Translations under genes and position numbers: made by a program
From: Halobacteriales archaeon QS_1_69_70
GTDB taxonomy: Archaea; Halobacteriota; Halobacteria; Halobacteriales; Haloarculaceae
DNA: 64,000 bases
Assembly: GCA_003021005.1 (NCBI GenBank)
Contig: PXRI01000017.1
Location: 63,980 to 127,979, forward strand
Direction of reading: 5' to 3'
Part shown: positions 1 through 64,000 of the stretch, in pieces
Layout of the letters: every line of letters begins with the position of its first letter
Position numbering within the stretch: the first letter of the stretch is position 1
The notes under the pieces: generated by a model
Told to the model about the DNA's origin: nothing
Databases searched by the model: none
The model's input: only the letters and a program-made list of their open reading frames with translations

Positions 1-837
1 CATCTTCTTCGATTTGTGGGCCTTCGAAACCTTCGGATCCGCGTTTGAAACATCGAAGACCGTATTCGCTATCAAGAGGATGAGCCATTTCGGTACAGCC
101 GTTTTGAGAAGTTTCTCCGAATTCAGATCGGCCACCACTTTCCGTTCCCGTGGTTCAATTCCGGCCATCAAACCCACTTCGTCATCGATAAATTCGATTA
201 CTACCTTCCGAATTGTTGTCAGCCCCTCGATTGCTGAATCCTCGAACCAGTGGTGCTTGTCGGTCTCATCCAGAAATTCCACGTCGTGCTCCTCATAGTA
301 TTTTGTCTCAGTCGCTTCCAGCCCTTGAAGTATTTCATATTTGGTGTTACGAAGAACAGTGTACGGGATTGGGGTGGTTGCGGCATCGGTAACCAACTTT
401 GAAACGGGATTTATTTCTACTCCGAGGAAGTCGCGCCCCGCTACCTTTGACACTACGCCTGTTGTGCCGCTCCCACAAAAGGGATCGAGGATGACTGGGC
501 GGTCCCCGTCCTCGTTTCTTTCCGACGAAAATGTGTTGATAAGGTACCGTGGGATGTGGGGTATGAATATCGCAGGGTGCTTGTGAATGCCATGAGTCAA
601 GGGAGCTGTATCCGACCACGAGATCGTGTCCGCCAGCCGGCGGAAGTTCATCTCTGGATACTCGTTCAACTCTTGGTTCGAATTTGTATCTGAGAGCAGA
701 TATCGGGGAGCCGCGATGCGCTCGTCCATCGCGGGATTGTCCTCAATTCGAAAGTCAATATCTGCAGCATTCTTACTCGGGTTTTCTTCCGCACCAGATT
801 GTGGAGAAATATCCTGTGTAGATTCGCCGCTACCCAT
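1..837 (-). CDS. Site-specific DNA methyltransferase (partial, C-terminus beyond window)
   Basis: The reverse strand reads open from an ATG at 837 to the window edge (279 codons). It contains the SAM-binding motif DPFCGSGTTG near residue 130, preceded by a HPAIFIPHIPRYLI segment. A 'HP..(F)..IPRYLI...DPFCGSGTT' arrangement is typical of beta-type amino-methyltransferases (N6-adenine or N4-cytosine) that place target recognition after motif I. The catalytic (D/N)PPY-type motif is not in the visible part and should lie past position 1. GC content is clearly lower than in the housekeeping genes, consistent with acquired DNA. An AAAGGGGAC stretch just upstream may act as a ribosome-binding site. 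The gene could be a solitary methylase or part of a restriction-modification locus; the two small upstream genes on the same strand are candidates for partners. Confidence 0.85.
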   Translation of the reverse strand, partial: MGSGESTQDISPQSGAEENPSKNAADIDFRIEDNPAMDERIAAPRYLLSDTNSNQELNEYPEMNFRRLADTISWSDTAPLTHGIHKHPAIFIPHIPRYLINTFSSERNEDGDRPVILDPFCGSGTTGVVSKVAGRDFLGVEINPVSKLVTDAATTPIPYTVLRNTKYEILQGLEATETKYYEEHDVEFLDETDKHHWFEDSAIEGLTTIRKVVIEFIDDEVGLMAGIEPRERKVVADLNSEKLLKTAVPKWLILLIANTVFDVSNADPKVSKAHKSKKM

Positions 838-1017
838 CTTATCTGTCCCCTTTACCTGAGTTTATTATAAAAGTGGCTACTGGCCAATTTGGGATGCTGC
901 GAACTATTCCCTCCGGTAGGTTGGTTAATATCGTGCACATTTGTATCTAAACTCTCTAATATCGATTCAATACTTTACCGATATCTGTTTTGTATTAGTA
1001 CTGTTATACTTATTCCA

Positions 1018-1188
1018 TCAAAGGGCATCCAATTCGCTGTTTGAGTTCTCCATTGCCAGAGAGAAACATTGCTTCGTTACCAGTCCTATCCGGCGAAGAG
1101 AAAACGGCGATCGATAATCAGAATGCTGAATCATCTTGACAGCCGTCTTATATTCCACCACTTCATTTACGTATGCACTTCGTTCCAT
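1018..1188 (-). CDS. Hypothetical 56-residue protein abutting the upstream gene
   Basis: This is a short open frame beginning MERSAYVNEVVEYKTAV. Its ATG follows directly on the TAG stop of the 107-residue gene upstream (TAGATG), an arrangement typical of translational coupling. It ends with TGA at 1018-1020. I recognise no domain; the product is small, mixed-charge and without a membrane segment. It lies between the 107-residue gene and the DNA methyltransferase, all on the same strand, so it may belong to the same acquired operon. Coding status rests only on the perfect stop/start junction and on the absence of a competing gene. Confidence 0.45.
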   Translation of the reverse strand: MERSAYVNEVVEYKTAVKMIQHSDYRSPFSLRRIGLVTKQCFSLAMENSNSELDAL

Positions 1189-1512
1189 CTAAATAATATC
1201 TTCAGCAACGGCTCGAGCGTCTTCTCTGGACCATTCAATATCCGGCTGACCGGTTCCATCGAAATAAATACTTCCAACATATCCTGTTTCGACACTCTCA
1301 GTATTAAACCGCGAGACGAGATCTGTGATATAATGATTAGCTTGTATTTCCAGTTCAGTCATTCCTCGAAAGCCGCTTGGCGCAGCCTTATCCGAATATG
1401 TGAGTATTTTACCCTGTCTTGTATCTTTTACCTCTAACCGGATTTCACCTTCCAAGAACCCATCGCATCCACTACTGGCCACCAAGTGGGTCACGCTCAC
1501 GTTACTATCCAC
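1189..1512 (-). CDS. Hypothetical protein, 107 residues
   Basis: The open frame starts at GTG 1512 (residues read MDSNVSVTHLVASS). It is acidic overall and has no membrane segment or recognised motif. It is divergent from the winged-helix gene at 1577, with 64 AT-rich bases between them that could hold promoters for both. Downstream, a 56-residue frame starts immediately at its stop codon, and a DNA methyltransferase follows on the same strand. I cannot assign a function. AT-rich composition marks it as part of the accessory segment that ends at tRNA-Thr. Confidence 0.55.
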   Translation of the reverse strand: MDSNVSVTHLVASSGCDGFLEGEIRLEVKDTRQGKILTYSDKAAPSGFRGMTELEIQANHYITDLVSRFNTESVETGYVGSIYFDGTGQPDIEWSREDARAVAEDII

Positions 1513-1576
1513 ATGGCTAATAACTTAGTTCTTTCCCAAGTGGCCAAGAATATCTCGCTTCATAGACAATAATAAT

Positions 1577-1846
1577 ATGAATAGGGTCGGGTCATACGAT
1601 GTGCCTCGGCCACCCGAACCGCCACTCCCGGAAGAAGTCCTCGACCAAATGGTCGAAAACCGTTGCTACGTTGTGGCCGATCTCGTAGTTGAGTTTGAGG
1701 ACCAATATAATCCGGCCAGGGGAACTATACGAAACCGTCTAGAGTCCCTCGTTGAAGAGGGCTATGTAGAACGACGAAAACATGCCAATACTCGGGTGAC
1801 CTATCGACGTGTGGTGAGCGACGAAAGTTCCCCGTCTTGTAGGTAG
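1577..1846 (+). CDS. Small winged-helix DNA-binding protein, 89 residues
   Basis: The protein contains a compact helix-turn-helix plus wing. The segment around residues 22-70 reads as recognition helices (ARGTIRNRLESLVEEGYVER) followed by a basic wing (RRKHANTRVTYRRV). This pattern is common in haloarchaeal PhiH1-repressor-like and MarR-like small regulators. The gene is divergent from the 107-residue gene at 1189-1512 and probably shares a control region with it, so it could regulate the methyltransferase locus. The start ATG follows an AATAATAAT stretch with little leader, as in leaderless haloarchaeal transcripts. The fold is a reasonably safe call; the target is inference. Confidence 0.7.
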   Translation: MNRVGSYDVPRPPEPPLPEEVLDQMVENRCYVVADLVVEFEDQYNPARGTIRNRLESLVEEGYVERRKHANTRVTYRRVVSDESSPSCR

Positions 1847-2089
1847 GCCCCTCTATTTCTTATGCGAAATTCCCATCCCGCTGCGGTATATTTTGATATT
1901 GTGCCCTTAGGCACACCTCTAAGAGGGAATATGACCCATCCGGTCGATTCTGTCTCAGAGGATAGACAGGGACGGCAAGCAGATATCTAACCGCGGACAA
2001 AACCAGTTCACAACTCCGCCAATAGCGGTGATAATCGCTGGTAAAGGCCGTGGAGAATAGTGTTGCCACTCACCTGGCCACGCCTACAG

Positions 2090-3710
2090 TCAGCGCCAGG
2101 CGTCCAGCCGGTTCGTCCGTCCCTTGTACTGGTAGTGAATCTGTGCCTCCCGGAACCGCTGTTCGTTCTGCTTGGCCGCTGTCCAGAGCTCGTACCATTC
2201 CCTGATCCGGCGTTGGGCCCAAGTGGTGGCCTCGATCTCGCCGAGCCGAATCAGCATCCGGGCTTCACCGGCGTCTTGGACGTCGATCCCGAATTGGCGG
2301 GCCCACGCTAAGAATGCGCTGGTCTTCTCGTCGAGGCCACGCTCGACTGATCGGATTGCCTGGGTGCCGGCCTTGGCCGCCCGCTTGTTGGCCTCACGCG
2401 CCTCCTGGACCGCCTCATGGACGCATTCGGCCACATAATTCGACCGCAGGCTCACGTTCCCGTACTCCCGATCGACCAGCTCGTCGATCCGCCGCAACGC
2501 CCGTCGCACGCTATCAGGATGGAACCCAGTTTCCACAGCTATATCAACAGGGGCTACTTCACCGCCGTCACTGACCAACACATCCAGGTCGGCCCAATCA
2601 GTCGGATTGAGCCCGTCGTCGAGATGCCGGATCACAATGCTTTCCTGCCGCTGCTTAATCGCCGTCAAATCGAGCTAAAGCACCGAGACACCTCGGTCGG
2701 TTGCACGGGGCTCAAAGTATGCGTCCTCTACGTATGGCAGTCCACCGTTCTGGCTGGGGCGTAGATGGATATCTGCGGCGTTTAGCACCGATAGAATTGC
2801 TTCCTCCAACTCCTGGTCCAATTGAGTCAGGTCGTCGGTGTAACCCCGAGTGTGCCGTCCCACCGACTCGACTGATAGGCAGCTTCATGTTTCGGCTGAG
2901 CAAGCGGGTTATCGGGTGGTAGACTGGCAGCTTCCCGAGCTTAGTTGTGTTTGATTTCCTTCGGAAGGTGATGAGCGGGCCAGGCCTCCCGGATTCGGTC
3001 TGGATCGAGCGTGACAGTGTGGTAGTAGCCCGGCAGTTCATTACCGTGCTCGTCCGCATTGTTTTGGACGAGTTTCCGATACCCCGGGCGGTCATTCTCG
3101 AGGAGATGGGCAAGCTGTACAAGCGGGCCGTCTCGCACGTGAACGGGCCCACTGGCTTGTCGGTCAAGCCGGACGTACTTCGCGGCATCCTGGACATTGC
3201 TGTATTGGTGTGGCTCTTCGAAATACCGGCACCCAACGCCGACGGCGTCCAACGCCCGTCTGACCAAGGGCTGGTAGGCATTGAACTCGATGTTGCTCCC
3301 GCTTACCCGGAGGTTCATTCCCTCTTGGAAACCCTCCGGGATCGAGAGCTCCTGTTTCATCTCACCGGTCTTCTCAACTTCCATCCTGGACCACCGCGGC
3401 GCTAAATGAACGTTGAATTTTCGCTTTCCGACCGGATCGTCGGCAGCATTCACCTGGAGCCGAAATTCGCGAATTGTCTCCAGGCGGAACTCCGTCCCGG
3501 TGGGCGTCTTGGGCCGGGGTGAACGATGCCCGACTCTTGATTATAGAGATGGACGGTCCAGGCTTCGCCGTCGAGCTCGAAAGTGGACCGATAACTGCCC
3601 TCGCCCGTCTTAACCTGTCAGTCACAGGCAAAATACGGAGCAAGCCCATGGGCGTCAAAGAGGAAGTTGGCCGTGAACTCATGCGGTGCACACTCGATAA
3701 CGGCCGTCAT
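2090..3710 (-). pseudogene. Decayed DUF7845-family gene (multiple stops and frameshifts)
   Basis: Reverse-strand pieces in different frames join into one protein. It starts MTAVIECAPHEFTANF at 3710, is interrupted by a TGA near codon 31 and by a shift near 3520, and continues through VNAADDPVGKRKFNVHLAP (frame 2941-3453). It then meets a TAA, shifts frame at least twice around 2830-2940, resumes as DDLTQLDQELEEAILSV, hits an in-frame TAG at 2672-2674, and ends with a helical domain (EESIVIRHL-type to RTNRLDAWR, 2090-2668). I recognise this order as the haloarchaeal DUF7845 family, which is often plasmid- or element-associated; its C-terminal half has an HTH-like region (PVDIAVETGFHPDSVRRALR). 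At least five lesions make it non-functional. Confidence 0.85.
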
Positions 3711-3900
3711 CTGCCAACACCCCTACCGGTATCGACCGTTAGTTTAACGTCACAGTATGGACAGAAGTAGCGGGTGCGCCCAGGAACGACGACAAGCCGA
3801 ACGACGCGCCCACATCATCCGTTTGGACACTCGACCAGTCGAACCTCTGCATCGGTAAACCGGGGTGTGTCGGCTGGTCATGATGTGCGCGAGCAGTCAC
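3707..3900 (-). pseudogene. Broken small zinc-ribbon gene upstream of the DUF7845 pseudogene
   Basis: On the reverse strand a GTG at 3900, preceded by an AGGAGGGG Shine-Dalgarno-like stretch, starts MTARAHHDQP. After a one-base shift the frame continues DTPRFTDAEVRLVECPNG, reaches a TGA, and then reads CGRVVRLVVVPGRTRYFCPYC. Cysteines in ECPNG-x-CGR and YFCPYCD form a four-Cys zinc ribbon. Its terminal TGA overlaps the ATG of the DUF7845 pseudogene (ATGA), so the two were once a translationally coupled pair. One shift and one nonsense codon break it. Confidence 0.6.
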
Positions 3901-3998
3901 GGCCAACCCCTCCTTGCAATAACAGAAGAACCAGCCGAATAGGGGGGGATGCCCAGAGCTGGGGGGTAGTCAAACTGGGATGTGAAAGAAAAGTTACA

Positions 3999-4070
3999 AG
4001 CCTAGGCCGGGATTTGAACCCGGGCTCTCGTCCTTACCAAGGACGCGCTTTACCGCTAAGCTACCCAGGC
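3999..4070 (-). tRNA. tRNA-Thr (GGT anticodon)
   Basis: The reverse strand folds as a complete cloverleaf. The acceptor stem is GCCTGGG/CCTAGGC with one G-U pair, the D arm is GCTT..AAGC, and the anticodon stem CGTCC/GGACG encloses the loop TTGGTAA (anticodon GGT). The T arm is CCGGG-TTCAAAT-CCCGG. The discriminator is U, as usual for archaeal tRNA-Thr, and CCA is not encoded. The 3' end faces the AT-rich accessory segment 1-3990, the standard geometry of an integration site. Confidence 0.95.
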
Positions 4071-4099
4071 AGGCACTCCGGGGTAGCCGTGATGTCCCG

Positions 4100-4777
4100 T
4101 TAATCGTTTCGATTCAACGGACGGCCGCCGTCCGCCGCCAGGCGCGACACCCGGTCCCGTCGGGCGTCGTCGAAGAACTGCTCGACCGCGTCGAACCGGG
4201 GGCCCTCGGGGGCCAACTCGTCGGCGATGCCGGAGGCCACGTCGCCGCGGCCGCCGGCGGCGGTGACGCCGGTCGTGACGGCGAGTTCGAGGATGTCGCC
4301 CTCCAGCCGGCGGTCCAGGTCGGCGGCGCGGTCGGTCGTGGCGGCCTCGCGGTCGGTCTGGTCGCGGCCGAAGGCCCGGACGACGCCGACCGGCTCCTCG
4401 GCGGCCGCCGTCCGGGCGAGCAGGTAGAAGCCCCGCGAGACCAGAACGTCGGCGGCGAGAATTGCCAAGTCGGCGTCGTCGTCCGCCGGGGCCCCGTTTC
4501 CGTCGGCGGCGACCGCGTCGGGTTCGCGCCAGGGGTTCGCCCGGGCGACGGCCCGGGTGAGCCGGAGGCCGTCGTAGATGAGCTGGACGCCGGCGGCCTG
4601 TTCGACGGGCGCGTCGGGGTCCTCGCCGGAGACCGCCCGGGCGCTCAGGAGGGTGAGGGCGCCGGGGACCGCAGAGCCGTCGGCGACGTGGTCCTCGATG
4701 GTCTCGCGGAGTTCCGCCGGGACGACGTCCGCGATCGCCTCGGACGCCGCCCGGCGGACCGCGGCGGCTTCCTCCAT
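4100..4777 (-). CDS. DUF7114-family protein (haloarchaeal conserved)
   Basis: This is a 225-residue, mostly helical, soluble protein starting at ATG 4777. The central segments AAGVQLIYDGLRLTRAVA and LAILAADVLVSRGFYLLART resemble the helices of the polyprenyl-synthetase-like fold, and I recognise the pattern as the haloarchaeal DUF7114 family. The DDxxD metal-binding motifs of true prenyltransferases are absent (only a DDDAD stretch at about residue 103), so catalysis is unproven. It sits next to tRNA-Thr and is divergent from the enoyl-CoA hydratase gene. A GTG two codons upstream is an alternative start. Confidence 0.65.
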   Translation of the reverse strand: MEEAAAVRRAASEAIADVVPAELRETIEDHVADGSAVPGALTLLSARAVSGEDPDAPVEQAAGVQLIYDGLRLTRAVARANPWREPDAVAADGNGAPADDDADLAILAADVLVSRGFYLLARTAAAEEPVGVVRAFGRDQTDREAATTDRAADLDRRLEGDILELAVTTGVTAAGGRGDVASGIADELAPEGPRFDAVEQFFDDARRDRVSRLAADGGRPLNRND

Positions 4778-4836
4778 TGGCACGTTCTAGGGGAGCGGAT
4801 GGCAAAGTCCTTTGGAAACGCCCCCATCCGGCCGGT

Positions 4837-5544
4837 ATGATACGGGTTGCGGACGACGAGGCCGTGCGGGTGGTGACGCTCGACCGGCCGGCGCGACGGA
4901 ACGCACTCACGCCCGAGGGCCTCGAGGCGCTCGCCGCCGCGGTCGCCGATGCCGACGCCCCCGTCATTTACCTCCACGGGGCGGGGGCGGCGTTCTGTGC
5001 CGGCGCCGATCGCTCGACAGTCGCCGATGTCGCGGCTGCCGGCGGAGAGGCCGTCGAGCGGTTCGTCCGCCGCGGACAGGCGACGGCCGAGGCCATCGCG
5101 TCCGCGTCGTCGGTCGTGGTGGCGGGCGTGGACGGCGCCGCCCGCGGCGGTGGCGTCGAGCTGGCGCTGGCCTGCGACGTCCGGGTGGCGACGCCGCGGG
5201 CAACCTTCGCGGAACCAGGCGTCGCGTTCGGGCTGTTCGGCGCCTGGGGCGGGACCGTCCGGCTCCCGGCTGTCGTCGGGCCGGGCGATGCGATGGACCT
5301 GTCGCTGTCGGGGCGGGTGATCGACGCCGAGGCGGCCCACCGGATCGGCCTCGTGTCGCGGGTGGTCGACGAGCCGCGTGCCGTCGCCGAGGAGGTTGCG
5401 GCGAACGACCCGGCGGCGCTGTCCCGGCTGAAGGAGCGGCTCCGAGACCGGGGGTCGACGGCGGATCGGGAGGCCGCCGAGGTCGAGGCCTTCGCGGCGC
5501 TCGTCGACCGCCACGCCGACGAACTGCGCGAGTTGGACGGGTGA
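4837..5544 (+). CDS. Enoyl-CoA hydratase/isomerase family protein
   Basis: The 235-residue protein has a crotonase fold. It shows RRNAL near residue 21, the first oxyanion-hole segment GAGAAFCAGAD (about 48-58), and the second one GAARGGGVELALACDVRVA at about 101-119 with one candidate catalytic Glu. The second catalytic Glu of canonical hydratases (in QPE) is replaced here by an AEPG context, so the exact reaction (hydratase, isomerase or other crotonase chemistry on acyl-CoA) is open. I chose ATG 4837 because the family begins with the IRVADDEAVRVVTLDRP strand; the longer upstream frame is non-homologous. The gene is divergent from the DUF7114 gene, 59 bp away. Confidence 0.85.
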   Translation: MIRVADDEAVRVVTLDRPARRNALTPEGLEALAAAVADADAPVIYLHGAGAAFCAGADRSTVADVAAAGGEAVERFVRRGQATAEAIASASSVVVAGVDGAARGGGVELALACDVRVATPRATFAEPGVAFGLFGAWGGTVRLPAVVGPGDAMDLSLSGRVIDAEAAHRIGLVSRVVDEPRAVAEEVAANDPAALSRLKERLRDRGSTADREAAEVEAFAALVDRHADELRELDG

Positions 5545-5602
5545 ACGCCCGCCAGTCCCCACCACAACCCTTGAAACCCTCGACCGGGTAGTGAGGATAG
5601 GA

Positions 5603-6190
5603 ATGCCGGAGTGTGACTACTGTGGCGCCTCCCACGACAGCGAGGATGCACACCTGACCCACCTGAAGGAGGAACACTACGAGGACCTCGGGCCAATCGA
5701 CAAGCGACGCGTCGACGACGCCACGGGCGGGAGCGACCTCCCCATCGGCCCCATCGCCGTCGGCGTCGTCGTCCTCGCCGCCGTCGCCGTCGTCGGCTAC
5801 GTGGTCTTCGTGGTGGGCGGGAACAGCGGCGGGACGAACGTCGGACCGACCGGCAGCGCCCACTACCACGGGACGATGGAGATGACGGTACTCGGCGACC
5901 GAGTCGACTTCTCGCGGCCCCGATACCAGCTCCAGGACGAACGGTTCCACTTCGAGGAGGGCGACGGCCGGACCTGGCACGCCCACGCCACGGGCGTGAC
6001 GTTCGGGTACGCGATGAACGCACTCGGATTCGACGTGTCGACGGAGCCAAACGCGATCCGGTACGAGGGCGAGACGTACGCCGACGGCGACGGCGTCGAG
6101 GTCGTCTTCGAGGTCAACGGCGACGCCGTCGACCTGAATTACACCCTCAAGGAGGGCGACAGCATCCGGGTCGTCGTCCGCGAGGCCTGA
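5603..6190 (+). CDS. Membrane protein with N-terminal C2H2-like zinc finger
   Basis: The protein has 195 residues. The N-terminus holds a CX2C-X12-HX4H finger (C4, C7, H20, H25) followed by an acidic linker and one transmembrane helix at about 48-71 (IAVGVVVLAAVAVVGYVVFV). A C-terminal domain of about 120 residues is rich in beta strands and His (SAHYHGTMEM, TWHAHATGV) and probably lies outside the cell. I chose ATG 5603 because the finger follows directly; a GTG at 5591 is possible. A cytoplasmic finger joined to an external His-rich domain suggests a sensor- or metal-related role, but that is inference. Confidence 0.7.
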   Translation: MPECDYCGASHDSEDAHLTHLKEEHYEDLGPIDKRRVDDATGGSDLPIGPIAVGVVVLAAVAVVGYVVFVVGGNSGGTNVGPTGSAHYHGTMEMTVLGDRVDFSRPRYQLQDERFHFEEGDGRTWHAHATGVTFGYAMNALGFDVSTEPNAIRYEGETYADGDGVEVVFEVNGDAVDLNYTLKEGDSIRVVVREA

Positions 6191-6273
6191 GGCCGGCTCC
6201 GGCGGCGCCGCCTCCGGTGCCGTCGACCAGTGGAACCGTCAGCCCCACTTCTCAACGCGTCGGCCCGGCCACG

Positions 6274-7104
6274 TCAGCCCCGCTTTTCGACGACGACGAT
6301 CGGCCACTTCAGCTCCCGGTGGTCTTCAGCGCCGACGAGGGTGTAGTAGCTCCGGGGTTTCGACCCGAGCAGCCGCCCGACCTCGTCGAACGTCATGAGG
6401 TTCTCGGCGTCGCGGACGAGCGGCGCGACGTCGCGGTCGGCATCCGACTCCTCGTCGAGCACCTCGTAGTGCAGATAGCGGTTCGGGTAGTTCACCACCA
6501 GCTGCCCGCCCTCCCTGACGTGGGTGTAGAGGTCCACGATCGCGTCTTCGATCTCGCGGACCCAGTAGAGCATCCCGACGGCGTAGACCACGTCGAACCG
6601 TCGGTCCGTCTCGAGGCGGGGGAGCGCGTCGACCGCGAACTGGACGTTGTCGAGCCCGCGCGCGTCGGCCTCGCGCCGGTCGTCCTCGACGATGGCCGGC
6701 GAGCGGTCGAACCCGTAGAATTCGACCTCGGGATACCGCTCGGCGAGTTCGAACTCGGCGGCCGCGGGCCCGCACCCGACCGACGCGAAGTCGGCCGGCT
6801 CGACCATGTCGATGAACCGACCGGCCATCTCCGCCATGCCCGCCGTGCCGGCGATACCGGCCTCCCGCTCCCACTCGTCGCCGCGGTAGTACTCGTCCCA
6901 CGCCCTGCTGGTCTCGGGCGTTGGTCCCTGGTCGGCGTTGGCTTCCCGGTCGCCATCGACCTCACCGCCAGCATCCGCGTCGGCGTCGTCTTCGCCGCCA
7001 GCAGCCGTGTTGGTGTCGTCCTCGCTGCCAGCAGCCGTATTGGTGTCGCCCTCGCTGCCAGCATCCGCGCCGTCCCCACAACGAGCCTCGGCGTCGTCAG
7101 TCAT
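6274..7104 (-). CDS. Class I SAM-dependent methyltransferase with acidic repeat N-terminus
   Basis: The protein has 276 residues. Residues 105-121 (FASVGCGPAAAEFELAE) form motif I, FYGFDRS motif II, and FDVVYAVGMLYWV motif IV, so this is a Rossmann-fold methyltransferase; the substrate is unknown. The first ~60 residues are low-complexity, with two near-identical ten-residue blocks (GSEGDTNTAA, GSEDDTNTAA) and further Asp/Ala repeats. This looks like a recent tandem expansion (30 bp unit) at the gene start. Its ATG overlaps the end of the fused ABC ATPase gene by 8 bases, so the two are co-transcribed, although a peptide transporter gives no clue to the methyl acceptor. Confidence 0.8.
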   Translation of the reverse strand: MTDDAEARCGDGADAGSEGDTNTAAGSEDDTNTAAGGEDDADADAGGEVDGDREANADQGPTPETSRAWDEYYRGDEWEREAGIAGTAGMAEMAGRFIDMVEPADFASVGCGPAAAEFELAERYPEVEFYGFDRSPAIVEDDRREADARGLDNVQFAVDALPRLETDRRFDVVYAVGMLYWVREIEDAIVDLYTHVREGGQLVVNYPNRYLHYEVLDEESDADRDVAPLVRDAENLMTFDEVGRLLGSKPRSYYTLVGAEDHRELKWPIVVVEKRG

Positions 7105-9217
7105 CGGGTTGGGCGCGCGGATCCTCGTTCTCCGCTCGGAACACCTCCTCAGCGTAGAGGCACCTGGACGTCCGGTCGCCGTCGTCGAGGACCTGGAGGT
7201 CCGGGTGCGCCCGCTCGCAGTCGGCGTCCGCGCGGTGGCACCGCGGGTGGAAGACGCAGCCGCTCGGCGGGTTCACCGGGCTCGGGACGTCGCCAGTGGG
7301 GACGATCCGGTCGGCCGGGCCGCCCGGGCCGGCGGTATCGACCCGCGGGATCGCAGAAACCAGCGTCTCGGTGTAGGGGTTCGCCGGCGAGGTGAAAAGC
7401 TCCTCGGCGGGGGCCCGCTCCATGACCTCGCCGAGGTACAGCACGGCGATCCGGTCGGCCATGTACTGGACGACGTTCAGGTCGTGGGCGATGAACAGGT
7501 ACGTGAGCCCCAGGTCCGCCTGGAGCTCCACCAGGAGGTTCAGGATCTTCGCCTGCACCGAGACGTCCAGCGCCGACACCGGCTCGTCGAGGATGAGCAG
7601 TCGCGGCGACAGCGACAGCGCCCTGGCGATGGCGACGCGCTGGGCCTCCCCGCCGGAGATCTCGTGGGGGTACCGACCCTTGAACCGCGGCGAGAGGTCG
7701 ACCTTCTCGAGCAACTCGTCGACGCGGTTCTCCCGCTCCGTGCGGCTCCAGCCGTGGGCCTCGAGCGGCTCCGCGAGCGTCGCCCGGACGGTCATGCGGG
7801 AGTCGAGGCTCGCGCGCGCGTTCTGGAACACCATCCCGATGTCTGAGAGGACCTCGGCGTCCCGCGAGGCCACCCCGCCGACGGCTGCGCCGTCGAACCG
7901 CACCTCCCCGCGGGTGGCCGTCTCCAGCCCCGCTATCACGTTCGCCAGCGTGGTCTTGCCACTCCCGCTCTCGCCGACCAGCCCCAGGGTCTCACCCTCG
8001 TGGATGGCCAGCGAGACATCCGAGACCGCCCGGACGACCTCCCGGCGGCCGGCCAGCCGCGCCACGAGCGAGTCGTCGAGGACGAACTCCTTCGTAACAC
8101 CCTCCACCTCGAGCAACGGCCGCGTTTGGCCGTCGGGGGGTGGTCGTCTCGCCCGGGGTGGACGCCGCCGGTCGGCGGTCCGGTCGGCGACCCGTTCGAC
8201 GTGCTCGAGGCGTGCACACTTCGCTGATTGCTCCTCGCTCACGTCGACGACCGGTATCTCGCCGGATCGGCACTCTGCCGCCGCGTACTCACACCGCGAG
8301 GCGAACGGACACCCCTCGATCCCGCCGATCATGCTCGGCACCCGGCCGCCGATGACGTTCAGCTCCGACTCGCCGCGGGCGTGCTGCGGCAAACACTCCA
8401 GAAGCGCCTGGGTGTAGGGATGACGCGGATCGCGCAGGATGCGGTCCGTCGGCCCGGCCTCCATCACCTCACCGCCGTACAGGACCACGACGCGGTCGCA
8501 GACGGAGGCGACGACGCCCAGGTCGTGCGTGATGAGCATGACAGCCATGTCCCGCGTCTCGTTCAGCCGCCGGAGTCGGTCGAGGATCTGCGCCTGGATG
8601 GTGACGTCCAGCGCCGTCGTCGGCTCGTCCGCGATGAGCAGGTCGGGCTCGCTCGCCAGGGCGATGGCGAGCATCGCCCGCTGGCGCATCCCGCCGGAGA
8701 ACTCGTGGGGATAGGCCTCGGCCCGCTCGTGGGGGTTCGGGATGCCCACCTCCTCCATCAACGCGAGCGCGCGCGCCTGTTCGTCCGCCCACTCGGCGCG
8801 GTTCGAGGCGCCCGGGACCCGGAGGTAGTCGAGCAGGCGCTGGCCGTCGGGATCGTCGTGGACCTTCAGCGACTCGGCGATCTGTTCGGTCACCCGGAAG
8901 ACCGGGTTGAGCGTCGTCATGGGGTCCTGGAAGACCATCGACATTCCCGCCCCACGGATCCGGCGGATCGCCGAGTCGCTCGCCGCGGTCATCTCGGTGT
9001 CCCCGAACCGGATCGAGCCCTCGGTTATCTCCCCCGGGTCCTCGAGGCGCAGACACGACAGGGCCGTGACCGACTTCCCGCTGCCGCTCTCGCCGACGAT
9101 GCCGACGATCTCGCCCTCGTCGATCCCCAGCGAGACCCCGTTCACGGCGTGCACCGGCCCGTCGCGCGTATCGAAGCGGACGTGCAGGTCGTCGACCTCG
9201 AGCAACGGCTCCGTCAT
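7097..9217 (-). CDS. Fused two-domain oligopeptide ABC transporter ATPase (DppD-DppF type)
   Basis: The 706-residue protein contains two complete ATP-binding cassettes. The first has Walker A GESGSGKS, signature FSGGMRQRA and Walker [10 protein letters not shown]. The second has [17 protein letters not shown] and LLILDEPVS. Each is followed by the oligopeptide-transporter C-terminal motif with clustered Cys ([22 protein letters not shown]), which in DppD/OppF proteins binds an iron-sulfur cluster. The linker around residues 345-370 is Arg/Pro-rich. I chose ATG 9217 over GTG 9229 because it overlaps the upstream stop as ATGA. No intact permease or binding protein accompanies it, so the transporter appears orphaned unless it serves other permeases. 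Confidence 0.9.
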
Positions 9218-9480
9218 CGTCCCCGACACCCGCCGTCCTGCCGTCTTAAATCTGCCGTCGCGTCCACCACGTCCGCCATCGTCCCCGGGTCGGGCAGCGG
9301 CGCTCGTGTGTCTGGCGTTTTTTGGTCGGGTAGCGGTGCCCGTGTGTTCAGAGTATTTGGGTCGGAGAGTGGCGCTCGTGAATCCACCGTCTTTCGGTCG
9401 GGCAGCGGCGCTCGTGGGTCAAGCGTCTCCCGGGGATTAGCCGTCTCTCGTCCGTCGACGGTTTCGTCGTTCACGTTCAC
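9214..9480 (-). CDS. 88-residue ORF with four 12-residue repeats, nested between permease tail and ATPase
   Basis: The GTG start at 9480 overlaps the permease stop (GTGA), and the terminal TGA overlaps the ATPase start (ATGA), so the frame fits exactly between its neighbours. The centre consists of four tandem 12-residue units (36 bp) of the form (T/L/V/P)D(T/S/P)RAPLPD(Q/R/P)(K/N)T, with one N in the third. No domain is recognisable, and there is no membrane segment. It may be a genuine coupled peptide or a repeat-expanded spacer that keeps ribosomes running into the ATPase gene. The perfect overlaps at both ends argue for translation; function is unknown. Confidence 0.45.
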   Translation of the reverse strand: MNVNDETVDGRETANPRETLDPRAPLPDRKTVDSRAPLSDPNTLNTRAPLPDQKTPDTRAPLPDPGTMADVVDATADLRRQDGGCRGR

Positions 9481-9617
9481 ATCCCCTTGTTCTCGAGCTG
9501 GCCCGCGCCCTGCGTGTCGAGGACGTCCCGCAGGCCGTCGCCGAGGAGGTTGAACCCGAGAACCGTGACCATGATCGCGATACCCGGGATTGAAACGTCG
9601 AGAAGCTGGGACGGCGT
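9477..9617 (-). pseudogene. C-terminal remnant of an oligopeptide ABC permease (DppC type)
   Basis: The reverse-strand frame ending at TGA 9477-9479 reads IPGIAIMVTVLGFNLLGDG followed by LRDVLDTQGAG. This is the diagnostic last transmembrane helix and tail of DppC/OppC permeases (compare PGLAIFVFVLAINLVGDG in the intact dppC of this window). Homology starts near 9592, and a TAG closes the frame at 9618-9620, so about 300 N-terminal residues are missing. The nadE stop lies only 26 bp further on, placing a deletion junction at about 9593-9643. Confidence 0.8.
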
Positions 9618-9643
9618 CTACCCGGCCGTCGCGCCCCAATGGG

Positions 9644-10471
9644 TCACGGCCGCTCGGGCGCCGGCGGCATCGCCCGCTTGTGTTTGCTCTGCTCGTACAG
9701 TTCGACGACGCGTTCGATGGCGGACTCCGGCACCCCGAGCGTTCGCCGCGTCGCGGACTTCGACAGCGGGCCGTCGACGTGGACGGCGAGGATGGCGTCG
9801 AGTTCGTCGTACCCCAGCCCCATCTCCGTCTCGTCGGTCTGTCCCTCCCACATCCCGGCCGACGGCGTCCGGGTGACCAGGTCCTCGGGGACTCCGACCG
9901 CGCGGGCGAGCTGCCGGACCTGGCACTTGTATAGGTTCCCGATCGGGTTGCAGTCGACGGCCTGGTCGCCGTACTTGGTGAAGTAGCCCGTGGCGGCCTC
10001 CGCCCGGTTGCCGGTGCCGAGCACCAGCCGGTCCCCGGCGTTGGCGAGGAAGTAGTTCAACACGGCGCGGGTCCGGACGCGGACGTTGCCGAGTGCCGTC
10101 CGGTCGTCGGCCGCCGCCGGCGGCGCGGCGTCGACGAACGCCTCGACGATCGGGGCGACGTCGATGACGTCGTACTCGATGTCGAGGCTCTCGGCGACCC
10201 GCTCGGCGTCCGTCTCGTCGGCCTCGGGGTTGACGTCGCTCGGCATCGACAGGCCGCGGACGCGGTCGGGGCCGAGCGCCTCGACGGCCAGGTGGGCGAC
10301 GGTCGTCGAGTCCACGCCGCCGGAGAGCCCGATGACGGCGCCCTCGGCGCCGGCGGCCTCGACGGTGTCGGCTATGAACTCCACGATGTGCTCGCGGCGG
10401 GCCTGTAGTTCCGGTTCGGAAAACAGGAGGTCAACGGTCGTTTCCTCCAGCAGCGGCGAGGCATCCGTCAT
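9644..10471 (-). CDS. nadE: NAD+ synthase (NadE)
   Basis: The 275-residue enzyme converts nicotinic acid adenine dinucleotide to NAD+ using ATP and ammonia (or glutamine-derived ammonia). The PP-loop SGGVDST lies at residues 50-56. Downstream LGTGNRAEAATGYFTKYGD and NPIGNLYKCQVR are the hallmark deamido-NAD-binding segments, and TPSAGMWEGQTDE is the conserved loop near the C-terminus. There is no glutaminase domain, so it is the ammonia-dependent short form usual in archaea. I chose ATG 10471 because upstream sequence in the longer frame is non-homologous repeat DNA. A repeat element begins about 80 bp upstream. Confidence 0.95.
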   Translation of the reverse strand: MTDASPLLEETTVDLLFSEPELQARREHIVEFIADTVEAAGAEGAVIGLSGGVDSTTVAHLAVEALGPDRVRGLSMPSDVNPEADETDAERVAESLDIEYDVIDVAPIVEAFVDAAPPAAADDRTALGNVRVRTRAVLNYFLANAGDRLVLGTGNRAEAATGYFTKYGDQAVDCNPIGNLYKCQVRQLARAVGVPEDLVTRTPSAGMWEGQTDETEMGLGYDELDAILAVHVDGPLSKSATRRTLGVPESAIERVVELYEQSKHKRAMPPAPERP

Positions 10472-10553
10472 CGACGACCGGTTCGGCCGGTCGGGACAAA
10501 TAACCCCGGTCGGGGCGGTTCGAGGTGGACGTGCGTCCGCTTTCGTCCCGTTG

Positions 10554-10917
10554 CGCCACTGTTCAGATAAGCAAAGGTGGCCGGCACAACCGACCTCGGG
10601 CGGGAATTCCGAAGGGGCCGACCGCTCGCCGGTGTAGGCGACGCAAGCAGCGCGGGAGCCGCCGGCTCCCGCGGGCAGTCGGCGCTGTGCGCCGACTGCC
10701 CGCGAGGGACCGACGGTCCCTCGGCCCGCTCGCGCGGCAGCGCCGCGCGAGGACACCGCAGCGAAGCGAGGAGCGCAGCGAGCAGTAGCGAGGCGCGACC
10801 GAAGGAAACGCCTCGACACGAACGGGGAGCGAAGCGACCCGTGAGCGTACACCGGCGAGCGGGAGGGGGCTTCGGCGGACGAACCGAATACCTCGGTGTA
10901 GTATCTGAACACTGCCG
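10554..10917. mobile_element. Diverged terminal-inverted-repeat element (family A-like)
   Basis: The left end GCCACTGTTCAGATA and the right end TATCTGAACACTGCC are near-perfect inverted repeats. They match the termini of the three family A elements at 22882, 47773 and 54033 (GGGCAGTGTTCAGATTAG). The ~364 bp interior has no protein-coding signal. It contains four adjacent hairpins at 10652-10751 and a run of GAGCGAAGCGA-type repeats. No clear target-site duplication is visible. The element lies between nadE and tRNA-Gly. Confidence 0.55.
10652..10751. repeat. Array of four adjacent perfect hairpins
   Basis: There are four consecutive palindromes, each with a three-base loop. They are 10652-10672 (9-bp stem, loop GCC), 10673-10701 (13-bp stem GGGCAGTCGGCGC, loop TGT), 10703-10723 (9-bp stem, loop GAC) and 10729-10751 (10-bp stem CTCGCGCGGC, loop AGC). 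Spacing between them is 0, 1 and 5 bases. The stems differ in sequence, so this is not a simple tandem repeat; structure, not sequence, is what is repeated. Confidence 0.8.
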
Positions 10918-11021
10918 CTTCGCGAGGCGCTACGTTCAAGTGATGGCGGCCGGTAGCGGCGGCCGCCGGGCGCCGCAGGGGAGGAACCGGACGGTTCGCG
11001 ACCTCCGGGGCGCGGCGGAGA

Positions 11022-11092
11022 GCGCCGTTGGTCCAGTGGCAGGACAGTGGCTTCCCAAGCCACTAGCCCGGGTTCAATTCCCGGACGGCGCA
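11022..11092 (+). tRNA. tRNA-Gly (CCC anticodon)
   Basis: The acceptor stem GCGCCGT pairs with ACGGCGC, the D arm is GTCC..GGAC, and the anticodon stem GTGGC/GCCAC encloses the loop TTCCCAA (anticodon CCC). The T arm is CCGGG-TTCAATT-CCCGG. The discriminator is A, and CCA is not encoded. Downstream is repeat-rich non-coding DNA beginning CATAGCGAGA. Confidence 0.95.
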
Positions 11093-11600
11093 TAGCGAGA
11101 CCGAACAAAGTGAGGTCTCGAAAACGCGAGCGGGAGGACTGACCGGAGGGAAGGACGACACGCGAGCCGGGCGGCCGACCGCAGGGAGGCCGCCGAACGG
11201 GCGAACGGTGAACGAAGTGAACCGTGAGCCAGGGAGCGCCTCGAATAGGCGAGCGGTGAGCGGAGCGAGCCGCGAGCCTGGCGGTCCGAGCCGCGCGGCC
11301 GACAGGTGGGAGGGCGCCAAATGGGCAAGCGGGAGGACCGACCGCAGAGAGCCGCGAGCGGGCCGAAACGACCGAAGGGAGTGCCTCGATTTAGCGAGCG
11401 AACGGGGGGGCTGTAGGAAGCATCGGCACGGACGACCGGGGAGCGACCGCGATCAGCGCTCGTCTCTCCACCCGGTTCGCATCTCCGGCGCGCGCGGCCG
11501 ACGGGACCTGGATTCGTCTCGAGCGACGTTGACCCGGATTACATCCACCTGACCCGGGGCCACGGGCCCACGAGCCCTCTATCGCGGCGCGAGGGACCGT
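11093..11600. other. Repeat-rich intergenic region after tRNA-Gly
   Basis: I see no gene here. The DNA is built of short phrases such as GGCGAACGGTGAACGAAGTG and GAGCGGTGAGCGGAGCGAG. A ~70 bp block at about 11169-11240 is almost identical to 29783-29854 downstream of tRNA-Leu, and related phrases fill 35232-35640 downstream of nadK. The open frames across it on both strands are compositional artefacts. Confidence 0.7.
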
Positions 11601-11687
11601 TTAAACCGTTCATACCGTTCAATTCATGTCGTTTTAGTGGACGTTCTGGCTGCTTTATGGGGGAAGTTCCCGTGGGATGTAGTAGCG

Positions 11688-12215
11688 ATGAGCGACCCAC
11701 AGCAGGTAACCGAGGAGACCCCACAGCCGGGGACCGAAGACACCCTACAGAGCCTTGTGAGCGAGATGAACGGCGTCGGCAGCACGGACGATGCGGAGCC
11801 GGCGGCACAGACCGAGACGATCGTCGCGGAGACGGCCCGCGCCCTGTTCGACGAATCGACGCTTGTCGTCGACGACGGGATGATAAAGGAGTCGCTACCG
11901 GAGCTGGTGACGACCCTCGTGGAGCTGCGGGAGAGCGAAACCCACGGGATGGGCGTCATGGAGGACTTAGAGCGGTTCTTCGGCGCCGACCTGAGTCCGG
12001 GGACGGTCTACCCGGTGCTCCACGACCTAAAGGACGACGACGTCCTCTCGGTCCACGAACTCGTCCAGACGAAGGAGTACAGCGTCGAGGACGCCGATGC
12101 GGCCTGCGAGCGGATCGAGGAGGCGATGGCCCAGCACCTCGCGTTCGGGCTCCTCTTCCGCCGGGCCCTCGAGGAACTCGAGGACCTCGGCGAGGACCCG
12201 ATCGTCGAGTTCTAA
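11688..12215 (+). CDS. PadR-family winged-helix regulator, RosR-like
   Basis: The 175-residue protein has an acidic N-terminal arm followed by a PadR-type wHTH. The segment MIKESLPELVTTLVELRE, then ETHGMGVMEDLERFF and LSPGTVYPVLHDLKDDDVL, gives the PadR recognition helix (GTVYPVLHDL). The overall pattern, including DESTLVVDDGMIKESLP, closely matches what I recall of RosR of Halobacterium, which controls the oxidative-stress response. ATG 11688 is chosen because the longer frame upstream is untypical. The C-terminal helix (QHLAFGLLFRRALEELEDL) is probably the dimerisation helix. Orthology to RosR is inference; the PadR fold is secure. Confidence 0.8.
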   Translation: MSDPQQVTEETPQPGTEDTLQSLVSEMNGVGSTDDAEPAAQTETIVAETARALFDESTLVVDDGMIKESLPELVTTLVELRESETHGMGVMEDLERFFGADLSPGTVYPVLHDLKDDDVLSVHELVQTKEYSVEDADAACERIEEAMAQHLAFGLLFRRALEELEDLGEDPIVEF

Positions 12216-12217
12216 CC

Positions 12218-12934
12218 CTACCCGAACGCCCGATACCGGTCTCCGGTCCGGAGCCGCCGGATCTCCTCTGTCCCGTCCGCCCCGAAGCGGAGCGGCCGGC
12301 GCCACCACGGCCCCCGCCCTGAGTCGCTCGATAGCTCGGTGACCAGCCGGTTGGCCTCGGCGCCGGCCTCTGGACGGGATAGCGGCACGCCGCGCTCGTA
12401 GAGCGCCGACGAGCCGGAGTCGCCCGCCAGGAGCACCGCGGCGTCGAACGTCTCCCGCTTGAGGTGGGCGTTCGACGCGAAGACGGCGCGCTCCTCCGGC
12501 GGGAGGTCGGGGTAGGCGTCGCCGGGGACGGGGTCGCGGGCCAGCTGGAACTGGCCGATGACGTAGGCGCCCCACTCGGGGGCGAGCCAGTCGGCCGGGT
12601 CGGCGGCGGTCGACAGCGTCGCGTAGAAGAACACGTAGTCGCCGGCCGACAGCGCCAATAGCGGCCGGGCCTTGACGCCGTAGGGGTCGCCATAGGTGTA
12701 ACGGTCACAGCCGTAGACGCCGGCGAAGGTCGGGTCGAGGTGGACCGGCCGGTTGACGACGGCGCTCGCGTCGACATCGAGCTCGAGGTCGCCGTACGTC
12801 GGGACGTCGGCGTCCGCTCGGGTGGGTTCGGTCTCGGGGATCGGGACGTACTCGAACCGGCCGTCACCCTGGATGGGTCCGCGGAATCCGGGGTCGTTGG
12901 TGTTGGCCGCGACGTTGATGGCGACGCTCCGCAC
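12218..12934 (-). CDS. Nmad3-type putative nucleotide-modification protein
   Basis: The 238-residue protein starts at GTG 12934, preceded by a GAGGGGAG Shine-Dalgarno, and reads MRSVAINVAANTNDPGFRGP. The phrases VPTYGDL, TYGDPYGVKARPL, GDYVFFYATL, WGAYVIGQF and SADSG-type GPWWRRPLRF match the 'nucleotide modification associated domain 3' family as I remember it. That family was predicted by comparative genomics to act with DNA base-modification systems. Here it stands alone, convergent with the PadR regulator gene two bases away, so partners are not evident. Catalytic residues are not defined for the family. Family call moderate; biochemical role unknown. Confidence 0.65.
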   Translation of the reverse strand: MRSVAINVAANTNDPGFRGPIQGDGRFEYVPIPETEPTRADADVPTYGDLELDVDASAVVNRPVHLDPTFAGVYGCDRYTYGDPYGVKARPLLALSAGDYVFFYATLSTAADPADWLAPEWGAYVIGQFQLARDPVPGDAYPDLPPEERAVFASNAHLKRETFDAAVLLAGDSGSSALYERGVPLSRPEAGAEANRLVTELSSDSGRGPWWRRPLRFGADGTEEIRRLRTGDRYRAFG

Positions 12935-13215
12935 GGACTCCCCTCGACGACCGCGACGGATACCGCTTTCCACCCGCGTCGCCGCCGACCCGCGGTCCAG
13001 CGCGTCGCCGGGGCGGTCGAACCAAAAACCGTTATGCCGCGTCGTTCCCTCCCCCCGGCAATGCGTCGCCTCCTCGGGCTCGCGCCATCGCGGGCCTGGC
13101 GCGGGAATGGTACCGGCACGCGCGGACCACCTGAGCGCCGCCGCGGCGGTCTGGTCCGCGTCGCGCCGCGGCGGTCCGGTCCGGCGTCGCGCCGGGTCGC
13201 CGGGCCGCGGCCGGC

Positions 13216-14115
13216 CTAGTCCGGCGGCGACAGGTCCCGCTGGAACTCGTCGAAGACCCTCACGTCGTCCGGCACCTCGTCGGGGAGCTGTCGGTCCGCA
13301 CGGCCGTCAGGCTGGTCCGCGTCGAAGGGCTCGGCGACGGATTCCCAGCCGGGCTTGACGCTGACGCTGCGGGCCGGGATGCCGACGGCGACGTGGTGGG
13401 CGGGGACGTCGGACTGGGCGACGGCGCGGGCACCCAGGAGGGCGTTCTCCCCCACGCGGACCCCCGCCCGGACCATCGCGTCGTAGGTCAGCCGGACGTC
13501 GTCCTCGATGACGGTGTGGTAGTTGTCGACCTCGGTCTGGTCGACGAGGTCGTGGTCGTGGCTGTACACGTGGACGCCGTCGCTGATGGACACGCGGTCA
13601 CCGACGGTGAGCCGGCCGCGGTCGTCGAGGTGGACGTCGTCGTGGACGACGACGTTGTCGCCGACGGCGATGTTGTGGCCGTAGGTGACGGTGATCCCCT
13701 TGAAGAACCGGCAGTCCTCGCCGCACTCCGCGAAGAGGTGGTCGGCCAGCATCCGCCGGAACCGCAGCGCGAACTCCACGTTGTCGGCCATCGGCGTCGC
13801 GTCGAACTGCCGCCACAGCCACTGGAGGTGTTTCGAGTCCTCGAAGGCCGCTTCGTCCTTCTCGGCGTAGTACTCGCTCTCCAGCGTCGCGTTGCACGGG
13901 TCGTACCCCTGGAGGCGGACCCGCTCGGCCGGCGAGACGTCCTCCCCGGCCCGCCACCGTTCGTAGGCGGCCCGGTCGCCGTGGAGGTCGACGAGGACGT
14001 CCTCGACCACGTCGCAGGTGTCCTCGTCGCTCGCCAGCCGCCGGTCGACCTCCCGGAGGAACGCCTCCAGGCCCTCCTCGGCTTCCGGCGGCAACGAGAC
14101 GTGGCGCTTGGTCAT
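13216..14115 (-). CDS. Hexapeptide-repeat (left-handed beta-helix) acyltransferase
   Basis: The 299-residue protein has an N-terminal helical half (to about residue 145) without a recognised domain. It is followed by left-handed beta-helix rungs: ITVTYGHNIAVGDNVVVHDD, VHLDDRGRLTVGDRVSISDG, VHVYSHDHDLVDQT and VRAGVRVGENALLGARAVA, ending with VAVGIPARSVSVKPG. This is the maltose/galactoside O-acetyltransferase type, with candidate catalytic His in VYSHDHD. Acyl-CoA-dependent O-acetylation is the likely chemistry and the acceptor is unknown. ATG 14115 replaces a longer upstream frame. It is divergent from pdaD. Confidence 0.85.
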   Translation of the reverse strand: MTKRHVSLPPEAEEGLEAFLREVDRRLASDEDTCDVVEDVLVDLHGDRAAYERWRAGEDVSPAERVRLQGYDPCNATLESEYYAEKDEAAFEDSKHLQWLWRQFDATPMADNVEFALRFRRMLADHLFAECGEDCRFFKGITVTYGHNIAVGDNVVVHDDVHLDDRGRLTVGDRVSISDGVHVYSHDHDLVDQTEVDNYHTVIEDDVRLTYDAMVRAGVRVGENALLGARAVAQSDVPAHHVAVGIPARSVSVKPGWESVAEPFDADQPDGRADRQLPDEVPDDVRVFDEFQRDLSPPD

Positions 14116-14276
14116 ATCCGTCCGGTAGGGACGCGCGCTGTTATAACAGGATTGCTGTTGTGCCGACCGCACACGACCGGCGGGCCGGTCCGGCCGGACC
14201 GGCACAGTCGAGCGGTCCAGCCTCCGTGGCCGCCGTTCCGAAACGGGGTTATGTCTCGGTCGCCGACCGCCGGGTG

Positions 14277-14756
14277 ATGGACACCATCCGGGTCGTCTGG
14301 GGCACCGGGACGGGCCCGACGGCGATGGCGGCCTACGACGCGGCCCTCGCCGAGGCGAACGTCCACGAGTACAACCTCGTCCGGGTGTCGTCCGTCGTGC
14401 CGGCCCACGCCACCGTCGAGGCCGCCGGGACTGCCCCCGACCTCGGCCCGGCCGGCGACCGCCTCACCGTCGTCGAGGGCCGCGCGACCGTCGCGCCCGA
14501 CGAGGCGGGGCCCGCCGTCGCAACGCTGTCGTGGGCCCAGGCACCGGGCGCCCCCGGCCTGATCTACGAGGCTGGCGGCACCGACCGGGCGGCGGTCGAA
14601 CAACGGGCCGAGACCGGCCTGGCCGCCGGCTGCGACCTGCGGGACGGCGACTTCGATGACCGGGGCCGCCGGACGGTGTCGGGCCAGGCCCCAGCAGACG
14701 CCCACGCGACAGCCGTCGTCCTCGCGGCATACGGCGAGAGCACGCCGCTTCCGTGA
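14277..14756 (+). CDS. pdaD: Pyruvoyl-dependent arginine decarboxylase
   Basis: The 159-residue proenzyme cleaves itself at the Ser-Ser bond in LVRVSSVVPA (about residues 38-39), making a beta subunit and an alpha subunit with an N-terminal pyruvoyl group. It then decarboxylates arginine to agmatine. The opening IRVVWGTGTGPTAMAAYDAAL and the later APGLIYEA segment fit the PdaD family. In archaea agmatine feeds polyamines and the agmatidine modification of tRNA-Ile2. ATG 14277 gives the family's usual length. A TATA-like GGGGTTATGTC lies about 25 bp upstream. Confidence 0.93.
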   Translation: MDTIRVVWGTGTGPTAMAAYDAALAEANVHEYNLVRVSSVVPAHATVEAAGTAPDLGPAGDRLTVVEGRATVAPDEAGPAVATLSWAQAPGAPGLIYEAGGTDRAAVEQRAETGLAAGCDLRDGDFDDRGRRTVSGQAPADAHATAVVLAAYGESTPLP

Positions 14757-14810
14757 CAAGTCGCATGACGACGGGTTTTTACCGGGCAGCGCTGTAGGAC
14801 GGACACTCTC

Positions 14811-15140
14811 ATGCACGGCAACTCACCGCACGCTGGCCCGGCCGACGTCGAGCCGTCGGTCGAGCGCCGGCGGGCGTTCCGGCGCGAACTCGTCGACGTC
14901 GCCGCCTCGACCCGGGCGCTCCTGTCCGACGAGTTCGTCGTCGGCGCCGAACTCTCCGGCCGGACCGACGGCCTGCAGGCGACCGTGGCCGTCCGGCCGC
15001 CCGCCGGGTCCGTCGTCTCGGCGGGCTTCGAACCGGGCGAGGACGACCCCGTCGGCGAGTCGCTCGCGCAGGACCTCGCCGCCGGCGCCGTCCTCGAGGC
15101 AAAGCGCGCGGCGAGCGAGGGGCCCTGGCCCGCAGGGTAA
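14811..15140 (+). CDS. DUF5811-family protein
   Basis: The 109-residue soluble protein contains the pattern RRxFRRELVxVAAxTRxLL, then [29 protein letters not shown] and an Ala-rich C-terminal helix. I recognise this as the haloarchaeal DUF5811 family of unknown function. It directly follows pdaD (54 bp) on the same strand and may be co-transcribed. It has no signal peptide, membrane segment or metal site. Confidence 0.75.
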
Positions 15141-15379
15141 TCGTCAGTCGGGCGCCGGCCCACCGCCGCCGGGTCGGGGCGGACCGGCCGCCGGACGCGT
15201 CCACCAAACCCGTGTCGATGGGTCCGACCCGGGCGGGCTCCTCTCTCCGGCCGGTACCGTTCCCGGCTGGCTCCCCTCGGTATAGGGACGACCGCCAGTG
15301 CCGCTCTCGTCTCCGGTCCCGGCCGCCTCGTCGCCCGCGGACCCGGCCACTCATATGGACCGGCACCCAGAGACCGGAC

Positions 15380-15961
15380 ATGCTCGTCACGCTGGAGGGC
15401 ATCGACGGGAGCGGGAAGACCACCGTCGCGGCGGCCCTGCAGGACTCCCTGCCGGCGGAGACGGTGTTCACCCGGGAGCCGACGGGGTCGTGGTACGGCG
15501 AGGCGGTCTCCCGCTCCATCGGGGACGACGACGCCGACCCGCTGGCGGAGCTGTTCCTCTACACCGCCGACCACGCCGACCACCTCTCGCGGCTGATCAG
15601 GCCCGCCCTCCGGGAGGGAAAGCTCGTCGTCTCCGACCGCTATGCGGACTCCCGGTACGCATACCAGGGCGCGACGCTGGCCGGGGAACTCACGCGGCCC
15701 GTCGAGTACGTTCGCGGCATCCACGAGCCGTTCACCCGGGAGCCCGACCTCACGCTGTACCTCGACGTGCCGCCGGAGACCGGCGCCGAGCGCGCGGGCG
15801 CGTCGAACAAGTTCGAGACCGCGGGCTACCTCGGACGCGTCCGGGAGAACTACGAGCACCTCGTCGACACCGACCCGGCCCGGTTCGTCCGCATCGACGC
15901 CACCCGGTCGCCCGAGGCCGTCGTCGCGGCCGCCGAGCGGGCCATCGAGGAAGTCCGGTAA
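15380..15961 (+). CDS. tmk: dTMP kinase (thymidylate kinase)
   Basis: The 193-residue enzyme phosphorylates dTMP to dTDP. The P-loop GIDGSGKTT lies at residues 7-15, TREPTGS forms the dTMP-binding loop, and [12 protein letters not shown] is the DR(Y/H) catalytic motif region. A short lid follows ([12 protein letters not shown]). I chose ATG 15380, which directly precedes the P-loop strand MLVTLEG; the long upstream frame is spurious. Length matches archaeal Tmk. Confidence 0.95.
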
Positions 15962-16044
15962 GCGACGGACCCCGTCCTCTCGGTCTCGTTACGTTCTGTC
16001 GTGCAGTTCCGAGGGACTCGCTCTATCGGTCCCGTCCCCGCGGG

Positions 16045-16356
16045 CTACACGGTGTCGGGGACCTCGACCTCGTCGGGGGCGGGCATCCAGAAGTAGTCGA
16101 CGGCGATGCCGAGCGACAGCGGCGCCAGGACCGTGGCGCCGAGGCCGGTCGCGCCGCCGCCGAGGTCCGGACCGACGGCCTGGCCGACCAGGAGCGTGAC
16201 CACGGAGAGCACGAGCGGCGTCAACAGGAGCGTATAGAGGAACCCGCCCCACCGGGTCGACAGCCGGACCCGGAACAGCCGCGTGAGCACCGCCGCCAGG
16301 GCCGTGTTCGCGGCGAGGAGGCCGACCAGCCCGACGGCGTCTACGACCGACACCAT
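16045..16356 (-). CDS. Small three- to four-helix membrane protein (DUF7991-like)
   Basis: The 103-residue protein has hydrophobic helices at about 4-26, 38-58 and 69-90. It ends with the conserved-looking cytoplasmic tail DYFWMPAPDEVEVPDTV. The tail and the RLSTRWGGFLYTLLL segment match a haloarchaeal family I recall as DUF7991. Function is unknown. It is convergent with tmk and divergent from the E1-alpha gene. Confidence 0.65.
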   Translation of the reverse strand: MVSVVDAVGLVGLLAANTALAAVLTRLFRVRLSTRWGGFLYTLLLTPLVLSVVTLLVGQAVGPDLGGGATGLGATVLAPLSLGIAVDYFWMPAPDEVEVPDTV

Positions 16357-16475
16357 GCACGCCGGTACGCGGCGGAGGCTCTTTGGTCTGTCCGTCCGGC
16401 CGTTGCGGCGTCGGCCCGCCGCGACCCCCTTTGCGGTCCGTCACGGCTAAACCCCCTCCGCGTGCCAGGAGACGT

Positions 16476-17507
16476 ATGCACCGCGTCATCGGCGAGCGGG
16501 ACCCCGGGGAGGTCGCGCCGGACCGTGCGCGGACGCTCCTCCGGGAGATGGTCCGGGCGCGGGTGTTCGACGAGCGGGCCTTCGCGCTCCAGCGGCAGGG
16601 GTGGATGAGCGGTTGGCCGCCGTACCTCGGCCAGGAGGCCTCCCAGGTCGGCGCCGCCGTGGCGCTGGCCGAGGCCGACTGGCTCGTCCCGACCTACCGG
16701 TCGAACGCGATGCAGCTGGCCCGCGGCGTCCCGATGGCGGACGTCCTCAGGTTCCGCCGCGGCCACCCCGAGTTCGCCTCCGGCCACGACGTCCCGGTGC
16801 TGCCGGAGGCGGTCCCCGTCGGCTCCCAGATTCCGCACGCGACCGGGCTCGGGATGGCCGCGAACTACCGGGGCACCAACGAGGCGGTGCTGTGCTGTTT
16901 CGGGGACGGCGCCACCTCCGAGGGGGACTTCCACGAGGGGCTGAACTTCGCCGGCGTCTTCGAGACGCCCGTGGTGTTCTTCTGTGAGAACAACGGCTGG
17001 GCCATCTCCACGCCGACGGCCGCCCAGACCGCAAGCGACACCATCGCCGGGAAGGCCGAGGCCTACGGCATCGAGGGCCGCCGGGTCGACGGCAACGATC
17101 CGCTGGCCGTCCACGAGACGGTCGCGTCGTCGCTTTCCGCCGCCCGCGACGGCACCCCGGTGCTGGTCGAGAGTCTCACCCACCGCGCCGGACCCCATAC
17201 CACGAGCGATGACCCCGCACGCTACGAGGACCGGGCGGCGTTCCCGGCGTGGCGGACGGCCGACCCGATCGAGCGGTTCGTCGAGTACCTCCGCGGCGCC
17301 GACGTGGTCCCGGCGGACTTCGTCGAGTCGGTCCGGTCGACGGCGGACGCGGCGTTCGACGCGGCCCGCGAGTCGGCGGAGTCGGCCGAGCGGGACCCGG
17401 ACGACCTCTTCGACCATGTCTACGACGACCCGCCGCCGCTGCTCGAGCGGCAGCGTGCGGACCTGGCAGAACACCTGCATCGCAACGGCGACCCCTACCG
17501 GCGGTGA
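16476..17507 (+). CDS. Thiamine-dependent 2-oxoacid dehydrogenase E1 alpha subunit
   Basis: The 343-residue protein carries the thiamine diphosphate motif GDGATSEGDFHEG...ENN (GDG to NN spacing about 30). It also has LVPTYRSNAMQLARGV and SHRAGPHTTSDDPARY-type substrate and phosphorylation-loop segments of the PdhA/BkdA family. It would decarboxylate pyruvate or a branched-chain 2-oxoacid as part of an E1-alpha2-beta2 enzyme. No E1-beta, E2 or E3 gene is adjacent, which is unusual because these normally form an operon. ATG 16476 is the family start; the longer frame upstream is non-coding. Confidence 0.88.
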   Translation: MHRVIGERDPGEVAPDRARTLLREMVRARVFDERAFALQRQGWMSGWPPYLGQEASQVGAAVALAEADWLVPTYRSNAMQLARGVPMADVLRFRRGHPEFASGHDVPVLPEAVPVGSQIPHATGLGMAANYRGTNEAVLCCFGDGATSEGDFHEGLNFAGVFETPVVFFCENNGWAISTPTAAQTASDTIAGKAEAYGIEGRRVDGNDPLAVHETVASSLSAARDGTPVLVESLTHRAGPHTTSDDPARYEDRAAFPAWRTADPIERFVEYLRGADVVPADFVESVRSTADAAFDAARESAESAERDPDDLFDHVYDDPPPLLERQRADLAEHLHRNGDPYRR

Positions 17508-17536
17508 GCCGCCGCGCCGGCGCGCCGGCGGTGAGC

Positions 17537-17767
17537 CTACTCGAGACAGACGTAGGTCTTCGTGTCGGTCACGCCCTCGAGGCTCCGGATCTCGGTCGCG
17601 ACGGCGCCGATGACGTCGTAGACCTCCTCGGCCTCGGCCTCGACGATGACGTCGACGTCCCCGGCCACGACGTTCGAGTCCTCGACGCGGTCGTATCCCC
17701 GGACCGTCTCCAGCAGGGACTCGGCGTGGCCGGTGTCCGTCTCGACCATGATGAACGCCCTGACCAT
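17537..17767 (-). CDS. Stand-alone Lrp/AsnC ligand-binding (RAM) domain protein
   Basis: The 76-residue protein is a single alpha-beta sandwich: VRAFIMVETDTGHAESLLE, then VAGDVDVIVEAEAEEVYDV, and a C-terminal ITDTKTYVCLE-like strand (VTDTKTYVCL). It lacks a helix-turn-helix. RAM domains form ring oligomers that bind amino acids or other small ligands. It is divergent from the TrkA-like gene by 100 bp, and a paralogue follows that gene, so the three probably act together. The long frame upstream of ATG 17767 is spurious. Confidence 0.85.
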   Translation of the reverse strand: MVRAFIMVETDTGHAESLLETVRGYDRVEDSNVVAGDVDVIVEAEAEEVYDVIGAVATEIRSLEGVTDTKTYVCLE

Positions 17768-17867
17768 GGGTCGGCTTGACGGACCCCGGCGAAAAAGCTT
17801 TCCCGGCGCCGGCGGGCGCCGCGTGGGATGCAGTAACATTATTGGGCCGGTCGTCGTAGACGCCGCC

Positions 17868-18554
17868 ATGAGGTTCGTCATCGTCGGCGCGGGCCGGGTC
17901 GGGATGCGGACCGCCCGGGTCCTCCGGGAGGAGGGCCACGAGACGGTCATCGTCGAGCCCGATGAGACGAAGGTCAACCGCCTGGAGGACGAGGGGTTCG
18001 AGGTGGTCCACGGCGACGCCAGCGAGGAGGAGACGCTCCTGGCGCAGGACCTCGGTGGCGCCGACGGGGTCGCGGCGCTGTCCGGTGACCTCCTCGTGAA
18101 CGTCGTCGTCTGCATGATGGCGTCGGCCCACGACTGCCGGACGGTGATGCGCGTCGACAACGACTACCGGGAGTACGTCGTCACGAAGTACGCCTCCGAC
18201 GTGGACGAGGTCATCTACCCGGAGCGGCTCGGCGCCATCGCGGCCAAGAACGCCCTCGTCGGCGGTAACGTCCGCGCGGTCGCCGACGTAGCCCAGAACA
18301 TCCAGCTGGTCCAGCTGACGGTCACGACCGACTCGCCGATGAAGGGCTACTCGCTGTCGGAGATCGAGCTGCCCGCCGACGCCCGCATCCTCGCGTTCGG
18401 CAAGGCCGACGGCCAGCTGAAGCTGCCGGATCCCGACCGCTGGATGGAGGCCGGCGACCGCCTGGTCGTGATCGCGGACTTCGCCGTCCTCGAGGACGTC
18501 CAGCGGATCATCGTCGGCGACCGGAGCCCGGCCGCCGTCACCGGGGGTGCCTGA
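17868..18554 (+). CDS. TrkA-type RCK (KTN) potassium transport regulator
   Basis: The 228-residue protein has an N-terminal Rossmann RCK_N domain (MRFVIVGAGRVGMRTA, with acidic E at the end of strand 2 for NAD(H)) and a C-terminal RCK_C domain (about 140-225; VQLTVTTDSPMKGYSLSEI, then DRLVVIADFAVLED). Such proteins gate Trk/Ktr K+ transporters by binding nucleotides. No transporter subunit is adjacent. The gene sits between two RAM-domain genes and overlaps transcriptionally with the one downstream (2 bp gap). TATA-like sequence GTAACATTATTGG lies about 30 bp before the start. Confidence 0.88.
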   Translation: MRFVIVGAGRVGMRTARVLREEGHETVIVEPDETKVNRLEDEGFEVVHGDASEEETLLAQDLGGADGVAALSGDLLVNVVVCMMASAHDCRTVMRVDNDYREYVVTKYASDVDEVIYPERLGAIAAKNALVGGNVRAVADVAQNIQLVQLTVTTDSPMKGYSLSEIELPADARILAFGKADGQLKLPDPDRWMEAGDRLVVIADFAVLEDVQRIIVGDRSPAAVTGGA

Positions 18555-18556
18555 GG

Positions 18557-18790
18557 ATGGTCGTCGCCTACGTCATGGTGAAAGCCCACACGGGGGAGGC
18601 GGACCGGCTCCGGGACGACGTCGAAGCCGTCGATGGCGTCACTGCCGCCCACATCGTCGCCGGCGACGTCGACGTCATCGCGAAGGTCGACGTGTCCTCC
18701 CCCGGCGACGTGAAGGAGATCGCCGCCGACCGCGTCCAGGGGCTGGACGGCGTCGAGGACACCCACACGTACGTCGCGATGGCAGCGTAG
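18557..18790 (+). CDS. Stand-alone Lrp/AsnC ligand-binding (RAM) domain protein
   Basis: The 77-residue protein reads VVAYVMVKAHTGEADRLRD, VAGDVDVIAKVDVSSPGDV and VEDTHTYVAMAA, a single RAM sandwich without HTH. It is a paralogue of the divergent gene at 17537-17767 (same VAGDVDVI core and DT-TYV end). It starts two bases after the TrkA-like gene and is surely co-transcribed with it. A ligand-sensing partner of the K+ regulator is a reasonable inference. Confidence 0.87.
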   Translation: MVVAYVMVKAHTGEADRLRDDVEAVDGVTAAHIVAGDVDVIAKVDVSSPGDVKEIAADRVQGLDGVEDTHTYVAMAA

Positions 18791-18854
18791 TCGGTCGGCC
18801 CACCGCGACACCGCCGGCGTGCGTCTTTTATCCGCGCCCCACCGTAGACATCCC

Positions 18855-19199
18855 GTGCTACAGGTTCGGGGATCGGCCCGCGGGACCGAGCTTACGGGGA
18901 CGCTGTACGAACGCGGGGAGGAGCCGCCACAGTTCCGCGGCGCGCCGGACGAGGACGCCCCGTACGTCTGGGTCTGTGACGCGTTCTATCAGGTCGACAG
19001 CGGCGGGACGACCCAGGAACTCGGCGACCGGGCGGTCCAGGTGGCCTTCGAGACGCCGATGCCGCGGGGGTTCGAGACCCGCGGGGCGGCCATCGAGGCG
19101 GGGACCGAGCACGTCCGCACCCAGTTCGCCCGTCTCGGCATCCCGGCGGCCGACGTGACGGTGGACGTCCTCGAGGTCCCCGACGAGGCGACACTGTGA
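18855..19199 (+). CDS. DUF7113-like haloarchaeal protein
   Basis: The 114-residue soluble protein has the patterns TELTGTLYERGEE, PPQFRGAPDEDAPYVWVCDAF, and VAFETPMPRGFETRGAAIEA followed by HVRTQFARLGI. I recall this as a haloarchaea-only family (DUF7113), function unknown. I chose GTG 18855 because the family starts at the LQVRGSARGT strand; a more upstream ATG at 18819 would add an untypical basic stretch. Its 3' end faces a large non-coding repeat locus. Confidence 0.65.
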   Translation: MLQVRGSARGTELTGTLYERGEEPPQFRGAPDEDAPYVWVCDAFYQVDSGGTTQELGDRAVQVAFETPMPRGFETRGAAIEAGTEHVRTQFARLGIPAADVTVDVLEVPDEATL

Positions 19200-19317
19200 C
19201 GGACCTTCGAAGCGACGGTTCGATGACAGTGGATATTCGTACCGATTTGTGTAATTGTTCGTTCGTATAAACGAGTCAGGGCCATCCGACGATCCGGTAG
19301 TGGAGACTCCCGCCGTC

Positions 19318-19530
19318 CTCGACCGGCTTTCCGATGCCGATACATACGCTACTTCCACCTCCGAAGCCCTCGACCGGCTTTCCGATGCCAACACTTCCGC
19401 CAGTTCCACCTCCGAAGCCCTCGACCGGCTCTCCGACGCAAACATTTACGCCAGTTCCACCTCCGAATCCCTCGACCGGCTCGACCACGACAGCACCCAC
19501 ACCACTACCCACTCCGAAGCCCTCGACCGG
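19318..19530. repeat. 51-bp tandem repeats (about five units) around CCTCGACCGGCT
   Basis: CTCGACCGGCT recurs at about 19318, 19369, 19429, 19480 and 19521 within units of roughly 51 bp. The spacer also conserves TTCCACCTCCGAAGC. On the reverse strand each unit begins AGCCGGTCGAGGGCTTCGGA, which is the same module as GCCGGCCGAGGGCTTTCGAG at 19951-20096 in the other orientation. On the forward strand the frame happens to stay open, giving LDRLSDA repeats. I treat it as non-coding because the same module occurs outside any frame elsewhere. Confidence 0.75.
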
Positions 19531-19539
19531 CTCGACCGG

Positions 19540-19725
19540 CCGGGAGGCACGCTGCGCTCCTCGCTGGCGCTGCGGTGCTTGCGGCCTCCGGGCCGGGTCG
19601 ACCTGCTCACGGCTCCCTGCGGTCGCCGTTCGCATGCGAGGCCTCGGTCGCTTCGCTCCCTGCGGCCTCCCGGTCTCGCCCTTCGAATCCACCAGGACAG
19701 CACCGCGACCGCACCACAGTCCTCC
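19540..19725 (-). ncRNA. Diverged family B element (reverse orientation)
   Basis: On the reverse strand this begins GGTGGATTCGAAGGGCGAGA near 19700, like the starts of the other family B copies (GGCGGACTGAAAGGGCGAGG), and runs into the GCCGGTCGAGGGCTTCGGAG module at 19530. The central hairpin is replaced by GAGCGAAGCGA-type sequence, so the copy is diverged. It forms an outward-facing pair with the copy at 19852. Confidence 0.4.
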
Positions 19726-19851
19726 CCAGCCGACTCGTTCGGCGGGCGCGTCGCGCCCGCCTCCTCGTCCCTCGCGCGCAGAAGCCGACCGCCGCTCGCG
19801 GTTGCTCCCGGCGGTCGACGCGCGCATGCCACGCCGACCGGTCAACCTCCT

Positions 19852-20096
19852 GGTGGACTGAAAGGGCGAGGCCGGGTGGCGGCCGCTGTGAGGGCCCTAT
19901 CCGAGCGAACGCATGTGAGCGAGGATATCCCTCACAGCGTGGTCCGCGAGCCGGCCGAGGGCTTTCGAGGTGGTGGCGGTCTGGGTGGTATCGTGTCCGG
20001 ATGTGTTCGCTAGCCGGCCGAGGGCTTTCGAGGTGGTGGCGGTCTGGGTGGTATCGTGTACGGGTCCATTCGTCGGCCAGTCGAGGGCTTTCGAGG
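19852..20096 (+). ncRNA. Family B structured element with three 63-bp 3' modules
   Basis: It starts GGTGGACTGAAAGGGCGAGG. A hairpin follows: CGCTGTGAGGG (19884-19894) pairs with CCCTCACAGCG (19929-19939), and the inner stem TATCC (19898-19902) pairs with GGATA (19923-19927). Then come three ~63-bp units, each holding GGCCGAGGGCTTTCGAGG or a close variant (from 19951, 20014 and 20075). The copies at 57190-57330 and 57533-57660 keep the fold with changed bases. No convincing coding frame crosses it. Confidence 0.6.
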
Positions 20097-20204
20097 TAGC
20101 TGCTGTCCGTGCCATTGGACCGTATTTCGCTCGTACGAGCTGAGGGCGTTCGGGGTGATTCCGATAGTCCCGATCGAGTTCCCGAACCGATCCAGGGGCG
20201 GATG

Positions 20205-21449
20205 CTACACCACGAGGCCCCAGCGCTCGTCGTCGTAGCTCCGGGCCCGCTCGGCGTCGAACCGGGCCTCGATGGCGCGGCAGAGTGCCGCCTTCTCCTC
20301 GCGGCTGATCCGGGCGAGTTCGTCGGCCTTCGCGACGGCCAGCGGGGGCCCGTGCTCGTGGGCGACGTCCCGCAGGATCTGCATCGAAAGCGCCTCGCGG
20401 CGGTCCGCCTCGCGGGTGAACGCGGCGGGCGCCTCGACGCGGAACAGCTGGTCGCTGCGGGGGTCGTAGACGCAGAAGAAGGTGACCTCGTAGTCGGCCG
20501 GGTCGAGCCGGCGGTCGAGGCCGAGGGCGTCCCCGCCCGCCGAGAGCGGCTCGTCGACGCCGCCGCGGGAGACGAACCAGTTGGTGAACGTGAGCTGGTC
20601 GGTGCGGCGGTCGCCGTCGGCGTCGACCCGCTCGAGGGCGCGCCGGAAGAACGCCGCGTCGTCGACCCAGGGGGCGCGGCGTTGCCGCCGGACCGCGCGG
20701 GTGATGGTCTTCGCGCCGCCGGTCTTGACGAATCCGAGCAGTGGCACGTCCCGGTCGACGAACGTCTCGACGAGTTCGATGTAGCCGGCGACGACGTCGC
20801 GGGGCCGGCGGTCCTCGACGAGCAGGTCCGCGAGTTCCGGGTGGCGGCCGCTCCAGGCCAGAAGCCCTTTCGGGTACACGGGCCCGTCCAGGACGAGCAG
20901 GTCCTCGACGTCGTCTGCCCGCCTCGCGGCGTGTGTCACCTCCGCGAGGTACAGCGAGAGCGCATGGACGACGGCGTCCTCGTACCGGTTGACGTGGGGC
21001 GCCTGGAGGATGCGGCCGCGGGAGTACTCGTTGTCGAAGTCGGTCCAGCCGGCCTCGCCGCAGTCGACGGTGGCGTCGTTCGAGTGGACCGTCGCCACCA
21101 CGGTCCGGGCGCGGTGGAGGTCGAGGTCCGAGGGCACCGCCGCCATCGCCGCCTGGGCGACGTCGAGGACGAGGCCGTTCGTGAACGTCGTCGGGTTGAT
21201 CGTGCCGGAGTCGAGGCCGTGCTGGGTCTCGAACGGCGCCGCCTGGAGGGCGGCGTCCTCGACGTCGATCCGTCGGCGCCGGAGGTCGCCGACCGGTTCG
21301 AGGACGCGGCGGTCATCCTCGACCAGCGGGTCGAGGAACTCCTCGTAAACGGTGTCGGCGAACTCGCCGCGGCCGGTCGGGTCGACCCGTCGGCCGATCC
21401 GGCCGGCGAGGTCGGCGATCCCGTCGAAGTGGACGGGGTCAAGCGTCAT
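20205..21449 (-). CDS. nurA: NurA-domain 5'-3' nuclease
   Basis: The 414-residue protein contains the NurA/RNase H-like core. HGLDSGTINPTTF holds the first metal Asp (DSG), LLVLDGPVYPKGLLAW the second (LDGP), and PLLGFVKTG is the family's (V)GFVK motif. With the HerA translocase, NurA resects DNA double-strand break ends for homologous recombination together with Rad50-Mre11. A HerA-type gene lies 9 kb away at 30609, separated here by the dpp operon. The C-terminal region (EVTFFCVYDPRSDQLFRVE) is typical of the long haloarchaeal form. Confidence 0.88.
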   Translation of the reverse strand: MTLDPVHFDGIADLAGRIGRRVDPTGRGEFADTVYEEFLDPLVEDDRRVLEPVGDLRRRRIDVEDAALQAAPFETQHGLDSGTINPTTFTNGLVLDVAQAAMAAVPSDLDLHRARTVVATVHSNDATVDCGEAGWTDFDNEYSRGRILQAPHVNRYEDAVVHALSLYLAEVTHAARRADDVEDLLVLDGPVYPKGLLAWSGRHPELADLLVEDRRPRDVVAGYIELVETFVDRDVPLLGFVKTGGAKTITRAVRRQRRAPWVDDAAFFRRALERVDADGDRRTDQLTFTNWFVSRGGVDEPLSAGGDALGLDRRLDPADYEVTFFCVYDPRSDQLFRVEAPAAFTREADRREALSMQILRDVAHEHGPPLAVAKADELARISREEKAALCRAIEARFDAERARSYDDERWGLVV

Positions 21450-21593
21450 GCCAACCCTGCGGCGCAGTCGGTGTTAAATGGTGGCCCGGAGACGAGCGTG
21501 CGCCGGCGAGATTCGGCCACCGCCGGGAGCCGGCAGGTCCGCGCCGCCGGAGGATTTAGTATCATCAAATCCGTGGAACCCCCAGCCATCGGC

Positions 21594-21821
21594 GTGGCCG
21601 ACGAGCCCGTCGACCCCAGCGACGTCGGCGAGGTCGACGCGCCGCCCGTCTCGGAGGCGCCGCACGAGATCATCTTCGCCTCACGAGATCATCTGCGAGG
21701 CGGACGAGTCCGTCGCGGCCGGCCAGTCTCGGACAGCCTCGTCCACGTCGCCGACCGCCACACCGACGAGGAGATCGCGCCCGACCCGGCGGGCGACGGC
21801 ACGCTGTCGATCGACTGGTGA
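21594..21821 (+). pseudogene. Small protein gene, probably disrupted by a 19-bp duplication
   Basis: A GTG at 21594 begins VADEPVDPSDVGEVDAPPVS, and the frame ends DSLVHVADRHTDEEIAPDP...LSIDW with a good stop at 21821. Both ends look like a real ~60-70 residue acidic protein. In the middle CACGAGATCATCT occurs twice, 19 bp apart (21663 and 21682), so a 19-bp tandem duplication shifts the frame. Removing it gives HEIICEADESVAAG, which reads naturally, but another shift is then needed before DSLVHVAD. I do not recognise the family. Either a pseudogene or a sequence error. Confidence 0.45.
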
Positions 21822-21940
21822 CCGGCCGAGACGGACAGCCGGCCGTCCCACGGTCGGCGGTCGCCGGAGACCTGGCGGTCAGGGGTCACACCGTGGACCG
21901 TTCCGGTGTGGTTAAACCGCTCCGCGACATCCGGCCAGCC

Positions 21941-22276
21941 ATGTCCGAGCCACCCGAGGCCCGACTCGAGGACGTGACAGCCCTCGTCGACAGGAACGGA
22001 TTAGTCGCACTGTTCGCAAACCGGGTTCGGGCTCGGGTCCTGGTGACGCTGTTCTACGCCGGGGAACCGTTGACGGCGGCGGCGATCGCCGATCACGCCG
22101 GTATCAACCGGAGCGACACCATCGAGGCGCTGGAGGCCCTCGAGCCGTTCGACGTGCTCGAGGTCGACGAGGGGCCGGACCGGACCTACGCCGTCGACCG
22201 GAGCGACGAGTTGGTCGAGGACATCCGGACGCTCGCCGAGTCCGCGACGAACAGGCTGTACGACGGTCCCGACTGA
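21941..22276 (+). CDS. Winged-helix transcriptional regulator, 111 residues
   Basis: A compact wHTH covers residues 12-85: LVALFANRVRARVLVTLFYA, AAAIADHAGINRSDTIEALE (recognition helix), and DVLEVDEGPDRTYAVD (wing). It belongs to the ArsR-like/HTH_20-like haloarchaeal regulators; the target is unknown. ATG 21941 is the first Met of the conserved region. It is convergent with the gene at 22300. Confidence 0.8.
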   Translation: MSEPPEARLEDVTALVDRNGLVALFANRVRARVLVTLFYAGEPLTAAAIADHAGINRSDTIEALEALEPFDVLEVDEGPDRTYAVDRSDELVEDIRTLAESATNRLYDGPD

Positions 22277-22299
22277 CTCGGGCGGGGTCTCGGCGACCT

Positions 22300-22833
22300 T
22301 CACCGTATCTCGACCGTCGTCTCGTCGTAGACACCGCTCTCGACCGGCGCCTCGACGTTGATCGCGGCGCTGATCGTGTACTCGCCCGGGTCCGGCGCGA
22401 CCCACTCGGCACCCTCGACCTGGAACAGGCCGTGCCAGGTGCGGCCGAACGCCTTCCACTCGCCGCGGTCGAACTCCAGGACGCCGGTATCCTGGCTCGG
22501 CGTCTCGGGGACGTGTGAGCCCTCGGGGTGTCCGTCGACCGCCCACGCCCACAGCCGCGGGGAGCGGGTCGGGACGCTGATCGGGACCGGGAGGGCGTTC
22601 TTCATCTCGACGGTGAACGGGACCGGGTCGCCGACCGGGTACGTTTCGGCCGGCGTCGTGACGGCAACCGAGATGGCGCGGTGGCGGAGCCAGGTGGGCG
22701 CCAGGGCGTCGCTGAGCGTCTTCACCGGGAGGCTGCGGGCGGCCTGCGGCGTCCGGTCGTCGTCCCGCGTCCCGGGCCGGAACGGGTCCTCGTCGTCCCG
22801 GTCCAGCGCCCCCGAGTCGTAGATGCGACGCAT
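22300..22833 (-). CDS. DUF7974-like haloarchaeal protein with beta-sandwich core
   Basis: The 177-residue protein begins MRRIYDSGALDRDDEDPF. The region from about 55 to the end is beta-rich (ISVAVTTPAETYPVGDPVPF, EMKNALPVPISVPTRSPRLW, DPGEYTISAAINV), resembling an immunoglobulin-like or intracellular proteinase-inhibitor-like sandwich. I recall it as a haloarchaeal family (DUF7974). A family A element ends 48 bp upstream of the ATG, so the promoter must lie in that short gap. Confidence 0.6.
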   Translation of the reverse strand: MRRIYDSGALDRDDEDPFRPGTRDDDRTPQAARSLPVKTLSDALAPTWLRHRAISVAVTTPAETYPVGDPVPFTVEMKNALPVPISVPTRSPRLWAWAVDGHPEGSHVPETPSQDTGVLEFDRGEWKAFGRTWHGLFQVEGAEWVAPDPGEYTISAAINVEAPVESGVYDETTVEIR

Positions 22834-22881
22834 CGACCCGGCGTAGGTGCTCCAGTAAGGTAGTTCGTTCCCTGCGCCGCG

Positions 22882-23125
22882 GGGCAGTGTTTCGTTTACG
22901 TGTGGAGTAATATTCCGGTGGACGCAAGCCCCCGGCTTCTCGGGTCGGGCGGCTCGCTGCGCGCTTCGCTCACGTCGTTCGCTCCAGTGCTTGCGTCGCC
23001 GTCCTTCCCCGAGAAGCCGGCCCCTTGCGAAGTCCCGCCCGATGTGGTTCACCGAAGGGCCACAGAGCCCAGAGCCCGGTGAGTCGAGGTGCCTGATGAA
23101 CGGCATCCTAATCTGAACACTGCCC
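22882..23125 (-). mobile_element. Family A MITE-like element, copy 1
   Basis: The element is 244 bp. Ends are GGGCAGTGTTTCG at 22882 and the complement of GGGCAGTGTTCAGATTAG at 23125. It is flanked on both sides by GCCGCG (22876-22881 and 23126-23131), a perfect 6-bp target-site duplication. The core holds CCCCGGCTTCTCGGG and its complement CCCCGAGAAGCCGG, which can pair as a long stem closed by GACGCAAGC/GCTTGCGTC. No transposase is encoded. Orientation is opposite to copies 2 and 3 on the chromosome but the same relative to the adjacent gene. Confidence 0.85.
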
Positions 23126-23152
23126 GCCGCGGGCGTCGATCCGGCCGGGTCA

Positions 23153-24466
23153 CTACTCGGTCGCGCCGGACCGGTCGGCGTCCGTCGGCCCGTCGACGCT
23201 GCCGTCCGCATACCGGGGGTCGAACAGGTGACAGGCCGCCCGCCCGGTCTCGATGTCGCGGAGGTCCGGGTCGTGTTCGCGACACGGCGTCACGAACACC
23301 TCCCCGAGCCGCCCGGCGGCCGCCTCGAAGTCGCCGCGAGCGACGGCATCGAGTGCGTCCGACAGCACGGCCTCCGCCCGAGGGTCGGAGAGCGTCTCCG
23401 GAACGCCGTACTCCGCCCTGATCGCTGCCGCGACCAGGCCGGGGTCGTCGTCGGCGTCCGCGTCGATCGTCTCGAAGTCGATGTCGGCCCGTTCGATGCG
23501 CTCCTGGAGTGCCAGGACGGCCCGCCACTCCGCCTGCTCGAACTCGTAGTCCTTCGGCGGGATCACGTGCGGACACCGGGTGTGGAACCGACAGCCGGAC
23601 GGCGGGTCGATCGGCGATGGCACCGAGCCCTCGAGGATGATCCGGTCGGCCTCCCAGTTCGGATCCGGCTCCGGGATCGCGGACAACAGCGCCTCGGTGT
23701 AGGGGTGTTGTGGCGGGGCGAACAGTTCCTCGGGCGTGCCGATCTCGGCGATCTCGCCCAGGTACATGACCGCGATCCGGTCGGCGATGTGCTCGACGAC
23801 CGAGAGGTCGTGGGCGATGAACAGATACGAGATGCCGAACTCCTCCTGGAGGTCCTCCAGCAGGTTGAGGATCTGTGCCTGCACGGAGACGTCCAGCGCC
23901 GAGACCGGTTCGTCGCAGACGACGAAATCCGGGTCGACCGCCAGCGCCCGGGCGATCCCGATGCGCTGGAGCTGGCCGCCGGAGAACTCGTGGGGGTACC
24001 GGTTGGCGTGGCTCGCATTGAGCCCGACGGTCTCGAGCAGCTCCTTGATCCGCTGGTCGCGGGTGCTGCCGGCTGCGAGGCCGTGGATGTCGAGGGCCTC
24101 CCCGATGATGTCGTTGACCGTCAGCCGGGGATTGAGGCTCGACCGGGGGTTCTGGAAGATGAGCTGGATCTCCTTCCGGAGCTCCCGGAGTTCCCGCCCG
24201 GACAGCGCGCCGATGTCCGTTCCCTCGTAGTAGACGCTGCCCGCCGTCGGCTCCTCGAGCCGGAGGAGCGTCCGGCCGACGGTGCTTTTCCCGCAGCCGG
24301 ATTCCCCGACGAGCCCCAGGGTCTCGCCCGGGCGGATCTCCAGGTCGATACCGTCGACGGCCTTCACCCACTCTCGCCGGCCGAGCAGCCGGTCGATGAA
24401 ATCCGTCTCCGAGCGGTAGTGCTTCTCGAGGTTCTCCGCCCGGACGAGCGGTTCGTCGCTACTCAC
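23153..24466 (-). CDS. dppF: Oligopeptide/dipeptide ABC transporter ATPase (DppF)
   Basis: The 437-residue protein has Walker [10 protein letters not shown]-loop [16 protein letters not shown], signature FSGGQLQRI and Walker [10 protein letters not shown]. It ends with the oligopeptide-type extension including the [10 protein letters not shown]...C cluster. A further ~110-residue C-terminal part, rich in acidic residues, is longer than in bacterial DppF and contains a late CHLF segment. It overlaps dppD by 8 bases and is the last gene of dppABCDF. It energises import of peptides or similar solutes. Confidence 0.93.
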
Positions 24467-25544
24467 TGGGACTCCCGTCCCCGGTGGAGCCGACGGGCCG
24501 CGAGTGGGTGTCGTCCCGCACCGTCACCTCGTAGTCCAGCCGCCCGGTGAGTTCGCCGGTGTGGGCGAGGCAGGCGGCGACCTGGCTGTCGTGGTCCGTG
24601 ACGTCGGCGGGCTCGCCCGTGTCGGTGTCGACGAGCGGCGGTTCGCGGCGGGTGCAGACCTCCTCGGCGTAGGGACACCGCGGGTGGAAGTTACAGCCGG
24701 GCGGCATCTCGATGAGGTCCGGCATCCGGCCCGGGATGGTGTCGAGCCGGTCGCGGTCGTCCCCGATCCGCGGGATCGAACTCATCAGCCCGACGGTGTA
24801 TGGGTGCTGTGGATCGTAGTAGACGTCCTCGACGGGCGCCATCTCGACGGGGTGGCCGGCGTACATGACCATCATCCGGTCGCAGAACTCGGCGACGACG
24901 CCGAGGTCGTGGGTGATGAGCTGGATCGCCGTGTCGAACTCCTCGGCGATGTCCTCCAGCAGGGTGAGGATCTGCGCCTCGATGGTGACGTCCAGGGCGG
25001 TCGTCGGTTCGTCGGCGATGATGAGGTCCGGGTCGCAGGACAGCGCCATCGCGATGACGGCGCGCTGCTGCATGCCGCCGGAGAACTCGTGGGGGTAGTT
25101 CGAGTACCGCGTTGCGGGGTCCGGGATGCCGACGGACTCGAGCATCTCGATCGATCGTTCCTCGGCGGCGGCCTCGCCCGGCGCGAGGTGGTGCCGGATC
25201 GCCTCGCTGATCTGTTCGCCCACGGTGTAGGCCGGGTTCAGCGCGGTCTCGGCGTCCTGGAAGATCATCGCGATCTCGTTACCGCGGAGCCGCCGCATCT
25301 CCTCGTCGTCGAGTTCGAGGAGGTCTTCGCCCTTGAACCGGATCTCGCCGCTCTCGATGACGCCCGGATCGTCGACGAGTCCCATTACGGCGAGGCTGGT
25401 GACGCTCTTGCCGGCACCGCTCTCGCCGACCACGCCGAACCGTTCGCCGGCCTCGACCCGGTAGGAGAGGTCGTTCGTCGCCTTCACGACGCCGTCCTCG
25501 GTGTAGAACCTGACGTTCAGGTCCTCGACCTCGAGCATCGCCAT
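24459..25544 (-). CDS. dppD: Oligopeptide/dipeptide ABC transporter ATPase (DppD)
   Basis: The 361-residue protein has Walker [10 protein letters not shown]-loop [16 protein letters not shown], signature FSGGMQQRA and Walker [10 protein letters not shown]. The C-terminal Cys cluster reads [14 protein letters not shown] and is followed by [16 protein letters not shown]. Fourth gene of the dpp operon; the start lies 2 bp after dppC ends. It pairs with DppF to form the nucleotide-binding dimer. Confidence 0.93.
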
Positions 25545-25546
25545 CG

Positions 25547-26620
25547 TCAGCGGAACCTCCCACCGCCCTCGCCCTGCGGGTCGAACGCGTCGCGGACCCC
25601 GTCACCGACCAGGTTGATCGCGAGCACGAAGACGAAGATAGCGAGCCCCGGGAAGAACCCGGCCCACCACCGGCCGCGGGCCATCGAGTCCTGTTCGACC
25701 CGGAGCATGACGCCCCACTCGGCACTGGCCGGGGAGAGCCCGAGGCCGATAAAGCCGAGGGCGGCGGCAGCCAGCACGACCGTCCCGACGCTCAGTGTCG
25801 CCTGGACGATGACCGGCGCCATGGCGTTCGGGAGGATGTGACGGACGATGACCGACCGGTCGGTGGCGCCGAGCGCCTTGGCCGCGGTCACGTACTCGTT
25901 TTCCTTGACGCTCAGGATCTCGCCGCGGAGGATACGGGCGTAGGCAAGCCACCCGACCACGATCAGCGCGAACACGAGTTCCCAGTAGCCCCGACCGAGG
26001 ATGGCGATGACGGCGATCGCCAGGACGATGAACGGAAACGCGTACAGCAGGTCCACGACGCGCATGATCACCTCGTCGACGTACCCGCCGTAGTAGCCGG
26101 CGATCGCACCGAGCGGGACGCCGATGAACAGTGCGACGACCACGGCGATGAAGCCGATCGAGAGGCTCCAGCGGGCCCCGTACATCATTCGCGAGAGGAT
26201 GTCCCGGCCGGCCCAGTCGGTCCCGAACAGATGGAGCATGCTCGGCGGCCAGTCGAACAGGTGTTCGGTGGTGGGTGGCTGGTGGCCCAGCAGCACCTCC
26301 TGGTTCGCGGGGTCGGCCGGCGCCAGGGCGACCGGCTGGACGAGCTGTCCGGCCAGCACTGGTACCTGTTCCGGGACGCGGATGGGCTGGGCGAAGATCG
26401 CACACAGCGTCATGAAGCCGATGGTCGCGGCGCCGGCGAGTGCGAGTCTATTGCGTTTGAACCGCCGCCAGGCGTAGTAGAGCCGCCCTTTGCCCTCCGC
26501 CGACTGGAGTGTGGGCTCCCAGGCGGTGTCGAACTCCCGGTCGTCGGTGGCGGCGGCGTCGTAGCCCTCGACGCGGATGCGTCCGCGTTCCGGTCCGGCG
26601 TCGTGTCGTTCCGTGGCCAT
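25547..26620 (-). CDS. dppC: Oligopeptide/dipeptide ABC transporter permease (DppC)
   Basis: The 357-residue protein has an N-terminal cytoplasmic segment of about 60 residues and then six membrane helices. The EAA-type cytoplasmic loop is ENEYVTAAKALGATDRSVIV followed by RHILPNAMAP. The last helix and tail, LAIFVFVLAINLVGDGVRDA, match the permease remnant at 9477-9617. A ~70-residue extracytoplasmic insert between helices 1 and 2 (EQVPVLAGQLVQPVALAP region) contains FGTDWAGRDILSRMM, the DppC signature. Confidence 0.93.
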   Translation of the reverse strand: MATERHDAGPERGRIRVEGYDAAATDDREFDTAWEPTLQSAEGKGRLYYAWRRFKRNRLALAGAATIGFMTLCAIFAQPIRVPEQVPVLAGQLVQPVALAPADPANQEVLLGHQPPTTEHLFDWPPSMLHLFGTDWAGRDILSRMMYGARWSLSIGFIAVVVALFIGVPLGAIAGYYGGYVDEVIMRVVDLLYAFPFIVLAIAVIAILGRGYWELVFALIVVGWLAYARILRGEILSVKENEYVTAAKALGATDRSVIVRHILPNAMAPVIVQATLSVGTVVLAAAALGFIGLGLSPASAEWGVMLRVEQDSMARGRWWAGFFPGLAIFVFVLAINLVGDGVRDAFDPQGEGGGRFR

Positions 26621-26622
26621 GG

Positions 26623-27573
26623 TCAGTATCGTATCCTGGGGTCGAGGTACGCATAGAGGACGTCGGCGAGCAGGTTCGCGAAGATGACGGCGACGCCGAT
26701 GATGAGCACCAGCGCCTGGATGACGGGGAAGTCGTGGTTGCGGACGCGGTTGACGAGGAGGCGGCCGAGCCCGGGGTAGGAGAAGACGATCTCGACGACG
26801 ACGGAGCCGCTGATGATGAACGCGACCTGGATGGCCGCCACCGTGACGACGGAGATGAGCGAGTTCCGGAGCACGTGCTTGCCGACGACCGTGCGCTCGG
26901 GCAGCCCCTTCGCACGGGCCATCGTGACGTAGTCCTTGTCCAGTTCCTCGACCATCGACGAGCGCATCAGTCGCATCAGAAGCGCCGTCGACCCCGTGCC
27001 GATGGCAAGCGCCGGCAGCAGGGTGTAGACGATCATCTCGGAACTCAGGAGGCCCTCGCCGGTCGGGGGCAGCACCGGAAACACCTCGAGCCAGCTGGCG
27101 AACACGAGGATCAGGATGAGGCCGAGCCAGAAGTTCGGGATCGCGATGCCGAGCAGTGCGGCGACCCGGCTGACCTGGTCGACCTTCGTGTTCCGGTGGT
27201 AGGCGGCGGCGATGCCGGCGGGGATGGCGGTGACGATCGCGATCACGAACGCCATCGACCCCATCAACAGGGTAAAGGGCAGTCGTTCGGCGATCTCCTG
27301 GGTCACCGGCTGGCGGGTGGTGATCGACGTCCCGAAGTCACCGCGGGCGGCGTTGGCTAGCCAGTCGAGGTACTGGACGTAGATCGGGTCGTCGAGGCCG
27401 TACCGTGCCCGGATCTGTTGTTTGGTTTCGGGGTCGAGTTCGGTGAAAAGCGTGATGAAGTCGATCGGGTCCCCGGGGATGAAGTGAACCATCGCGAACG
27501 TCGCGAGTGTGACGCCCAGCAGTAGGGGGATGGTGATGAGGAGCCGCTTGAGCACGTACCGTCGGAGACTCAT
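26623..27573 (-). CDS. dppB: Oligopeptide/dipeptide ABC transporter permease (DppB)
   Basis: The 316-residue integral membrane protein has the family N-terminus RRYVLKRLLITIPLLLGVTL, followed by FIPGDP, and the EAA loop KDYVTMARAKGLPERTVVGK. The last helices end in LYAYLDPRIRY, the DppB/OppB signature. It lies between the binding protein and dppC, with an 18-bp gap upstream and a 2-bp gap downstream. Confidence 0.94.
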   Translation of the reverse strand: MSLRRYVLKRLLITIPLLLGVTLATFAMVHFIPGDPIDFITLFTELDPETKQQIRARYGLDDPIYVQYLDWLANAARGDFGTSITTRQPVTQEIAERLPFTLLMGSMAFVIAIVTAIPAGIAAAYHRNTKVDQVSRVAALLGIAIPNFWLGLILILVFASWLEVFPVLPPTGEGLLSSEMIVYTLLPALAIGTGSTALLMRLMRSSMVEELDKDYVTMARAKGLPERTVVGKHVLRNSLISVVTVAAIQVAFIISGSVVVEIVFSYPGLGRLLVNRVRNHDFPVIQALVLIIGVAVIFANLLADVLYAYLDPRIRY

Positions 27574-27591
27574 GGGCTCGTGGGACGGCCG

Positions 27592-29322
27592 TCAGCTTTC
27601 CGGGGGAACGACGAGCTGGCCGCGGACCGGCGCGTAGAGGGTGTCGTACCGGAGGCTGGAGTTCGGGTGGGGCTGCCAGTCGCCGGTGTCGGCGACCGAA
27701 TCCGGGTTGAGGACGTCGATCTGGTCGCCGGTCCACATGTAGGCTGCAGGGGACTCCTGGGCCACACGCTCCTGCAGGTCGCTGTAGATCTGCTTGCGCT
27801 CGTCGACGTCGATGGTCGTCTGGCCGTCGTCGATGAGCTGGTCGACCTCCTCGTTCTCGTAGAGGTTCCAGTTGAACCCGTCCGGGACGTGGTTCCGGGA
27901 ATGGAGCAGCTGGGCGACGTGGCCGTCGGGGTCGGAGCCGCCGGTCCAGCCGATCCCGACGACGTCCGTACTCTGGGCGGCGCCCTCGGGGTCGAGCAGG
28001 AACGGAACGAGGTCGGAGAAGGCCCGGACGTCCAGTTCGGCGTCGAAGTACTCCGTGTCGTCGAACCGCTGCTGGACGACCTCCATCCACCGCTCCCGCG
28101 TGCGGTTGACGTTCGTGATGAGGCTGACCTGGAAGGGCTTTTCGACGTCCTCCTCCTCGAAGGCGCTGTCGAGGAGTTCCTCGGCCGCCTCGACGTCCTC
28201 GCCGACGTACTCCTCCCGGAGGCGCTGTTCTTCCTCCTCGTCGTAGTAGGCGCCCAGACCGGGACTGATCGGGCCGGCCAGCGGCGTCGCGTTGCCGCCG
28301 AAGATGGCCTCGATGACGTCGTCCCGCGGGATGAGTCGGGTCATGCCGCGGCGGAAGTCGGGGTTGGTGTAGGGCTCCTGGTTGACCGGGTAGGTGATGA
28401 AGTCGAACCCGACGCCGACGTCCTGGACCACCTCGGCGTTCTCGGATTCCCACTGCGCGAGGTCGAACGGGGCGGCGTTGTCGATCATGTCGAGTTCGCC
28501 TGACTTCATCGCCTCCTCCTGGGACACCTGTTCGGGGATCACGCGGAAGGTGATGGTCTCCCACGGCGACGAGCCGGGGTAATCCCCACCGTCGTACCAG
28601 TAGTCCTCGTAGGCGCTCACCACCAGCCGGTCCTCGGACTGGAATTCCTCGATCGTGTAGGGGCCCGTCCCGAGCGTCTCCGACTGGAAGTCGTGTTCGT
28701 CCTCTTCGGGGTTCTCGCTGATGGCGTCGAAGCCGCTCGGCATGATCGGGATGGCACTGATGTCGGTGAATGCGGGGGCGTGGGGCTCGCTGGCCACGAT
28801 CTCGACCTGGTAGTCACCCTGGACGTTGACGCTGTCGATCCAGGCGACCGTCGCGTCGTTCGTCGTCCCCCGCATCCGCTCGACGGAGAACGGGACGTCC
28901 TCCGCGGTGAACTCGTCGCCGGTGTGGAACTGGACGCCCTCGCGAAGGGTGAACTGGAACGTGGTGTCGTCGACGCGTTCGAACTCGCTCGCCAGCAGGC
29001 CACGGAACTCCGCGAGATCGAACGTCGCCGTGATCAGGGTCTCATAACAGAGCGAGCTGACGGTCGACGCCGACGTGGCGTCGGTGACGATCTGCGGGTC
29101 GAACGTACTCGGGTTGGCGGCGACCGAGGCGGTGAACTCGCCGGTCGGAACCGACGCTCCCGGCGTCGATTCGTCGGTCATGTTGTCGTCGCCGGTCCCG
29201 GTGCCGGTCGGCTCCGAGTCGCCGTCGGGACAGCCGGCGAGCCCGACGGCTGCCGTGCCGCCCATCGCAGCAAGCACTCGGCGTCGGGTCGTGTCGACCT
29301 CGGGGAGGGATTCGGAACGCAT
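27592..29322 (-). CDS. dppA: Peptide-type ABC transporter substrate-binding lipoprotein (DppA)
   Basis: The protein has 576 residues. The N-terminus is a Tat lipoprotein signal (TRRRVLAAMGGTAAVGLAGC; lipobox Cys at about 31) followed by a Thr/Gly/Asp-rich spacer typical of haloarchaeal anchored proteins. The mature part is a family 5 solute-binding protein (FDPQIVTDA, FQFTLREGVQFHTGDEFTAE, TGPYTIEEF). It is the first gene of dppABCDF and the most likely site of substrate choice (peptides, but also possibly sugars or metals in archaea). ATG 29322 is preferred to the GTG three codons upstream. A TTTAAAAAATG box lies about 20-30 bp upstream. Confidence 0.92.
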   Translation of the reverse strand: MRSESLPEVDTTRRRVLAAMGGTAAVGLAGCPDGDSEPTGTGTGDDNMTDESTPGASVPTGEFTASVAANPSTFDPQIVTDATSASTVSSLCYETLITATFDLAEFRGLLASEFERVDDTTFQFTLREGVQFHTGDEFTAEDVPFSVERMRGTTNDATVAWIDSVNVQGDYQVEIVASEPHAPAFTDISAIPIMPSGFDAISENPEEDEHDFQSETLGTGPYTIEEFQSEDRLVVSAYEDYWYDGGDYPGSSPWETITFRVIPEQVSQEEAMKSGELDMIDNAAPFDLAQWESENAEVVQDVGVGFDFITYPVNQEPYTNPDFRRGMTRLIPRDDVIEAIFGGNATPLAGPISPGLGAYYDEEEEQRLREEYVGEDVEAAEELLDSAFEEEDVEKPFQVSLITNVNRTRERWMEVVQQRFDDTEYFDAELDVRAFSDLVPFLLDPEGAAQSTDVVGIGWTGGSDPDGHVAQLLHSRNHVPDGFNWNLYENEEVDQLIDDGQTTIDVDERKQIYSDLQERVAQESPAAYMWTGDQIDVLNPDSVADTGDWQPHPNSSLRYDTLYAPVRGQLVVPPES

Positions 29323-29499
29323 ACCTCTCACTGATTGCCGACTTTAAAAAATGCTTCGCTGCGAGGATAGACGATGGTTTTACCGGCAAACGGCGATGGA
29401 CCCGTGGGGATTCGGCCCCAACCTTTACAAGCGGAGCGAGCAGGCCGTCGCCACGACCGAAACCACTTTGCCTGCCAGCGCCGTCCGTCGATGACGCCA

Positions 29500-29584
29500 G
29501 CGAGGGTGGCCGAGTATGGACAAAGGCGGCGGACTTAAGATCCGCTCCTGTAGAGGTCCGTGGGTTCGAATCCCTCCCCTCGCA
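29500..29584 (+). tRNA. tRNA-Leu (TAA anticodon)
   Basis: The gene is a class II tRNA. The acceptor stem GCGAGGG pairs with CCCTCGC. The anticodon stem GCGGA/TCCGC encloses CTTAAGA (anticodon TAA). The long variable arm is TCCTGTAGAGG, and the T arm is GTGGG-TTCGAAT-CCCTC with one G-U/imperfect pair. The discriminator is A and CCA is not encoded. Its 3' 23 nucleotides are repeated at 29728-29750. Confidence 0.93.
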
Positions 29585-29750
29585 TCCCCGAGAACATCAT
29601 CGAGCGGCGCGTCGCGGCAGCGACGCGTCGCGAGTCTATCGTGAGCGGGGATGCGACGGGGGATTCGAAGCCGGCGAGTCGCAGCCCGGCACCGCAGCGG
29701 AGCGAGGAGCCCGGACCGTCTCGGCTCGGTTCGAATCCCTCCCCTCGCAT
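29563..29750 (+). repeat. Direct duplication of tRNA-Leu 3' end (candidate att sites)
   Basis: The sequence GGTTCGAATCCCTCCCCTCG plus CAT (23 bp) is present at 29563-29585, as the end of the intact tRNA-Leu, and again at 29728-29750. A 142-bp segment lies between them without a gene. After the second copy the DNA reads AGCGAGG, as after tRNA-Gly, suggesting that the second copy is the original flank. This is the pattern left by tRNA-targeting integrases. No integrase gene is present. Confidence 0.7.
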
Positions 29751-29980
29751 AGCGAGGCGCCGAGCAGCGCGAGGCGCGACGCGGGCGGCCGACCGCTGGG
29801 AGGCCGCCGAACGGGCGAACGGTGAACGAAGTGAACTGTGAGCCAGGGAGCGCCGCCGGATGGGCGAACGGCGACCATCGGAAACCGTGAGCCCTGTGCA
29901 GCCCACCATTCGGTTCGAGGCCCACCGACTCGAAACATGACGACGGCCTTTTGCCCGACCCTCGCCTATCCCATCCAACA
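29751..29980. other. Repeat phrase shared with the region after tRNA-Gly
   Basis: The stretch 29783-29854 (for example GGCGAACGGTGAACGAAGTG) is nearly identical to about 11169-11240. I see no gene, and open frames here arise from the repeat composition. The promoter of the DUF5813 gene must lie near its 3' end. Confidence 0.6.
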
Positions 29981-30499
29981 ATGACGGCCGACGTGCCCGA
30001 CCGGGCGGTCGAGGCCTTGGAATCCCACGACGCCATCGAGCGGGCGGGCGAGTGGTTCGAGGTGACCACGACCGCGTTCGACGCCCGGGCGACCGCCGAG
30101 GCGACCGACGGGGCGGCGCCGCGGTACACCCTGGAGGTGCGGGCGCCGACGCTGCAGGCCGCGACCGCCGACGACGTCGGGGCGAGCGTTCTCGAGGGAT
30201 GGTTCGACACTTACGAGCGCCGGCTGACGGACGCGTCGATGGCGGTCCGCCACGACGTCGAACTGGCCGAGCAGCGGGTGTTCGAGGAGGCCGGCGACGC
30301 CGTCGCCGTGTTCGGCTTCGAGTGGGGCGATGACGGCCAGGCGCCGGCCATCGCGAAGGCATTGGCGGAGTACGTCGAGGGCACCTACGTGGAGGGTATC
30401 GTGCCGGGTTACGAGTACGTCCCGCCGGTGTCCGGCCTGCTGTCCGACGCCCGGCAGGCCGGCGGCGACGAGGCCGGCGGCGGCCCGATGCCCCTCTGA
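29981..30499 (+). CDS. DUF5813-family protein
   Basis: The 172-residue soluble protein has VTTTAFDARATAEATDG at the N-terminus, YTLEVRAPTLQAATADD in the middle, and the highly characteristic AKALAEYVEGTYVEGIVPGY and EYVPPVSGLLSDAR toward the end. This is the haloarchaeal DUF5813 family of unknown function. ATG 29981 is the first start in the conserved frame. It lies 109 bp upstream of herA on the same strand and may share a transcript. Confidence 0.78.
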   Translation: MTADVPDRAVEALESHDAIERAGEWFEVTTTAFDARATAEATDGAAPRYTLEVRAPTLQAATADDVGASVLEGWFDTYERRLTDASMAVRHDVELAEQRVFEEAGDAVAVFGFEWGDDGQAPAIAKALAEYVEGTYVEGIVPGYEYVPPVSGLLSDARQAGGDEAGGGPMPL

Positions 30500-30608
30500 C
30501 GGGCACGGCCCCCGACTGCACCGTCCGGACCCGAAGGGCTCTCACCCGCCGGACCACTTTCGCCGCGCCACGGGAGGGTTTTTGGGCGGTGCCGACGAGA
30601 CGCTCCGT

Positions 30609-32456
30609 ATGTCCGACCCCGGCGACTTCGAGACCTTCGACTCCGGGACGGGCGGCGGGGACGACCGGTCGCCCGGCGAGGCCGTCGCCGACGACGCGAC
30701 CGACGACTTCGAGGAGGTGTCGGCCACGCCGGTCGGCGCCGACCGCGGCATCGGGACGCTGTCGGCCAGCGAGGGCCTGGTCATCAGCGAGTCGGCCGAT
30801 GACACCCGGCTCTGTGCCTACGTCACCGTCGACAACCGGTCGGCGGTCCGCATCGGGAGCTACCTCCTCGCGCCGTACCCGGACGAGGAACTCCTCTTCT
30901 GCCGGATCGTCGCCCTCGAGTACGTCCAGGAGTTCCGCACGGACGACGCGACCGAGATCCACGCCCGCCGCGCGATGCGGCGGTCCGGGATCGACGAAGA
31001 GGACTACAAGTTCATGGCCACGCTGGAGCCGGTCGCGGTGCTGTACACTGACGCCGAGGCACAGAGCCTCTCGGAGGCGCGAGCGGCGACGCAGCGAGAC
31101 GCCGGCGAGCTGAAACGCCGGATGCCGGACCGGGTGCCGAAGCCCGAGACCGTCGTCCGGCGGGCAGCGGACTCCGCGGAGATCAAGACCGGACTGAAGA
31201 TCCCCGAGGAGGGCGTGTTCGTCGGGCACCTCTCGGTCGGCGGCGAGACGGTCCGGACCGCCGCCGAACCGCCGACGATCGACTACCGGCTGACGGACGA
31301 CTACGGGGCCGGCGACCCGCTCGTGTTCCGGCACACGCTCGTGGCCGGCGGCACGGGCTCCGGGAAGACTCACGCCGCGAAGAACGTGCTCCGGCAGTAC
31401 CTCGCCGAGGACCGTCGGTACCCCGTCGACGACGGCCGCGAGGTGGCGCCGGCGGTCGTGCAGTTCGACCCGCAGGACGAGTACGCCCAGATGCACGACG
31501 ACAACCCGGCGCTGGACGCGTCGGCCGAGCGCCGCCTCGAGCGCGAGGGCATCGCCCACGGCGGCGTCGAGGACACGACGGCCTTCGTCCCCACCGTCGG
31601 CGACGCCACCTACGCGGCGGCCCACCACGGCGCCGAGCAGGTCGCCTTCACCATCCCGTTCGGGATGGTCCGGTCGAATCCGTGGCTCATCGCCGGCTCG
31701 GACCTCAACGACAACCAGTACGGGGCGCTCCGGTACCTCCTCAACCGCTTTTTCGACGCCCGGGGCCGCGACGGCGGTACCTACGCGGCGTTCATGTCCT
31801 TCCTCGACGACCCCTCCCTGCGGGAGGAACTCGACGAGTCCGGCCGCGTCCACGAGGCGACCTTCGACGCGGTCAAGCGCCGAGCGTACGGCTTCGGCGA
31901 CGTCTTCGACGGCGACGCCCGCCCGATAACCGACCTCGTCGGCCAGTTCGTCCGCCCGGGCGGGCTGACGACGGTGCCGACCTACCACATCAACGACTCC
32001 CGCGCGGCGACGACCGTGGTGCTTGCGGTCGCCTCGCTGCTCGTCGACCAGAAGCTCTCGAACGACCCCGACTACCCGCGGATCGAGGAGACGCCGCTGA
32101 TCCTCGGGATGGACGAGGCGCACACCTTCCTCACCGCCGCCGACAGCGTCCAGGCCCGGAAGGTCATCGGGAAGTTCGCCGAGGCCGCAAAGCAAGGGCG
32201 CAAGGAACGCCTGGGGCTGTTCCTCGTCACGCAGGACCCCCAGGACGTCGCCGACCCGATCTTCAAGCAGGTCAACACCACCGTCGTGTTGAACCTCGGC
32301 GACGAGGACGCCATCTCGGCGGTGAATATCCCCTCGAACCTCGAGGGGAAGGTGCCGTACATGGAGACGGGCCAGATGGTGGTCTACTCGCCGGACAACT
32401 CCGAGCCCGTGGAACTCACCGGCCTCTCGGCGTGCGTGACGCGCCACGGGGAGTGA
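30609..32456 (+). CDS. herA: HerA-type bipolar DNA translocase/ATPase
   Basis: The 615-residue protein has an acidic N-terminal arm, then a HAS-barrel-like domain (IGSYLLAPYPDEELLFCRI), a Walker A AGGTGSGKTHAAKN at about 244-257, Walker B LILGMDEAHTF near 498, and the arginine-finger region RKVIGKFAEAAKQGRKERLG. It ends with GLFLVTQDPQDVADPIFKQ and NTTVVLNLGD, typical of HerA/FtsK-superfamily ATPases. With NurA it forms the end-resection motor of archaeal recombination. nurA is not adjacent here; it lies at 20205-21449. Confidence 0.88.
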   Translation: MSDPGDFETFDSGTGGGDDRSPGEAVADDATDDFEEVSATPVGADRGIGTLSASEGLVISESADDTRLCAYVTVDNRSAVRIGSYLLAPYPDEELLFCRIVALEYVQEFRTDDATEIHARRAMRRSGIDEEDYKFMATLEPVAVLYTDAEAQSLSEARAATQRDAGELKRRMPDRVPKPETVVRRAADSAEIKTGLKIPEEGVFVGHLSVGGETVRTAAEPPTIDYRLTDDYGAGDPLVFRHTLVAGGTGSGKTHAAKNVLRQYLAEDRRYPVDDGREVAPAVVQFDPQDEYAQMHDDNPALDASAERRLEREGIAHGGVEDTTAFVPTVGDATYAAAHHGAEQVAFTIPFGMVRSNPWLIAGSDLNDNQYGALRYLLNRFFDARGRDGGTYAAFMSFLDDPSLREELDESGRVHEATFDAVKRRAYGFGDVFDGDARPITDLVGQFVRPGGLTTVPTYHINDSRAATTVVLAVASLLVDQKLSNDPDYPRIEETPLILGMDEAHTFLTAADSVQARKVIGKFAEAAKQGRKERLGLFLVTQDPQDVADPIFKQVNTTVVLNLGDEDAISAVNIPSNLEGKVPYMETGQMVVYSPDNSEPVELTGLSACVTRHGE

Positions 32457-32513
32457 ATCCTGCCTCACGAGCAAGCGCCCGGATTTATCAGTCAGCCTCC
32501 AGATAGGTCAGCC

Positions 32514-32641
32514 ATGCGTGTATTCGTGTCGGTTGACGGTCCGAACGGTTCCGGGCGGCCCTCGAATACGCGGCCGCACAGTTCGGGAACTTGACGCTCG
32601 CCGGCCTCTACGTCGACTTCGTTGATTCTGCTCTCCACTAG
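32514..32641 (+). pseudogene. Truncated, frameshifted remnant of a universal stress (UspA) protein
   Basis: ATG 32514 starts MRVFVSVDGP; one frame shift later the reading is RAALEYAAAQFGNLTLAGLY followed by VDFVDSALH and a stop at 32639-32641. The order 'VxVDGSERSxxALEYA...LxLLYV' is the N-terminal strand-helix-strand of UspA. About 100 C-terminal residues, with the ATP-binding G-2x-G-9x-G motif, are gone. The neighbouring AT-richer DNA to 33200 also differs from the surroundings, so an insertion or deletion event here is likely. Confidence 0.55.
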
Positions 32642-32712
32642 CCCTGCCAAACTGGTCTTGGCTCTGATCGTCGACTGTCGGCCCGTTTTCAACCGACAGC
32701 AGCACAAAACAT

Positions 32713-33192
32713 ATGCGCGAATCACAGCAACCGAACCTTGTGCCGGGTATACTGGCGCTGACCGAACGGGACCACAGGCGATATCAACAAATCGCCGCCA
32801 GCATCTATCCAATCGTACTTGTCAGCGCCGGCGTCTACCTCTATACCGCTGATCCTCAGACGGGTCTCGGTGCTGGTCTCGTTCTCATCATGGCGATAAT
32901 GGCGCCGACAGGTGCCGCGTTCTTCGCCGCGAGCCTCGTCATCATCATAAACGGTCTGTATGCCTATCAGGGTGGCTCCTCCGACCGTGTGAGTCTCGCT
33001 GTTGCGATAGCTATCGTTGGAGGGTTGGCACCGTCAGTGTATCTGGGATGGACGATGGCAGGTACCCGGCCCCTCTGGCTCATGGGTATGTTCGTCATCT
33101 TCGGCCTGGGGTGTCCATTAGTGCTGGTCGGAGCCGTCTTCGATATCTTCTCGCGGGTGACCGGCAGGGTGTCCGCGTGGATCATCGGGTGA
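32713..33192 (+). CDS. Hypothetical integral membrane protein, four helices
   Basis: The 159-residue protein has a short polar N-terminus (about 25 residues, ending TERDHRRYQQIAAS) and four hydrophobic helices at about 29-45, 52-82, 94-113 and 120-147. It carries no recognised motif. GC content is lower than in neighbouring genes. A strong hairpin followed by T7 lies about 160 bp downstream. It could be a recent arrival; function unknown. Confidence 0.6.
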   Translation: MRESQQPNLVPGILALTERDHRRYQQIAASIYPIVLVSAGVYLYTADPQTGLGAGLVLIMAIMAPTGAAFFAASLVIIINGLYAYQGGSSDRVSLAVAIAIVGGLAPSVYLGWTMAGTRPLWLMGMFVIFGLGCPLVLVGAVFDIFSRVTGRVSAWIIG

Positions 33193-33353
33193 GATAGGGA
33201 GTGGAAGCCGCCTACCGGTCGCATACATCGAATCAGTGCCCGGCTTACAGTCCCGTGGGCAGGCACCTCCCGAGCTGCTAAGAATTCGAGTCCCCCTACC
33301 ACCGGAACAGTCGTTGGCAAGCATCCGCGAGGCGCGAAGCGCCGAGCGGTTCT

Positions 33354-33396
33354 CCGGCGGCGAGATGGCGCAGCCATCGAGCCGCCGGCTTTTTTT
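33354..33396 (+). terminator. Hairpin with T-tract
   Basis: CCGGCGGCGAGATGG and CCATCGAGCCGCCGG form a stem of about 14 pairs with one mismatch around the loop CGCAG, followed by TTTTTTTC. It is positioned to end transcripts from 32713 or from a short RNA in 33230-33395. On the other strand the KaiC-like gene is followed within 10 bp of its stop by CCTTTTTTC, a typical archaeal T-rich terminator. Confidence 0.6.
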
Positions 33397-33468
33397 CATC
33401 GACGTTTTTTGCGGGGGTTGAGCCGGTGCGCTCCGCGGGCCGGCGAACCCCCCGTGAAAAAAGGTCGC

Positions 33469-34302
33469 TCAGAATATATTCGCCTGCTGGTACACCGAGA
33501 TGCCGCCGTTCGTGATCTCGTAGGGCTTCGTCTCGCGGGAGTGGTTGGCGTTCCGGATCTTCTGGATCTCGATGGCGAGGCGGGTCTCCCGGAACTCCGA
33601 GCGGACGTACTGGAGGATGAAGACGCCGTCGGTGAGGTACTCGATGATGCCGTGGCGGGAGGCGTAGGCGTTGCCCTCGGCGGCCTCGCTCGTCAGCATC
33701 GTGGTCACGCCGGCCTTTTTGAGCGCTCGGGTGAAATCGAAGATCTCGGTGCGGCGCTCGGCCGGATCGTCGTACATCATCTCGAGCAGCGAGACCGAGT
33801 CCAGCACTAGGCGGTCCGCGTCGAAGGCGTCGATGAGCCGCGGGAGGTCGCCGCGGATGGAGGTGAGGCTGTTGGCCATCTCGATGGGGTCCAAGTCGAC
33901 GACGGCGAGTTCGTCGTTCTCGATGTACTCGTCGAACGCCCAGCCCTTCTCGGTGGCGGCCTGGACCACGTCCTCGCGGTCCTCCTCGAGCGTGATGTAG
34001 ATGGCCTTCTGGTCCGTCTCGAGGCCGCGCTGGAGGTACTGGAGGCCAAACGTGGTCTTGCCGGTCCCGGCGGCGCCCATCGCGACGAGGAGCGACCGTT
34101 CCGGGACGCCGCCCTGTATCATCTCGTCGAGGCCCTCGATCCCGAGGTCGATCCGCGGGATCTCGCTTTCGAAGTCCTCCTCGAACCCCTCGCTGCCGGG
34201 ACCGCCGCCGAACCCGGAGGCGAAGTCGTCCTCGAAGAGGTCCTCCTCGTCGGGGTCGTCGTCGCTGGCACCCTCGAACCACTCGTCGTTCTCTTTGCTC
34301 AT
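33469..34302 (-). CDS. KaiC/RadA-superfamily ATPase
   Basis: The 277-residue protein has a ~45-residue acidic and Gly-rich leader, then a single RecA-like domain. Key elements are IPRIDLGIEGLDEMIQGGVP, Walker A GAAGTGKTT at 76-84, and Walker B RLVLDSVS. A C-terminal strand (FILQYVRSEFRETRLAIEIQ, KIRNANHS) is characteristic of KaiC-like archaeal ATPases, and the tail reads YEITNGGISVYQQANIF. Such single-domain proteins are common regulators or signalling ATPases in haloarchaea; the partner is unknown. ATG 34302 follows a spurious six-codon extension. Confidence 0.85.
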   Translation of the reverse strand: MSKENDEWFEGASDDDPDEEDLFEDDFASGFGGGPGSEGFEEDFESEIPRIDLGIEGLDEMIQGGVPERSLLVAMGAAGTGKTTFGLQYLQRGLETDQKAIYITLEEDREDVVQAATEKGWAFDEYIENDELAVVDLDPIEMANSLTSIRGDLPRLIDAFDADRLVLDSVSLLEMMYDDPAERRTEIFDFTRALKKAGVTTMLTSEAAEGNAYASRHGIIEYLTDGVFILQYVRSEFRETRLAIEIQKIRNANHSRETKPYEITNGGISVYQQANIF

Positions 34303-34418
34303 GGTCGAGCCCGGTGCCACGGGTGCATATGGCCCGTTAGTTATACGGCCTCCTTAATGTTACCCGTCAGATCACGGTGTCGGGTGGCTTTTGGCCATGG
34401 AGGCAGAACGAGGGCGCG

Positions 34419-35231
34419 ATGGACGTCGGCGTCGTCGCCCAGCGGGGCAACGCCAGGGCCGCCGAACTCGCCGACCGGCTCCGTCGGAACCTGGAGGCGT
34501 CGGTGTCGCTCGACGAGACGACGGCCGAGAGCCTGGACCGACCGGGGACGCCGCCGGCGGACCTCGACGCCTGCGACGTCGTCGTCTCCATCGGCGGCGA
34601 CGGCACCTTCCTCTTCACCGCCCGCGAGGTGACGCCGACGCCGGTCATGGGCGTCAACCTGGGCGAGGTCGGCTTCCTGAACGCCGTCTCGCCCGGCGAC
34701 GCGGTCGAGGCGGTCCGGCGCGTGGCCGAGCGGTTCCGCCGTGGCGACCTGGACTGCACGGAACTCCCGCAGGTCGCGGCGACGGGCGAGGGGTTGTCGC
34801 TCCCGCCGGCCGTCAACGAGGTCGCGGTCCTGGGGCCCCAGCGCGGCCGGGGCAACGGCGTCGGCGTCGAGATCCGGGTCGACGGCGATCTGTACGCCGG
34901 CGGGCAGGCCGACGGGACGCTCGTCTCGACGCCGACGGGGTCGACGGCGTACAACCTCAGCGAGGGCGGCCCGCTGCTCCACCCGGACGTGGCGGCGTTC
35001 CTCGTCACGGAGATGTCCGCTCGCGATCCGATGCCGTCGCTGGCGGTGCCGACCGACGCCGCGGTGACGGTCCGGGTGGAGGCGGCCGATCACGCCGTCG
35101 TCGTCGCCGACGGCCGGACGATCGAGCGGGTCGACCCGCCGGCGACGGTGCGGCTTCGCCGTGCCGAGCAACCGGTGCGGATCGCGGGGCCCCGACCGGA
35201 GTTCTTCGCCGCACTCGGGAAGTTGGAATAG
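34419..35231 (+). CDS. nadK: NAD(+) kinase
   Basis: The 270-residue enzyme phosphorylates NAD+ (or NADH) to NADP(H) with ATP or polyphosphate. It has the GGDGT motif at 59-63 (VVSIGGDGTFLFTAR), the NLGEVGFLNA loop, AVNEVAVL (NE/D motif) and VSTPTGSTAYNLSEGGPLLH (adenine and substrate contacts). The ATG at 34419 starts the first strand MDVGVVAQRG; an upstream start at 34377 would add a non-conserved peptide. It is divergent from the KaiC-like gene across 116 bp. Confidence 0.92.
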   Translation: MDVGVVAQRGNARAAELADRLRRNLEASVSLDETTAESLDRPGTPPADLDACDVVVSIGGDGTFLFTAREVTPTPVMGVNLGEVGFLNAVSPGDAVEAVRRVAERFRRGDLDCTELPQVAATGEGLSLPPAVNEVAVLGPQRGRGNGVGVEIRVDGDLYAGGQADGTLVSTPTGSTAYNLSEGGPLLHPDVAAFLVTEMSARDPMPSLAVPTDAAVTVRVEAADHAVVVADGRTIERVDPPATVRLRRAEQPVRIAGPRPEFFAALGKLE

Positions 35232-35808
35232 CCGGGCGGCGCGACCATCGGGAGCGTCGCCGAACGAGCGAGCGGCGGGCGGCGTGACCGACAGGGAGCG
35301 CCGCTGGATGGGCGAGCGGGAGGAGTGAGCGAAGCGAACGACGACACGCGAGCCTGGAGCGAAGCGACCCGCGAGCCGGGTGGCGCGAGCGTCGGGCGGC
35401 CGACCAGCGGGAGCGCCGCCGAATGGGCGAGCGGCGAAGCCGCGAGCCGGGCGGTGCGACGCGGGCGGCCAACCGCAGGGAGGCCGCCATATGAGCGAAC
35501 GGGGAGCGAAGCGAGGGCCTCGGTCTGTGTGGGCGGGAAGCGAAGCGACCCGCGAGCCGTGAGCATGGGAGCGCCGCCGGATGAATGAACGGTGAACGCA
35601 GCGGACCTTGAGCCCGCGGGCGCCGCGAGCCTGCGGTGGCCGTCGACCCGCCAGCGTGAGAGGCTGCTGGACCGCGACGCCCGGGGATGACTCGTCCGCC
35701 GTCCCGGGAGAGTTCCGGGTCCCCCGACCGAATACCGGCGGGCGTGACCCGTGCCGGCCGATTCCCCTTCCGAAAGCCATAACGGCGCCCGCACACGCCT
35801 TCGAGGTA
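35232..35808. other. Repeat-rich intergenic region between nadK and mptA
   Basis: I see no gene in these 577 bp. The DNA repeats phrases such as GAGCGCCGCCGAATGGGCGA, GGGAGCGAAGCGACCCGCGA and GCGGGCGGCCAACCGCAGGG, related to the regions after tRNA-Gly and tRNA-Leu. The last ~60 bp, with AAAGCCATAACGG, probably hold the mptA promoter. Long open frames on both strands are by-products of the repeats. Confidence 0.65.
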
Positions 35809-36747
35809 ATGAGTCAGCAGTTGCCGGACGTGCAGGCTTCGAGGCCGGACGTGAGCGTCGGCCTGAATCGCGTGGGCGTGACGGGCGTGGAGAAGCTCCT
35901 GAAGCTCCACCGCGACGGCGGGCGGCCGATCGTGCTGATGGCGGAGTTCGACGTGTTCGTGGACCTCCCGAGCTGGCGGAAGGGCGCGGACATGAGCCGG
36001 AACATGGAGGTCGTCGACGCGATGCTCGAAGAGGCCGTCTCCGAGCCGGCCGTGGCCGTCGAGGACGTCTGCGGCGACGTCGCCGAACGCCTGCTCGAGA
36101 AACACGACTACACCACCCGCGCCGAGGTTGGGATGGAGGCCGAGTACGTGATCCGCGAGGAGACGCCGAAGACCGGCCGGCCGACGCAGGCGACGGCGGA
36201 CCTGATCGCCTCGGCGACCGCGACCGACGAGGGGACGCGGGAGGCGGTCGGGTGTCGCGTCGACGGCATGACGGTGTGTCCCTGCTCGCAGGGGATGAGC
36301 GAGTCGCGGGCCCGCGACGTGCTGGCCGGGCTGGACGTCGACCGGGAGACCGTCGACCGGTTCCTCGAGGAGGTCCCGCAGCCGGGCCACTCACAGCGGG
36401 GCCACGCGACGCTGTCCGTCGAGACCGCCGGCGACCCGTCGGTGGACCTCGAGGAGCTCATCGAGATCGCCCGCGACTCGATGAGCGCCCGTATCTACAA
36501 CCTCGCCAAGCGGCCTGACGAGGACCACATGACCCACGAGAGCCACGGCGACGCGAAGTTCGTCGAGGACTGCGTCCGCGCGATGGCGGAGGGCCTTGTC
36601 GCGGCGTACCCGGACCTGCCGGACGAGGCGGTCGTCCGGATGGAGCAGTCCAACGACGAGTCGATCCACCAGCACAACGCCCACGCGGAGCGCGTGGCCG
36701 CGTTCGCCGAGGTCAAGCGGGAGGTCGACGGCGGCGAGGACGCCTGA
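35809..36747 (+). CDS. mptA: GTP cyclohydrolase MptA (archaeal FolE2 type)
   Basis: The 312-residue enzyme makes 7,8-dihydroneopterin 2',3'-cyclic phosphate from GTP, the first step of tetrahydromethanopterin- and folate-type pterin synthesis in archaea. The signature segments are [68 protein letters not shown] and [12 protein letters not shown], with the metal-binding Cys/His residues preserved. ATG 35809 begins [11 protein letters not shown]; no homologous sequence lies upstream. Confidence 0.93.
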
Positions 36748-36757
36748 CCGTCGGCGC

Positions 36758-37564
36758 TCAGAGGCGGAGTCCCTCGGCGGCGTCCCACCGGGGTTCGAAC
36801 TCCGCGCGGACGTTGCCCGCGAACTCCCGGTCCTTCAGGTCGATCATGGCGAAGACCTCCTGGCTCTTCAGCGGGTGCGGGACCTCGATGACGACCTCGG
36901 CGTCGTCGACGAGGGTGAACGTGCCGGAGACGTTCTCGCTCGTGCGCACGGCGAAGTCGTCGTACTCCATCAGCGACTCGCGGTAGCGCTCGCCGATGGA
37001 CTCCGGGAGGATGGGGACCAGGTCGGGCCGCATGAGCAGCCGGACCCCGACGCCGCGGTCGAGCGCGTCGGCGAGTTCGTCGAGGATGAGCGTGCCGACC
37101 GCGTCGACGTCGAAGAACTGCTCGGTGTACGTCGACAGCACCATCACGACGCGGGACTCGGCGGCGGAGATGCGCTCGACGTGGAGGTCGACCGTCTCCT
37201 CGGCCCCGACGGCGGCCGTCCAGAAGGTCTCCTCGACCGGGTCGGCGGTCTCGAGTTCGCCGGCGAGGTCGTCGACGATCGCCTCGTACTGGTCGGCCTG
37301 CTCTCTGAGTTCGCGCTTCTTGTCGGCCAGTAGCCGGTCGAGGGCGGTGTCGGGTTCGACGGCGACGTACTTCTGGGGACGGGAGGCTGACTGCGATCGG
37401 ACGAGGTTGTACTGTTCGATGCTGTTGAGGACGTCGTAGATCCGCCCCATCGGGACGTCACTGGCGCGTGACAACTCCTTGGCGGTTGTGGGTCCCGTCT
37501 CGATGAGCGCGCGGTAGGCGCGAGCCTCGTACTCCGAGAGGCCGAGGTCTCTCAGGCTTGCCAT
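36758..37564 (-). CDS. TrmB-family transcriptional regulator
   Basis: The protein has 268 residues. The N-terminal wHTH contains LRDLGLSEYEARAYRALIET, then KELSRASDVPMGRIYDVLNS (recognition helix). A coiled-coil segment follows (residues about 70-105), and a C-terminal PLD-like sensor domain reads VVMVLSTYTEQFFDVDAVG. This domain order matches TrmB of Halobacterium, which binds glucose-type ligands and controls central metabolism. The ligand here is unknown. It is convergent with mptA with a 10-bp gap. Confidence 0.88.
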   Translation of the reverse strand: MASLRDLGLSEYEARAYRALIETGPTTAKELSRASDVPMGRIYDVLNSIEQYNLVRSQSASRPQKYVAVEPDTALDRLLADKKRELREQADQYEAIVDDLAGELETADPVEETFWTAAVGAEETVDLHVERISAAESRVVMVLSTYTEQFFDVDAVGTLILDELADALDRGVGVRLLMRPDLVPILPESIGERYRESLMEYDDFAVRTSENVSGTFTLVDDAEVVIEVPHPLKSQEVFAMIDLKDREFAGNVRAEFEPRWDAAEGLRL

Positions 37565-37763
37565 CGGTGGGACTCCCGTCCGGGGGCTGATAAACACGTC
37601 GCACGTTTAGGAACCGGTGGAGTTGTCGTCGGACGCCCGCCCGTTCACTCGGGGGCCGCACCGGCTCGCTCGAGGAGTTCTTCGGGGCCCCGGTCTACAC
37701 CTTCGGGTCGCGACCAACAGATTCGGGTCGCCGCCTCGGCGTCGAACCCGTGTCGGCGGGTGG

Positions 37764-39331
37764 TTAGTCCCGCCGCAGCACGAGCACGCGGAGGATGTCC
37801 CCGTAGGCCGGCCGGGTGATGAGGACGCCGACGAGAACCCCGACGATGGTGACGATGGCGAACCCGCGGAGGTCCCCGAGCGACAGCACCGCCAGCGGCG
37901 ACATCGCGATGATGGTCGTCGCCGCGGCGGCGCCGATCACCCAGAAGGCCTTCCGGAACCGCGACTCGAACACGCGGGAGGTCTCGATGTTCCCCCGCTG
38001 CATGATCTCGTCGGCGATGATCACCAGGTCGTCGACGCCGGTGCCGATCACCGCGATGAAGCCGGCGATGTGTGACAGCTCCAAGGGGAGGCCGACCGCG
38101 GCGGCAAATCCCAGGAGGACGTACACCTCCGCCGCGGCCGTGAGGATCATCGGCATGGCGACGTCGGCGCGCCGGTACCGGACGAACACCATGAGCGAGA
38201 CGGCGATCACGGCGGCGAAGCCGGTCAGAAGCGACAGCGGCTTGAACTGCTGGGCGAGGCTCGGCAGGAGGTAGAACGTCGTCCCGCGGTTCTCGATGTC
38301 GAGTTCGGTCGGGAGCGCCCCCGCCTTCAGGTTGATCTCCAGTTCGCGGACCTCCTCGAAGGAGCCGGCGCTGGAGGAGTAGACGGGGCTCTGGACGAAC
38401 TGGCCGGTCCGGAAGCTATCGGCGAGGTCTGACACGACGCGGGCCGCGAACACGACCTCCCCGTCCCGGACGGTGAGGAGACACCGGTGTTCCACCCCGG
38501 CCTCCTCGAAGGCCTCCATGTTCTGTTCGACCGTCCTGTTCCGGTCGTACCGACAGGTCGTCCCGCCCTCCTGGTCGAACCCGTACTCCTGCATCGCCGC
38601 CTGGAACTCCGGGGCGGCGTCGTCGGTCAGCGTGACCGTGACACTGGGGGGTTCGCCCTCTTGGGACCGTTGGGCGTTCCCGACGTTCCGGAAGTCCTCC
38701 TGTGTGGTGAGGTTGGCCGTCCGGTACTCGGTGCCGTTGTCGGTCTCGACGGGGTACAGCGCGACGGTCTGGACGAGGCCCTGCTCGCCGATGAGGCCTG
38801 GGTGACGGTCCCGCCGCTGAGGCCGCTCCGGTCGATCTTGTCGCTCAGGACGTCGACGGCTGACTGGCGGGTCGAGGCGGTGACGCCCATCCGGATGTCG
38901 TCTTGGCTGGCCGACAGCCCGGCTTCCTGCAGCGCGGCGGCTAACTCCGCTTGGGTAACGTTGCCCACGTGCCGGTCGACGAAGACCTCTATCGTGCCGC
39001 CTCTGGCGTCGGCCCTGACCTGGCTGGCGTCGACGTCGAGTTCACGGCTGACCGTCTCCTCGATCCCGTCGGCCTCCTCGGGCTGGAACGCCATGCCCTC
39101 GGCTGTCATGCCGACAAGCGGGGCCCGGACCTGGGTCCCGCCGGCCAGTTGGAGCCCGAACCGGAGGTTCGTATACCGGGAGGCGGTCGACTCCGTGGCG
39201 GCAGTGTCGTTCCCGGTGGCGTCGCCGGTGGGGCCGCCGACGCCGACGGGTGCGAAGATCGCGACCGTACTCGCGACGACGAAGACCACGAGCAGCCAGA
39301 TCCGCCAGTTGTCCCTGATCGCGAGGTTCAT
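37764..39331 (-). CDS. secD: SecD preprotein translocase subunit, interrupted by a single-base frameshift
   Basis: SecD is the six-helix RND-type partner of SecF that assists protein export through SecYE. The N-terminal half starts at ATG 39331 (MNLAIRDNWRIWLLVVFVVA; LRFGLQLAGGTQVRAPL) and runs to SGLSGGTVTQA. At about 38796 the frame shifts and continues LIGEQGLVQTVALYPVETDN...EYGFDQEGGTTCRYDR, through FIAVIGTGVDDLVIIADEI to the end at 37764. The total of 1568 nt is one base short of a multiple of three and would give about 522 residues, normal for haloarchaeal SecD, so a C is probably missing in the GGCCTC run. The ATG overlaps the secF stop. Confidence 0.88.
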
Positions 39332-40185
39332 CTCCCGACCGCCTCGAACTTGTAGTAGCGCAGCAGGCTCACGTTCATCAGGTAGGTGTTCATCAGGTCG
39401 GCCGTGAGGCCGAATACGAGCACGATCCCGATCGCCGGCAGGAGCGGAATGCCCAACAGCGAGGCGACGACGACCATCACGATCATCGCGGCGATGGAGG
39501 TGATGGTCATCGTGACCCCCGTCCGCATCGCCCGGTAGGTGGCAGTGTAGAAGGCCCCCCGGCGGCGGATGATGTGGTTGTTCAACAGGAGGTCCGAGTC
39601 AACCGAGTACCCGATGAGCATCAACAGTGCCGCGACTGTCCCGAGCGAGAGTTCGATCCCGAACAGCCGCATCAGCGCCAGCGGGATCATGATGTCGGAA
39701 AACGCCGACGCCACGACGGCGATCGAAGGGATGAACGTCCGGAACATCAGAAAGACCAGGACCGCCATCCCGGCGAAGGCGACGAGCAGGCCGAGGAGGG
39801 CCTGCCGCTGGGAGTCCCCGGCGAAGCTCGCCGAGCGCTCGCTGACGGACTCGACCGTGTAGCCGGCCTCGGTGGCCCGCTGCTCAAGGGGGTCGGCGTC
39901 CTCGAACTGGAACGTCAACTGGTAGGTGTCGGCCTGGCTCGCGATCGGGGTGATCGATTCGACGTCCCGGTCGAACGTCGCCCGGATCTCCGACGGGGAG
40001 TCACCCGTAATGACGCGCAGCTCCGTCCCGCCAGTGAACTCGATGCCGAGCGGCACCGGCGAGCCCAGGAGTACCGTCGCCACGGCGAGGACACCGACCG
40101 AGACCCCGAGGAGCGCGAGCGGGACCGCGACGAGCTGGCGGTCGGTGTAGTCGGTGTACTCGACGTCCGGTACCGACACGTCCAT
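39328..40185 (-). CDS. secF: SecF preprotein translocase subunit
   Basis: The 285-residue protein has six membrane helices: one after the N-terminal segment YTDYTDRQLVAVPLALLGVS, then a large external loop starting GIEFTGGTELRV, then five helices with GYSVDSDLLLNNHIIRR and FGLTADLMNTYLMN as family landmarks. It acts with SecD in the membrane. ATG 40185 is chosen; the 65-residue extension upstream is non-homologous. Four-base overlap with secD. Confidence 0.93.
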   Translation of the reverse strand: MDVSVPDVEYTDYTDRQLVAVPLALLGVSVGVLAVATVLLGSPVPLGIEFTGGTELRVITGDSPSEIRATFDRDVESITPIASQADTYQLTFQFEDADPLEQRATEAGYTVESVSERSASFAGDSQRQALLGLLVAFAGMAVLVFLMFRTFIPSIAVVASAFSDIMIPLALMRLFGIELSLGTVAALLMLIGYSVDSDLLLNNHIIRRRGAFYTATYRAMRTGVTMTITSIAAMIVMVVVASLLGIPLLPAIGIVLVFGLTADLMNTYLMNVSLLRYYKFEAVGR

Positions 40186-40354
40186 GATTCCCGGTGTGGC
40201 GGCCCCCTGAATAAGGGTTGTCGTTTGCGCGGGGGCAGGGGTCTCGGCCACGCGGAGCTCGCCGGCCAGACCGGCCGGCGGCGACGAACGCCCGCCGCCG
40301 ACGGTCGACGGAGACCGAAACCGCTCTTGGCTGGTCGGCCCCAGGGTGCTGTCG

Positions 40355-41158
40355 ATGCCGGCGCCGGCCCTCGACCGCATCGTCGTCTACCCGGTCAAGT
40401 CGCACGACCCCCACCAAACCCCGGGACCGGTCGCAGTACGGGCTGATGGCGGCCTCGCCTTCGACCGGGAGTTCGCCATCGTCGAGGAGAACGGCGAGTA
40501 CGTCAACGGCAAGCGCGAGCCGGCGGTCCACCGGCTGCGGTCGTGGTTCGACCCCGAGGCGGCGCGGCTGACGCTGCGGGGCCCGGACGGCGACCAGGCC
40601 GCCTTCGACCTCGAGGAAACAGGGGCCATCGAGGCGTGGCTGACGGCGTACTTCGGCCGACCGGTCGAACTCCGCCGCGCCGACGGGGGCGGCTACCCCG
40701 ACCACACGACGGCCTCCGGCCCGACGGTCGTCGCCGAGGCGACCCTGGAGGCGGTCGCGTCCTGGTTCGACGGCATCGACGCCGCCGAGATGGCGCGCCG
40801 CCTCCGGCCCAACCTCGTCGTCGCCGGCGTCGAGGCGTTCTGGGAGGACCGACTGTACGCCGACCGCGACCGGACGGTCGCGTTCCGCGTCGGCGACTGT
40901 GAGTTCCTCGGCGCGAACCCCTGCCAGCGGTGTGTCGTCCCGACACGCGACCCGGAGACGGGCGACCCGACGCCGGGGTTCCGCGAACGGTTCGTCGAAC
41001 GGCGCCGCGAGACGCTGCCGGCGTGGGCCGACCGGACGTGGTTCGACCACCACTTCCGGCTGATGGCCACCACCTTCGCCCCGGAGTCGACGGTGGGCAA
41101 AGAGCTTCGGGTCGGCGACGAGGTCGAGATACTGGGCGAGCGGCCGCGGCCCGTCTGA
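40355..41158 (+). CDS. MOSC-domain molybdenum-cofactor sulfurase-like protein
   Basis: The 267-residue protein has an N-terminal MOSC_N beta barrel (LDRIVVYPVKSHDPHQTPGP, GLAFDREFAIVEENGEYVNG) and a C-terminal MOSC domain with RRLRPNLVVAG, CEFLGANPCQRCVVPTRDPE (the conserved Cys) and TVGKELRVGDEVEIL. Proteins of this type (mARC/YcbX relatives) carry Moco and reduce N-hydroxylated compounds, or transfer sulfur. ATG 40355 is used. The gene borders the toxin-antitoxin island on its left side. Confidence 0.87.
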   Translation: MPAPALDRIVVYPVKSHDPHQTPGPVAVRADGGLAFDREFAIVEENGEYVNGKREPAVHRLRSWFDPEAARLTLRGPDGDQAAFDLEETGAIEAWLTAYFGRPVELRRADGGGYPDHTTASGPTVVAEATLEAVASWFDGIDAAEMARRLRPNLVVAGVEAFWEDRLYADRDRTVAFRVGDCEFLGANPCQRCVVPTRDPETGDPTPGFRERFVERRRETLPAWADRTWFDHHFRLMATTFAPESTVGKELRVGDEVEILGERPRPV

Positions 41159-41357
41159 CTTGGCAGCTATCCATCCGTCATCGGACTCATGTCCCACTAC
41201 CAGGCAGAGGGTGGTCTGGTGAGTGAAGCAAACGGGGACCACAGCGGGGGCGTCTGGAGATCCTCGAATGTTGTGGGGAGCCACGTCACGGAGTCGGTGC
41301 TTGCGAAGTTGCTGAGTACTGTCGTGTCGAGGATACCAGGACGGTCGAGCGGCTCGG

Positions 41358-41588
41358 TCATTCGAGGTCGAGTGCCACGTCGATCTCGTCTTCGAGGTCG
41401 TCCATGGACCGGGGGCCGAGGCGAAGTTCGACGCCGGCTTCCTGGAGGATCTCCTTCATCTCCCAGCGAGTGACGCCGGTGTGCTCGGCGGCCTTGCCGA
41501 GGGAGATCTCGCCGAGGACGTAGCGCCCGATCGTGGTCGCGACGTGCTCTGTGTCCTCGACGGCGTTCCTCGGACGGTCAGTAGCCAT
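41358..41588 (-). CDS. UPF0175-family small protein (antitoxin-like)
   Basis: The 76-residue protein contains TTIGRYVLGEISLGKAAEHT followed by GVTRWEMKEILQEAGVELRL, the HTH-like core of UPF0175. These proteins are usually paired with PIN-domain toxins and act as antitoxins. Here the PIN gene lies 160 bp upstream on the same strand, already preceded by its own RHH partner. So this may be an extra or orphan antitoxin. Confidence 0.8.
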   Translation of the reverse strand: MATDRPRNAVEDTEHVATTIGRYVLGEISLGKAAEHTGVTRWEMKEILQEAGVELRLGPRSMDDLEDEIDVALDLE

Positions 41589-41750
41589 GACTTCGAGTTG
41601 AACGGACGCGTGGAAGACTCATCAATGTGTCTCCAGTAGGTAATCGCGGCTTGCCGACCAACGGGAGCGCAAGCTCTCCCGAGCTAACGGGCGTCGTTGC
41701 CGTCCGTGAACGGCCGCGGGCGTCAGAAGAGGGAGCACCTCGCCCGGCGA

Positions 41751-42320
41751 TCACTCGAGGTGGGCTAACAACTGCGCCACATATGGACTGTTCTCCCAGC
41801 TTCGATGTGGACTGATCGTCGTGATGAGCCGGCGAGCCTCCTCGGCGGCCATGTGGTCATTGCGGGCGTACTCACAGAGCAGTCGCGGCGTCGGAACGAT
41901 ACGCGGACCCTGGAGGGCGGCGTGGACGAGCGCGAAGTTCGTGCCGCCGAACTCGTCGGTCAGGAACCCGTCGACGTCGAGTGCGTTCGCCAGGACGATC
42001 CCATCGGTCTCGCCGTCGTCGAGGCCGAACGTCGGTCGCGAGTCGGGTGTCTCGTCTCGCTCGTAGGGGGCTTCGACCGTGTAGTGGTCGCGAGCGGCGA
42101 GGACGTTGGTCGCTGCGGCGCCGTGGATGTCCCGATACTGCGTGAGGTCCTGCAGTTCCGCGACGACCTCCGGTGGAACCGAGACGTCACACGAGGTGAG
42201 CAGATACTGGAGGGGGTCCGGGGCCGTGTCGGTGTCGCAGTCCGCGTCGGCACGAGGGACGCCGAGGCTGACGAGTGCGCTCGTATCGGCAACGACCGTC
42301 CGCAGGCACGCCCCGCTCAT
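41751..42320 (-). CDS. PIN-domain ribonuclease (putative toxin)
   Basis: The 189-residue protein starts VVADTSALVSLG (first acidic residue, in ADTS), contains TFGLDDGETDGIVLANALDV (central acidic cluster) and VDGFLTDEFGGTNFALVHAA (third acidic site), the pattern of PIN-fold Mg-dependent RNases. It follows the RHH gene with a one-base overlap (TGATG) and is therefore a toxin candidate of a VapBC-like module. The C-terminal ~35 residues (EEARRLITTISPHRSWENSP) are an extra helix. Confidence 0.85.
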   Translation of the reverse strand: MSGACLRTVVADTSALVSLGVPRADADCDTDTAPDPLQYLLTSCDVSVPPEVVAELQDLTQYRDIHGAAATNVLAARDHYTVEAPYERDETPDSRPTFGLDDGETDGIVLANALDVDGFLTDEFGGTNFALVHAALQGPRIVPTPRLLCEYARNDHMAAEEARRLITTISPHRSWENSPYVAQLLAHLE

Positions 42321-42685
42321 CACTCGTCGGCGTCAGTTGCAACCGTGGTCGCGTCACCACCATAAATCTCGACGTCGTCCTCGGGCGCACCGAGGTCGAG
42401 CGGCTCGTCCTCGAGATCCGACTTGAGGAGGCGGAGTCGCTGGGCCGTCTCTGCACCCACGAGCTGTTTGACGGTCTCGACGTCCAGCTGGTCGTCGTAG
42501 TACTTCGCTGCGACCAGCTCCTGGAACGTCTCGCTGTCCGCGGTGTGCTCGATGTACTCGCGGATGGCCTCGACCAGGACGTCGGTCCGGTCCTTGTCGA
42601 AGAGATCGGCGATCGCGTCGAGGCGCTCGACGAGATACTCCGGCGACTGGAAGTGTACGCGTCGGGGGTCGTCGCTCGCGCTCAT
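42320..42685 (-). CDS. Ribbon-helix-helix protein (putative antitoxin)
   Basis: The 121-residue protein has an N-terminal RHH motif: RRVHFQSPEYLVERLDAIAD (strand and helix 1) and DRTDVLVEAIREYIEHTA (helix 2). The C-terminal half is acidic and probably binds the PIN toxin encoded next. ATG 42685 is chosen because it starts the RHH strand and because palindromic TGTGCA sites lie immediately upstream. A longer frame to 42880 crosses those sites and is unlikely. Autoregulation of the pair is expected. Confidence 0.83.
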   Translation of the reverse strand: MSASDDPRRVHFQSPEYLVERLDAIADLFDKDRTDVLVEAIREYIEHTADSETFQELVAAKYYDDQLDVETVKQLVGAETAQRLRLLKSDLEDEPLDLGAPEDDVEIYGGDATTVATDADE

Positions 42686-42687
42686 TA

Positions 42688-42747
42688 TGTGCAAGTTCTG
42701 CACACGGACGGATAACGGTTTCGTCCGTTTGCACATAGCTTGCACAT
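42688..42747. promoter_or_regulatory. Operator-like TGTGCA repeat cluster before the RHH/PIN genes
   Basis: TGTGCA-AGTTC-TGCACA (42688-42704) is a perfect inverted repeat three bases from the RHH start codon. Two direct TTGCACAT repeats lie at 42729-42736 and 42740-42747, with an 11-bp period, equal to one helical turn. RHH antitoxins typically bind such spaced half-sites cooperatively. Confidence 0.65.
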
Positions 42748-42962
42748 CAGGACTTTTGAGCAAGGAGTAATTCATGTCTGTCTCAGCCATCATTTGCGTT
42801 CTCTCGGAACCAACCGGCCGTGGTGCTGGTTCGACGCCGTTGATGGCGCGCATCTCGTGTCTTATGACGGTATTTCCCATCAGCTATCATCCGATCAAAG
42901 CGCCATGCATTCAGCGACCTTCCGGTTACACATATGAGTGGCTAGAGTTGCCGGAATTCCGG

Positions 42963-42975
42963 TTAGATATATAAG
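42963..42975 (+). promoter_or_regulatory. TATA box for the AbiEi-like gene
   Basis: TTAGATATATAAG is centred about 27 bp before the ATG at 42998, the distance expected for an archaeal TATA box driving a leaderless or nearly leaderless transcript. Confidence 0.65.
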
Positions 42976-42997
42976 TTCCCATGATAACCTAGACACG

Positions 42998-43609
42998 ATG
43001 CTCCTCGAGAAGCCCGCTCGGGAACGCGGGTTCAAGAAAGAACGGCTCAACCGGGTCCTCCTGAATCACGTCGGTGGTGAACGAAGCCGCTACGAGATCG
43101 CGACGGAGGCGGACGTCTCGTCCTCGTGGGCGTACGAATACCTCGAGCAACTCGCAGAAGAGGGGATCGTCCAGGACGCGGTCGTCTTGGATCCACCGGC
43201 GCTCTACGAGCGCTGGCGGGAGACGCGGATCGAACCGAACGCAGTCCAGGTGTCGCTCCAGCAGCCACTCGATCGAATTCGGAACGCCGGGCCCGACTAC
43301 GCGGTCACGACCGACGAGGCCGAACAGGTCCACCAGGGGTTTCTCTTTCCGTCGACGACGGCGCTGTACGTCCGGGAGGCCGACATCGAGGAGTGGCTGG
43401 ACCTGGTCGCGGAAGAGGGATTCGTCGGCGGTGGGAACACCGAACTGCGGGCGACCGACGAACACGTCTTCTACAACGCACAAACGGTTGACGACGTTAC
43501 CACGGTCTCCGTCCCACAGCTGATCGTGGACTTGCTCGACGAGGACGGACCTGCTACGGAGGCGTCCACCCGGCTGATGAGCCGGTACCACGGGTTGAGC
43601 GATGAGTAG
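42998..43609 (+). CDS. Winged-helix antitoxin, AbiEi-like (type IV TA)
   Basis: The 203-residue protein has an N-terminal wHTH ([40 protein letters not shown]). The C-terminal domain ends [20 protein letters not shown], a segment found in AbiEi antitoxins and related nucleotidyltransferase partners. The downstream nucleotidyltransferase gene overlaps its stop (ATGAGTAG, 8 bases). AbiEi proteins repress their own promoter and counter the toxin without binding it directly. ATG 42998 follows a strong TATA box. Confidence 0.72.
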
Positions 43610-44428
43610 AGCGGACCGGGGCCAGTACGCAGAAGCGGTCACGGGCCTCTCCGAGGGCGAGTTACAGGACGTTCTGCGTGTCGCGGAGCCCCCGATCTGT
43701 CTCCTCGGCGGATGGGCAGTTCACCGCCAGGTCACCGAGGGATTCCGGGATACACACGGTCGAGACTACATCGGCTCCCGGGACATCGACCTCGGACTTC
43801 ATGTCGATGAAGACTGGACGGCCGACAACATCACCGACTCACCGGTCGGCGAAACATTGGAAAGGATCGGGGAGGAACTCGGATACAGTCGTGGCCGGTC
43901 GGCTTCTACCAGCAGTTCCACCGCGACACTGGTGAGCGTCTTGATGACTACCAGGCCCGCTACCTGGCGTCGCACAACGTCTTTCGGGTGGACATCGACC
44001 TCATCCCGGACACGACGAAGTTGGACGCATTCGAGTCGGCGTTCGGGTTCAGGCCGCCGGCGGAGCCACTGCTGGAGCCAGTGTTCGGCGGCCAGACCGG
44101 TGAACAGCTCGTGGAGCACATCGACTGGAGTGTATCGAAAGACACGCAGATTGCACCACCTGCCGGGCTCGCCGCGATGAAGGTCCGGGCGTTTCCCGAT
44201 CGGGACAAGAGCCACAAGCGCCTGAAAGACCTGGCCGACCTCCACTCGGTGCTGTGGTACGTGGCCGACTACGATGACGTCAGAGCGGCCACACTGGAGC
44301 ATCTGACCGACGAAGACCTGGATACCTTCGTAGCAGCAATCGATTCAGAGCTGTACGAACGCACGGCTCGTCTGATCGACGTCGATGGGACCGTGATCCG
44401 CCAGTCGATCGAGCGCCTCTTCCAGTAG
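43602..44428 (+). CDS. AbiEii-like nucleotidyltransferase toxin, frameshifted
   Basis: The N-terminal part has the nucleotidyltransferase signature [19 protein letters not shown] followed by [14 protein letters not shown] (GG...DxD). At about 43887-43891 the frame shifts by one base, and the rest reads [60 protein letters not shown] and [16 protein letters not shown], the usual AbiEii C-terminal features. The full span of 827 nt is one base short, so one deletion restores a 275-residue protein. Either an inactivated toxin or a sequence error. It overlaps the AbiEi-like gene. Confidence 0.75.
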
Positions 44429-44745
44429 TCGGGCGGCTCGAATCGTCAATCGGCGACGACCGTTTCTCGGACGTCCCGCCACCTGCTACGGACGGTCACC
44501 GCCGATACGTTGGTGGAGTATCCGAGCGCTCGCTGGGTTACGTCCCCCCGCTGGTCCGGGAGAAATCAGGTGACGGGTGAACAGCCGAATCAGCTAGTTG
44601 CTCACAACAGACTCATGGGAAGCTATCAACCGGGATCTCTTTCGACCGTATGTGGGGTATTGACACGGGCCGCTGTCCGTAGTTTCCTCGTCGCCCGCCT
44701 TGCGCCGGCCGGCCGACCCGGCGGCGATGCCGTCGGTCCGCCCGG
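44429..44745. other. Intergenic region at the right edge of the TA island
   Basis: I see no gene, tRNA or clear repeat in these 317 bp. A forward open frame crosses it and the following gene in antisense, but it has no start signal or family resemblance. Confidence 0.5.
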
Positions 44746-45228
44746 TCACGGCAGGTACCGGACGCTGACGACGCCCGGGTCGCTCCGCACTTCGACCCGC
44801 CCGACGCCCAGCCGGGCCGCCCGGACCAGCGTCGCCTCGTCCGCCAGCACGTCGTCGACGGCCTGCTCGGTGTCCGCCTCGGGGACGGTAAGGACGTGGA
44901 GTTCGCCGGTCCCGGCCCGCTCCCGTTGGGCCACCTCGCCGCCGGGCTGGTCGGCGGCCATCTCGCGGGCCTGGGCGGTCGGCGGCTCCGCGCTCTCGAT
45001 GACCGTCACCGACCGCCGGTCTTCGACCTCGAGGAGGGTGTAGGCGACCTCCATCGGCGGCGCCGGCGCGACCGTGCCCTCGATGACGTCACGCTCAGCG
45101 ACGCCAGGGTTCTCGGCGAGGGTGTGGACCTGGCCGCGGTCGACGTCCTTCAGGACGGCCGAGGCGTCGTCGGCGTGGGTCACGACGAACCGCCCCGTGC
45201 GGCGGCCGCCGTCCTCGTCAGTCGGCAC
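44746..45228 (-). CDS. DUF5812-family protein
   Basis: The 160-residue soluble protein has the pattern FVVTHADDASAVLKDVDRGQ, VHTLAENPGV, VIEGTVAPAPPMEVAYTLLE and RAGTGELHVLTVPEADTEQA, closing GVVSVRYLP. I recognise the haloarchaeal DUF5812 family, function unknown. No membrane segment. Same strand as the membrane protein gene upstream. Confidence 0.8.
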   Translation of the reverse strand: MPTDEDGGRRTGRFVVTHADDASAVLKDVDRGQVHTLAENPGVAERDVIEGTVAPAPPMEVAYTLLEVEDRRSVTVIESAEPPTAQAREMAADQPGGEVAQRERAGTGELHVLTVPEADTEQAVDDVLADEATLVRAARLGVGRVEVRSDPGVVSVRYLP

Positions 45229-45339
45229 GGGCGGAGCGAACGCGTCGGCGGCCTTCTGCGTTTCGTCACGTCGCGAGTCCGCCCGGGAGCAGTGAGCAGG
45301 CGGCCGGTCCCGGCCGGGCTCGTTCGGACACGACGCCCG

Positions 45340-45870
45340 TCAGCGACGCCAGCGGTGGACGAGGAGGATCGCGATGGCGCCGGCCAGCGGCACCGTCCAC
45401 GAGAGGGCCGCCGGGAGTGCGTACAGGGCCTCGACGACCGGCGCGGTCACCCCGCTCGGCTCCGGGCGGGTCGTAACCCGGCCGTCGATCTCGAAGGTGG
45501 CGGGCATCGACGCGATGGCGCCGAGGTACAGCGTCACGACGTAGGCGGCGCCGGCGACCGAGAGCCCGGTGTCGTACTGCGGGTCGCTGCCCTCGCGGCG
45601 GTGGCGACGGGCCACCAACAGGACGGGCGCCACGAGCGGTGCGACGACGAGGAAGCCGAACACGATGAATATCGAGCGGACGAACGTGACGGTGCCGCCG
45701 GCGAGGGCGGCCGTCGAGGCGACGGAGACGACGAGGGCGAACGTGAAAAACACTGCGAGGACGGACGCGAGGAGGCCGCCGAGGACCGCATAGGCGCGGA
45801 ACAGCCGGGAGTCGCTCCGGCGGACGGCGTAGGGGAACGCCCCGAGCAGGCCGCCGTACTCGTCGTCCAT
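45340..45870 (-). CDS. Haloarchaeal integral membrane protein, 176 residues
   Basis: After a short N-terminal segment (DDEYGGLLGAFPYAVRRSDS) there are five hydrophobic stretches at about 28-52, 60-85, 100-122, 143-158 and 160-172. I recognise no family motif. ATG 45870 is chosen because the longer frame overlaps the pgi promoter and start region antisense. Function unknown. Confidence 0.6.
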   Translation of the reverse strand: MDDEYGGLLGAFPYAVRRSDSRLFRAYAVLGGLLASVLAVFFTFALVVSVASTAALAGGTVTFVRSIFIVFGFLVVAPLVAPVLLVARRHRREGSDPQYDTGLSVAGAAYVVTLYLGAIASMPATFEIDGRVTTRPEPSGVTAPVVEALYALPAALSWTVPLAGAIAILLVHRWRR

Positions 45871-46045
45871 CGGCGGCGATACGGCGGTCCGGCGAATAAG
45901 CGACCCGGTCGGCGTGGGTCCGTTCACGGCGGCAGCCCGGACTGCCCTGGCAGGTCGAGGTCGCGCCGGCCGAACCGCCGTGGGGGCCCGGGGTCGTAGC
46001 GGCCGGACCGCCAAGGCCTTACTCCAGGCGCACGCGCGGGAAGCC

Positions 46046-47332
46046 ATGCAGGTCGACATCGGGAACGCGCTGGCGGTCGAGGCGACGCCGGGCGTGGCGG
46101 AGGCGTCGCTGGACCGGCTGGACGACCGGGTCGCGGCCGCCCACGACCGCATTACCGCGGCCGTGGGAGACCGCGAGTTCGGCTACGCCGGCCTCGCGCT
46201 GCCGGCCGACACCGACCCCGACGCCATCCACGCCGCCGTCGAGGGGTTCGACCCCGAGGCCGTGCTGACGGTCGGCATCGGGGGCTCCGCGCTCGGGGCC
46301 GAGACGGTGACGGCGGCGCTCGGCCTCGACGGCCACCACACGCTGGACAACGTCGACCCGGCGGCGGCGACGCGGCTGCTCGATGGGCTCCCACTGTCGG
46401 AGACGCTCGTCAACGTCGTCTCCCGCTCGGGGACCACCGTCGAGACGCTGGCGAACCTCCGCGTCGTCCGGACGGCGCTCGCCGACGCCGGCCTCGACTG
46501 GACCGAGCGGACGGTCGTCACCACCGGCGAGTCGGGACCGCTCGCCGACCTCGCCGCTACCCACGACCTGCCGACCTGCCGGGTACCTGCCGGCGTCCCG
46601 GGCCGGTTCGCCGCGCTGTCGCCGGTGGGGCTGTTGCCGGCGGCGGCGCTGGGCGGCGACGTCGAGGCCGTCCTGGCCGGCGGGGCCGACGGCCGACGCG
46701 CACTGTCGCCGTCGCTGTTCGACTGCCCCGCCTACGCCTACGGCGCGGTCGCGTACGCCCTGGAGTGCCGCGGCGCGACCACGAACTGCGTGGTCCCGTA
46801 CGCGGAGGCCATGGAGCCGTTCGCCGAGTGGTTCGCCCAGCTGTGGGCCGAGAGCCTCGGCAAGGACGGCCTCGGCCAGACCCCGGCGCGGGCACTCGGT
46901 GCGACCGACCAGCACTCCCAGCTCCAGCTGTACCGCGCCGGCCGCCGGGACAAGCTCGTCACCCTGCTCCGGCCAATGAGCCGCGAGGACCGACCGATCC
47001 CGGCCGGCGATGCCGACGCGCTGTCGTATCTCGACGGCGAGTCGCTCGGGTCGCTCCTCGCCGCCGAGTTCGAGGCCACTGAGGCCGCCCTCGCCGCGTC
47101 CGGCGTGCCGAACGTCCGGGTGGAACTCGACCGCCTCGACGCCGAGGGCGTCGGCCGGCTCCTGTACGACATGGAGGCCGCCTGCGTGCTCGCCGGCGAA
47201 CTCCACGGCGTCGAGACGTTCACCCAGCCGGCCGTCGAGTGGGGCAAGCGGGCCGCCCGTGGACTGCTCGGCGACGGCGAGTTCGAGGAGGCCGCGGCCG
47301 TCGACGAGAAGACGACGCTCCGGGTCGAATAA
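46046..47332 (+). CDS. pgi: Glucose-6-phosphate isomerase
   Basis: The 428-residue enzyme interconverts glucose 6-phosphate and fructose 6-phosphate. It has the SIS-domain phosphate-binding motifs LTVGIGGSALGAETV and VVSRSGTTVETLANL, the catalytic-Glu segment AESLGKDGLGQTPARALGAT and DQHSQLQLY, and the C-terminal Lys/Gln region FTQPAVEWGKRAARGLL. Length fits archaeal members of the PGI superfamily. ATG 46046 begins MQVDIGNALAVEA. Confidence 0.95.
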   Translation: MQVDIGNALAVEATPGVAEASLDRLDDRVAAAHDRITAAVGDREFGYAGLALPADTDPDAIHAAVEGFDPEAVLTVGIGGSALGAETVTAALGLDGHHTLDNVDPAAATRLLDGLPLSETLVNVVSRSGTTVETLANLRVVRTALADAGLDWTERTVVTTGESGPLADLAATHDLPTCRVPAGVPGRFAALSPVGLLPAAALGGDVEAVLAGGADGRRALSPSLFDCPAYAYGAVAYALECRGATTNCVVPYAEAMEPFAEWFAQLWAESLGKDGLGQTPARALGATDQHSQLQLYRAGRRDKLVTLLRPMSREDRPIPAGDADALSYLDGESLGSLLAAEFEATEAALAASGVPNVRVELDRLDAEGVGRLLYDMEAACVLAGELHGVETFTQPAVEWGKRAARGLLGDGEFEEAAAVDEKTTLRVE

Positions 47333-47368
47333 CTCCACGTCGCGACGATGGATTGGGCGGTCAGGTGA

Positions 47369-47698
47369 TCAGTCGCGGTCCTCGGCGACGGACCCAGCGA
47401 GTGATCCAGGCGCGTGCACGTAGACGGCGTACAGCACGATGCCGGCGATGAAGACGTCCAGCGAGTGGGAGACCAGGTGGTGGATCGGCATCGGGACCAC
47501 TCCCAGGACGGTCCCCGTCCCGACGACGGACCGTACAAACAGCCCGGCGATGGCCAGGGACACGAGGAGATACTGGGCGGTCCGGCGCCGACGGTAGGCG
47601 ACGAGGCTGACGACGAATAGGACGCCGGTCCCGACGACGGCCGCGAGGATGAGACCGAGCAGCGTCACCGAGCCCTCGACCGCCGCCGGATGGAGCAT
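47369..47698 (-). CDS. DUF7471-like small membrane protein
   Basis: The 109-residue protein has three to four helices (VTLLGLILAAVVGTGVLFVV, QYLLVSLAIAGLFVRSVVG, DVFIAGIVLYAVYVHA) and the central HHLVSHSLDV motif. I recall such proteins as DUF7471. They are typically encoded beside a two-wHTH regulator, as here: the regulator gene at 48071 is divergent, with a family A element inserted between them. The likely start is ATG 47698; a GTG at 47713 is possible. Confidence 0.65.
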   Translation of the reverse strand: MLHPAAVEGSVTLLGLILAAVVGTGVLFVVSLVAYRRRRTAQYLLVSLAIAGLFVRSVVGTGTVLGVVPMPIHHLVSHSLDVFIAGIVLYAVYVHAPGSLAGSVAEDRD

Positions 47699-47772
47699 AC
47701 CGGGACTGGTCACGGGTCCCCTGGGAGCCGTACTGGCCGCAGAGAGTTAAACGATTCCTCGGGGCCCGGACC

Positions 47773-48018
47773 GGGCACTGTTCAGATTAGAATGCCGTTC
47801 GTCAGACACATCGACTCACCGGGCAAAGGGCCTCAGTCCGCCCCTCGGAGAACCATATCGGGCGGGACTCCGCAAGGGGCCGGCTTCTCGGGGAAGGACG
47901 GCGATGCAAGCACTGGAGCGAACGACGTGAGCGAAGCGCGCAGCGAGCCGCCCGACCCGAGAAGCCGGGGGCTTGCGTCCACCGGAGGATTACTCCACGT
48001 GTTAACTGAACACTGCCC
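47773..48018 (+). mobile_element. Family A MITE-like element, copy 2
   Basis: The element is 246 bp, from GGGCACTGTTCAGATTAG (47773) to TAACTGAACACTGCCC (ending 48018). It is flanked by the perfect 6-bp repeat CGGACC (47767-47772 and 48019-48024). The core has GGCCGGCTTCTCGGGG near 47880 and CCCGAGAAGCCGGGGGC near 47957, forming a stem around the GATGCAAGC/GCTTGCGTC arms. A frame starting ATGCCGTTCGTCAGACAC is open, but its protein is not supported. It separates the DUF7471-like gene and the wHTH regulator. Confidence 0.87.
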
Positions 48019-48070
48019 CGGACCGGACGGTGAACGTTTAGGGCGTGGGCCCCGTGGCTACCACACGGCC

Positions 48071-48574
48071 ATGGGCGACACGCGGACGCGGATCCGGCGC
48101 CACGTCGAGGGATGTCCGGGCGTCCACCACAGCCGCCTGGGGCGGGACCTGGACCTGTCGAGCGGCCAACTCCAGTACCACCTCCGGTGGCTGCGGGACG
48201 AGGGGACGGTGGTCCGCGAGGCGGTCGGCGGCAAGACCCACTACTACCCGCCCGGGATCGACCCGTGGGAACGACGGGCCCTCGCGTTCCTCCGTCGCGA
48301 GACCCCGCGGGGCATCATCGTCCGTCTCTACGCGGACGGACCGACCCGACCGGGAGACCTGGCGGCGGACCTGGACCTGGCGCGGTCGACCGTCGCGTGG
48401 CACGTCTCCAACCTCGCCGACCACGACGTCGTGGCGAAGTCCGACGACTCCCCGATGACCGTCTCCCTGAGACGTCCCGAACGGACGACGGCACTGCTCG
48501 AGGCCGTCGAGCCCTCGCTCCCGGACCGACTGGTGGACCGGTTCCTGCGGACGGTCGATACGTTCCTGGAGTAA
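48071..48574 (+). CDS. Two-winged-helix transcriptional regulator
   Basis: The 167-residue protein contains two consecutive wHTH units: residues about 3-65 (VHHSRLGRDLDLSSGQLQYH, LRWLRDEGTVVREAVGGKTH) and 78-145 (RPGDLAADLDLARSTVAWHV, SNLADHDVVAKSD). This architecture is typical of haloarchaeal ArsR/HTH_20-like regulators paired with DUF7471-type membrane proteins. The copper-related genes follow on the same strand and are possible targets. ATG 48071 comes 52 bp after the family A element, with GTTTAGGG as a likely TATA region in that gap. Confidence 0.8.
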   Translation: MGDTRTRIRRHVEGCPGVHHSRLGRDLDLSSGQLQYHLRWLRDEGTVVREAVGGKTHYYPPGIDPWERRALAFLRRETPRGIIVRLYADGPTRPGDLAADLDLARSTVAWHVSNLADHDVVAKSDDSPMTVSLRRPERTTALLEAVEPSLPDRLVDRFLRTVDTFLE

Positions 48575-48585
48575 CGGGCTCACAA

Positions 48586-48760
48586 CCGGGGCGGCCGCAC
48601 GGACCGTGAGATCTGCGGCGGTTGCGGTCGAAGTCGTCGTCGAAGTCGTCGTCGCACCCGTCACACCCGGGGCGGCCGCACGGACCGTGAGATCTGCGGC
48701 GGTTGCGGTCGAAGTCGTCGTCGCATCGGTCACAGCCAGGGGTGGCCGCACGGATCGGGA
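48586..48760. repeat. 81-bp tandem repeat between the regulator and the lipoprotein gene
   Basis: CCGGGGCGGCCGCACGGACC followed by GTGAGATCTGCGGCGGTTGC begins at 48586 and again at 48667 (period 81 bp). A third degenerate start (CCAGGGGTGGCCGCACGGA) lies at 48736. Copies differ mainly by one extra GAAGTCGTCGTC. The intergenic space of 279 bp otherwise holds no gene on the forward strand; the reverse frame across the repeats is rich in paired cysteines. Confidence 0.8.
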
Positions 48761-48853
48761 GTTGTCGGGCCGCCACGCGTGCCAGGGCGTCTCTAGGGCA
48801 TTCGTCGAACACGCCAGAACCACTTTCGTTGGTGTCTTCGACCGTCCGTCCGC

Positions 48854-50089
48854 ATGAAACGCGACGCCAGCCGCCGCCGGTTTCTCGCCACGTTCGGGCC
48901 CGGGACGGTGTCCCTGATTGCGGGGTGTACCGGCGACGGGAACCCGGACGACGACGGGACGACTGCCGGGGACGGGACCCCGACGACGACCGCCGACGAG
49001 GACGATGCCCCCGGCAGCGACGGGTTGCTCTTCGCGTTCGCGCCGGACCGGGCCGTCGCCATCAACCCCGAGGCCGGCGACGTGGAGGAGGACCTGACCG
49101 ACGAACTCGATCCGGCCCTCGCCGACGCCGACTGGGGCGACGCCCGGCTGGCCGGGAACGGTCGGATGTTCCTCGTGGAGGCGTCCGAGAACCGCCTCGG
49201 CGCCGTCGACCTCGAGCGGCGGGAACTCCTCGCGTGGATCGACATCGGCCAGGGGGCCACCCACGCCTTCCATCCCGTCGAGGGCGAGATCTGGGCCCAC
49301 GCCGACGACGAGGGCCGCTTCTACGTCGTCGACACCGAGGCGCTGGAGGTGATCCAGGTCGTCCAGTCGGGGCTGGAGGATGCCGGGCACGGCAAACTCC
49401 TCACCCACGAGGACCTCCGTCCGAAGGCCTTCGCGACCAACACGAACGACTCGTTCGGCCACGTCATCGACATGGAGCGCTACGAGCGGGTCGATTCGCT
49501 CGACGTCGGCGAGGAGGGCGGCACTCATTACGCGATGTACGCCCCGGAAAGCGGGCTGGTGTACTTCGAACGCTCCGGGGGCGATGACATGCCGTACTTC
49601 GACGCCGAGACCCACGAGGCGGTCGGTCGCCTGGACGAAAACGGCGGCCTCTCCATCACCCCCGACCGCGAGAAGCTCGGCATCTGGACCGAAGACGCCG
49701 TCCACTTCGTGGACGCGACCGGCCGAGACGGCGAGGTACTGGGGTCGGTCGACCTGGAGGGCCGCGGCCCGGACGACCTGAGCTACTTCGAGGAGGGCGG
49801 GACGCTGTATGCCTACACCGCAAACACCACCTCCGAGGAGGTGTCGGTCGTCGATGTCGACGACTACACGGTCGAGACCCACGTGCCGGCCGGCGCCATC
49901 TCACAGGAGGGCCGGTTCCTCCACCGGTCGGGCGCGCTGGGTGGCGGCTACTACTTCACCACGTCGGGTGCGGACGGGACCGTCCCCGTCATCGACGCGG
50001 CCGGCCGCGAACTGCTCCACGAGGTAGCCGTCGCGGAGGGCGTCGACACCCTCCGGTACGTCGGCGACGCCACGGGCGCCTGGTACTGA
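48854..50089 (+). CDS. Tat lipoprotein with beta-propeller (YncE/cytochrome D1-like)
   Basis: The 411-residue protein starts with a Tat lipoprotein signal: SRRRFLATFGPGTVSLIAGC (lipobox Cys at 25) and a Thr/Asp/Gly spacer to about residue 55. The rest consists of repeated strand pairs of the form 'VxVVDxDTxEVxxxI': AVAINPEAGDVEEDL, LGAVDLERRELLAWIDIG, FYVVDTEALEVIQVVQSG, HVIDMERYERVDSLDVGEEG, VSVVDVDDYTVETHVPAG. This is a seven-bladed propeller of the YncE/NHL-like kind, used for binding or sensing outside the cell. It is encoded 8 bp before a CopC-CopD fusion, so a role in copper handling is inferred. Confidence 0.82.
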   Translation: MKRDASRRRFLATFGPGTVSLIAGCTGDGNPDDDGTTAGDGTPTTTADEDDAPGSDGLLFAFAPDRAVAINPEAGDVEEDLTDELDPALADADWGDARLAGNGRMFLVEASENRLGAVDLERRELLAWIDIGQGATHAFHPVEGEIWAHADDEGRFYVVDTEALEVIQVVQSGLEDAGHGKLLTHEDLRPKAFATNTNDSFGHVIDMERYERVDSLDVGEEGGTHYAMYAPESGLVYFERSGGDDMPYFDAETHEAVGRLDENGGLSITPDREKLGIWTEDAVHFVDATGRDGEVLGSVDLEGRGPDDLSYFEEGGTLYAYTANTTSEEVSVVDVDDYTVETHVPAGAISQEGRFLHRSGALGGGYYFTTSGADGTVPVIDAAGRELLHEVAVAEGVDTLRYVGDATGAWY

Positions 50090-50097
50090 CCCGAACC

Positions 50098-52128
50098 GTG
50101 GTCGACCCCACCGACCGCTCCCGTCGCCTGCTCGCCATCGCCGCCGCCGTCGCGCTGATCGGGGTGGCGACGCTCGCACCGGTCGTCAGCGCCCACGCCG
50201 TCCTCAGCGAAACGGACCCACAGCAGGGCGGCCACGTCGAGGACGTCCCGGAGACGATCACGCTCACCTACACGGGTGACGGCGTCGACGAGATACTCGA
50301 CGTGACGGTGACCGGCCCGGACGGTCAGGAGGTGACCGGGAACGTCTCCAAGGACGGCGCGGTCGCAACGGAGGTGTTCGTCGACGTCACGGACGCGGGC
50401 GAGGGCGTGTACGTCGTCGAATGGGAGATCCAGTCGACCGACACGCACGTGGTCCGGGGGTCGTGGTTCTTTACTGTCGGCGAGGCGGCGCTGGACCCGG
50501 CGACGCTGCTCGCGTCCTACGAGGCCGACGACCGCGGTGGCGGCACCGTCGATACCGACCCCGAATACGGCCAGGTGCTGCCGACGGGACTGCTGTACCT
50601 CGCCGTGGTCGCCCTGCTCGGGATGCCGGTCGCCCTCGTGGCGGCGCTCCGGCCGGTCGCCGACCGCTCGGACATGCCGCGGCGCGTCGTCGACGCGACC
50701 GTCCGTCGACTCCTCACCGGCGCGGCCGTCGTCGCGGCAGGCGCGACCGGCGTCCTCCTCCTGGCGTCCGTCCGTGCCGCTGGCGGAACCGGGGCAGCCG
50801 AGGCTGCACTCGGGAGCCGTACCGGACGCGTCCTCCTCGGACAGGTCGTCGTTGCGGCCGGCGCCGCGTTCGTCCTGTCGGCCCGCACCCTGCGGGACCC
50901 CGCCGACGGGGAGTCGAAGGCGGCGGGCGGCCGGGCGTGGCTCGCTGCGGCGGCCCTCGCCGGGTTGCTGCTCGCCGCCGGACAGGGCGCGACGAGCCAC
51001 GCCGCCAGTCAGGTCGGCCTCCCCGTCGGCACGGCCGTCACGCTCGGCCACCTCATCGGGGTCGCCGTCTGGGCGGGCGGGCTCTTCGCCGTCGCCGTCG
51101 CGCTCCCGGCGGCGCTCCGCCGGACGGCTCCCGGCGACCGCCGAGTCGCCGCGACGGGGGTCGTCCGCCGGTTTTCCGCGCTCGCGGTGGCCGGGGTGAC
51201 GCTCCTCGTCGCGACGGGACTCGGCCTGACGGCGTGGCTCGTGCCGTCGCCGGCGGCCTTCCTCCGGACGCTCCACGGGAGCGTCCTCGGGGTGAAACTG
51301 TCGCTCGTGGTCGTCGCACTCGGCCTCGGCGCGCGGTCCCGGTACGTCCTCCTCGAGCGGCTCGACCCCACGACGGCGGACCCGAGACGGCTACTCGCAC
51401 GCCTACCGGGCGGTGACCGACTCCCGTTCGTCGGCCCTCGCCGCCGACCCGATGACGGACCTGGCGAGCGGTCGGGTTCGGACCCCGGTCCCGTCCGGGC
51501 GGTCGTCGGAACCGTCAGGCTCGAGGCCGCCGTCGTGGTCTGTGTCCTCCTGGTCTCGGGGCTGCTGACCGCGACCGTGCCGGGCGTCGTCGCCAGCGTG
51601 GACGACGGCCCCGGCGCGGGCAACGAGACGGTGCCGGTCTCCGCCGAGGGCGTCGAGGCCGAACTCGAAATCGTCCCCGCCCGACGCACCGACCGCGGGC
51701 TGGCGGTGACAGACGGGGCCCCGATCGTCGCCAGACTCGAGCTGCGGAGCGACGACGGCGATCCGATCGAACTCGAGTCCACCGAGCGGGTGCTCGCCGA
51801 CCACGCCGAATCCGGCACCACGCTCGATCCCGAACTCGAGCCGATGGACGCCCCCGGCACCTACGCCGCCGTTCTCCTCTTCCCCGAGACGGGGGCGTGG
51901 GACGTGCGGTTGAATGTCTGGACGGGCGAGGCGTTCCTCGACGACTCCGTCGTCGTCCACAACGAGCCCGCCGGCGCCCCGGACGGGGACGGGACGGTGC
52001 AGGGCGACTCCCGGGACGGGACGTCGCCGTTCGGGATCCTCCTGCAGTCGGCGGCAGTCGGCGTCGGCCTGGTCGGCCTCGTCGCGACGGGCCGCGAGGG
52101 GCTCCGGATCGCGCGGCGCGGCGAGTGA
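50098..52128 (+). CDS. CopC-CopD fusion protein (copper resistance/import)
   Basis: The protein has 676 residues. After a signal sequence comes a CopC domain, from about residue 32 (SAHAVLSETDPQQGGHVEDV; the His after the cleavage site is a copper ligand in CopC) to 130 (DTHVVRGSWFFTVGE, with the second His region). CopD follows with eight membrane helices from about 165 to 420 and 455-480, including SHAASQVGLPVGTAVTLGHL and GVAVWAGGLFAVAVALPAAL. A C-terminal beta domain (about 490-650; GTYAAVLLFPETGAWDVRLN) resembles an extra YtkA-like or CopC-like fold, and one final helix ends the protein. Such fusions move copper across the membrane or control it. Start is GTG 50098. Confidence 0.9.
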   Translation: MVDPTDRSRRLLAIAAAVALIGVATLAPVVSAHAVLSETDPQQGGHVEDVPETITLTYTGDGVDEILDVTVTGPDGQEVTGNVSKDGAVATEVFVDVTDAGEGVYVVEWEIQSTDTHVVRGSWFFTVGEAALDPATLLASYEADDRGGGTVDTDPEYGQVLPTGLLYLAVVALLGMPVALVAALRPVADRSDMPRRVVDATVRRLLTGAAVVAAGATGVLLLASVRAAGGTGAAEAALGSRTGRVLLGQVVVAAGAAFVLSARTLRDPADGESKAAGGRAWLAAAALAGLLLAAGQGATSHAASQVGLPVGTAVTLGHLIGVAVWAGGLFAVAVALPAALRRTAPGDRRVAATGVVRRFSALAVAGVTLLVATGLGLTAWLVPSPAAFLRTLHGSVLGVKLSLVVVALGLGARSRYVLLERLDPTTADPRRLLARLPGGDRLPFVGPRRRPDDGPGERSGSDPGPVRAVVGTVRLEAAVVVCVLLVSGLLTATVPGVVASVDDGPGAGNETVPVSAEGVEAELEIVPARRTDRGLAVTDGAPIVARLELRSDDGDPIELESTERVLADHAESGTTLDPELEPMDAPGTYAAVLLFPETGAWDVRLNVWTGEAFLDDSVVVHNEPAGAPDGDGTVQGDSRDGTSPFGILLQSAAVGVGLVGLVATGREGLRIARRGE

Positions 52129-52254
52129 GACGGCGCGCCGGATAACCCATCCTGCAGGCCGTACCGAGCTCGATCCTCGGCGCCGTGAGATGGCTGAACA
52201 GCTACTGGCGAAGGAGGCCCCGAATCGATCTTCACGCACACCACGCCGCCCATA

Positions 52255-52989
52255 TTAGAGCACGCCCGTCAGCTCGAGGTACTCGACGCCGAAGGTGACC
52301 GCGTTGTACACCCCGTGGGCGACCGCGGGCACGACCAGGTTGCCAGTGTGTTCGTAGAGCGCGCCGAGCAGCGCGCCGAGGACGAACAGGACGCCGAGCG
52401 TCGTCGCCAGCGACCCGCCGGCCGCGCCCACGCCGTAGGCCGGGACGTGGACGAGCGAGAAGATGGCGGCGGCCACCAGGACGGCCGGCGCGGTGCTGAA
52501 CGCCTGCTGCAGCCGGGTCTGGACGACGCCGCGGTACAGAAGCTCCTCGATCGGCCCGGTCAGGACCACCGACAGCGGGATCAGGGGCAACAGGACGGCC
52601 GGGTCGCGCTCGGCGGACTCGGCGACGGCGTGGTCGGTCAACGAGAGCCCGAGCTGCTCCAGGAGGTACGTCGCCGCGGCCAGGGTCCCGAACAGCACGA
52701 CCACGCCGCCGACGGCCCACGCGAGGTCCCGGACGGTCGGCCGGGCGAGCCGGAGGAACGACCGGGGTCGCTCGACCCCGGCGAGGTAGAGGCCGGCCAC
52801 TGCGAGCACGCCGGCGTACTGGGCGACCGTGAGGACGGCCGCCCGCGTCGGGGTCCCCTCGGCCAGGGCGGCACCGACGAGTGCGGCGGCGACCGTGACG
52901 ACGACCAGTCCGGCGAGGATGCCGGCGAGGCCGACGCCGGCCGCCGCCAGGACGGCCGCGGCGTGGTCGCGGTCCGCGGTGGCGGTCAT
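52255..52989 (-). CDS. CPBP-family intramembrane metalloprotease
   Basis: The 244-residue protein has seven to eight helices with the CPBP (Abi/CAAX protease-like) motifs: LTGPIEELLYRGVVQTRLQQ (EExxxR), IFSLVHVPAYG (FxxxH) and VVPAVAHGVYNAVTFGV (HxxxN). These residues bind the metal. Members process prenylated proteins or bacteriocin-like peptides; the substrate here is unknown. It is convergent with the CopC-CopD gene. Confidence 0.88.
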   Translation of the reverse strand: MTATADRDHAAAVLAAAGVGLAGILAGLVVVTVAAALVGAALAEGTPTRAAVLTVAQYAGVLAVAGLYLAGVERPRSFLRLARPTVRDLAWAVGGVVVLFGTLAAATYLLEQLGLSLTDHAVAESAERDPAVLLPLIPLSVVLTGPIEELLYRGVVQTRLQQAFSTAPAVLVAAAIFSLVHVPAYGVGAAGGSLATTLGVLFVLGALLGALYEHTGNLVVPAVAHGVYNAVTFGVEYLELTGVL

Positions 52990-53139
52990 CTCCGTCGGGT
53001 TCGGGTCGGGGCCCGATTAATCTTCCCGGTCGGCCGTCTGGAGTGTGTCGGAACGGGGGAGTAGCGTCCGTCGGCGGGCCGGCCGTCGGCCGTTCGTCTG
53101 ACGTAGCTTTATGCTAGGCGGTGGCATACACACGGGGGC

Positions 53140-53271
53140 ATGCAGCGGTACACGCTCGTCTGTGACGACGACACGGGCCGACGGATCCAGGGGCTCGCCG
53201 ACGAGTACGACCTGACCGAGCAGGAGGTCCTCTCGCAGATCGTCGACGTCGGGATGGCGGAGCTGGACTAG
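53140..53271 (+). CDS. 43-residue CopG/ribbon-helix-helix-like protein
   Basis: The frame MQRYTLVCDDDTGRRIQGLA continues DEYDLTEQEVLSQIVDVG and stops at 53269-53271. The strand-helix-helix layout (YTLVCDDD; TGRRIQGLADEY; TEQEVLSQIVDVGM) fits a minimal RHH fold. The gene is convergent with nob1 with a 4-bp overlap of the stop codons. The sequence ATGCTAGG at about 53111 with TTTATG may be its TATA region. Confidence 0.6.
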   Translation: MQRYTLVCDDDTGRRIQGLADEYDLTEQEVLSQIVDVGMAELD

Positions 53272-53723
53272 GGGCGCTTCCGTTCGAGGTCGCTGCCGCA
53301 GACGCGACACCTGTCTCGCTGGTCGTCGAACGTCCGGCCGCAGCCCTGACACTGGAACTGCCAGTCGCGGCGCTCGTCGATCCCGGCCCGTGCGATGACG
53401 TCGACGTCGACGTCGAGCGTCTCGGCGACGTTCTGCATGGCGTAGTCGTCGGTGACGAGCGTGGCGTCGAGTTCGAAGGCCGCCCCCACCAGGCGGACGT
53501 CCGTCCGGGACAGCTTGCCGTCGTCGCCGGTGTCGCGGGCGGCGCGCTCGACGCGCTCGATGGTTTCGGCGTCTGGGATGTGGACCCGCATCCCGGCGCC
53601 CTCGAGGGCGTCGAACCGGTAGCCGGCCTCGTCCTCGAGCTCCTCCCGGACCAGGGGGATCGTCGCCGTCGGCTCGTCGGTGGTGTAGTCGTGGATGAAC
53701 GCCGACGCGTCGAGGACCTCCAT
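53268..53723 (-). CDS. nob1: NOB1-family endoribonuclease (rRNA 3'-end maturation)
   Basis: The 151-residue protein has a PIN domain (VLDASAFIHDY with the first Asp; SRTDVRLVGAAFELDATLVT with the second; DDYAMQNVAETL with the third) and a C-terminal zinc ribbon CQGCGRTFDDQRDRCRVCG. NOB1 trims the 3' end of 16S rRNA precursor in archaea. Same-strand PRC-barrel gene lies 23 bp upstream. ATG 53723. Confidence 0.93.
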   Translation of the reverse strand: MEVLDASAFIHDYTTDEPTATIPLVREELEDEAGYRFDALEGAGMRVHIPDAETIERVERAARDTGDDGKLSRTDVRLVGAAFELDATLVTDDYAMQNVAETLDVDVDVIARAGIDERRDWQFQCQGCGRTFDDQRDRCRVCGSDLERKRP

Positions 53724-53746
53724 CGGACTCAGCCGTCCACGGCGGG

Positions 53747-53986
53747 TCAGCGCTCGACGACGACGGTGTCTTTGACCGCCTGCACGCGACTGACAGGGAC
53801 CAGGAGGTTGCCGTGGTCGTCGTTCGGGAAGTCGCCCTCGACGGTCGCGGTCGCGGGGTCGACGACCAGGTTCCGCAGCGTCCCCGTCTTCAGGTCCATG
53901 GTGATGTTGTACAGCGTCCCGAGGCTCGCGCCGTCCGACCCCATGACCTCCTTGTCGGAGAGGTTCTCCGCAAGTATCTCTGGCAT
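53747..53986 (-). CDS. PRC-barrel domain protein
   Basis: The 79-residue protein is a single PRC barrel: AENLSDKEVMGSDGASLGTL followed by YNITMDLKTGTLRNLVVDPA and LLVPVSRVQAVKDTVVV. These small proteins occur in all haloarchaea, often near RNA-processing or cell-division genes, and one class helps position the division ring (CdpB-type). It directly precedes nob1, so a link to ribosome maturation is possible. ATG 53986. Confidence 0.88.
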   Translation of the reverse strand: MPEILAENLSDKEVMGSDGASLGTLYNITMDLKTGTLRNLVVDPATATVEGDFPNDDHGNLLVPVSRVQAVKDTVVVER

Positions 53987-54032
53987 GGGTGCCGCTTGCA
54001 GGCCCCCTGCTATCAACGTTCGGGTCCGCGGG

Positions 54033-54278
54033 TTGGGACTGTTTAGATTAGTATGCCGTTCGTCAGACAGCTCCACTCACCGGGCGCAGGGCCTCATTCA
54101 GCCGCTCGGAGATCCATATCGGGCGGGACTCCGCAAGGGGCCGGCTTCTCGGGGACGGACGGCGACGCAAGCACTGGAGCGAACGACGTGAGCGAAGCGC
54201 GCAGCGAGCCGCCTGACCCGAGAAGCCGGGGGCTTGCGTCCACCGGAGGATTACTCAACGTGTTACCTGAACATTGCA
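54033..54278 (+). mobile_element. Family A MITE-like element, copy 3
   Basis: The left end GGGACTGTTTAGATTAG starts near 54035 and the right end ACCTGAACATTGCA lies near 54278. A 6-bp repeat CGCGGG flanks it (54027-54032 and 54279-54284). The core is over 90 percent identical by eye to copy 2, including CGGGCGGGACTCCGCAAGGG and CCGGCTTCTCGGGG with its complement CCCGAGAAGCCGGGG. Ends are more worn than in copies 1 and 2. It finishes 63 bp before the halocyanin start codon. Confidence 0.83.
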
Positions 54279-54341
54279 CGCGGGCCGGGGTCGGGCCACA
54301 ATTGGGTCAACGTTCAAGGGTGTCCGCCGGATTGGGCCGGT

Positions 54342-54854
54342 ATGGATCGACGACGCTACCTCCGGTCAGTCGCCGCAGCGGGCACAGTCGTGGCGGTCGC
54401 CGGGTGCTCAGACGGCTCCGGGAACGGCGAGGACGGGAACGGGATGGGCAACGGCGAGGACACGTCGACGCCGACCGACGCCGGCGACACCCCGACCGGT
54501 GGCGAGGACGCCTCACCGACGGCGACCCCGGACGCCGGCGACGAGACGGCGACGCCCCCACCGGACCCCGACCAGCGGGTCGCGGTCGGGGAGGGGCTGA
54601 ACTTCGACCCGGACTCCTTCGAGATCTCGGTGGGCGAGACGGTCCTCTGGGAGTGGGTCGGCAACGGCCACAACGTCAACTACGACGACGGCGATGTCCC
54701 GTCGGGCACGGATTGGGAGGGCACGGAGGGGACCGGCACCTACGGCGAGGGTCACGTCCACTTCCACACCTTCGAGGTCGCCGGCCAGTACGACTACCAC
54801 TGCGTCCCACACCGGAGCAACGGGATGACCGGGAGCTTCACCGTCACCGAGTAA
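54342..54854 (+). CDS. Halocyanin (membrane-anchored blue copper protein)
   Basis: The protein has 170 residues. The Tat lipoprotein signal RRRYLRSVAAAGTVVAVAGC (Cys at about 22) is followed by a Ser/Thr/Asp/Gly spacer to residue 83 and a plastocyanin-like domain. Type 1 copper ligands are visible: His in VGNGHNVNYDD, then Cys, His and Met in YHCVPHRSNGM. It carries single electrons at the cell surface. A family A element ends 63 bp upstream, and a TTCAAGG box lies in the remaining gap about 25 bp before the ATG. Confidence 0.92.
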   Translation: MDRRRYLRSVAAAGTVVAVAGCSDGSGNGEDGNGMGNGEDTSTPTDAGDTPTGGEDASPTATPDAGDETATPPPDPDQRVAVGEGLNFDPDSFEISVGETVLWEWVGNGHNVNYDDGDVPSGTDWEGTEGTGTYGEGHVHFHTFEVAGQYDYHCVPHRSNGMTGSFTVTE

Positions 54855-55070
54855 GTCGGGCCGGGGACCGGTCAGACCGCGTCGGTCGCCTCGCCGGAAC
54901 CGCCCCGGCGGCCAGCTGCCGGGACCGGACCGGCCCGCGTGGGCGATTACTGGGACTGGACCAGTCCAGGCCGGAACGGCCGACCGTCCGGGCCCGGTTG
55001 GCGGCGTTGGCTCGACATTGAAACGGTTATATGCGCCGGCAAGCCACTGTAGCACAAGGAGGTCTCTTGT

Positions 55071-56879
55071 ATGTCCGACGCCGACGCTGCCGACACCGCC
55101 GCCGCCGACGCGTTGCGGACGCCCATCGTCGCCGTGCTCGGCCACGTCGACCACGGCAAGACGAGCCTGCTGGACGAGGTCCGCGGGTCGGCGGTGACCG
55201 CCGGCGAGTCCGGCGCCATCACCCAGCACATCGGCGCGACCGCCGTGCCGCTGCCCACCATCTCGGACATCGCGGGCGGGCTGGTCGACCCGGCGGACTT
55301 CGATTTGCCCGGACTCCTGTTCATCGACACGCCCGGCCACCACTCCTTTTCGACGCTGCGGTCCCGCGGCGGCGCGCTGGCGGACATCGCCATCCTCGTC
55401 GTCGACGTCAACGACGGCTTCCAGCCGCAGACCCGGGAGGCGGTCGACATCCTCAAGCGGACCCAGACGCCATTCATCGTCGCCGCGAACAAGATCGACA
55501 CCGTCGCCGGCTGGAACCCGAACCCCGACGAGCCGGTCCAGCGGAGCTTACAGCGGCAGAGCGACCGCGCCGAGGACCGGCTGAACGAAAAGCTGTACGA
55601 ACTCATCGGCGACCTCTCCGACGAGGGTTTCTCCGCGGACCTCTACTGGCGCGTCCAGGACTTCCAGGCGAACGTCGGGGTCGTCCCGGTCTCCGCCGAG
55701 ACCGCCGAGGGCGTCCCGGACCTGTTGACGGTGCTCATGGGGCTCTCCCAGCGCTACCTGAAGTCGGAGATGGCCGTCGACGTCGGCGGCCCGGGCGTCG
55801 GCACCGTCCTCGAGGTGACCGACGAGCGCGGCTTCGGCACCACCGTCGACCTGGTGCTGTACGATGGCACCGTCCGCACGGAGGACACCGTCGTGGTCGG
55901 CGGGACGGGCGAGCCCATCGTCACCGACGTCCGCGCGCTCTTACAGCCCCGGCCGCTCGCGGAGATCCGGACCGAACAGCAGTTCGAGCAGGTCGAGGCG
56001 GTCCGGGCGGCCGCCGGCCTGAAGATCGCCGCCCCGGATCTGGACGACGCGCTCGCGGGCGCGCCGGTCCGGGTCGTCCGCGACCGGCCGCTCGAGGAGG
56101 TCCGCGCGGCGGTCCGGGCCGAACTCGCCGACCTCGAGGTGACGACCGCCGAGGCGGGCGTCGTCGTCAAGGCCGACACCCTGGGGTCGCTCGAGGCCAT
56201 CGCCGCCGCCCTCGAGGACGCGGCGGTCCCCATCGTCCGCGCGGAGGTCGGCGACGTCGCGCCGCGGGACGTCGCCGTCGCCTCCACGGCCGACGAGCCG
56301 ACCCACCGGGCGGTCCTGGGGTTCAACGTCGACGTGCTCGAGGACGCGCGGGAGGAGGCGGAGGCGGATGACGTGACGCTTTTCGTCGACGACGTGGTCT
56401 ACCAGCTCGTCCAGAACTACGACGAACACGTCGAGGCCATCGAGCGCGCCCAGCAGGAGCAAGTGCTCGACAAGATCCGGCGGCCCTGTCGGTTCCGGAT
56501 CCTCGAGGATCACGTCTTCCGGCAGTCGAACCCGGCCGTCGTCGGCGTCGAGGTACTGGCCGGGACGCTGAAGCGGAACTCCCGGGTCGTCACGTGGACC
56601 GGCGACGGTCCCGAGCGCGTCGGCGAACTCAAGTCGCTGCAGGACGCCGGCGAGGACGTCGACGAGGCCCGCCGCGGCGACCAGGTCGCCGCCTCCATCG
56701 ACGGCCCCACGGTCGGCCGGGGGATCGAGGAGGGCGACGAGCTGTGGACGGAACTCCCGGAGAAGCACGCGAAGATCCTCGAACAGGAACTCTCCGAGGA
56801 GATCCCGGCCGACGAACTCGAGGCGCTCGGGATGTACCTCGACAAACACCGGAACCGCGACCCGTTCTGGGGGAAGTAG
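55071..56879 (+). CDS. infB: Translation initiation factor aIF5B (IF-2 type)
   Basis: The 602-residue GTPase joins ribosomal subunits during initiation. The G domain has G1 LGHVDHGKTSLLDEV, G2 ITQHIGATAVP, G3 IDTPGHHSFSTLRSRGG and G4 VAANKIDTV. Domain II begins about residue 235 (GVGTVLEVTDERGFGTTVDL), and domains III-IV follow (AGVVVKADTLGSLEAIAAAL). A strong Shine-Dalgarno, AAGGAGGTC, lies 8-16 bases before ATG 55071, unusual in this mostly leaderless genome, and GGTTATATGC upstream is a good TATA box. Confidence 0.96.
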   Translation: MSDADAADTAAADALRTPIVAVLGHVDHGKTSLLDEVRGSAVTAGESGAITQHIGATAVPLPTISDIAGGLVDPADFDLPGLLFIDTPGHHSFSTLRSRGGALADIAILVVDVNDGFQPQTREAVDILKRTQTPFIVAANKIDTVAGWNPNPDEPVQRSLQRQSDRAEDRLNEKLYELIGDLSDEGFSADLYWRVQDFQANVGVVPVSAETAEGVPDLLTVLMGLSQRYLKSEMAVDVGGPGVGTVLEVTDERGFGTTVDLVLYDGTVRTEDTVVVGGTGEPIVTDVRALLQPRPLAEIRTEQQFEQVEAVRAAAGLKIAAPDLDDALAGAPVRVVRDRPLEEVRAAVRAELADLEVTTAEAGVVVKADTLGSLEAIAAALEDAAVPIVRAEVGDVAPRDVAVASTADEPTHRAVLGFNVDVLEDAREEAEADDVTLFVDDVVYQLVQNYDEHVEAIERAQQEQVLDKIRRPCRFRILEDHVFRQSNPAVVGVEVLAGTLKRNSRVVTWTGDGPERVGELKSLQDAGEDVDEARRGDQVAASIDGPTVGRGIEEGDELWTELPEKHAKILEQELSEEIPADELEALGMYLDKHRNRDPFWGK

Positions 56880-56932
56880 CGGCCGTGAAGACGGTGGTGA
56901 GCGCGGGTTCGACCGGTGGAGCCCACCGCCCG

Positions 56933-56954
56933 TGGTAATTAGATTTAATTACCA
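56933..56954. promoter_or_regulatory. Perfect inverted repeat before a small membrane protein gene
   Basis: TGGTAATTA-GATT-TAATTACCA has 9-bp arms and a 4-bp spacer, and is AT-rich in GC-rich DNA. It ends 19 bp before ATG 56974, overlapping the position expected for the TATA box (ATTTAATTA). This suits an operator or a dimeric-regulator site that covers the promoter. Confidence 0.6.
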
Positions 56955-56973
56955 GGGGCTCGTTGGGCCAACC

Positions 56974-57150
56974 ATGGCGGAAGCGCCGACCCGGTACGAC
57001 GGGCTCCTGGCGGCCATGCCGGCCTCGGTAGCCGGCGGTGCGCTCGCCGGCTGGCTCCTGGCCATCCCGATGGCGGTCGGTGTCGGCGCCGGCAGTGCAC
57101 TGGCGAGCGTCTTCGTCGCGGCGTCGCTGTTCGTCGTTCCGCCGGAGTAG
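56974..57150 (+). CDS. Small membrane protein, 58 residues
   Basis: The protein reads MAEAPTRYDGLLAAMPASVA and is followed by a Gly/Ala-rich helical hairpin (GGALAGWLLAIPMAVGVGAG, SALASVFVAASLFVVPPE), giving two transmembrane helices. Its promoter carries a perfect palindrome. I recall similar 55-60 residue haloarchaeal proteins of unknown function. It ends beside the second family B locus. Confidence 0.65.
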   Translation: MAEAPTRYDGLLAAMPASVAGGALAGWLLAIPMAVGVGAGSALASVFVAASLFVVPPE

Positions 57151-57189
57151 GCCTGGCTGTGAGTTGCCAGACGCTGAGTTACCAGCAAT

Positions 57190-57330
57190 AGTTTGCGAAG
57201 CCCTCGGCCGGCTCGCGGACCACGCTGTGAGGGATATCCTCGTTCCCTGACGGTCACTCGGATAGTTGCCCCCACAGCGGCCGCCACCCGGCCTCGCCCT
57301 TCGAGTCCGCCAGGAACGACGCCACAGCCC
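57190..57330 (-). ncRNA. Family B structured element, reverse orientation
   Basis: Read on the reverse strand it begins GGCGGACTCGAAGGGCGAGG (near 57330). CGCTGTGGGGG and CCCTCACAGCG (57269-57279 with 57223-57233; one A/C mismatch) form the outer stem and TATCC/GGATA the inner one. It ends GCGAGCCGGCCGAGGGCTTC. Outside the loop, most of the sequence matches the copy at 19852. It faces away from the copy at 57533. Confidence 0.55.
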
Positions 57331-57532
57331 TCCCCAACCGACTCCTCACGGCTCACTCCGTTCGCCGTTCGTCGTCCCTCGCGCGGTGTCCGCCGACCGC
57401 TCCTCACCGCGTTCGGAGCGGTCGGCGAGCACGCGCCTCGCTGAAAGCGTCCTCCCGCAGGCGGGCCCGTCAGCGGTATGGCTGGCCGCGCGATCTCCCG
57501 GGGTTGGTCTACGGCTGGTCGAAAATATGTTC
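57331..57532. other. Spacer between the two outward-facing family B copies
   Basis: No gene is seen. The left part shares CCACAG(C/T)CCTCCCCA, then CCGACTC and TCGTCCCTCGCGCG with the spacer between the copies at 19.7-19.85 kb, so the whole two-copy block, not just the RNAs, is related between loci. Confidence 0.5.
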
Positions 57533-57715
57533 CCTGGCGGACTGAAAGGGCGAGGCTCGCTGGCGCCCTGGGCAGTCGCTGAGCGGGCTCTACCCGAACG
57601 AAGTGAGGGTATCCCGCTCAGCGACCGCCAGCGGGCCGAGGGCTTTCGAGGGTGTAGCGGTATGGGTTTTCGGTTCGCGTGCCTTATGATGACTGCCAGC
57701 GGGCCGAGGGCTCTC
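57533..57715 (+). ncRNA. Family B structured element, forward orientation
   Basis: It begins CTGGCGGACTGAAAGGGCGA. The outer stem GTCGCTGAGCGGG (57575-57587) pairs perfectly with CCCGCTCAGCGAC (57613-57625), and the inner stem TACCC (57591-57595) pairs with GGGTA (57607-57611). The 3' module GGGCCGAGGGCTTTCGAGGG occurs at about 57633 and again in a weaker form near 57703. Stem bases differ from the 19852 copy but pairing is kept. Confidence 0.62.
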
Positions 57716-57751
57716 GGTCGCGCTGACCATACGGAACCGTCTACGCCGCCG

Positions 57752-58786
57752 TCACCGCGGCGCCGCACCGGTCCCGGCGTCCACCGACCCCAGATCGAAC
57801 CGCCCACGGGAAACAGGAACCCCGCCGTACGGATCCGATTCCAGGAGCAGCGATCCGTCGAGGTCGGCGTAGTCCAAGAGCGGCAGCAGGTGTGCGGCAC
57901 CGGCGATCGCGACGTTCGTCTCCAGCATGCAGCCGCACATCACCTCCAGGCCGCGGGCGCGAGCGGCGTGGATGACCTCGAGGGCGGGCGTGATGCCGCC
58001 GGTCTTCATGAGCTTCAGGTTCGCGATGTCACACCGGTCCGCGATGGCGGGGACGTCGGCGGCGGTCACGCAGGACTCGTCGGCCGCGATGGGCAGCGGC
58101 GAGCGCTCGTGGACGTACTGCAGGCCCTCGGGGTGCTCGGCGGGGACCGGCTGTTCGACGAACTCGACGTCGTACTCCGCGAGCGCCTCGCAGTGGCCGA
58201 CGGCTTCCGTCGGCGCCCAGGCCTCGTTGGCGTCCACCCGGATGCGGACGTCCGGTGCGACGGCGCGAACCGCCTCGACGATGCGGCGGTCCCGGTCGGT
58301 GCCGAGCTTCAGCTTCAGCACCGGGTAGCCGGCGCCGACTGCCTCGCGCGCGCGGCGCTGCATCGTCTCGACGTCGTCGAGCCCGACGGTGAATGACGTG
58401 GCGGGCAGGCGGTCCGGGGCCGCCGAGAGCCCGAGCAGGCGGTACACGGGGACGTCCAGCAGGTTGCCGGCGAGGTCCCACAGCGCGACGTCGACGGCCG
58501 CGCGGGCCGCCGGGTTGCCGCGGGCGACCTCCCGCATCCGGTCGGCGATGCGGCGACGGGCGTACGGGTCTCCGACGGCCTCGACCACCTCGAGCAGGTC
58601 CGGCAGTATCGCCTCGACGGTCGCGGCGGTCTCGCCGTAGTGGCTCGCGGGCGCCGCGGCACCGTACCCCGTCTCGCCGTCGTGTTCGATGGTGACGAGG
58701 ACGTTTTCCGTTTCCATCGTGGTGCCGCGGGCGATGGTGAACGGCACGTCCAGCTGGAGGTCGAGGGTCTCGACGCGCCAGTTCAT
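57752..58786 (-). CDS. Enolase-superfamily racemase/epimerase (DgcA-like)
   Basis: The 344-residue protein has a capping domain (FTIARGTTMETENVLVTIEH) and a beta/alpha barrel with the muconate-lactonizing-type catalytic set: Lys pair in YPVLKLKLGTDRD, metal ligands in IRVDANEAW, FVEQPVPAEHP and PIAADESC, and the second-side Lys in NLKLMKTGGI. This is the dipeptide-epimerase (L-Ala-D/L-Glu) subgroup. The adjacent DUF1611 gene, overlapping by 4 bases, suggests instead the N-acetyl-D-glutamate racemase DgcA of the D-glutamate pathway. Subgroup firm; substrate inferred from context. Confidence 0.85.
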   Translation of the reverse strand: MNWRVETLDLQLDVPFTIARGTTMETENVLVTIEHDGETGYGAAAPASHYGETAATVEAILPDLLEVVEAVGDPYARRRIADRMREVARGNPAARAAVDVALWDLAGNLLDVPVYRLLGLSAAPDRLPATSFTVGLDDVETMQRRAREAVGAGYPVLKLKLGTDRDRRIVEAVRAVAPDVRIRVDANEAWAPTEAVGHCEALAEYDVEFVEQPVPAEHPEGLQYVHERSPLPIAADESCVTAADVPAIADRCDIANLKLMKTGGITPALEVIHAARARGLEVMCGCMLETNVAIAGAAHLLPLLDYADLDGSLLLESDPYGGVPVSRGRFDLGSVDAGTGAAPR

Positions 58787-59796
58787 AGCTGCTCGACGAG
58801 GGGGTCGACGCCGTCCCGGACGGGGTCGACCGCCGGCGCGTCGATCGCCCGTTCGTACTCCGAGATGGCGGCCTCGGCGGCCTCGCCATCGAGGTGTGCG
58901 GTGTTCAGGGCGCCGCCGAGGAGGTTCGTTGGCGCGACCGCCCCGGCGAGCGCCAGGTAGCGGTCGGCGATCCGGCCGGGGTCCGGGAGGGTGAACGAGT
59001 CGTAGCCGTGGACCGCCTCGCGGCCGGCCTCGTGGCAAAGCACCAGGTGGTCCGGCATGGCGCCGTGGAGGATGCCGCAGGTGACCGCCGAGTACGCGGG
59101 GTGGACGATCGAGCCCTGGCCCTCGACGACCAGGAGGTCGTGGTCCTCGGCACACCGTTTCAGCATGCGCTCGACGGCGCCGTTGGTGAAGTCGCTGACG
59201 GTGCGGTCGATGGGGATGCCCCACCCGGCGATCATGATGCCGGTCTGGCCGGTCGGGACGAAGCCGGCGTCGATGCCGGCCTCGCGGGCCGCCTCGAGGA
59301 GTTCCAGAGACGTCGTCATCTTGCCGGTCGAGCAGTCGGTGCCGACCGTCAACAGGACCTCGACGTCGATGTCGCGGGCGACGCCCTCGGCGACGCCGAG
59401 GTCCGCCGGCGGCTTCCGGACGTCCCGGAGGTCGACGCCGTGCTCGGCGGCGAGGGCGGCGAACTCCGCGTCCTCGGCGAGGAAGGAGTGGAGACCGGCG
59501 ACGACGTCGGCGCCCCGCTGGATGGCGGCGCGGACGTCCGGCCGCCAGTCGTCCTCGAACCCGCCGCCGATGGGGGCGATGCCGATGACGAGGGCGTCGA
59601 ACGCGGGGGCGTCGGCGACGCGCTCGACGACCGGCGTGGCGTCGCCGCCGAGGTCGGGGACGTGGTCGCCGACCGTGGTGCCGGCCGTCGCCCGGTCGAG
59701 GACGGCGACGACGTCGTCGTCGGCGTACCGGAGGATCCCGACGGCGGTCTTCGCCCGGTCGGGGAACCGGTCGTGGGCGAGGACGGCGACGCGCAT
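58783..59796 (-). CDS. DUF1611 protein (DgcN-like D-glutamate N-acetyltransferase)
   Basis: The 337-residue protein has an N-terminal Rossmann-like domain (KTAVGILRYADDDVVAVLDR, LVIGIAPIGGGFEDDWRPDV) and a C-terminal P-loop-like domain (LLTVGTDCSTGKMTTSLELL, with GTDCSTGKMTT) followed by FVPTGQTGIMIAGWGIPIDR and LLVVEGQGSIVHPAYSAVTC. DUF1611 proteins were reported as DgcN, which acetylates D-glutamate so that DgcA can racemise it. The four-base overlap with the racemase gene supports a shared pathway. Assignment is by family and context. Confidence 0.78.
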   Translation of the reverse strand: MRVAVLAHDRFPDRAKTAVGILRYADDDVVAVLDRATAGTTVGDHVPDLGGDATPVVERVADAPAFDALVIGIAPIGGGFEDDWRPDVRAAIQRGADVVAGLHSFLAEDAEFAALAAEHGVDLRDVRKPPADLGVAEGVARDIDVEVLLTVGTDCSTGKMTTSLELLEAAREAGIDAGFVPTGQTGIMIAGWGIPIDRTVSDFTNGAVERMLKRCAEDHDLLVVEGQGSIVHPAYSAVTCGILHGAMPDHLVLCHEAGREAVHGYDSFTLPDPGRIADRYLALAGAVAPTNLLGGALNTAHLDGEAAEAAISEYERAIDAPAVDPVRDGVDPLVEQL

Positions 59797-59886
59797 ACCC
59801 CGGCCAGACGGTCCGTCGGTATAAACGCTCAGGTCCGATCACCCGGCAGTCGCCCCACGACCGGGGCCCAGGTGCTGCCACCGGGA

Positions 59887-60771
59887 TCAGACACCCCACA
59901 CGCGGACCGACCAGAAGGAGGCGTGGGCGTCCGCGAGCGCCGGTTCGGGCTCGCCGGTGGCGTCGACGGCGGCGGTCTCGTCCGCGTCCGCCTCGAACTC
60001 GCCGACGAGCCGGCTGTCGCCGGTGACGAACAGCCGGTCGGCGTCGGCGTCCGCGAGGGCGGCCTCGCAGCGCTCGACGTGGTCCGCGATCTGTTCGTCC
60101 CGGAGGCGCTCGAACCGGGCCTGGGAGAAGCCGCCCTTCGAGTGGTCACTCTTGACGTCGCTCGTGAACCCCTCGAACTCGACCCGCTCGCCGGCCTCGT
60201 AGACGCCCACGGCGAAGACGTCCGACCGGACGAGCGCGAGGGCGTAGCGGCCCGTCGGCCGGAACCAGGACCGGTCGACCGCCGGGCCGTCGCTCCACTT
60301 GACGCCCGGCTCCGGGGTGATGGGCGGTCGCATTGCGACTGCCAGGAGGCCAGTGTCGTCGGCACAGACCACGCACGGCGCGGCCCGGTCGACGAGCGCG
60401 GCCCGGTCGCCCAGGAGGTCGGCGACGGCGACCGGGACGTCCTCGTCGACGACGGCGGTCAGGACGCTTTCCCGGTCGCCCTCGAACGAATCGAGGCGCT
60501 CGAGCACGGCGTCGAGCCGGCGGCCCCGCACCGTCTCCCGGTGGCGGAACGAGCGATCGACCGGCCCGTCGTCGGCGTCGACCTTGCCCTCGAGGTCGGC
60601 GATGCGGTCCTCCAGGCGGTTGACGCGCTCCTCGGCCTCCTGGCGGGCGCGGACGGCCTCGGCGCGGCGGTCCCCTTCGGCCGCCAGCTGCGCCTCGAGG
60701 TCGTCGCGTTCCGCCTCGAGCGCCGCTATCTGCTCTTTCCGTTCGGTGCGACCGAGGAGGTCGTCGAGCAT
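59887..60771 (-). CDS. Vms1/ANKZF1-like (VLRF1) peptidyl-tRNA hydrolase
   Basis: The 294-residue protein has an N-terminal coiled coil (residues about 8-65, rich in Glu/Arg/Ala heptads), then an eRF1-like fold. The segment SDHSKGGFSQARFERLRDEQ contains the GxxxQ-type catalytic loop typical of VLRF1 proteins, and ADADRLFVTGDSRLVGEF follows. Yeast Vms1 releases nascent chains from stalled 60S subunits, and archaeal homologues are thought to do the same. Same-strand neighbours: dgcN-like downstream and DUF5802 upstream (24-bp gap). Confidence 0.78.
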   Translation of the reverse strand: MLDDLLGRTERKEQIAALEAERDDLEAQLAAEGDRRAEAVRARQEAEERVNRLEDRIADLEGKVDADDGPVDRSFRHRETVRGRRLDAVLERLDSFEGDRESVLTAVVDEDVPVAVADLLGDRAALVDRAAPCVVCADDTGLLAVAMRPPITPEPGVKWSDGPAVDRSWFRPTGRYALALVRSDVFAVGVYEAGERVEFEGFTSDVKSDHSKGGFSQARFERLRDEQIADHVERCEAALADADADRLFVTGDSRLVGEFEADADETAAVDATGEPEPALADAHASFWSVRVWGV

Positions 60772-60795
60772 CGCCGGACCGTGGGCGGCGGGTGC

Positions 60796-61167
60796 CTAAA
60801 AGTCCGCGGGGTCGGCGCCGCCGACCGAGCCGAGGTCGAGCAGTTGGCTGGCGCGGTCGGCCTTGGCGAGCAGGACCTCGCTGAGGGCTGGCGGGTTCTC
60901 GACGCCGGTGGCGGCCAGGACGGCCTCCGGGAGTGCGACGGTGCGGCCGGGGACGCCGTCGGCGCCGTGGACCGGGACGTGTGTGGACCCGATCTTCATG
61001 ACGAGCGGCGCCGGATCGTCGGCGTCGTCGTATAGGTCGTCGCGAACCCGGCCGTGCTGCTCGCGGTGCATCACGGCACGGTCGTCCTCGTGGGGTTCGA
61101 CGTAGAGCCGCCCCAGGTAGTACCCGCTCGAGAATCGTGCCACTTGGGAACGATCAACGGGCCGCAT
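60796..61167 (-). CDS. DUF5802-family protein
   Basis: The 123-residue protein has FSSGYYLGRLYVEPHEDDRA, followed by MHREQHGRVRDDLY, PLVMKIGSTHVPVHG and ENPPALSEVLLAKADRASQL, all characteristic of the haloarchaeal DUF5802 family (function unknown). The start could be ATG 61167 or GTG 61143; the latter would begin just before RFSSGYY as in other members. It lies 24 bp upstream of the VLRF1 gene, so the two probably form an operon. Confidence 0.78.
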   Translation of the reverse strand: MRPVDRSQVARFSSGYYLGRLYVEPHEDDRAVMHREQHGRVRDDLYDDADDPAPLVMKIGSTHVPVHGADGVPGRTVALPEAVLAATGVENPPALSEVLLAKADRASQLLDLGSVGGADPADF

Positions 61168-61262
61168 GAACGCTATGCGGCGCGCAGGAGCGGTGATTTC
61201 GATGGCTGAACGGTGAGAACGGAGGTCGGGTTTTTACGGGATGGATATGCTGGTGTCCGACG

Positions 61263-62228
61263 ATGAAGCGCACTGCGATCGTGACCGTGCTCGCCATCGG
61301 CCTCGCGCTGGCCCTGACGGCAGCCGCCACCGGGGCCGCCCAGTCCGGCGCCAGCGCCGACGCGTCGAACGCCAGCGCCAACGCCACCTTCGGCGCCGAG
61401 GTCTCGGCGTTCATGCAGGCCAGCAGCCAGGAGGCCGCCGGCGAGGTCGAACAGCAGACGTTCGCGGCGGCGTTGAACCGGACCGAGGACCCCGAGGAAC
61501 GCCGTCAACTCATACAGCAGCGCGAGGCGGCGCTCCAGGAGCGCCAGCAGCGGCTCGCGGCGCGCCAGTGGGCGCTGAATGACAGTTCCGGGCTCGCCCG
61601 GTTCGCCATCGCGACGGAGGTCGCCGTCGGTGCATCCGAACTCGCCGAGTCGGCGAACGGTACCGAGCGCGCCGCCGAGGCGGCTGGGCTGAACATGACC
61701 GTGTTGGCCGAGATCAGGGCCAACGCCAGCGACATGCGTGGGCGCGCCGTGGCCGAACTCGCGGTCGGGGTCGCTGGCCCGGCGAACGACGTGGGTCCGC
61801 CTGGCGACATCATCGGCGTCGAGAACGCCTCCGAGGATGGGGATAATGCCTCCGAGGATGGGGATGGGGATAATGCCTCCGAGGATGGGGAGAACGCTTC
61901 CGAAAACGAGTCGGACGGTGAGGACCGCGGCGACGGCGAGGGCAATGGCAGTGAGGGGAATGGGTCGGATGAGGGGAATGGCGGTGAGGGAAATGATGGT
62001 GGGTCGGGCGAGGGCAATGGCAGTGAGGGGAATGGGTCGGATGAGGGGAATGGCGGTGAGGGAGAGGATGGTGGGTCGGATGAGGGAAATGATCGTGGGT
62101 CGGATGAGGGGAATGGCGGTGAGGGAGAGGATGGTGGGTCGGACGAGGGGAATGATGGTGGGTCGGACGGCGAGGGTGACGGGACGCCGGAGGACGACGG
62201 GGAGACGCCGGACGGTTCCGACCGATAG
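61263..62228 (+). CDS. Secreted protein with Gly/Glu/Asp/Asn repeat tail
   Basis: The protein has 321 residues. A Sec signal peptide (MKRTAIVTVLAIGLALALTA) is followed by a helical domain of about 150 residues with FGAEVSAFMQASSQEAAGEV and a coiled-coil-like run (RQLIQQREAALQERQQRLAA), a pattern seen in a haloarchaeal secreted family. From about residue 185 to the end the protein is a low-complexity tail of units such as NASEDGD and GNGSDEGNGGEG, built on ~27-36 bp DNA repeats. There is no terminal anchor. The tail is probably disordered and hypervariable. An ArsR-type regulator gene follows 90 bp downstream. Confidence 0.72.
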   Translation: MKRTAIVTVLAIGLALALTAAATGAAQSGASADASNASANATFGAEVSAFMQASSQEAAGEVEQQTFAAALNRTEDPEERRQLIQQREAALQERQQRLAARQWALNDSSGLARFAIATEVAVGASELAESANGTERAAEAAGLNMTVLAEIRANASDMRGRAVAELAVGVAGPANDVGPPGDIIGVENASEDGDNASEDGDGDNASEDGENASENESDGEDRGDGEGNGSEGNGSDEGNGGEGNDGGSGEGNGSEGNGSDEGNGGEGEDGGSDEGNDRGSDEGNGGEGEDGGSDEGNDGGSDGEGDGTPEDDGETPDGSDR

Positions 62229-62318
62229 CGGGATCGCCGGACGCCCGCGTCCACCGGTCCCTGACGGCGTCCCCTCGACGCGTCACCCTTTTTCGTCCGC
62301 GGAGCGAAGCCATTCCTG

Positions 62319-63002
62319 ATGGACTCGGCGGCCGTCCTGGACCTGCTCGGCAACGAGAACCGGCGGCGGATCCTCCGGCTCATCGCCCGGAAGCCGTGCT
62401 ACGTCACCGAGATCAGCGACTGTCTGGGCGTGAGTCCGAAGGCCGTCATCGGTCACCTGCGGAAACTCGACGAGGCCGATCTGGTCGAGTCACACGTCGA
62501 CGACCGCCGCCGCAAGTACTACTCGATCGCGCGGAACCTCCGGCTGGAGGTGAACGTCTCGCCGTACGACTTCGGGACCAAGAGCGCCTACTCCGCGTCG
62601 CCGAGCCTCGACATCACGTCGTGCCGGCACGTCTCCATCGACGTGGAGCGAACCCGCACGCGGGAGGCTGCCAGGGACGCCCGGACGGGCGACCCGGACC
62701 TGGCCTCGCTCGCCGCCGACCTCCAGCGTCTCGAGCGCCTGGAGAACGAACTCTCGATGGCCCAGCGGTGGGTGCAGGGGCAGCTCACGGAGACCTTAGA
62801 GGAGATCACGGCCCGCTTCGAGGGCGTCGACGGCCGGTTCTACGGCGACCTGCTCCGGGGGCTCGCGGTCGGGCCCGCGACGCCGGCCGACCTGAGCCGC
62901 CGCGTGGAGGCGTCGCCGGACGTGGTCGCCGACGCCCTGGAGGGGCTGGCGGCCCGCGGCGTCGTCGAGCGGGACGGCGACCGGTGGCGGCTGGCCGCCT
63001 GA
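62319..63002 (+). CDS. ArsR-type regulator with C-terminal coiled-coil and second wHTH
   Basis: The 227-residue protein has an N-terminal ArsR/HTH_20 wHTH (LLGNENRRRILRLIARKPCY, VTEISDCLGVSPKAVIGHLR, KLDEADLVESHVDDRRRKYY), a middle beta/coil region (YDFGTKSAYSASPS; LQRLERLENELSMAQRWVQ) and a C-terminal wHTH-like end (DLSRRVEASPDVVADALEGL, AARGVVERDGDRW). This arrangement occurs in a regulator conserved across haloarchaea, whose target is unknown to me. It is convergent with the membrane protein gene at 63004. Confidence 0.85.
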   Translation: MDSAAVLDLLGNENRRRILRLIARKPCYVTEISDCLGVSPKAVIGHLRKLDEADLVESHVDDRRRKYYSIARNLRLEVNVSPYDFGTKSAYSASPSLDITSCRHVSIDVERTRTREAARDARTGDPDLASLAADLQRLERLENELSMAQRWVQGQLTETLEEITARFEGVDGRFYGDLLRGLAVGPATPADLSRRVEASPDVVADALEGLAARGVVERDGDRWRLAA

Positions 63003-63003
63003 C

Positions 63004-63507
63004 CTACAGCTCCCGCGTCAGGCCGTCACGGAGGTCGCGGCCGAAGTAGTGCCCGGCGGCGCCGACGATGGCGCCGACGCCTCCCATGACTGCGCCGACA
63101 GGCACGCCGACCACGGCGAGCGCCACGACGACGGCGTACCCCAGGAGGGCAGCCGCACCGACAGTCAGCCCGCCCGCGAGCGTCGCCTCGAGGTAGCGGC
63201 GGCGGGCCCGGAGGAGGCCGAACAGGAACGCGGCGAGGAAGACGCCGAGCAGCCCCGCGCCGGGGAGCGGGACGACGGCCGTCCCGACCGCCAGGCCGAC
63301 GACGGAGCCGACCAGGGCGACGAGGAAGGCCCGCGGGGCGAACACCCGAGCGGCCCGCGTCCCGAGGCGCCCGAGGAGGCCCTCCTCGGACGTCCCGGCC
63401 GTGGCCGACCCGCTGGCCGTCCCACCACGGTCGAGGCGGCGGTCGAACTCGGGTGCGTCGTCATCCTCGGCGGCCCGCTCGCGGGTCCGGGTCCGGTCGC
63501 GGCTCAT
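63004..63507 (-). CDS. Membrane protein with acidic/basic N-terminal arm, 167 residues
   Basis: A polar first ~50 residues (RTRTRERAAEDDDAPEFDRR) is followed by four hydrophobic helices (about 57-78, 80-100, 108-130, 132-152) with GAVMGGVGAIVGAAGHYFGR near the end. Gly-rich helices suggest a small-conductance or structural membrane role, but no family is recognised. It is divergent from gatD. Confidence 0.6.
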   Translation of the reverse strand: MSRDRTRTRERAAEDDDAPEFDRRLDRGGTASGSATAGTSEEGLLGRLGTRAARVFAPRAFLVALVGSVVGLAVGTAVVPLPGAGLLGVFLAAFLFGLLRARRRYLEATLAGGLTVGAAALLGYAVVVALAVVGVPVGAVMGGVGAIVGAAGHYFGRDLRDGLTREL

Positions 63508-63588
63508 ACCGGTCCGTGGGCCGCCCGCGGTATCGGTCTTTCCCGCGAACGGATGGATTTATGGGTCGAGCGGGCGGTAGAAAGCGGC

Positions 63589-64000
63589 ATGGATCCCGGG
63601 GACCGCGTCCGCGTCGAGCGGGAGGCCGCGACCTACGAGGGCGTGCTCATGCCCTCGACGACGCCGGACCACCTCGTCGTGAAGCTGCCGGGCGGGTACA
63701 ACGTCGGCGTCGAGCGCGCCGCGGCCGCCGTCGAGGTCCTCGAGACCGATACCTACGACGTCGGCGCAGCCGAAACCGAGGGTACCTCGGAGATCACGTT
63801 CGAGGATGCCCTGCCGACGGTCGCGCTCATCTCGACCGGCGGCACCATCGCCTCGACGGTCGACTACCGGACCGGGGCCGTGACGGCGCAGTTCGACGCC
63901 GAGGACGTTCTGCGGGCCGTCCCGGAGCTCGCCGGTCGGGCGAACTACCGGGGCCGGGTCGTCGCGAACGTCCTCTCGGAGAACATGACGCCCGACGTGT
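63589..64000 (+). CDS. gatD: Glu-tRNA(Gln) amidotransferase subunit D (partial, 5' part)
   Basis: 137 codons are visible before the window ends. The N-terminal SH3-like domain (MDPGDRVRVEREAATYEGVL, MPSTTPDHLVVKLPGGYNVG) is followed by the start of the L-asparaginase-like domain, with the catalytic threonine motif ALISTGGTIASTVDYRTGAV near residues 76-95. GatD with GatE converts misacylated Glu-tRNA(Gln) to Gln-tRNA(Gln), an archaea-specific pair. The ATG at 63589 is preceded by a TATA-like GGATTTATGG about 25 bp upstream. Confidence 0.93.
   Translation, partial: MDPGDRVRVEREAATYEGVLMPSTTPDHLVVKLPGGYNVGVERAAAAVEVLETDTYDVGAAETEGTSEITFEDALPTVALISTGGTIASTVDYRTGAVTAQFDAEDVLRAVPELAGRANYRGRVVANVLSENMTPDV

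Follow-up and report, generated by a model that had tools for sequence, protein, structure and literature searches.

Family B, a hairpin unit found at two loci of the window (the whole stretch of 64,000 nt analysed here, from Halobacteriales archaeon QS_1_69_70), is in our preferred reading a constant, folded component shared by a large family of non-autonomous mobile elements in the intergenic DNA of haloarchaea, and we assign this reading a probability of about 0.6. The TIR-bearing form would be moved in trans by an IS6-family transposase and the paired form would be copied by another machine. The hairpin would be maintained because copying or tolerance of the element depends on one strand being folded, either as RNA or as single-stranded DNA. 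Some single units lie in IS6-type MITEs with matching terminal repeats and 8-bp duplications. The pairing is conserved through compensatory changes and, judged from the alignments, the fold looks selected. The loci of the window are paired copies without recognisable IS6 repeats that are inserted between genes. The paired polar form known from another genus could not be filed under any described family in the open-access literature. With Family B it can be tested directly whether selection on non-autonomous elements of prokaryotes can act on a fold instead of on terminal repeats.

Two loci with paired hairpins in the window

Each Family B unit forms a hairpin, about 115 nt long, that consists of a fixed 5' core (GGYGGACTGAAAGGGCGAGG), a varying arm that is nearly always paired, an inner fold and a fixed 3' foot (CCGAGGGCTTTC). 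The inner fold exists in two kinds, type 1 and type 2, and the core is common to both. The initial annotation had listed copies at 19852(+), 57533(+) and 57330(-), and all three are real; in a search of the window with R1, the model of the type-2 hairpin, they were recovered at 19852-19966 (E 1e-21), 57536-57647 (E 6e-24) and 57196-57311 (E 2e-18). The scores of the two plus copies are not independent, since both are rows of the R1 alignment, and the minus copy is outside that alignment. The features of the two loci are as follows.

57196..57311, minus strand: hairpin of type 2, minus partner in the 57-kb outward pair (R1, 98.9 bits)
57279..57314, no strand: left arm of a stem able to join both cores (inverted repeat I1, 36 nt, 83% complementary)
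57322..57336, plus strand: spacer motif CCACAGCCCTCCCCA (from the sequence)
57533..57568, no strand: right arm of the I1 stem joining both cores, partner of 57279-57314
57536..57647, plus strand: hairpin of type 2, plus partner in the 57-kb outward pair (R1, 125.1 bits)
57691..57716, plus strand: tail repeat, a second copy of the 3' arm (direct repeat D1, 92%)
19310..19532, minus strand: five tandem tail repeats with a 51-bp period on the minus side (direct repeat D3)
19516..19624, minus strand: type-1 hairpin of the diverged minus copy, apart from its core (R2, 36.2 bits)
19670..19693, minus strand: 5' core GGTGGATTCGAAGGGCGAGACCGG of the minus copy (from the sequence; inverted repeat I3)
19714..19728, plus strand: spacer motif CCACAGTCCTCCCCA (from the sequence)
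19852..19966, plus strand: hairpin of type 2, plus partner in the 19-kb outward pair (R1, 114.5 bits)
19950..20166, plus strand: four tail repeats with 59-63 bp spacing (direct repeat D2)

The diverged fourth copy that had been placed near 19700 on the minus strand was recovered in part: its core is present, and its hairpin is of type 1 (model R2, E 1.7e-5), in contrast to the other three copies, which have the type-2 fold. This minus copy at 19.5-19.7 kb is apparently a disrupted type-1 hairpin that was split from its core by a nested insertion. The core lies within inverted repeat I3 (19662-19697 and 19848-19883, 83%), and the related spacer motif that had been described for both loci is indeed present at each. 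With up to two mismatches, the core CTGAAAGGGCGAGG was matched four times in the window, as compared to 0.49 expected matches, and with up to three mismatches the tail GGCCGAGGGCTTTCGAGG was matched six times, as compared to 0.23 expected. One of the four core matches, at 51918, was rejected as a Family B copy. The ending said to be common to all copies applies to the plus copies; both minus copies (19.5 kb and 57 kb) read GGGCTTCG at the tail instead of GGCCGAGGGCTTTCGAGG. A repeat search of the two loci showed that tandem repeats of the 3' arm, spaced by 51-68 bp, sit outside the hairpins, a feature absent from the initial annotation, and the identity of the D2 tail repeats drops outward from 100% to 66%.

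Both loci lie between convergent genes, as the initial annotation had stated. The 19-kb locus is flanked by genes for DUF7113 and NurA, and the 57-kb locus by a 58-aa ORF without a Pfam match and a gene for a mandelate-racemase-like (MR_MLE) protein. The 57-kb pair is overlapped by long mechanical ORFs. The only Rfam matches in the window at the gathering threshold were three tRNAs, in line with a structured element that has no Rfam family at this threshold.

Covariation in two types of hairpins

The collected loci contained 165 core copies. Those with a recognisable end gave 109 distinct copies, comprising 48 of type 1, 60 of type 2 and one other. Alignment A1 of the type-1 hairpins comprises 46 sequences, with two of the 48 copies (L009, L077) left out, and alignment A2 of the type-2 hairpins drops three of the 60 copies, namely L081 and the two window copies L002 and L003. 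For the covariation counts, A2 was used with both window copies, giving 59 sequences; L086 is in neither alignment. Outer and inner stems with compensatory changes had been claimed and were found as described, with double compensatory changes in 21/31 consensus pairs of type 2 (59 sequences, 97.1% of cells paired) and in 21/32 consensus pairs of type 1 (46 sequences, 95.3% of cells paired). In neither type did any of 500 shuffles reach any of the covariation measures, and the paired cells dropped to 22-53% when the partners were slid by 1-3 columns. Since the consensus structures were derived from the same alignments, the slide control is insufficient on its own, and shuffles can be exceeded by related copies. 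The stronger evidence is the count of doubly changed cells, which was 146 in type 2 and 202 in type 1, as compared to means of 27 and 52 in the shuffles.

On the strand that runs from core to tail, G-U cells outnumbered A-C cells by 48 to 11 in type 2 and by 36 to 11 in type 1. When the sequences were clustered at 85% identity, the numbers were 32 to 9 and 16 to 5, respectively. The corresponding numbers in shuffles were 98 to 67 and 75 to 59, so the excess of G-U in the hairpin is partly a matter of base composition. The G-U excess suggests that the hairpin folds preferentially on the core-to-tail strand, be it as RNA or as single-stranded DNA.

Copies inside IS6-type MITEs

The sequence GTGTTCAGATAA, with up to two mismatches, was found upstream of 18 of the 165 core copies, in 16 of these at 56-61 nt before the core, and in no case upstream in the wrong orientation; downstream there were 14 occurrences, as compared to two in the wrong orientation. 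A repeat of the GTGTTCAGATAA consensus also bounds a 697-bp IS, the 211-aa protein of which is an IS6 transposase (NF033587, E 9e-60). Ten copies have both ends, and their 8-bp duplications match at 8/8 positions in one copy, at 7/8 in three (these four being L048, L093, L131 and L134) and at 1-5 of 8 in the remaining six. An eleventh copy, L049, has a left end with a deletion and a duplication of 8/8. IS6 has probably moved some of the Family B copies. The initial annotation had named a match to an IS end as something that would refute its proposal, and such a match exists for a minority of the copies, in IS6-type MITEs with 8-bp duplications. Because this minority sits in such MITEs, Family B is at least partly a mobile repeat. 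The other 147/165 core copies, including those of the window, have no IS6-like TIR at two mismatches, and no IS6-type terminal repeats were found around the window loci at 19 kb and 57 kb.

Three related MITEs were identified elsewhere in the window.

22883..23124, minus strand: related MITE with IS6-type ends, hairpin at 22924-23036 and a duplication of 8/8 (R2, 86.9 bits)
47774..48017, plus strand: related MITE with IS6-type TIRs, inner type-1 hairpin at 47864-47976 and a duplication of 8/8 (R2, 86.5 bits)
54035..54278, plus strand: related MITE with decayed TIRs, hairpin at 54125-54237 and a duplication of 6/8 (R2, 84.4 bits)

All three MITEs have a type-1 hairpin, and their outer stem is GCAAG/CTTGC, as compared to GAAAG/CTTTC in Family B. 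The IS6 family, in the parts of a review relevant here, is characterised by 8-bp duplications and halobacterial members, and includes two MITEs of 227 and 336 bp (PMC7986276). The Family B subset and the related MITEs of the window resemble the IS6-family MITEs of those parts of the review in that they are short, with IS6-matching TIRs and an 8-bp duplication (PMC7986276). In contrast to them, most Family B copies are without these TIRs, and Family B has a covarying hairpin core and a paired outward form.

No IS6 genes over the cut-off were found in the genome of the window (82% complete; fragments below the cut-off only) or in G286, G280, G289 and G058, and genomes with many copies are often without an intact IS6 gene. 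Genome G043, which is without a core or an R1 match, contains six IS6 genes over the cut-off, three of them with an internal stop. Copy number is not tracked by the counts of IS6 or Y1 transposases. A further element of the window, at 10555-10916, has near-perfect IS6-type ends and a duplication of 1/8; its foot is CGAAG/CTTCG, and its type-1-like hairpin is accompanied by many nested ones; L159, from the same genome, resembles it and has a duplication of 8/8.

Outward pairs and their polarity in one genus

We defined a pair as neighbouring hairpins within 700 bp. Among the matches listed in a public genome scan (at least 119 loci), 17 neighbours were outward-facing and none inward-facing; genome HArc-gm2 contributed eight of these 17 listed pairs, and seven other genomes the remaining nine. 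Eight further neighbours among the matches listed were on the same strand, with gaps of 7-57 nt; we take them to be tail pieces, or a single hairpin that an insert has divided, and left them out of the pair counts. In a second genus, 39 stretches of genomes G286, G191 and G265, picked around listed hits, contained 33 outward, one inward and two same-strand neighbours, and the genome of the window contained five outward pairs and no inward pair. The outward orientation that had been noted at two loci is therefore general in all three sets, of which the first two overlap (G286 is HArc-gm2); some genomes occur twice among the sets, so that the copy and pair counts are not all independent. Among the R2 matches listed for G075, G027 and G080, at least six outward pairs are only 23-31 bp apart.

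The members of a pair can differ in type. Three pairs of the window's own genome combine a type-1 hairpin on the minus strand with a type-2 hairpin on the plus strand, the 57-kb pair consists of two type-2 hairpins, and in L006, which is reversed, type 2 is on the minus and type 1 on the plus strand. The pairs of G286 and G191 have two distinct terminal sequences, which we call alpha (..CTGTACTGACC) and beta (..GAACCACCCGTTCA..). We assigned 17 alpha and 17 beta ends, with 36 of 70 ends unassigned, and all 13 pairs with both ends assigned had one of each. The G286/G191 pairs are thus elements with polarity, about 0.5 kb long, in which an alpha and a beta end enclose a structured spacer. In 19 spacers that were oriented by a looser rule than the one used for the ends, the hairpin on the beta side was of type 1 in all 19, and the hairpin on the alpha side was of type 1 in 11 and of type 2 in eight. 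As to the alpha end, we considered that it could be a known IS end, and rejected this: its pattern (one mismatch) occurred only in G191 and G286 among ten genomes, and no IS was identified.

The spacer is itself folded. Ten of the 19 oriented spacers were used for this analysis, the nine with large inserts being dropped, and they share a branched fold closed by two inverted cores. Double changes were observed in 16/54 pairs on the beta-to-alpha strand and in 12/53 pairs on the other strand. G-U exceeded A-C on both (45 to 9 on the beta-to-alpha strand and 34 to 9 on the other), so that no strand is singled out in the spacer.

For 13 paired elements, target duplications of 4-10 bp were in no excess over shuffled pairings, and for L250 no clean empty site was found among the congeners. 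Neither a transcript nor an excision product of Family B was observed. A more far-reaching proposal is that the paired form is mobile and polar and consists, over its whole length of about 0.5 kb, of nothing but folded nucleic acid. Its outward hairpins (type 1 on the beta side, either type on the alpha side) would fold on opposite strands around the branched, core-closed spacer, and its copier would read the fold and not a terminal repeat. We put this forward tentatively, as a possibility that is more doubtful than probable. In the open-access papers searched, we found no description of such a non-coding mobile element in archaea.

Comparison with REPs, BIMEs and PATEs

Alternatively, Family B could be an archaeal counterpart of the bacterial REPs and BIMEs or of the PATEs of Haloquadratum, in which case a Y1 (HUH) transposase would move the hairpins by way of single-stranded DNA. 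We consider this unlikely, albeit slightly less so than the other alternatives below. REPs and BIMEs are described, in the parts of two papers that concern us, as intergenic hairpins of alternating orientation in many copies (PMC3733652, PMC2817692), and PATEs, in the relevant part of their description, as non-coding elements with near-terminal palindromes and no target duplication (PMC3119063). The paired, mutually inverted and intergenic hairpins of Family B are in line with such a relationship, as is the suggested folding strand of the hairpin. The likeness to PATEs, to the extent covered by that part of the description, is that both are haloarchaeal and non-coding with near-terminal palindromes, and that no duplication was found for the paired Family B form either, in the 13 elements above (PMC3119063). 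Set against the PATE criteria of near-terminal palindromes without inverted terminal repeats or a duplication, the alpha and beta ends differ from each other and the hairpins lie near them, with the position of the ends being approximate. Unlike in PATEs, the two hairpins of a Family B pair are mutually inverted, and the two families were likened by description and not by sequence.

Several observations argue against this alternative. Family B hairpins of about 115 nt come with two inner fold types, as compared to REPs of only 20-40 bp in the relevant part of their description (PMC3733652). Neither A1 nor A2 shows the GTAG/CGTC tag of a REP/BIME hairpin foot in columns that are invariant or nearly so (GG.GGACTGAAAGGGCGAGG), and no link to a Y1 transposase was found. 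RAYTs belong to Y1_Tnp, and this domain was present in 8/12 genomes searched but not found in the genome of the window (82% complete), G058 and G161, which contain 7, 43 and 38 exact core copies, respectively.

Gene context and presence in congeners

A further alternative is that Family B acts as an RNA with a regulatory or terminator role at the 3' ends of genes, with each outward hairpin shielding or ending the transcript of the neighbouring convergent gene. The covariation is strong and RNA-like, and the initial annotation had proposed a preference for convergent sites, which would suit such a role. The proposal holds slightly for pairs and not for single copies. Among the matches listed, 6/16 pairs of the public scan were in convergent gaps (p 0.04), as compared to 18/94 single copies (p 0.52) and 38/235 background gaps; for the pairs of the second genus the number was 6/19 (p 0.11), and in the window's own genome 4/7 loci were in such gaps. 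In tandem gaps, 40 of the copies among the matches listed were co-oriented with the genes and 22 were not (p 0.03). These p values are uncorrected for the number of tests, and one genome is in both pair sets. In an earlier count of all copies among the matches listed, 26/109 were in convergent gaps as compared to 38/188 in the background, and tandem or divergent gaps held the other 83/109. All gap counts rest on a simple codon-score gene caller with no annotation. The earlier count left out 16 copies at edges and seven inside a called gene, of 132; the test of the public-scan matches listed left out 15 of 109 single and one of 17 paired loci at edges, and the G286/G191 test 12 of 31 pairs and two of six singles. 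There is thus no convergent bias for singles and at best a slight one for pairs, and a general claim of convergent placement is not established.

The DUF7113-NurA stretch was compared in ten loci, taken from 19 genomes with a match. Between the alignment ends it measures 1012 bp in the window and 918 bp in G298, and in the eight other congeners the gap is 1-68 bp in seven and 514 bp in one, the latter without core or tail, so that 8/9 congeners compared lack the 1-kb array of the 19-kb locus. As for the 57-kb locus, the plus copy is present in G298, on a contig that ends ahead of the minus side, and G295 has the minus copy only. Family B arrays have been gained or lost, being present in some congeners and missing in others. 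The 514-bp stretch in the NurA-DUF7113 gap of one congener (L211) is a different sequence, and its end resembles what we take to be an IS605-type terminus.

The absence of the NurA-gap array from most congeners argues against a terminator RNA, as do the single copies without convergent bias and the many copies in tandem or divergent gaps. In addition, an outward hairpin that folds on its own strand in a convergent gap would be antisense to the transcript of the adjoining gene. We therefore judge a role at gene 3' ends to be improbable, and return to the hairpin as the folded part of a mobile element.

Selected fold or passive palindrome

The covariation could also have arisen in passive palindromes, through hairpin-templated mutation and gene conversion between the arms, with the fold itself unselected. 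The nested hairpins and tandem arm repeats show that the loci do change by duplication and insertion, which would suit such a process. Yet some of the unpaired bases are fixed or nearly so in both types, namely the A's of AAGCAC in type 1 and, in type 2, the C that precedes TATCC and the T that follows GGATA. Moreover, the outer stem of the related family differs from that of Family B and pairing is kept in both, and the G-U over A-C ratio of the hairpin exceeds that of the shuffles. We consider passive palindromes as improbable as a terminator RNA, and a fold that is maintained within a mobile element the better account.

Distribution among haloarchaea

The public genome scan gave at least 119 related stretches, and all of those listed are haloarchaeal. 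At E 0.001, an R1 search of the order that scored up to 12 candidates per genome matched 134/293 genomes and 52/87 genera. In 82 of the 134 genomes the best match had an E below 1e-10, and many of the others have single weak matches. A covarying hairpin with outward pairs of fixed polarity in this many sampled genomes represents a sizeable, unexplained portion of haloarchaeal intergenic DNA. The exact 14-mer core is present in 44/293 genomes of the order, with a maximum of 97 copies per genome. Since a reversed-pattern control gave 0-2 matches per genome, in 16/293 genomes, those with one or two exact core matches may owe them to chance. Over the phylum, R2 matched 48/294 genomes, all 48 within the order.

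Chance similarity or an assembly artefact, for which one could cite the incomplete genome of the window (44 contigs, 82% complete) and the single or double matches of the reversed control, is ruled out by this order-wide model search, with the same element in complete genomes of many genera and expected chance matches in the window well below one.

The exact core was absent from viral contigs, and phage sequences gave no Family B match. Plasmids gave only six partial matches, in Haloarcula, one of which lies beneath a gene annotated as a hypothetical protein; annotation is affected there, as it is by the mechanical ORFs across the 57-kb pair. We recognised no description of the Family B repeat in the open-access literature, where DNA sequence is not searchable.

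Small inserts and a second use of the core

Double-hairpin inserts (a hairpin, about CTC, a second hairpin and then GGTG or GGCG) were observed inside or beside the units of L011, L061, L065, L134, L143, L245 and L251, and these small inserts recur at the same places of Family B units. They may be another tiny mobile repeat. The small mobile repeats (SMRs) of Haloquadratum are, in the relevant part of their description, short elements with TIRs and no transposase of their own that insert into other elements (PMC3119063), and the double-hairpin inserts resemble them in their nesting inside Family B. In contrast, the same part of that description gives SMRs TIRs and no internal conserved fold (PMC3119063), the comparison being by description and not by sequence.

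The core CTGAAAGGGCGAGG is also half of a palindrome-like sequence, CCTCCCCGCCCTGAAAGGGCGAGGATTCC, around position 1501 in L008 and L034 (a 14-nt match). The palindrome in these two loci is presumably an IS605/TnpB end of haloarchaea.
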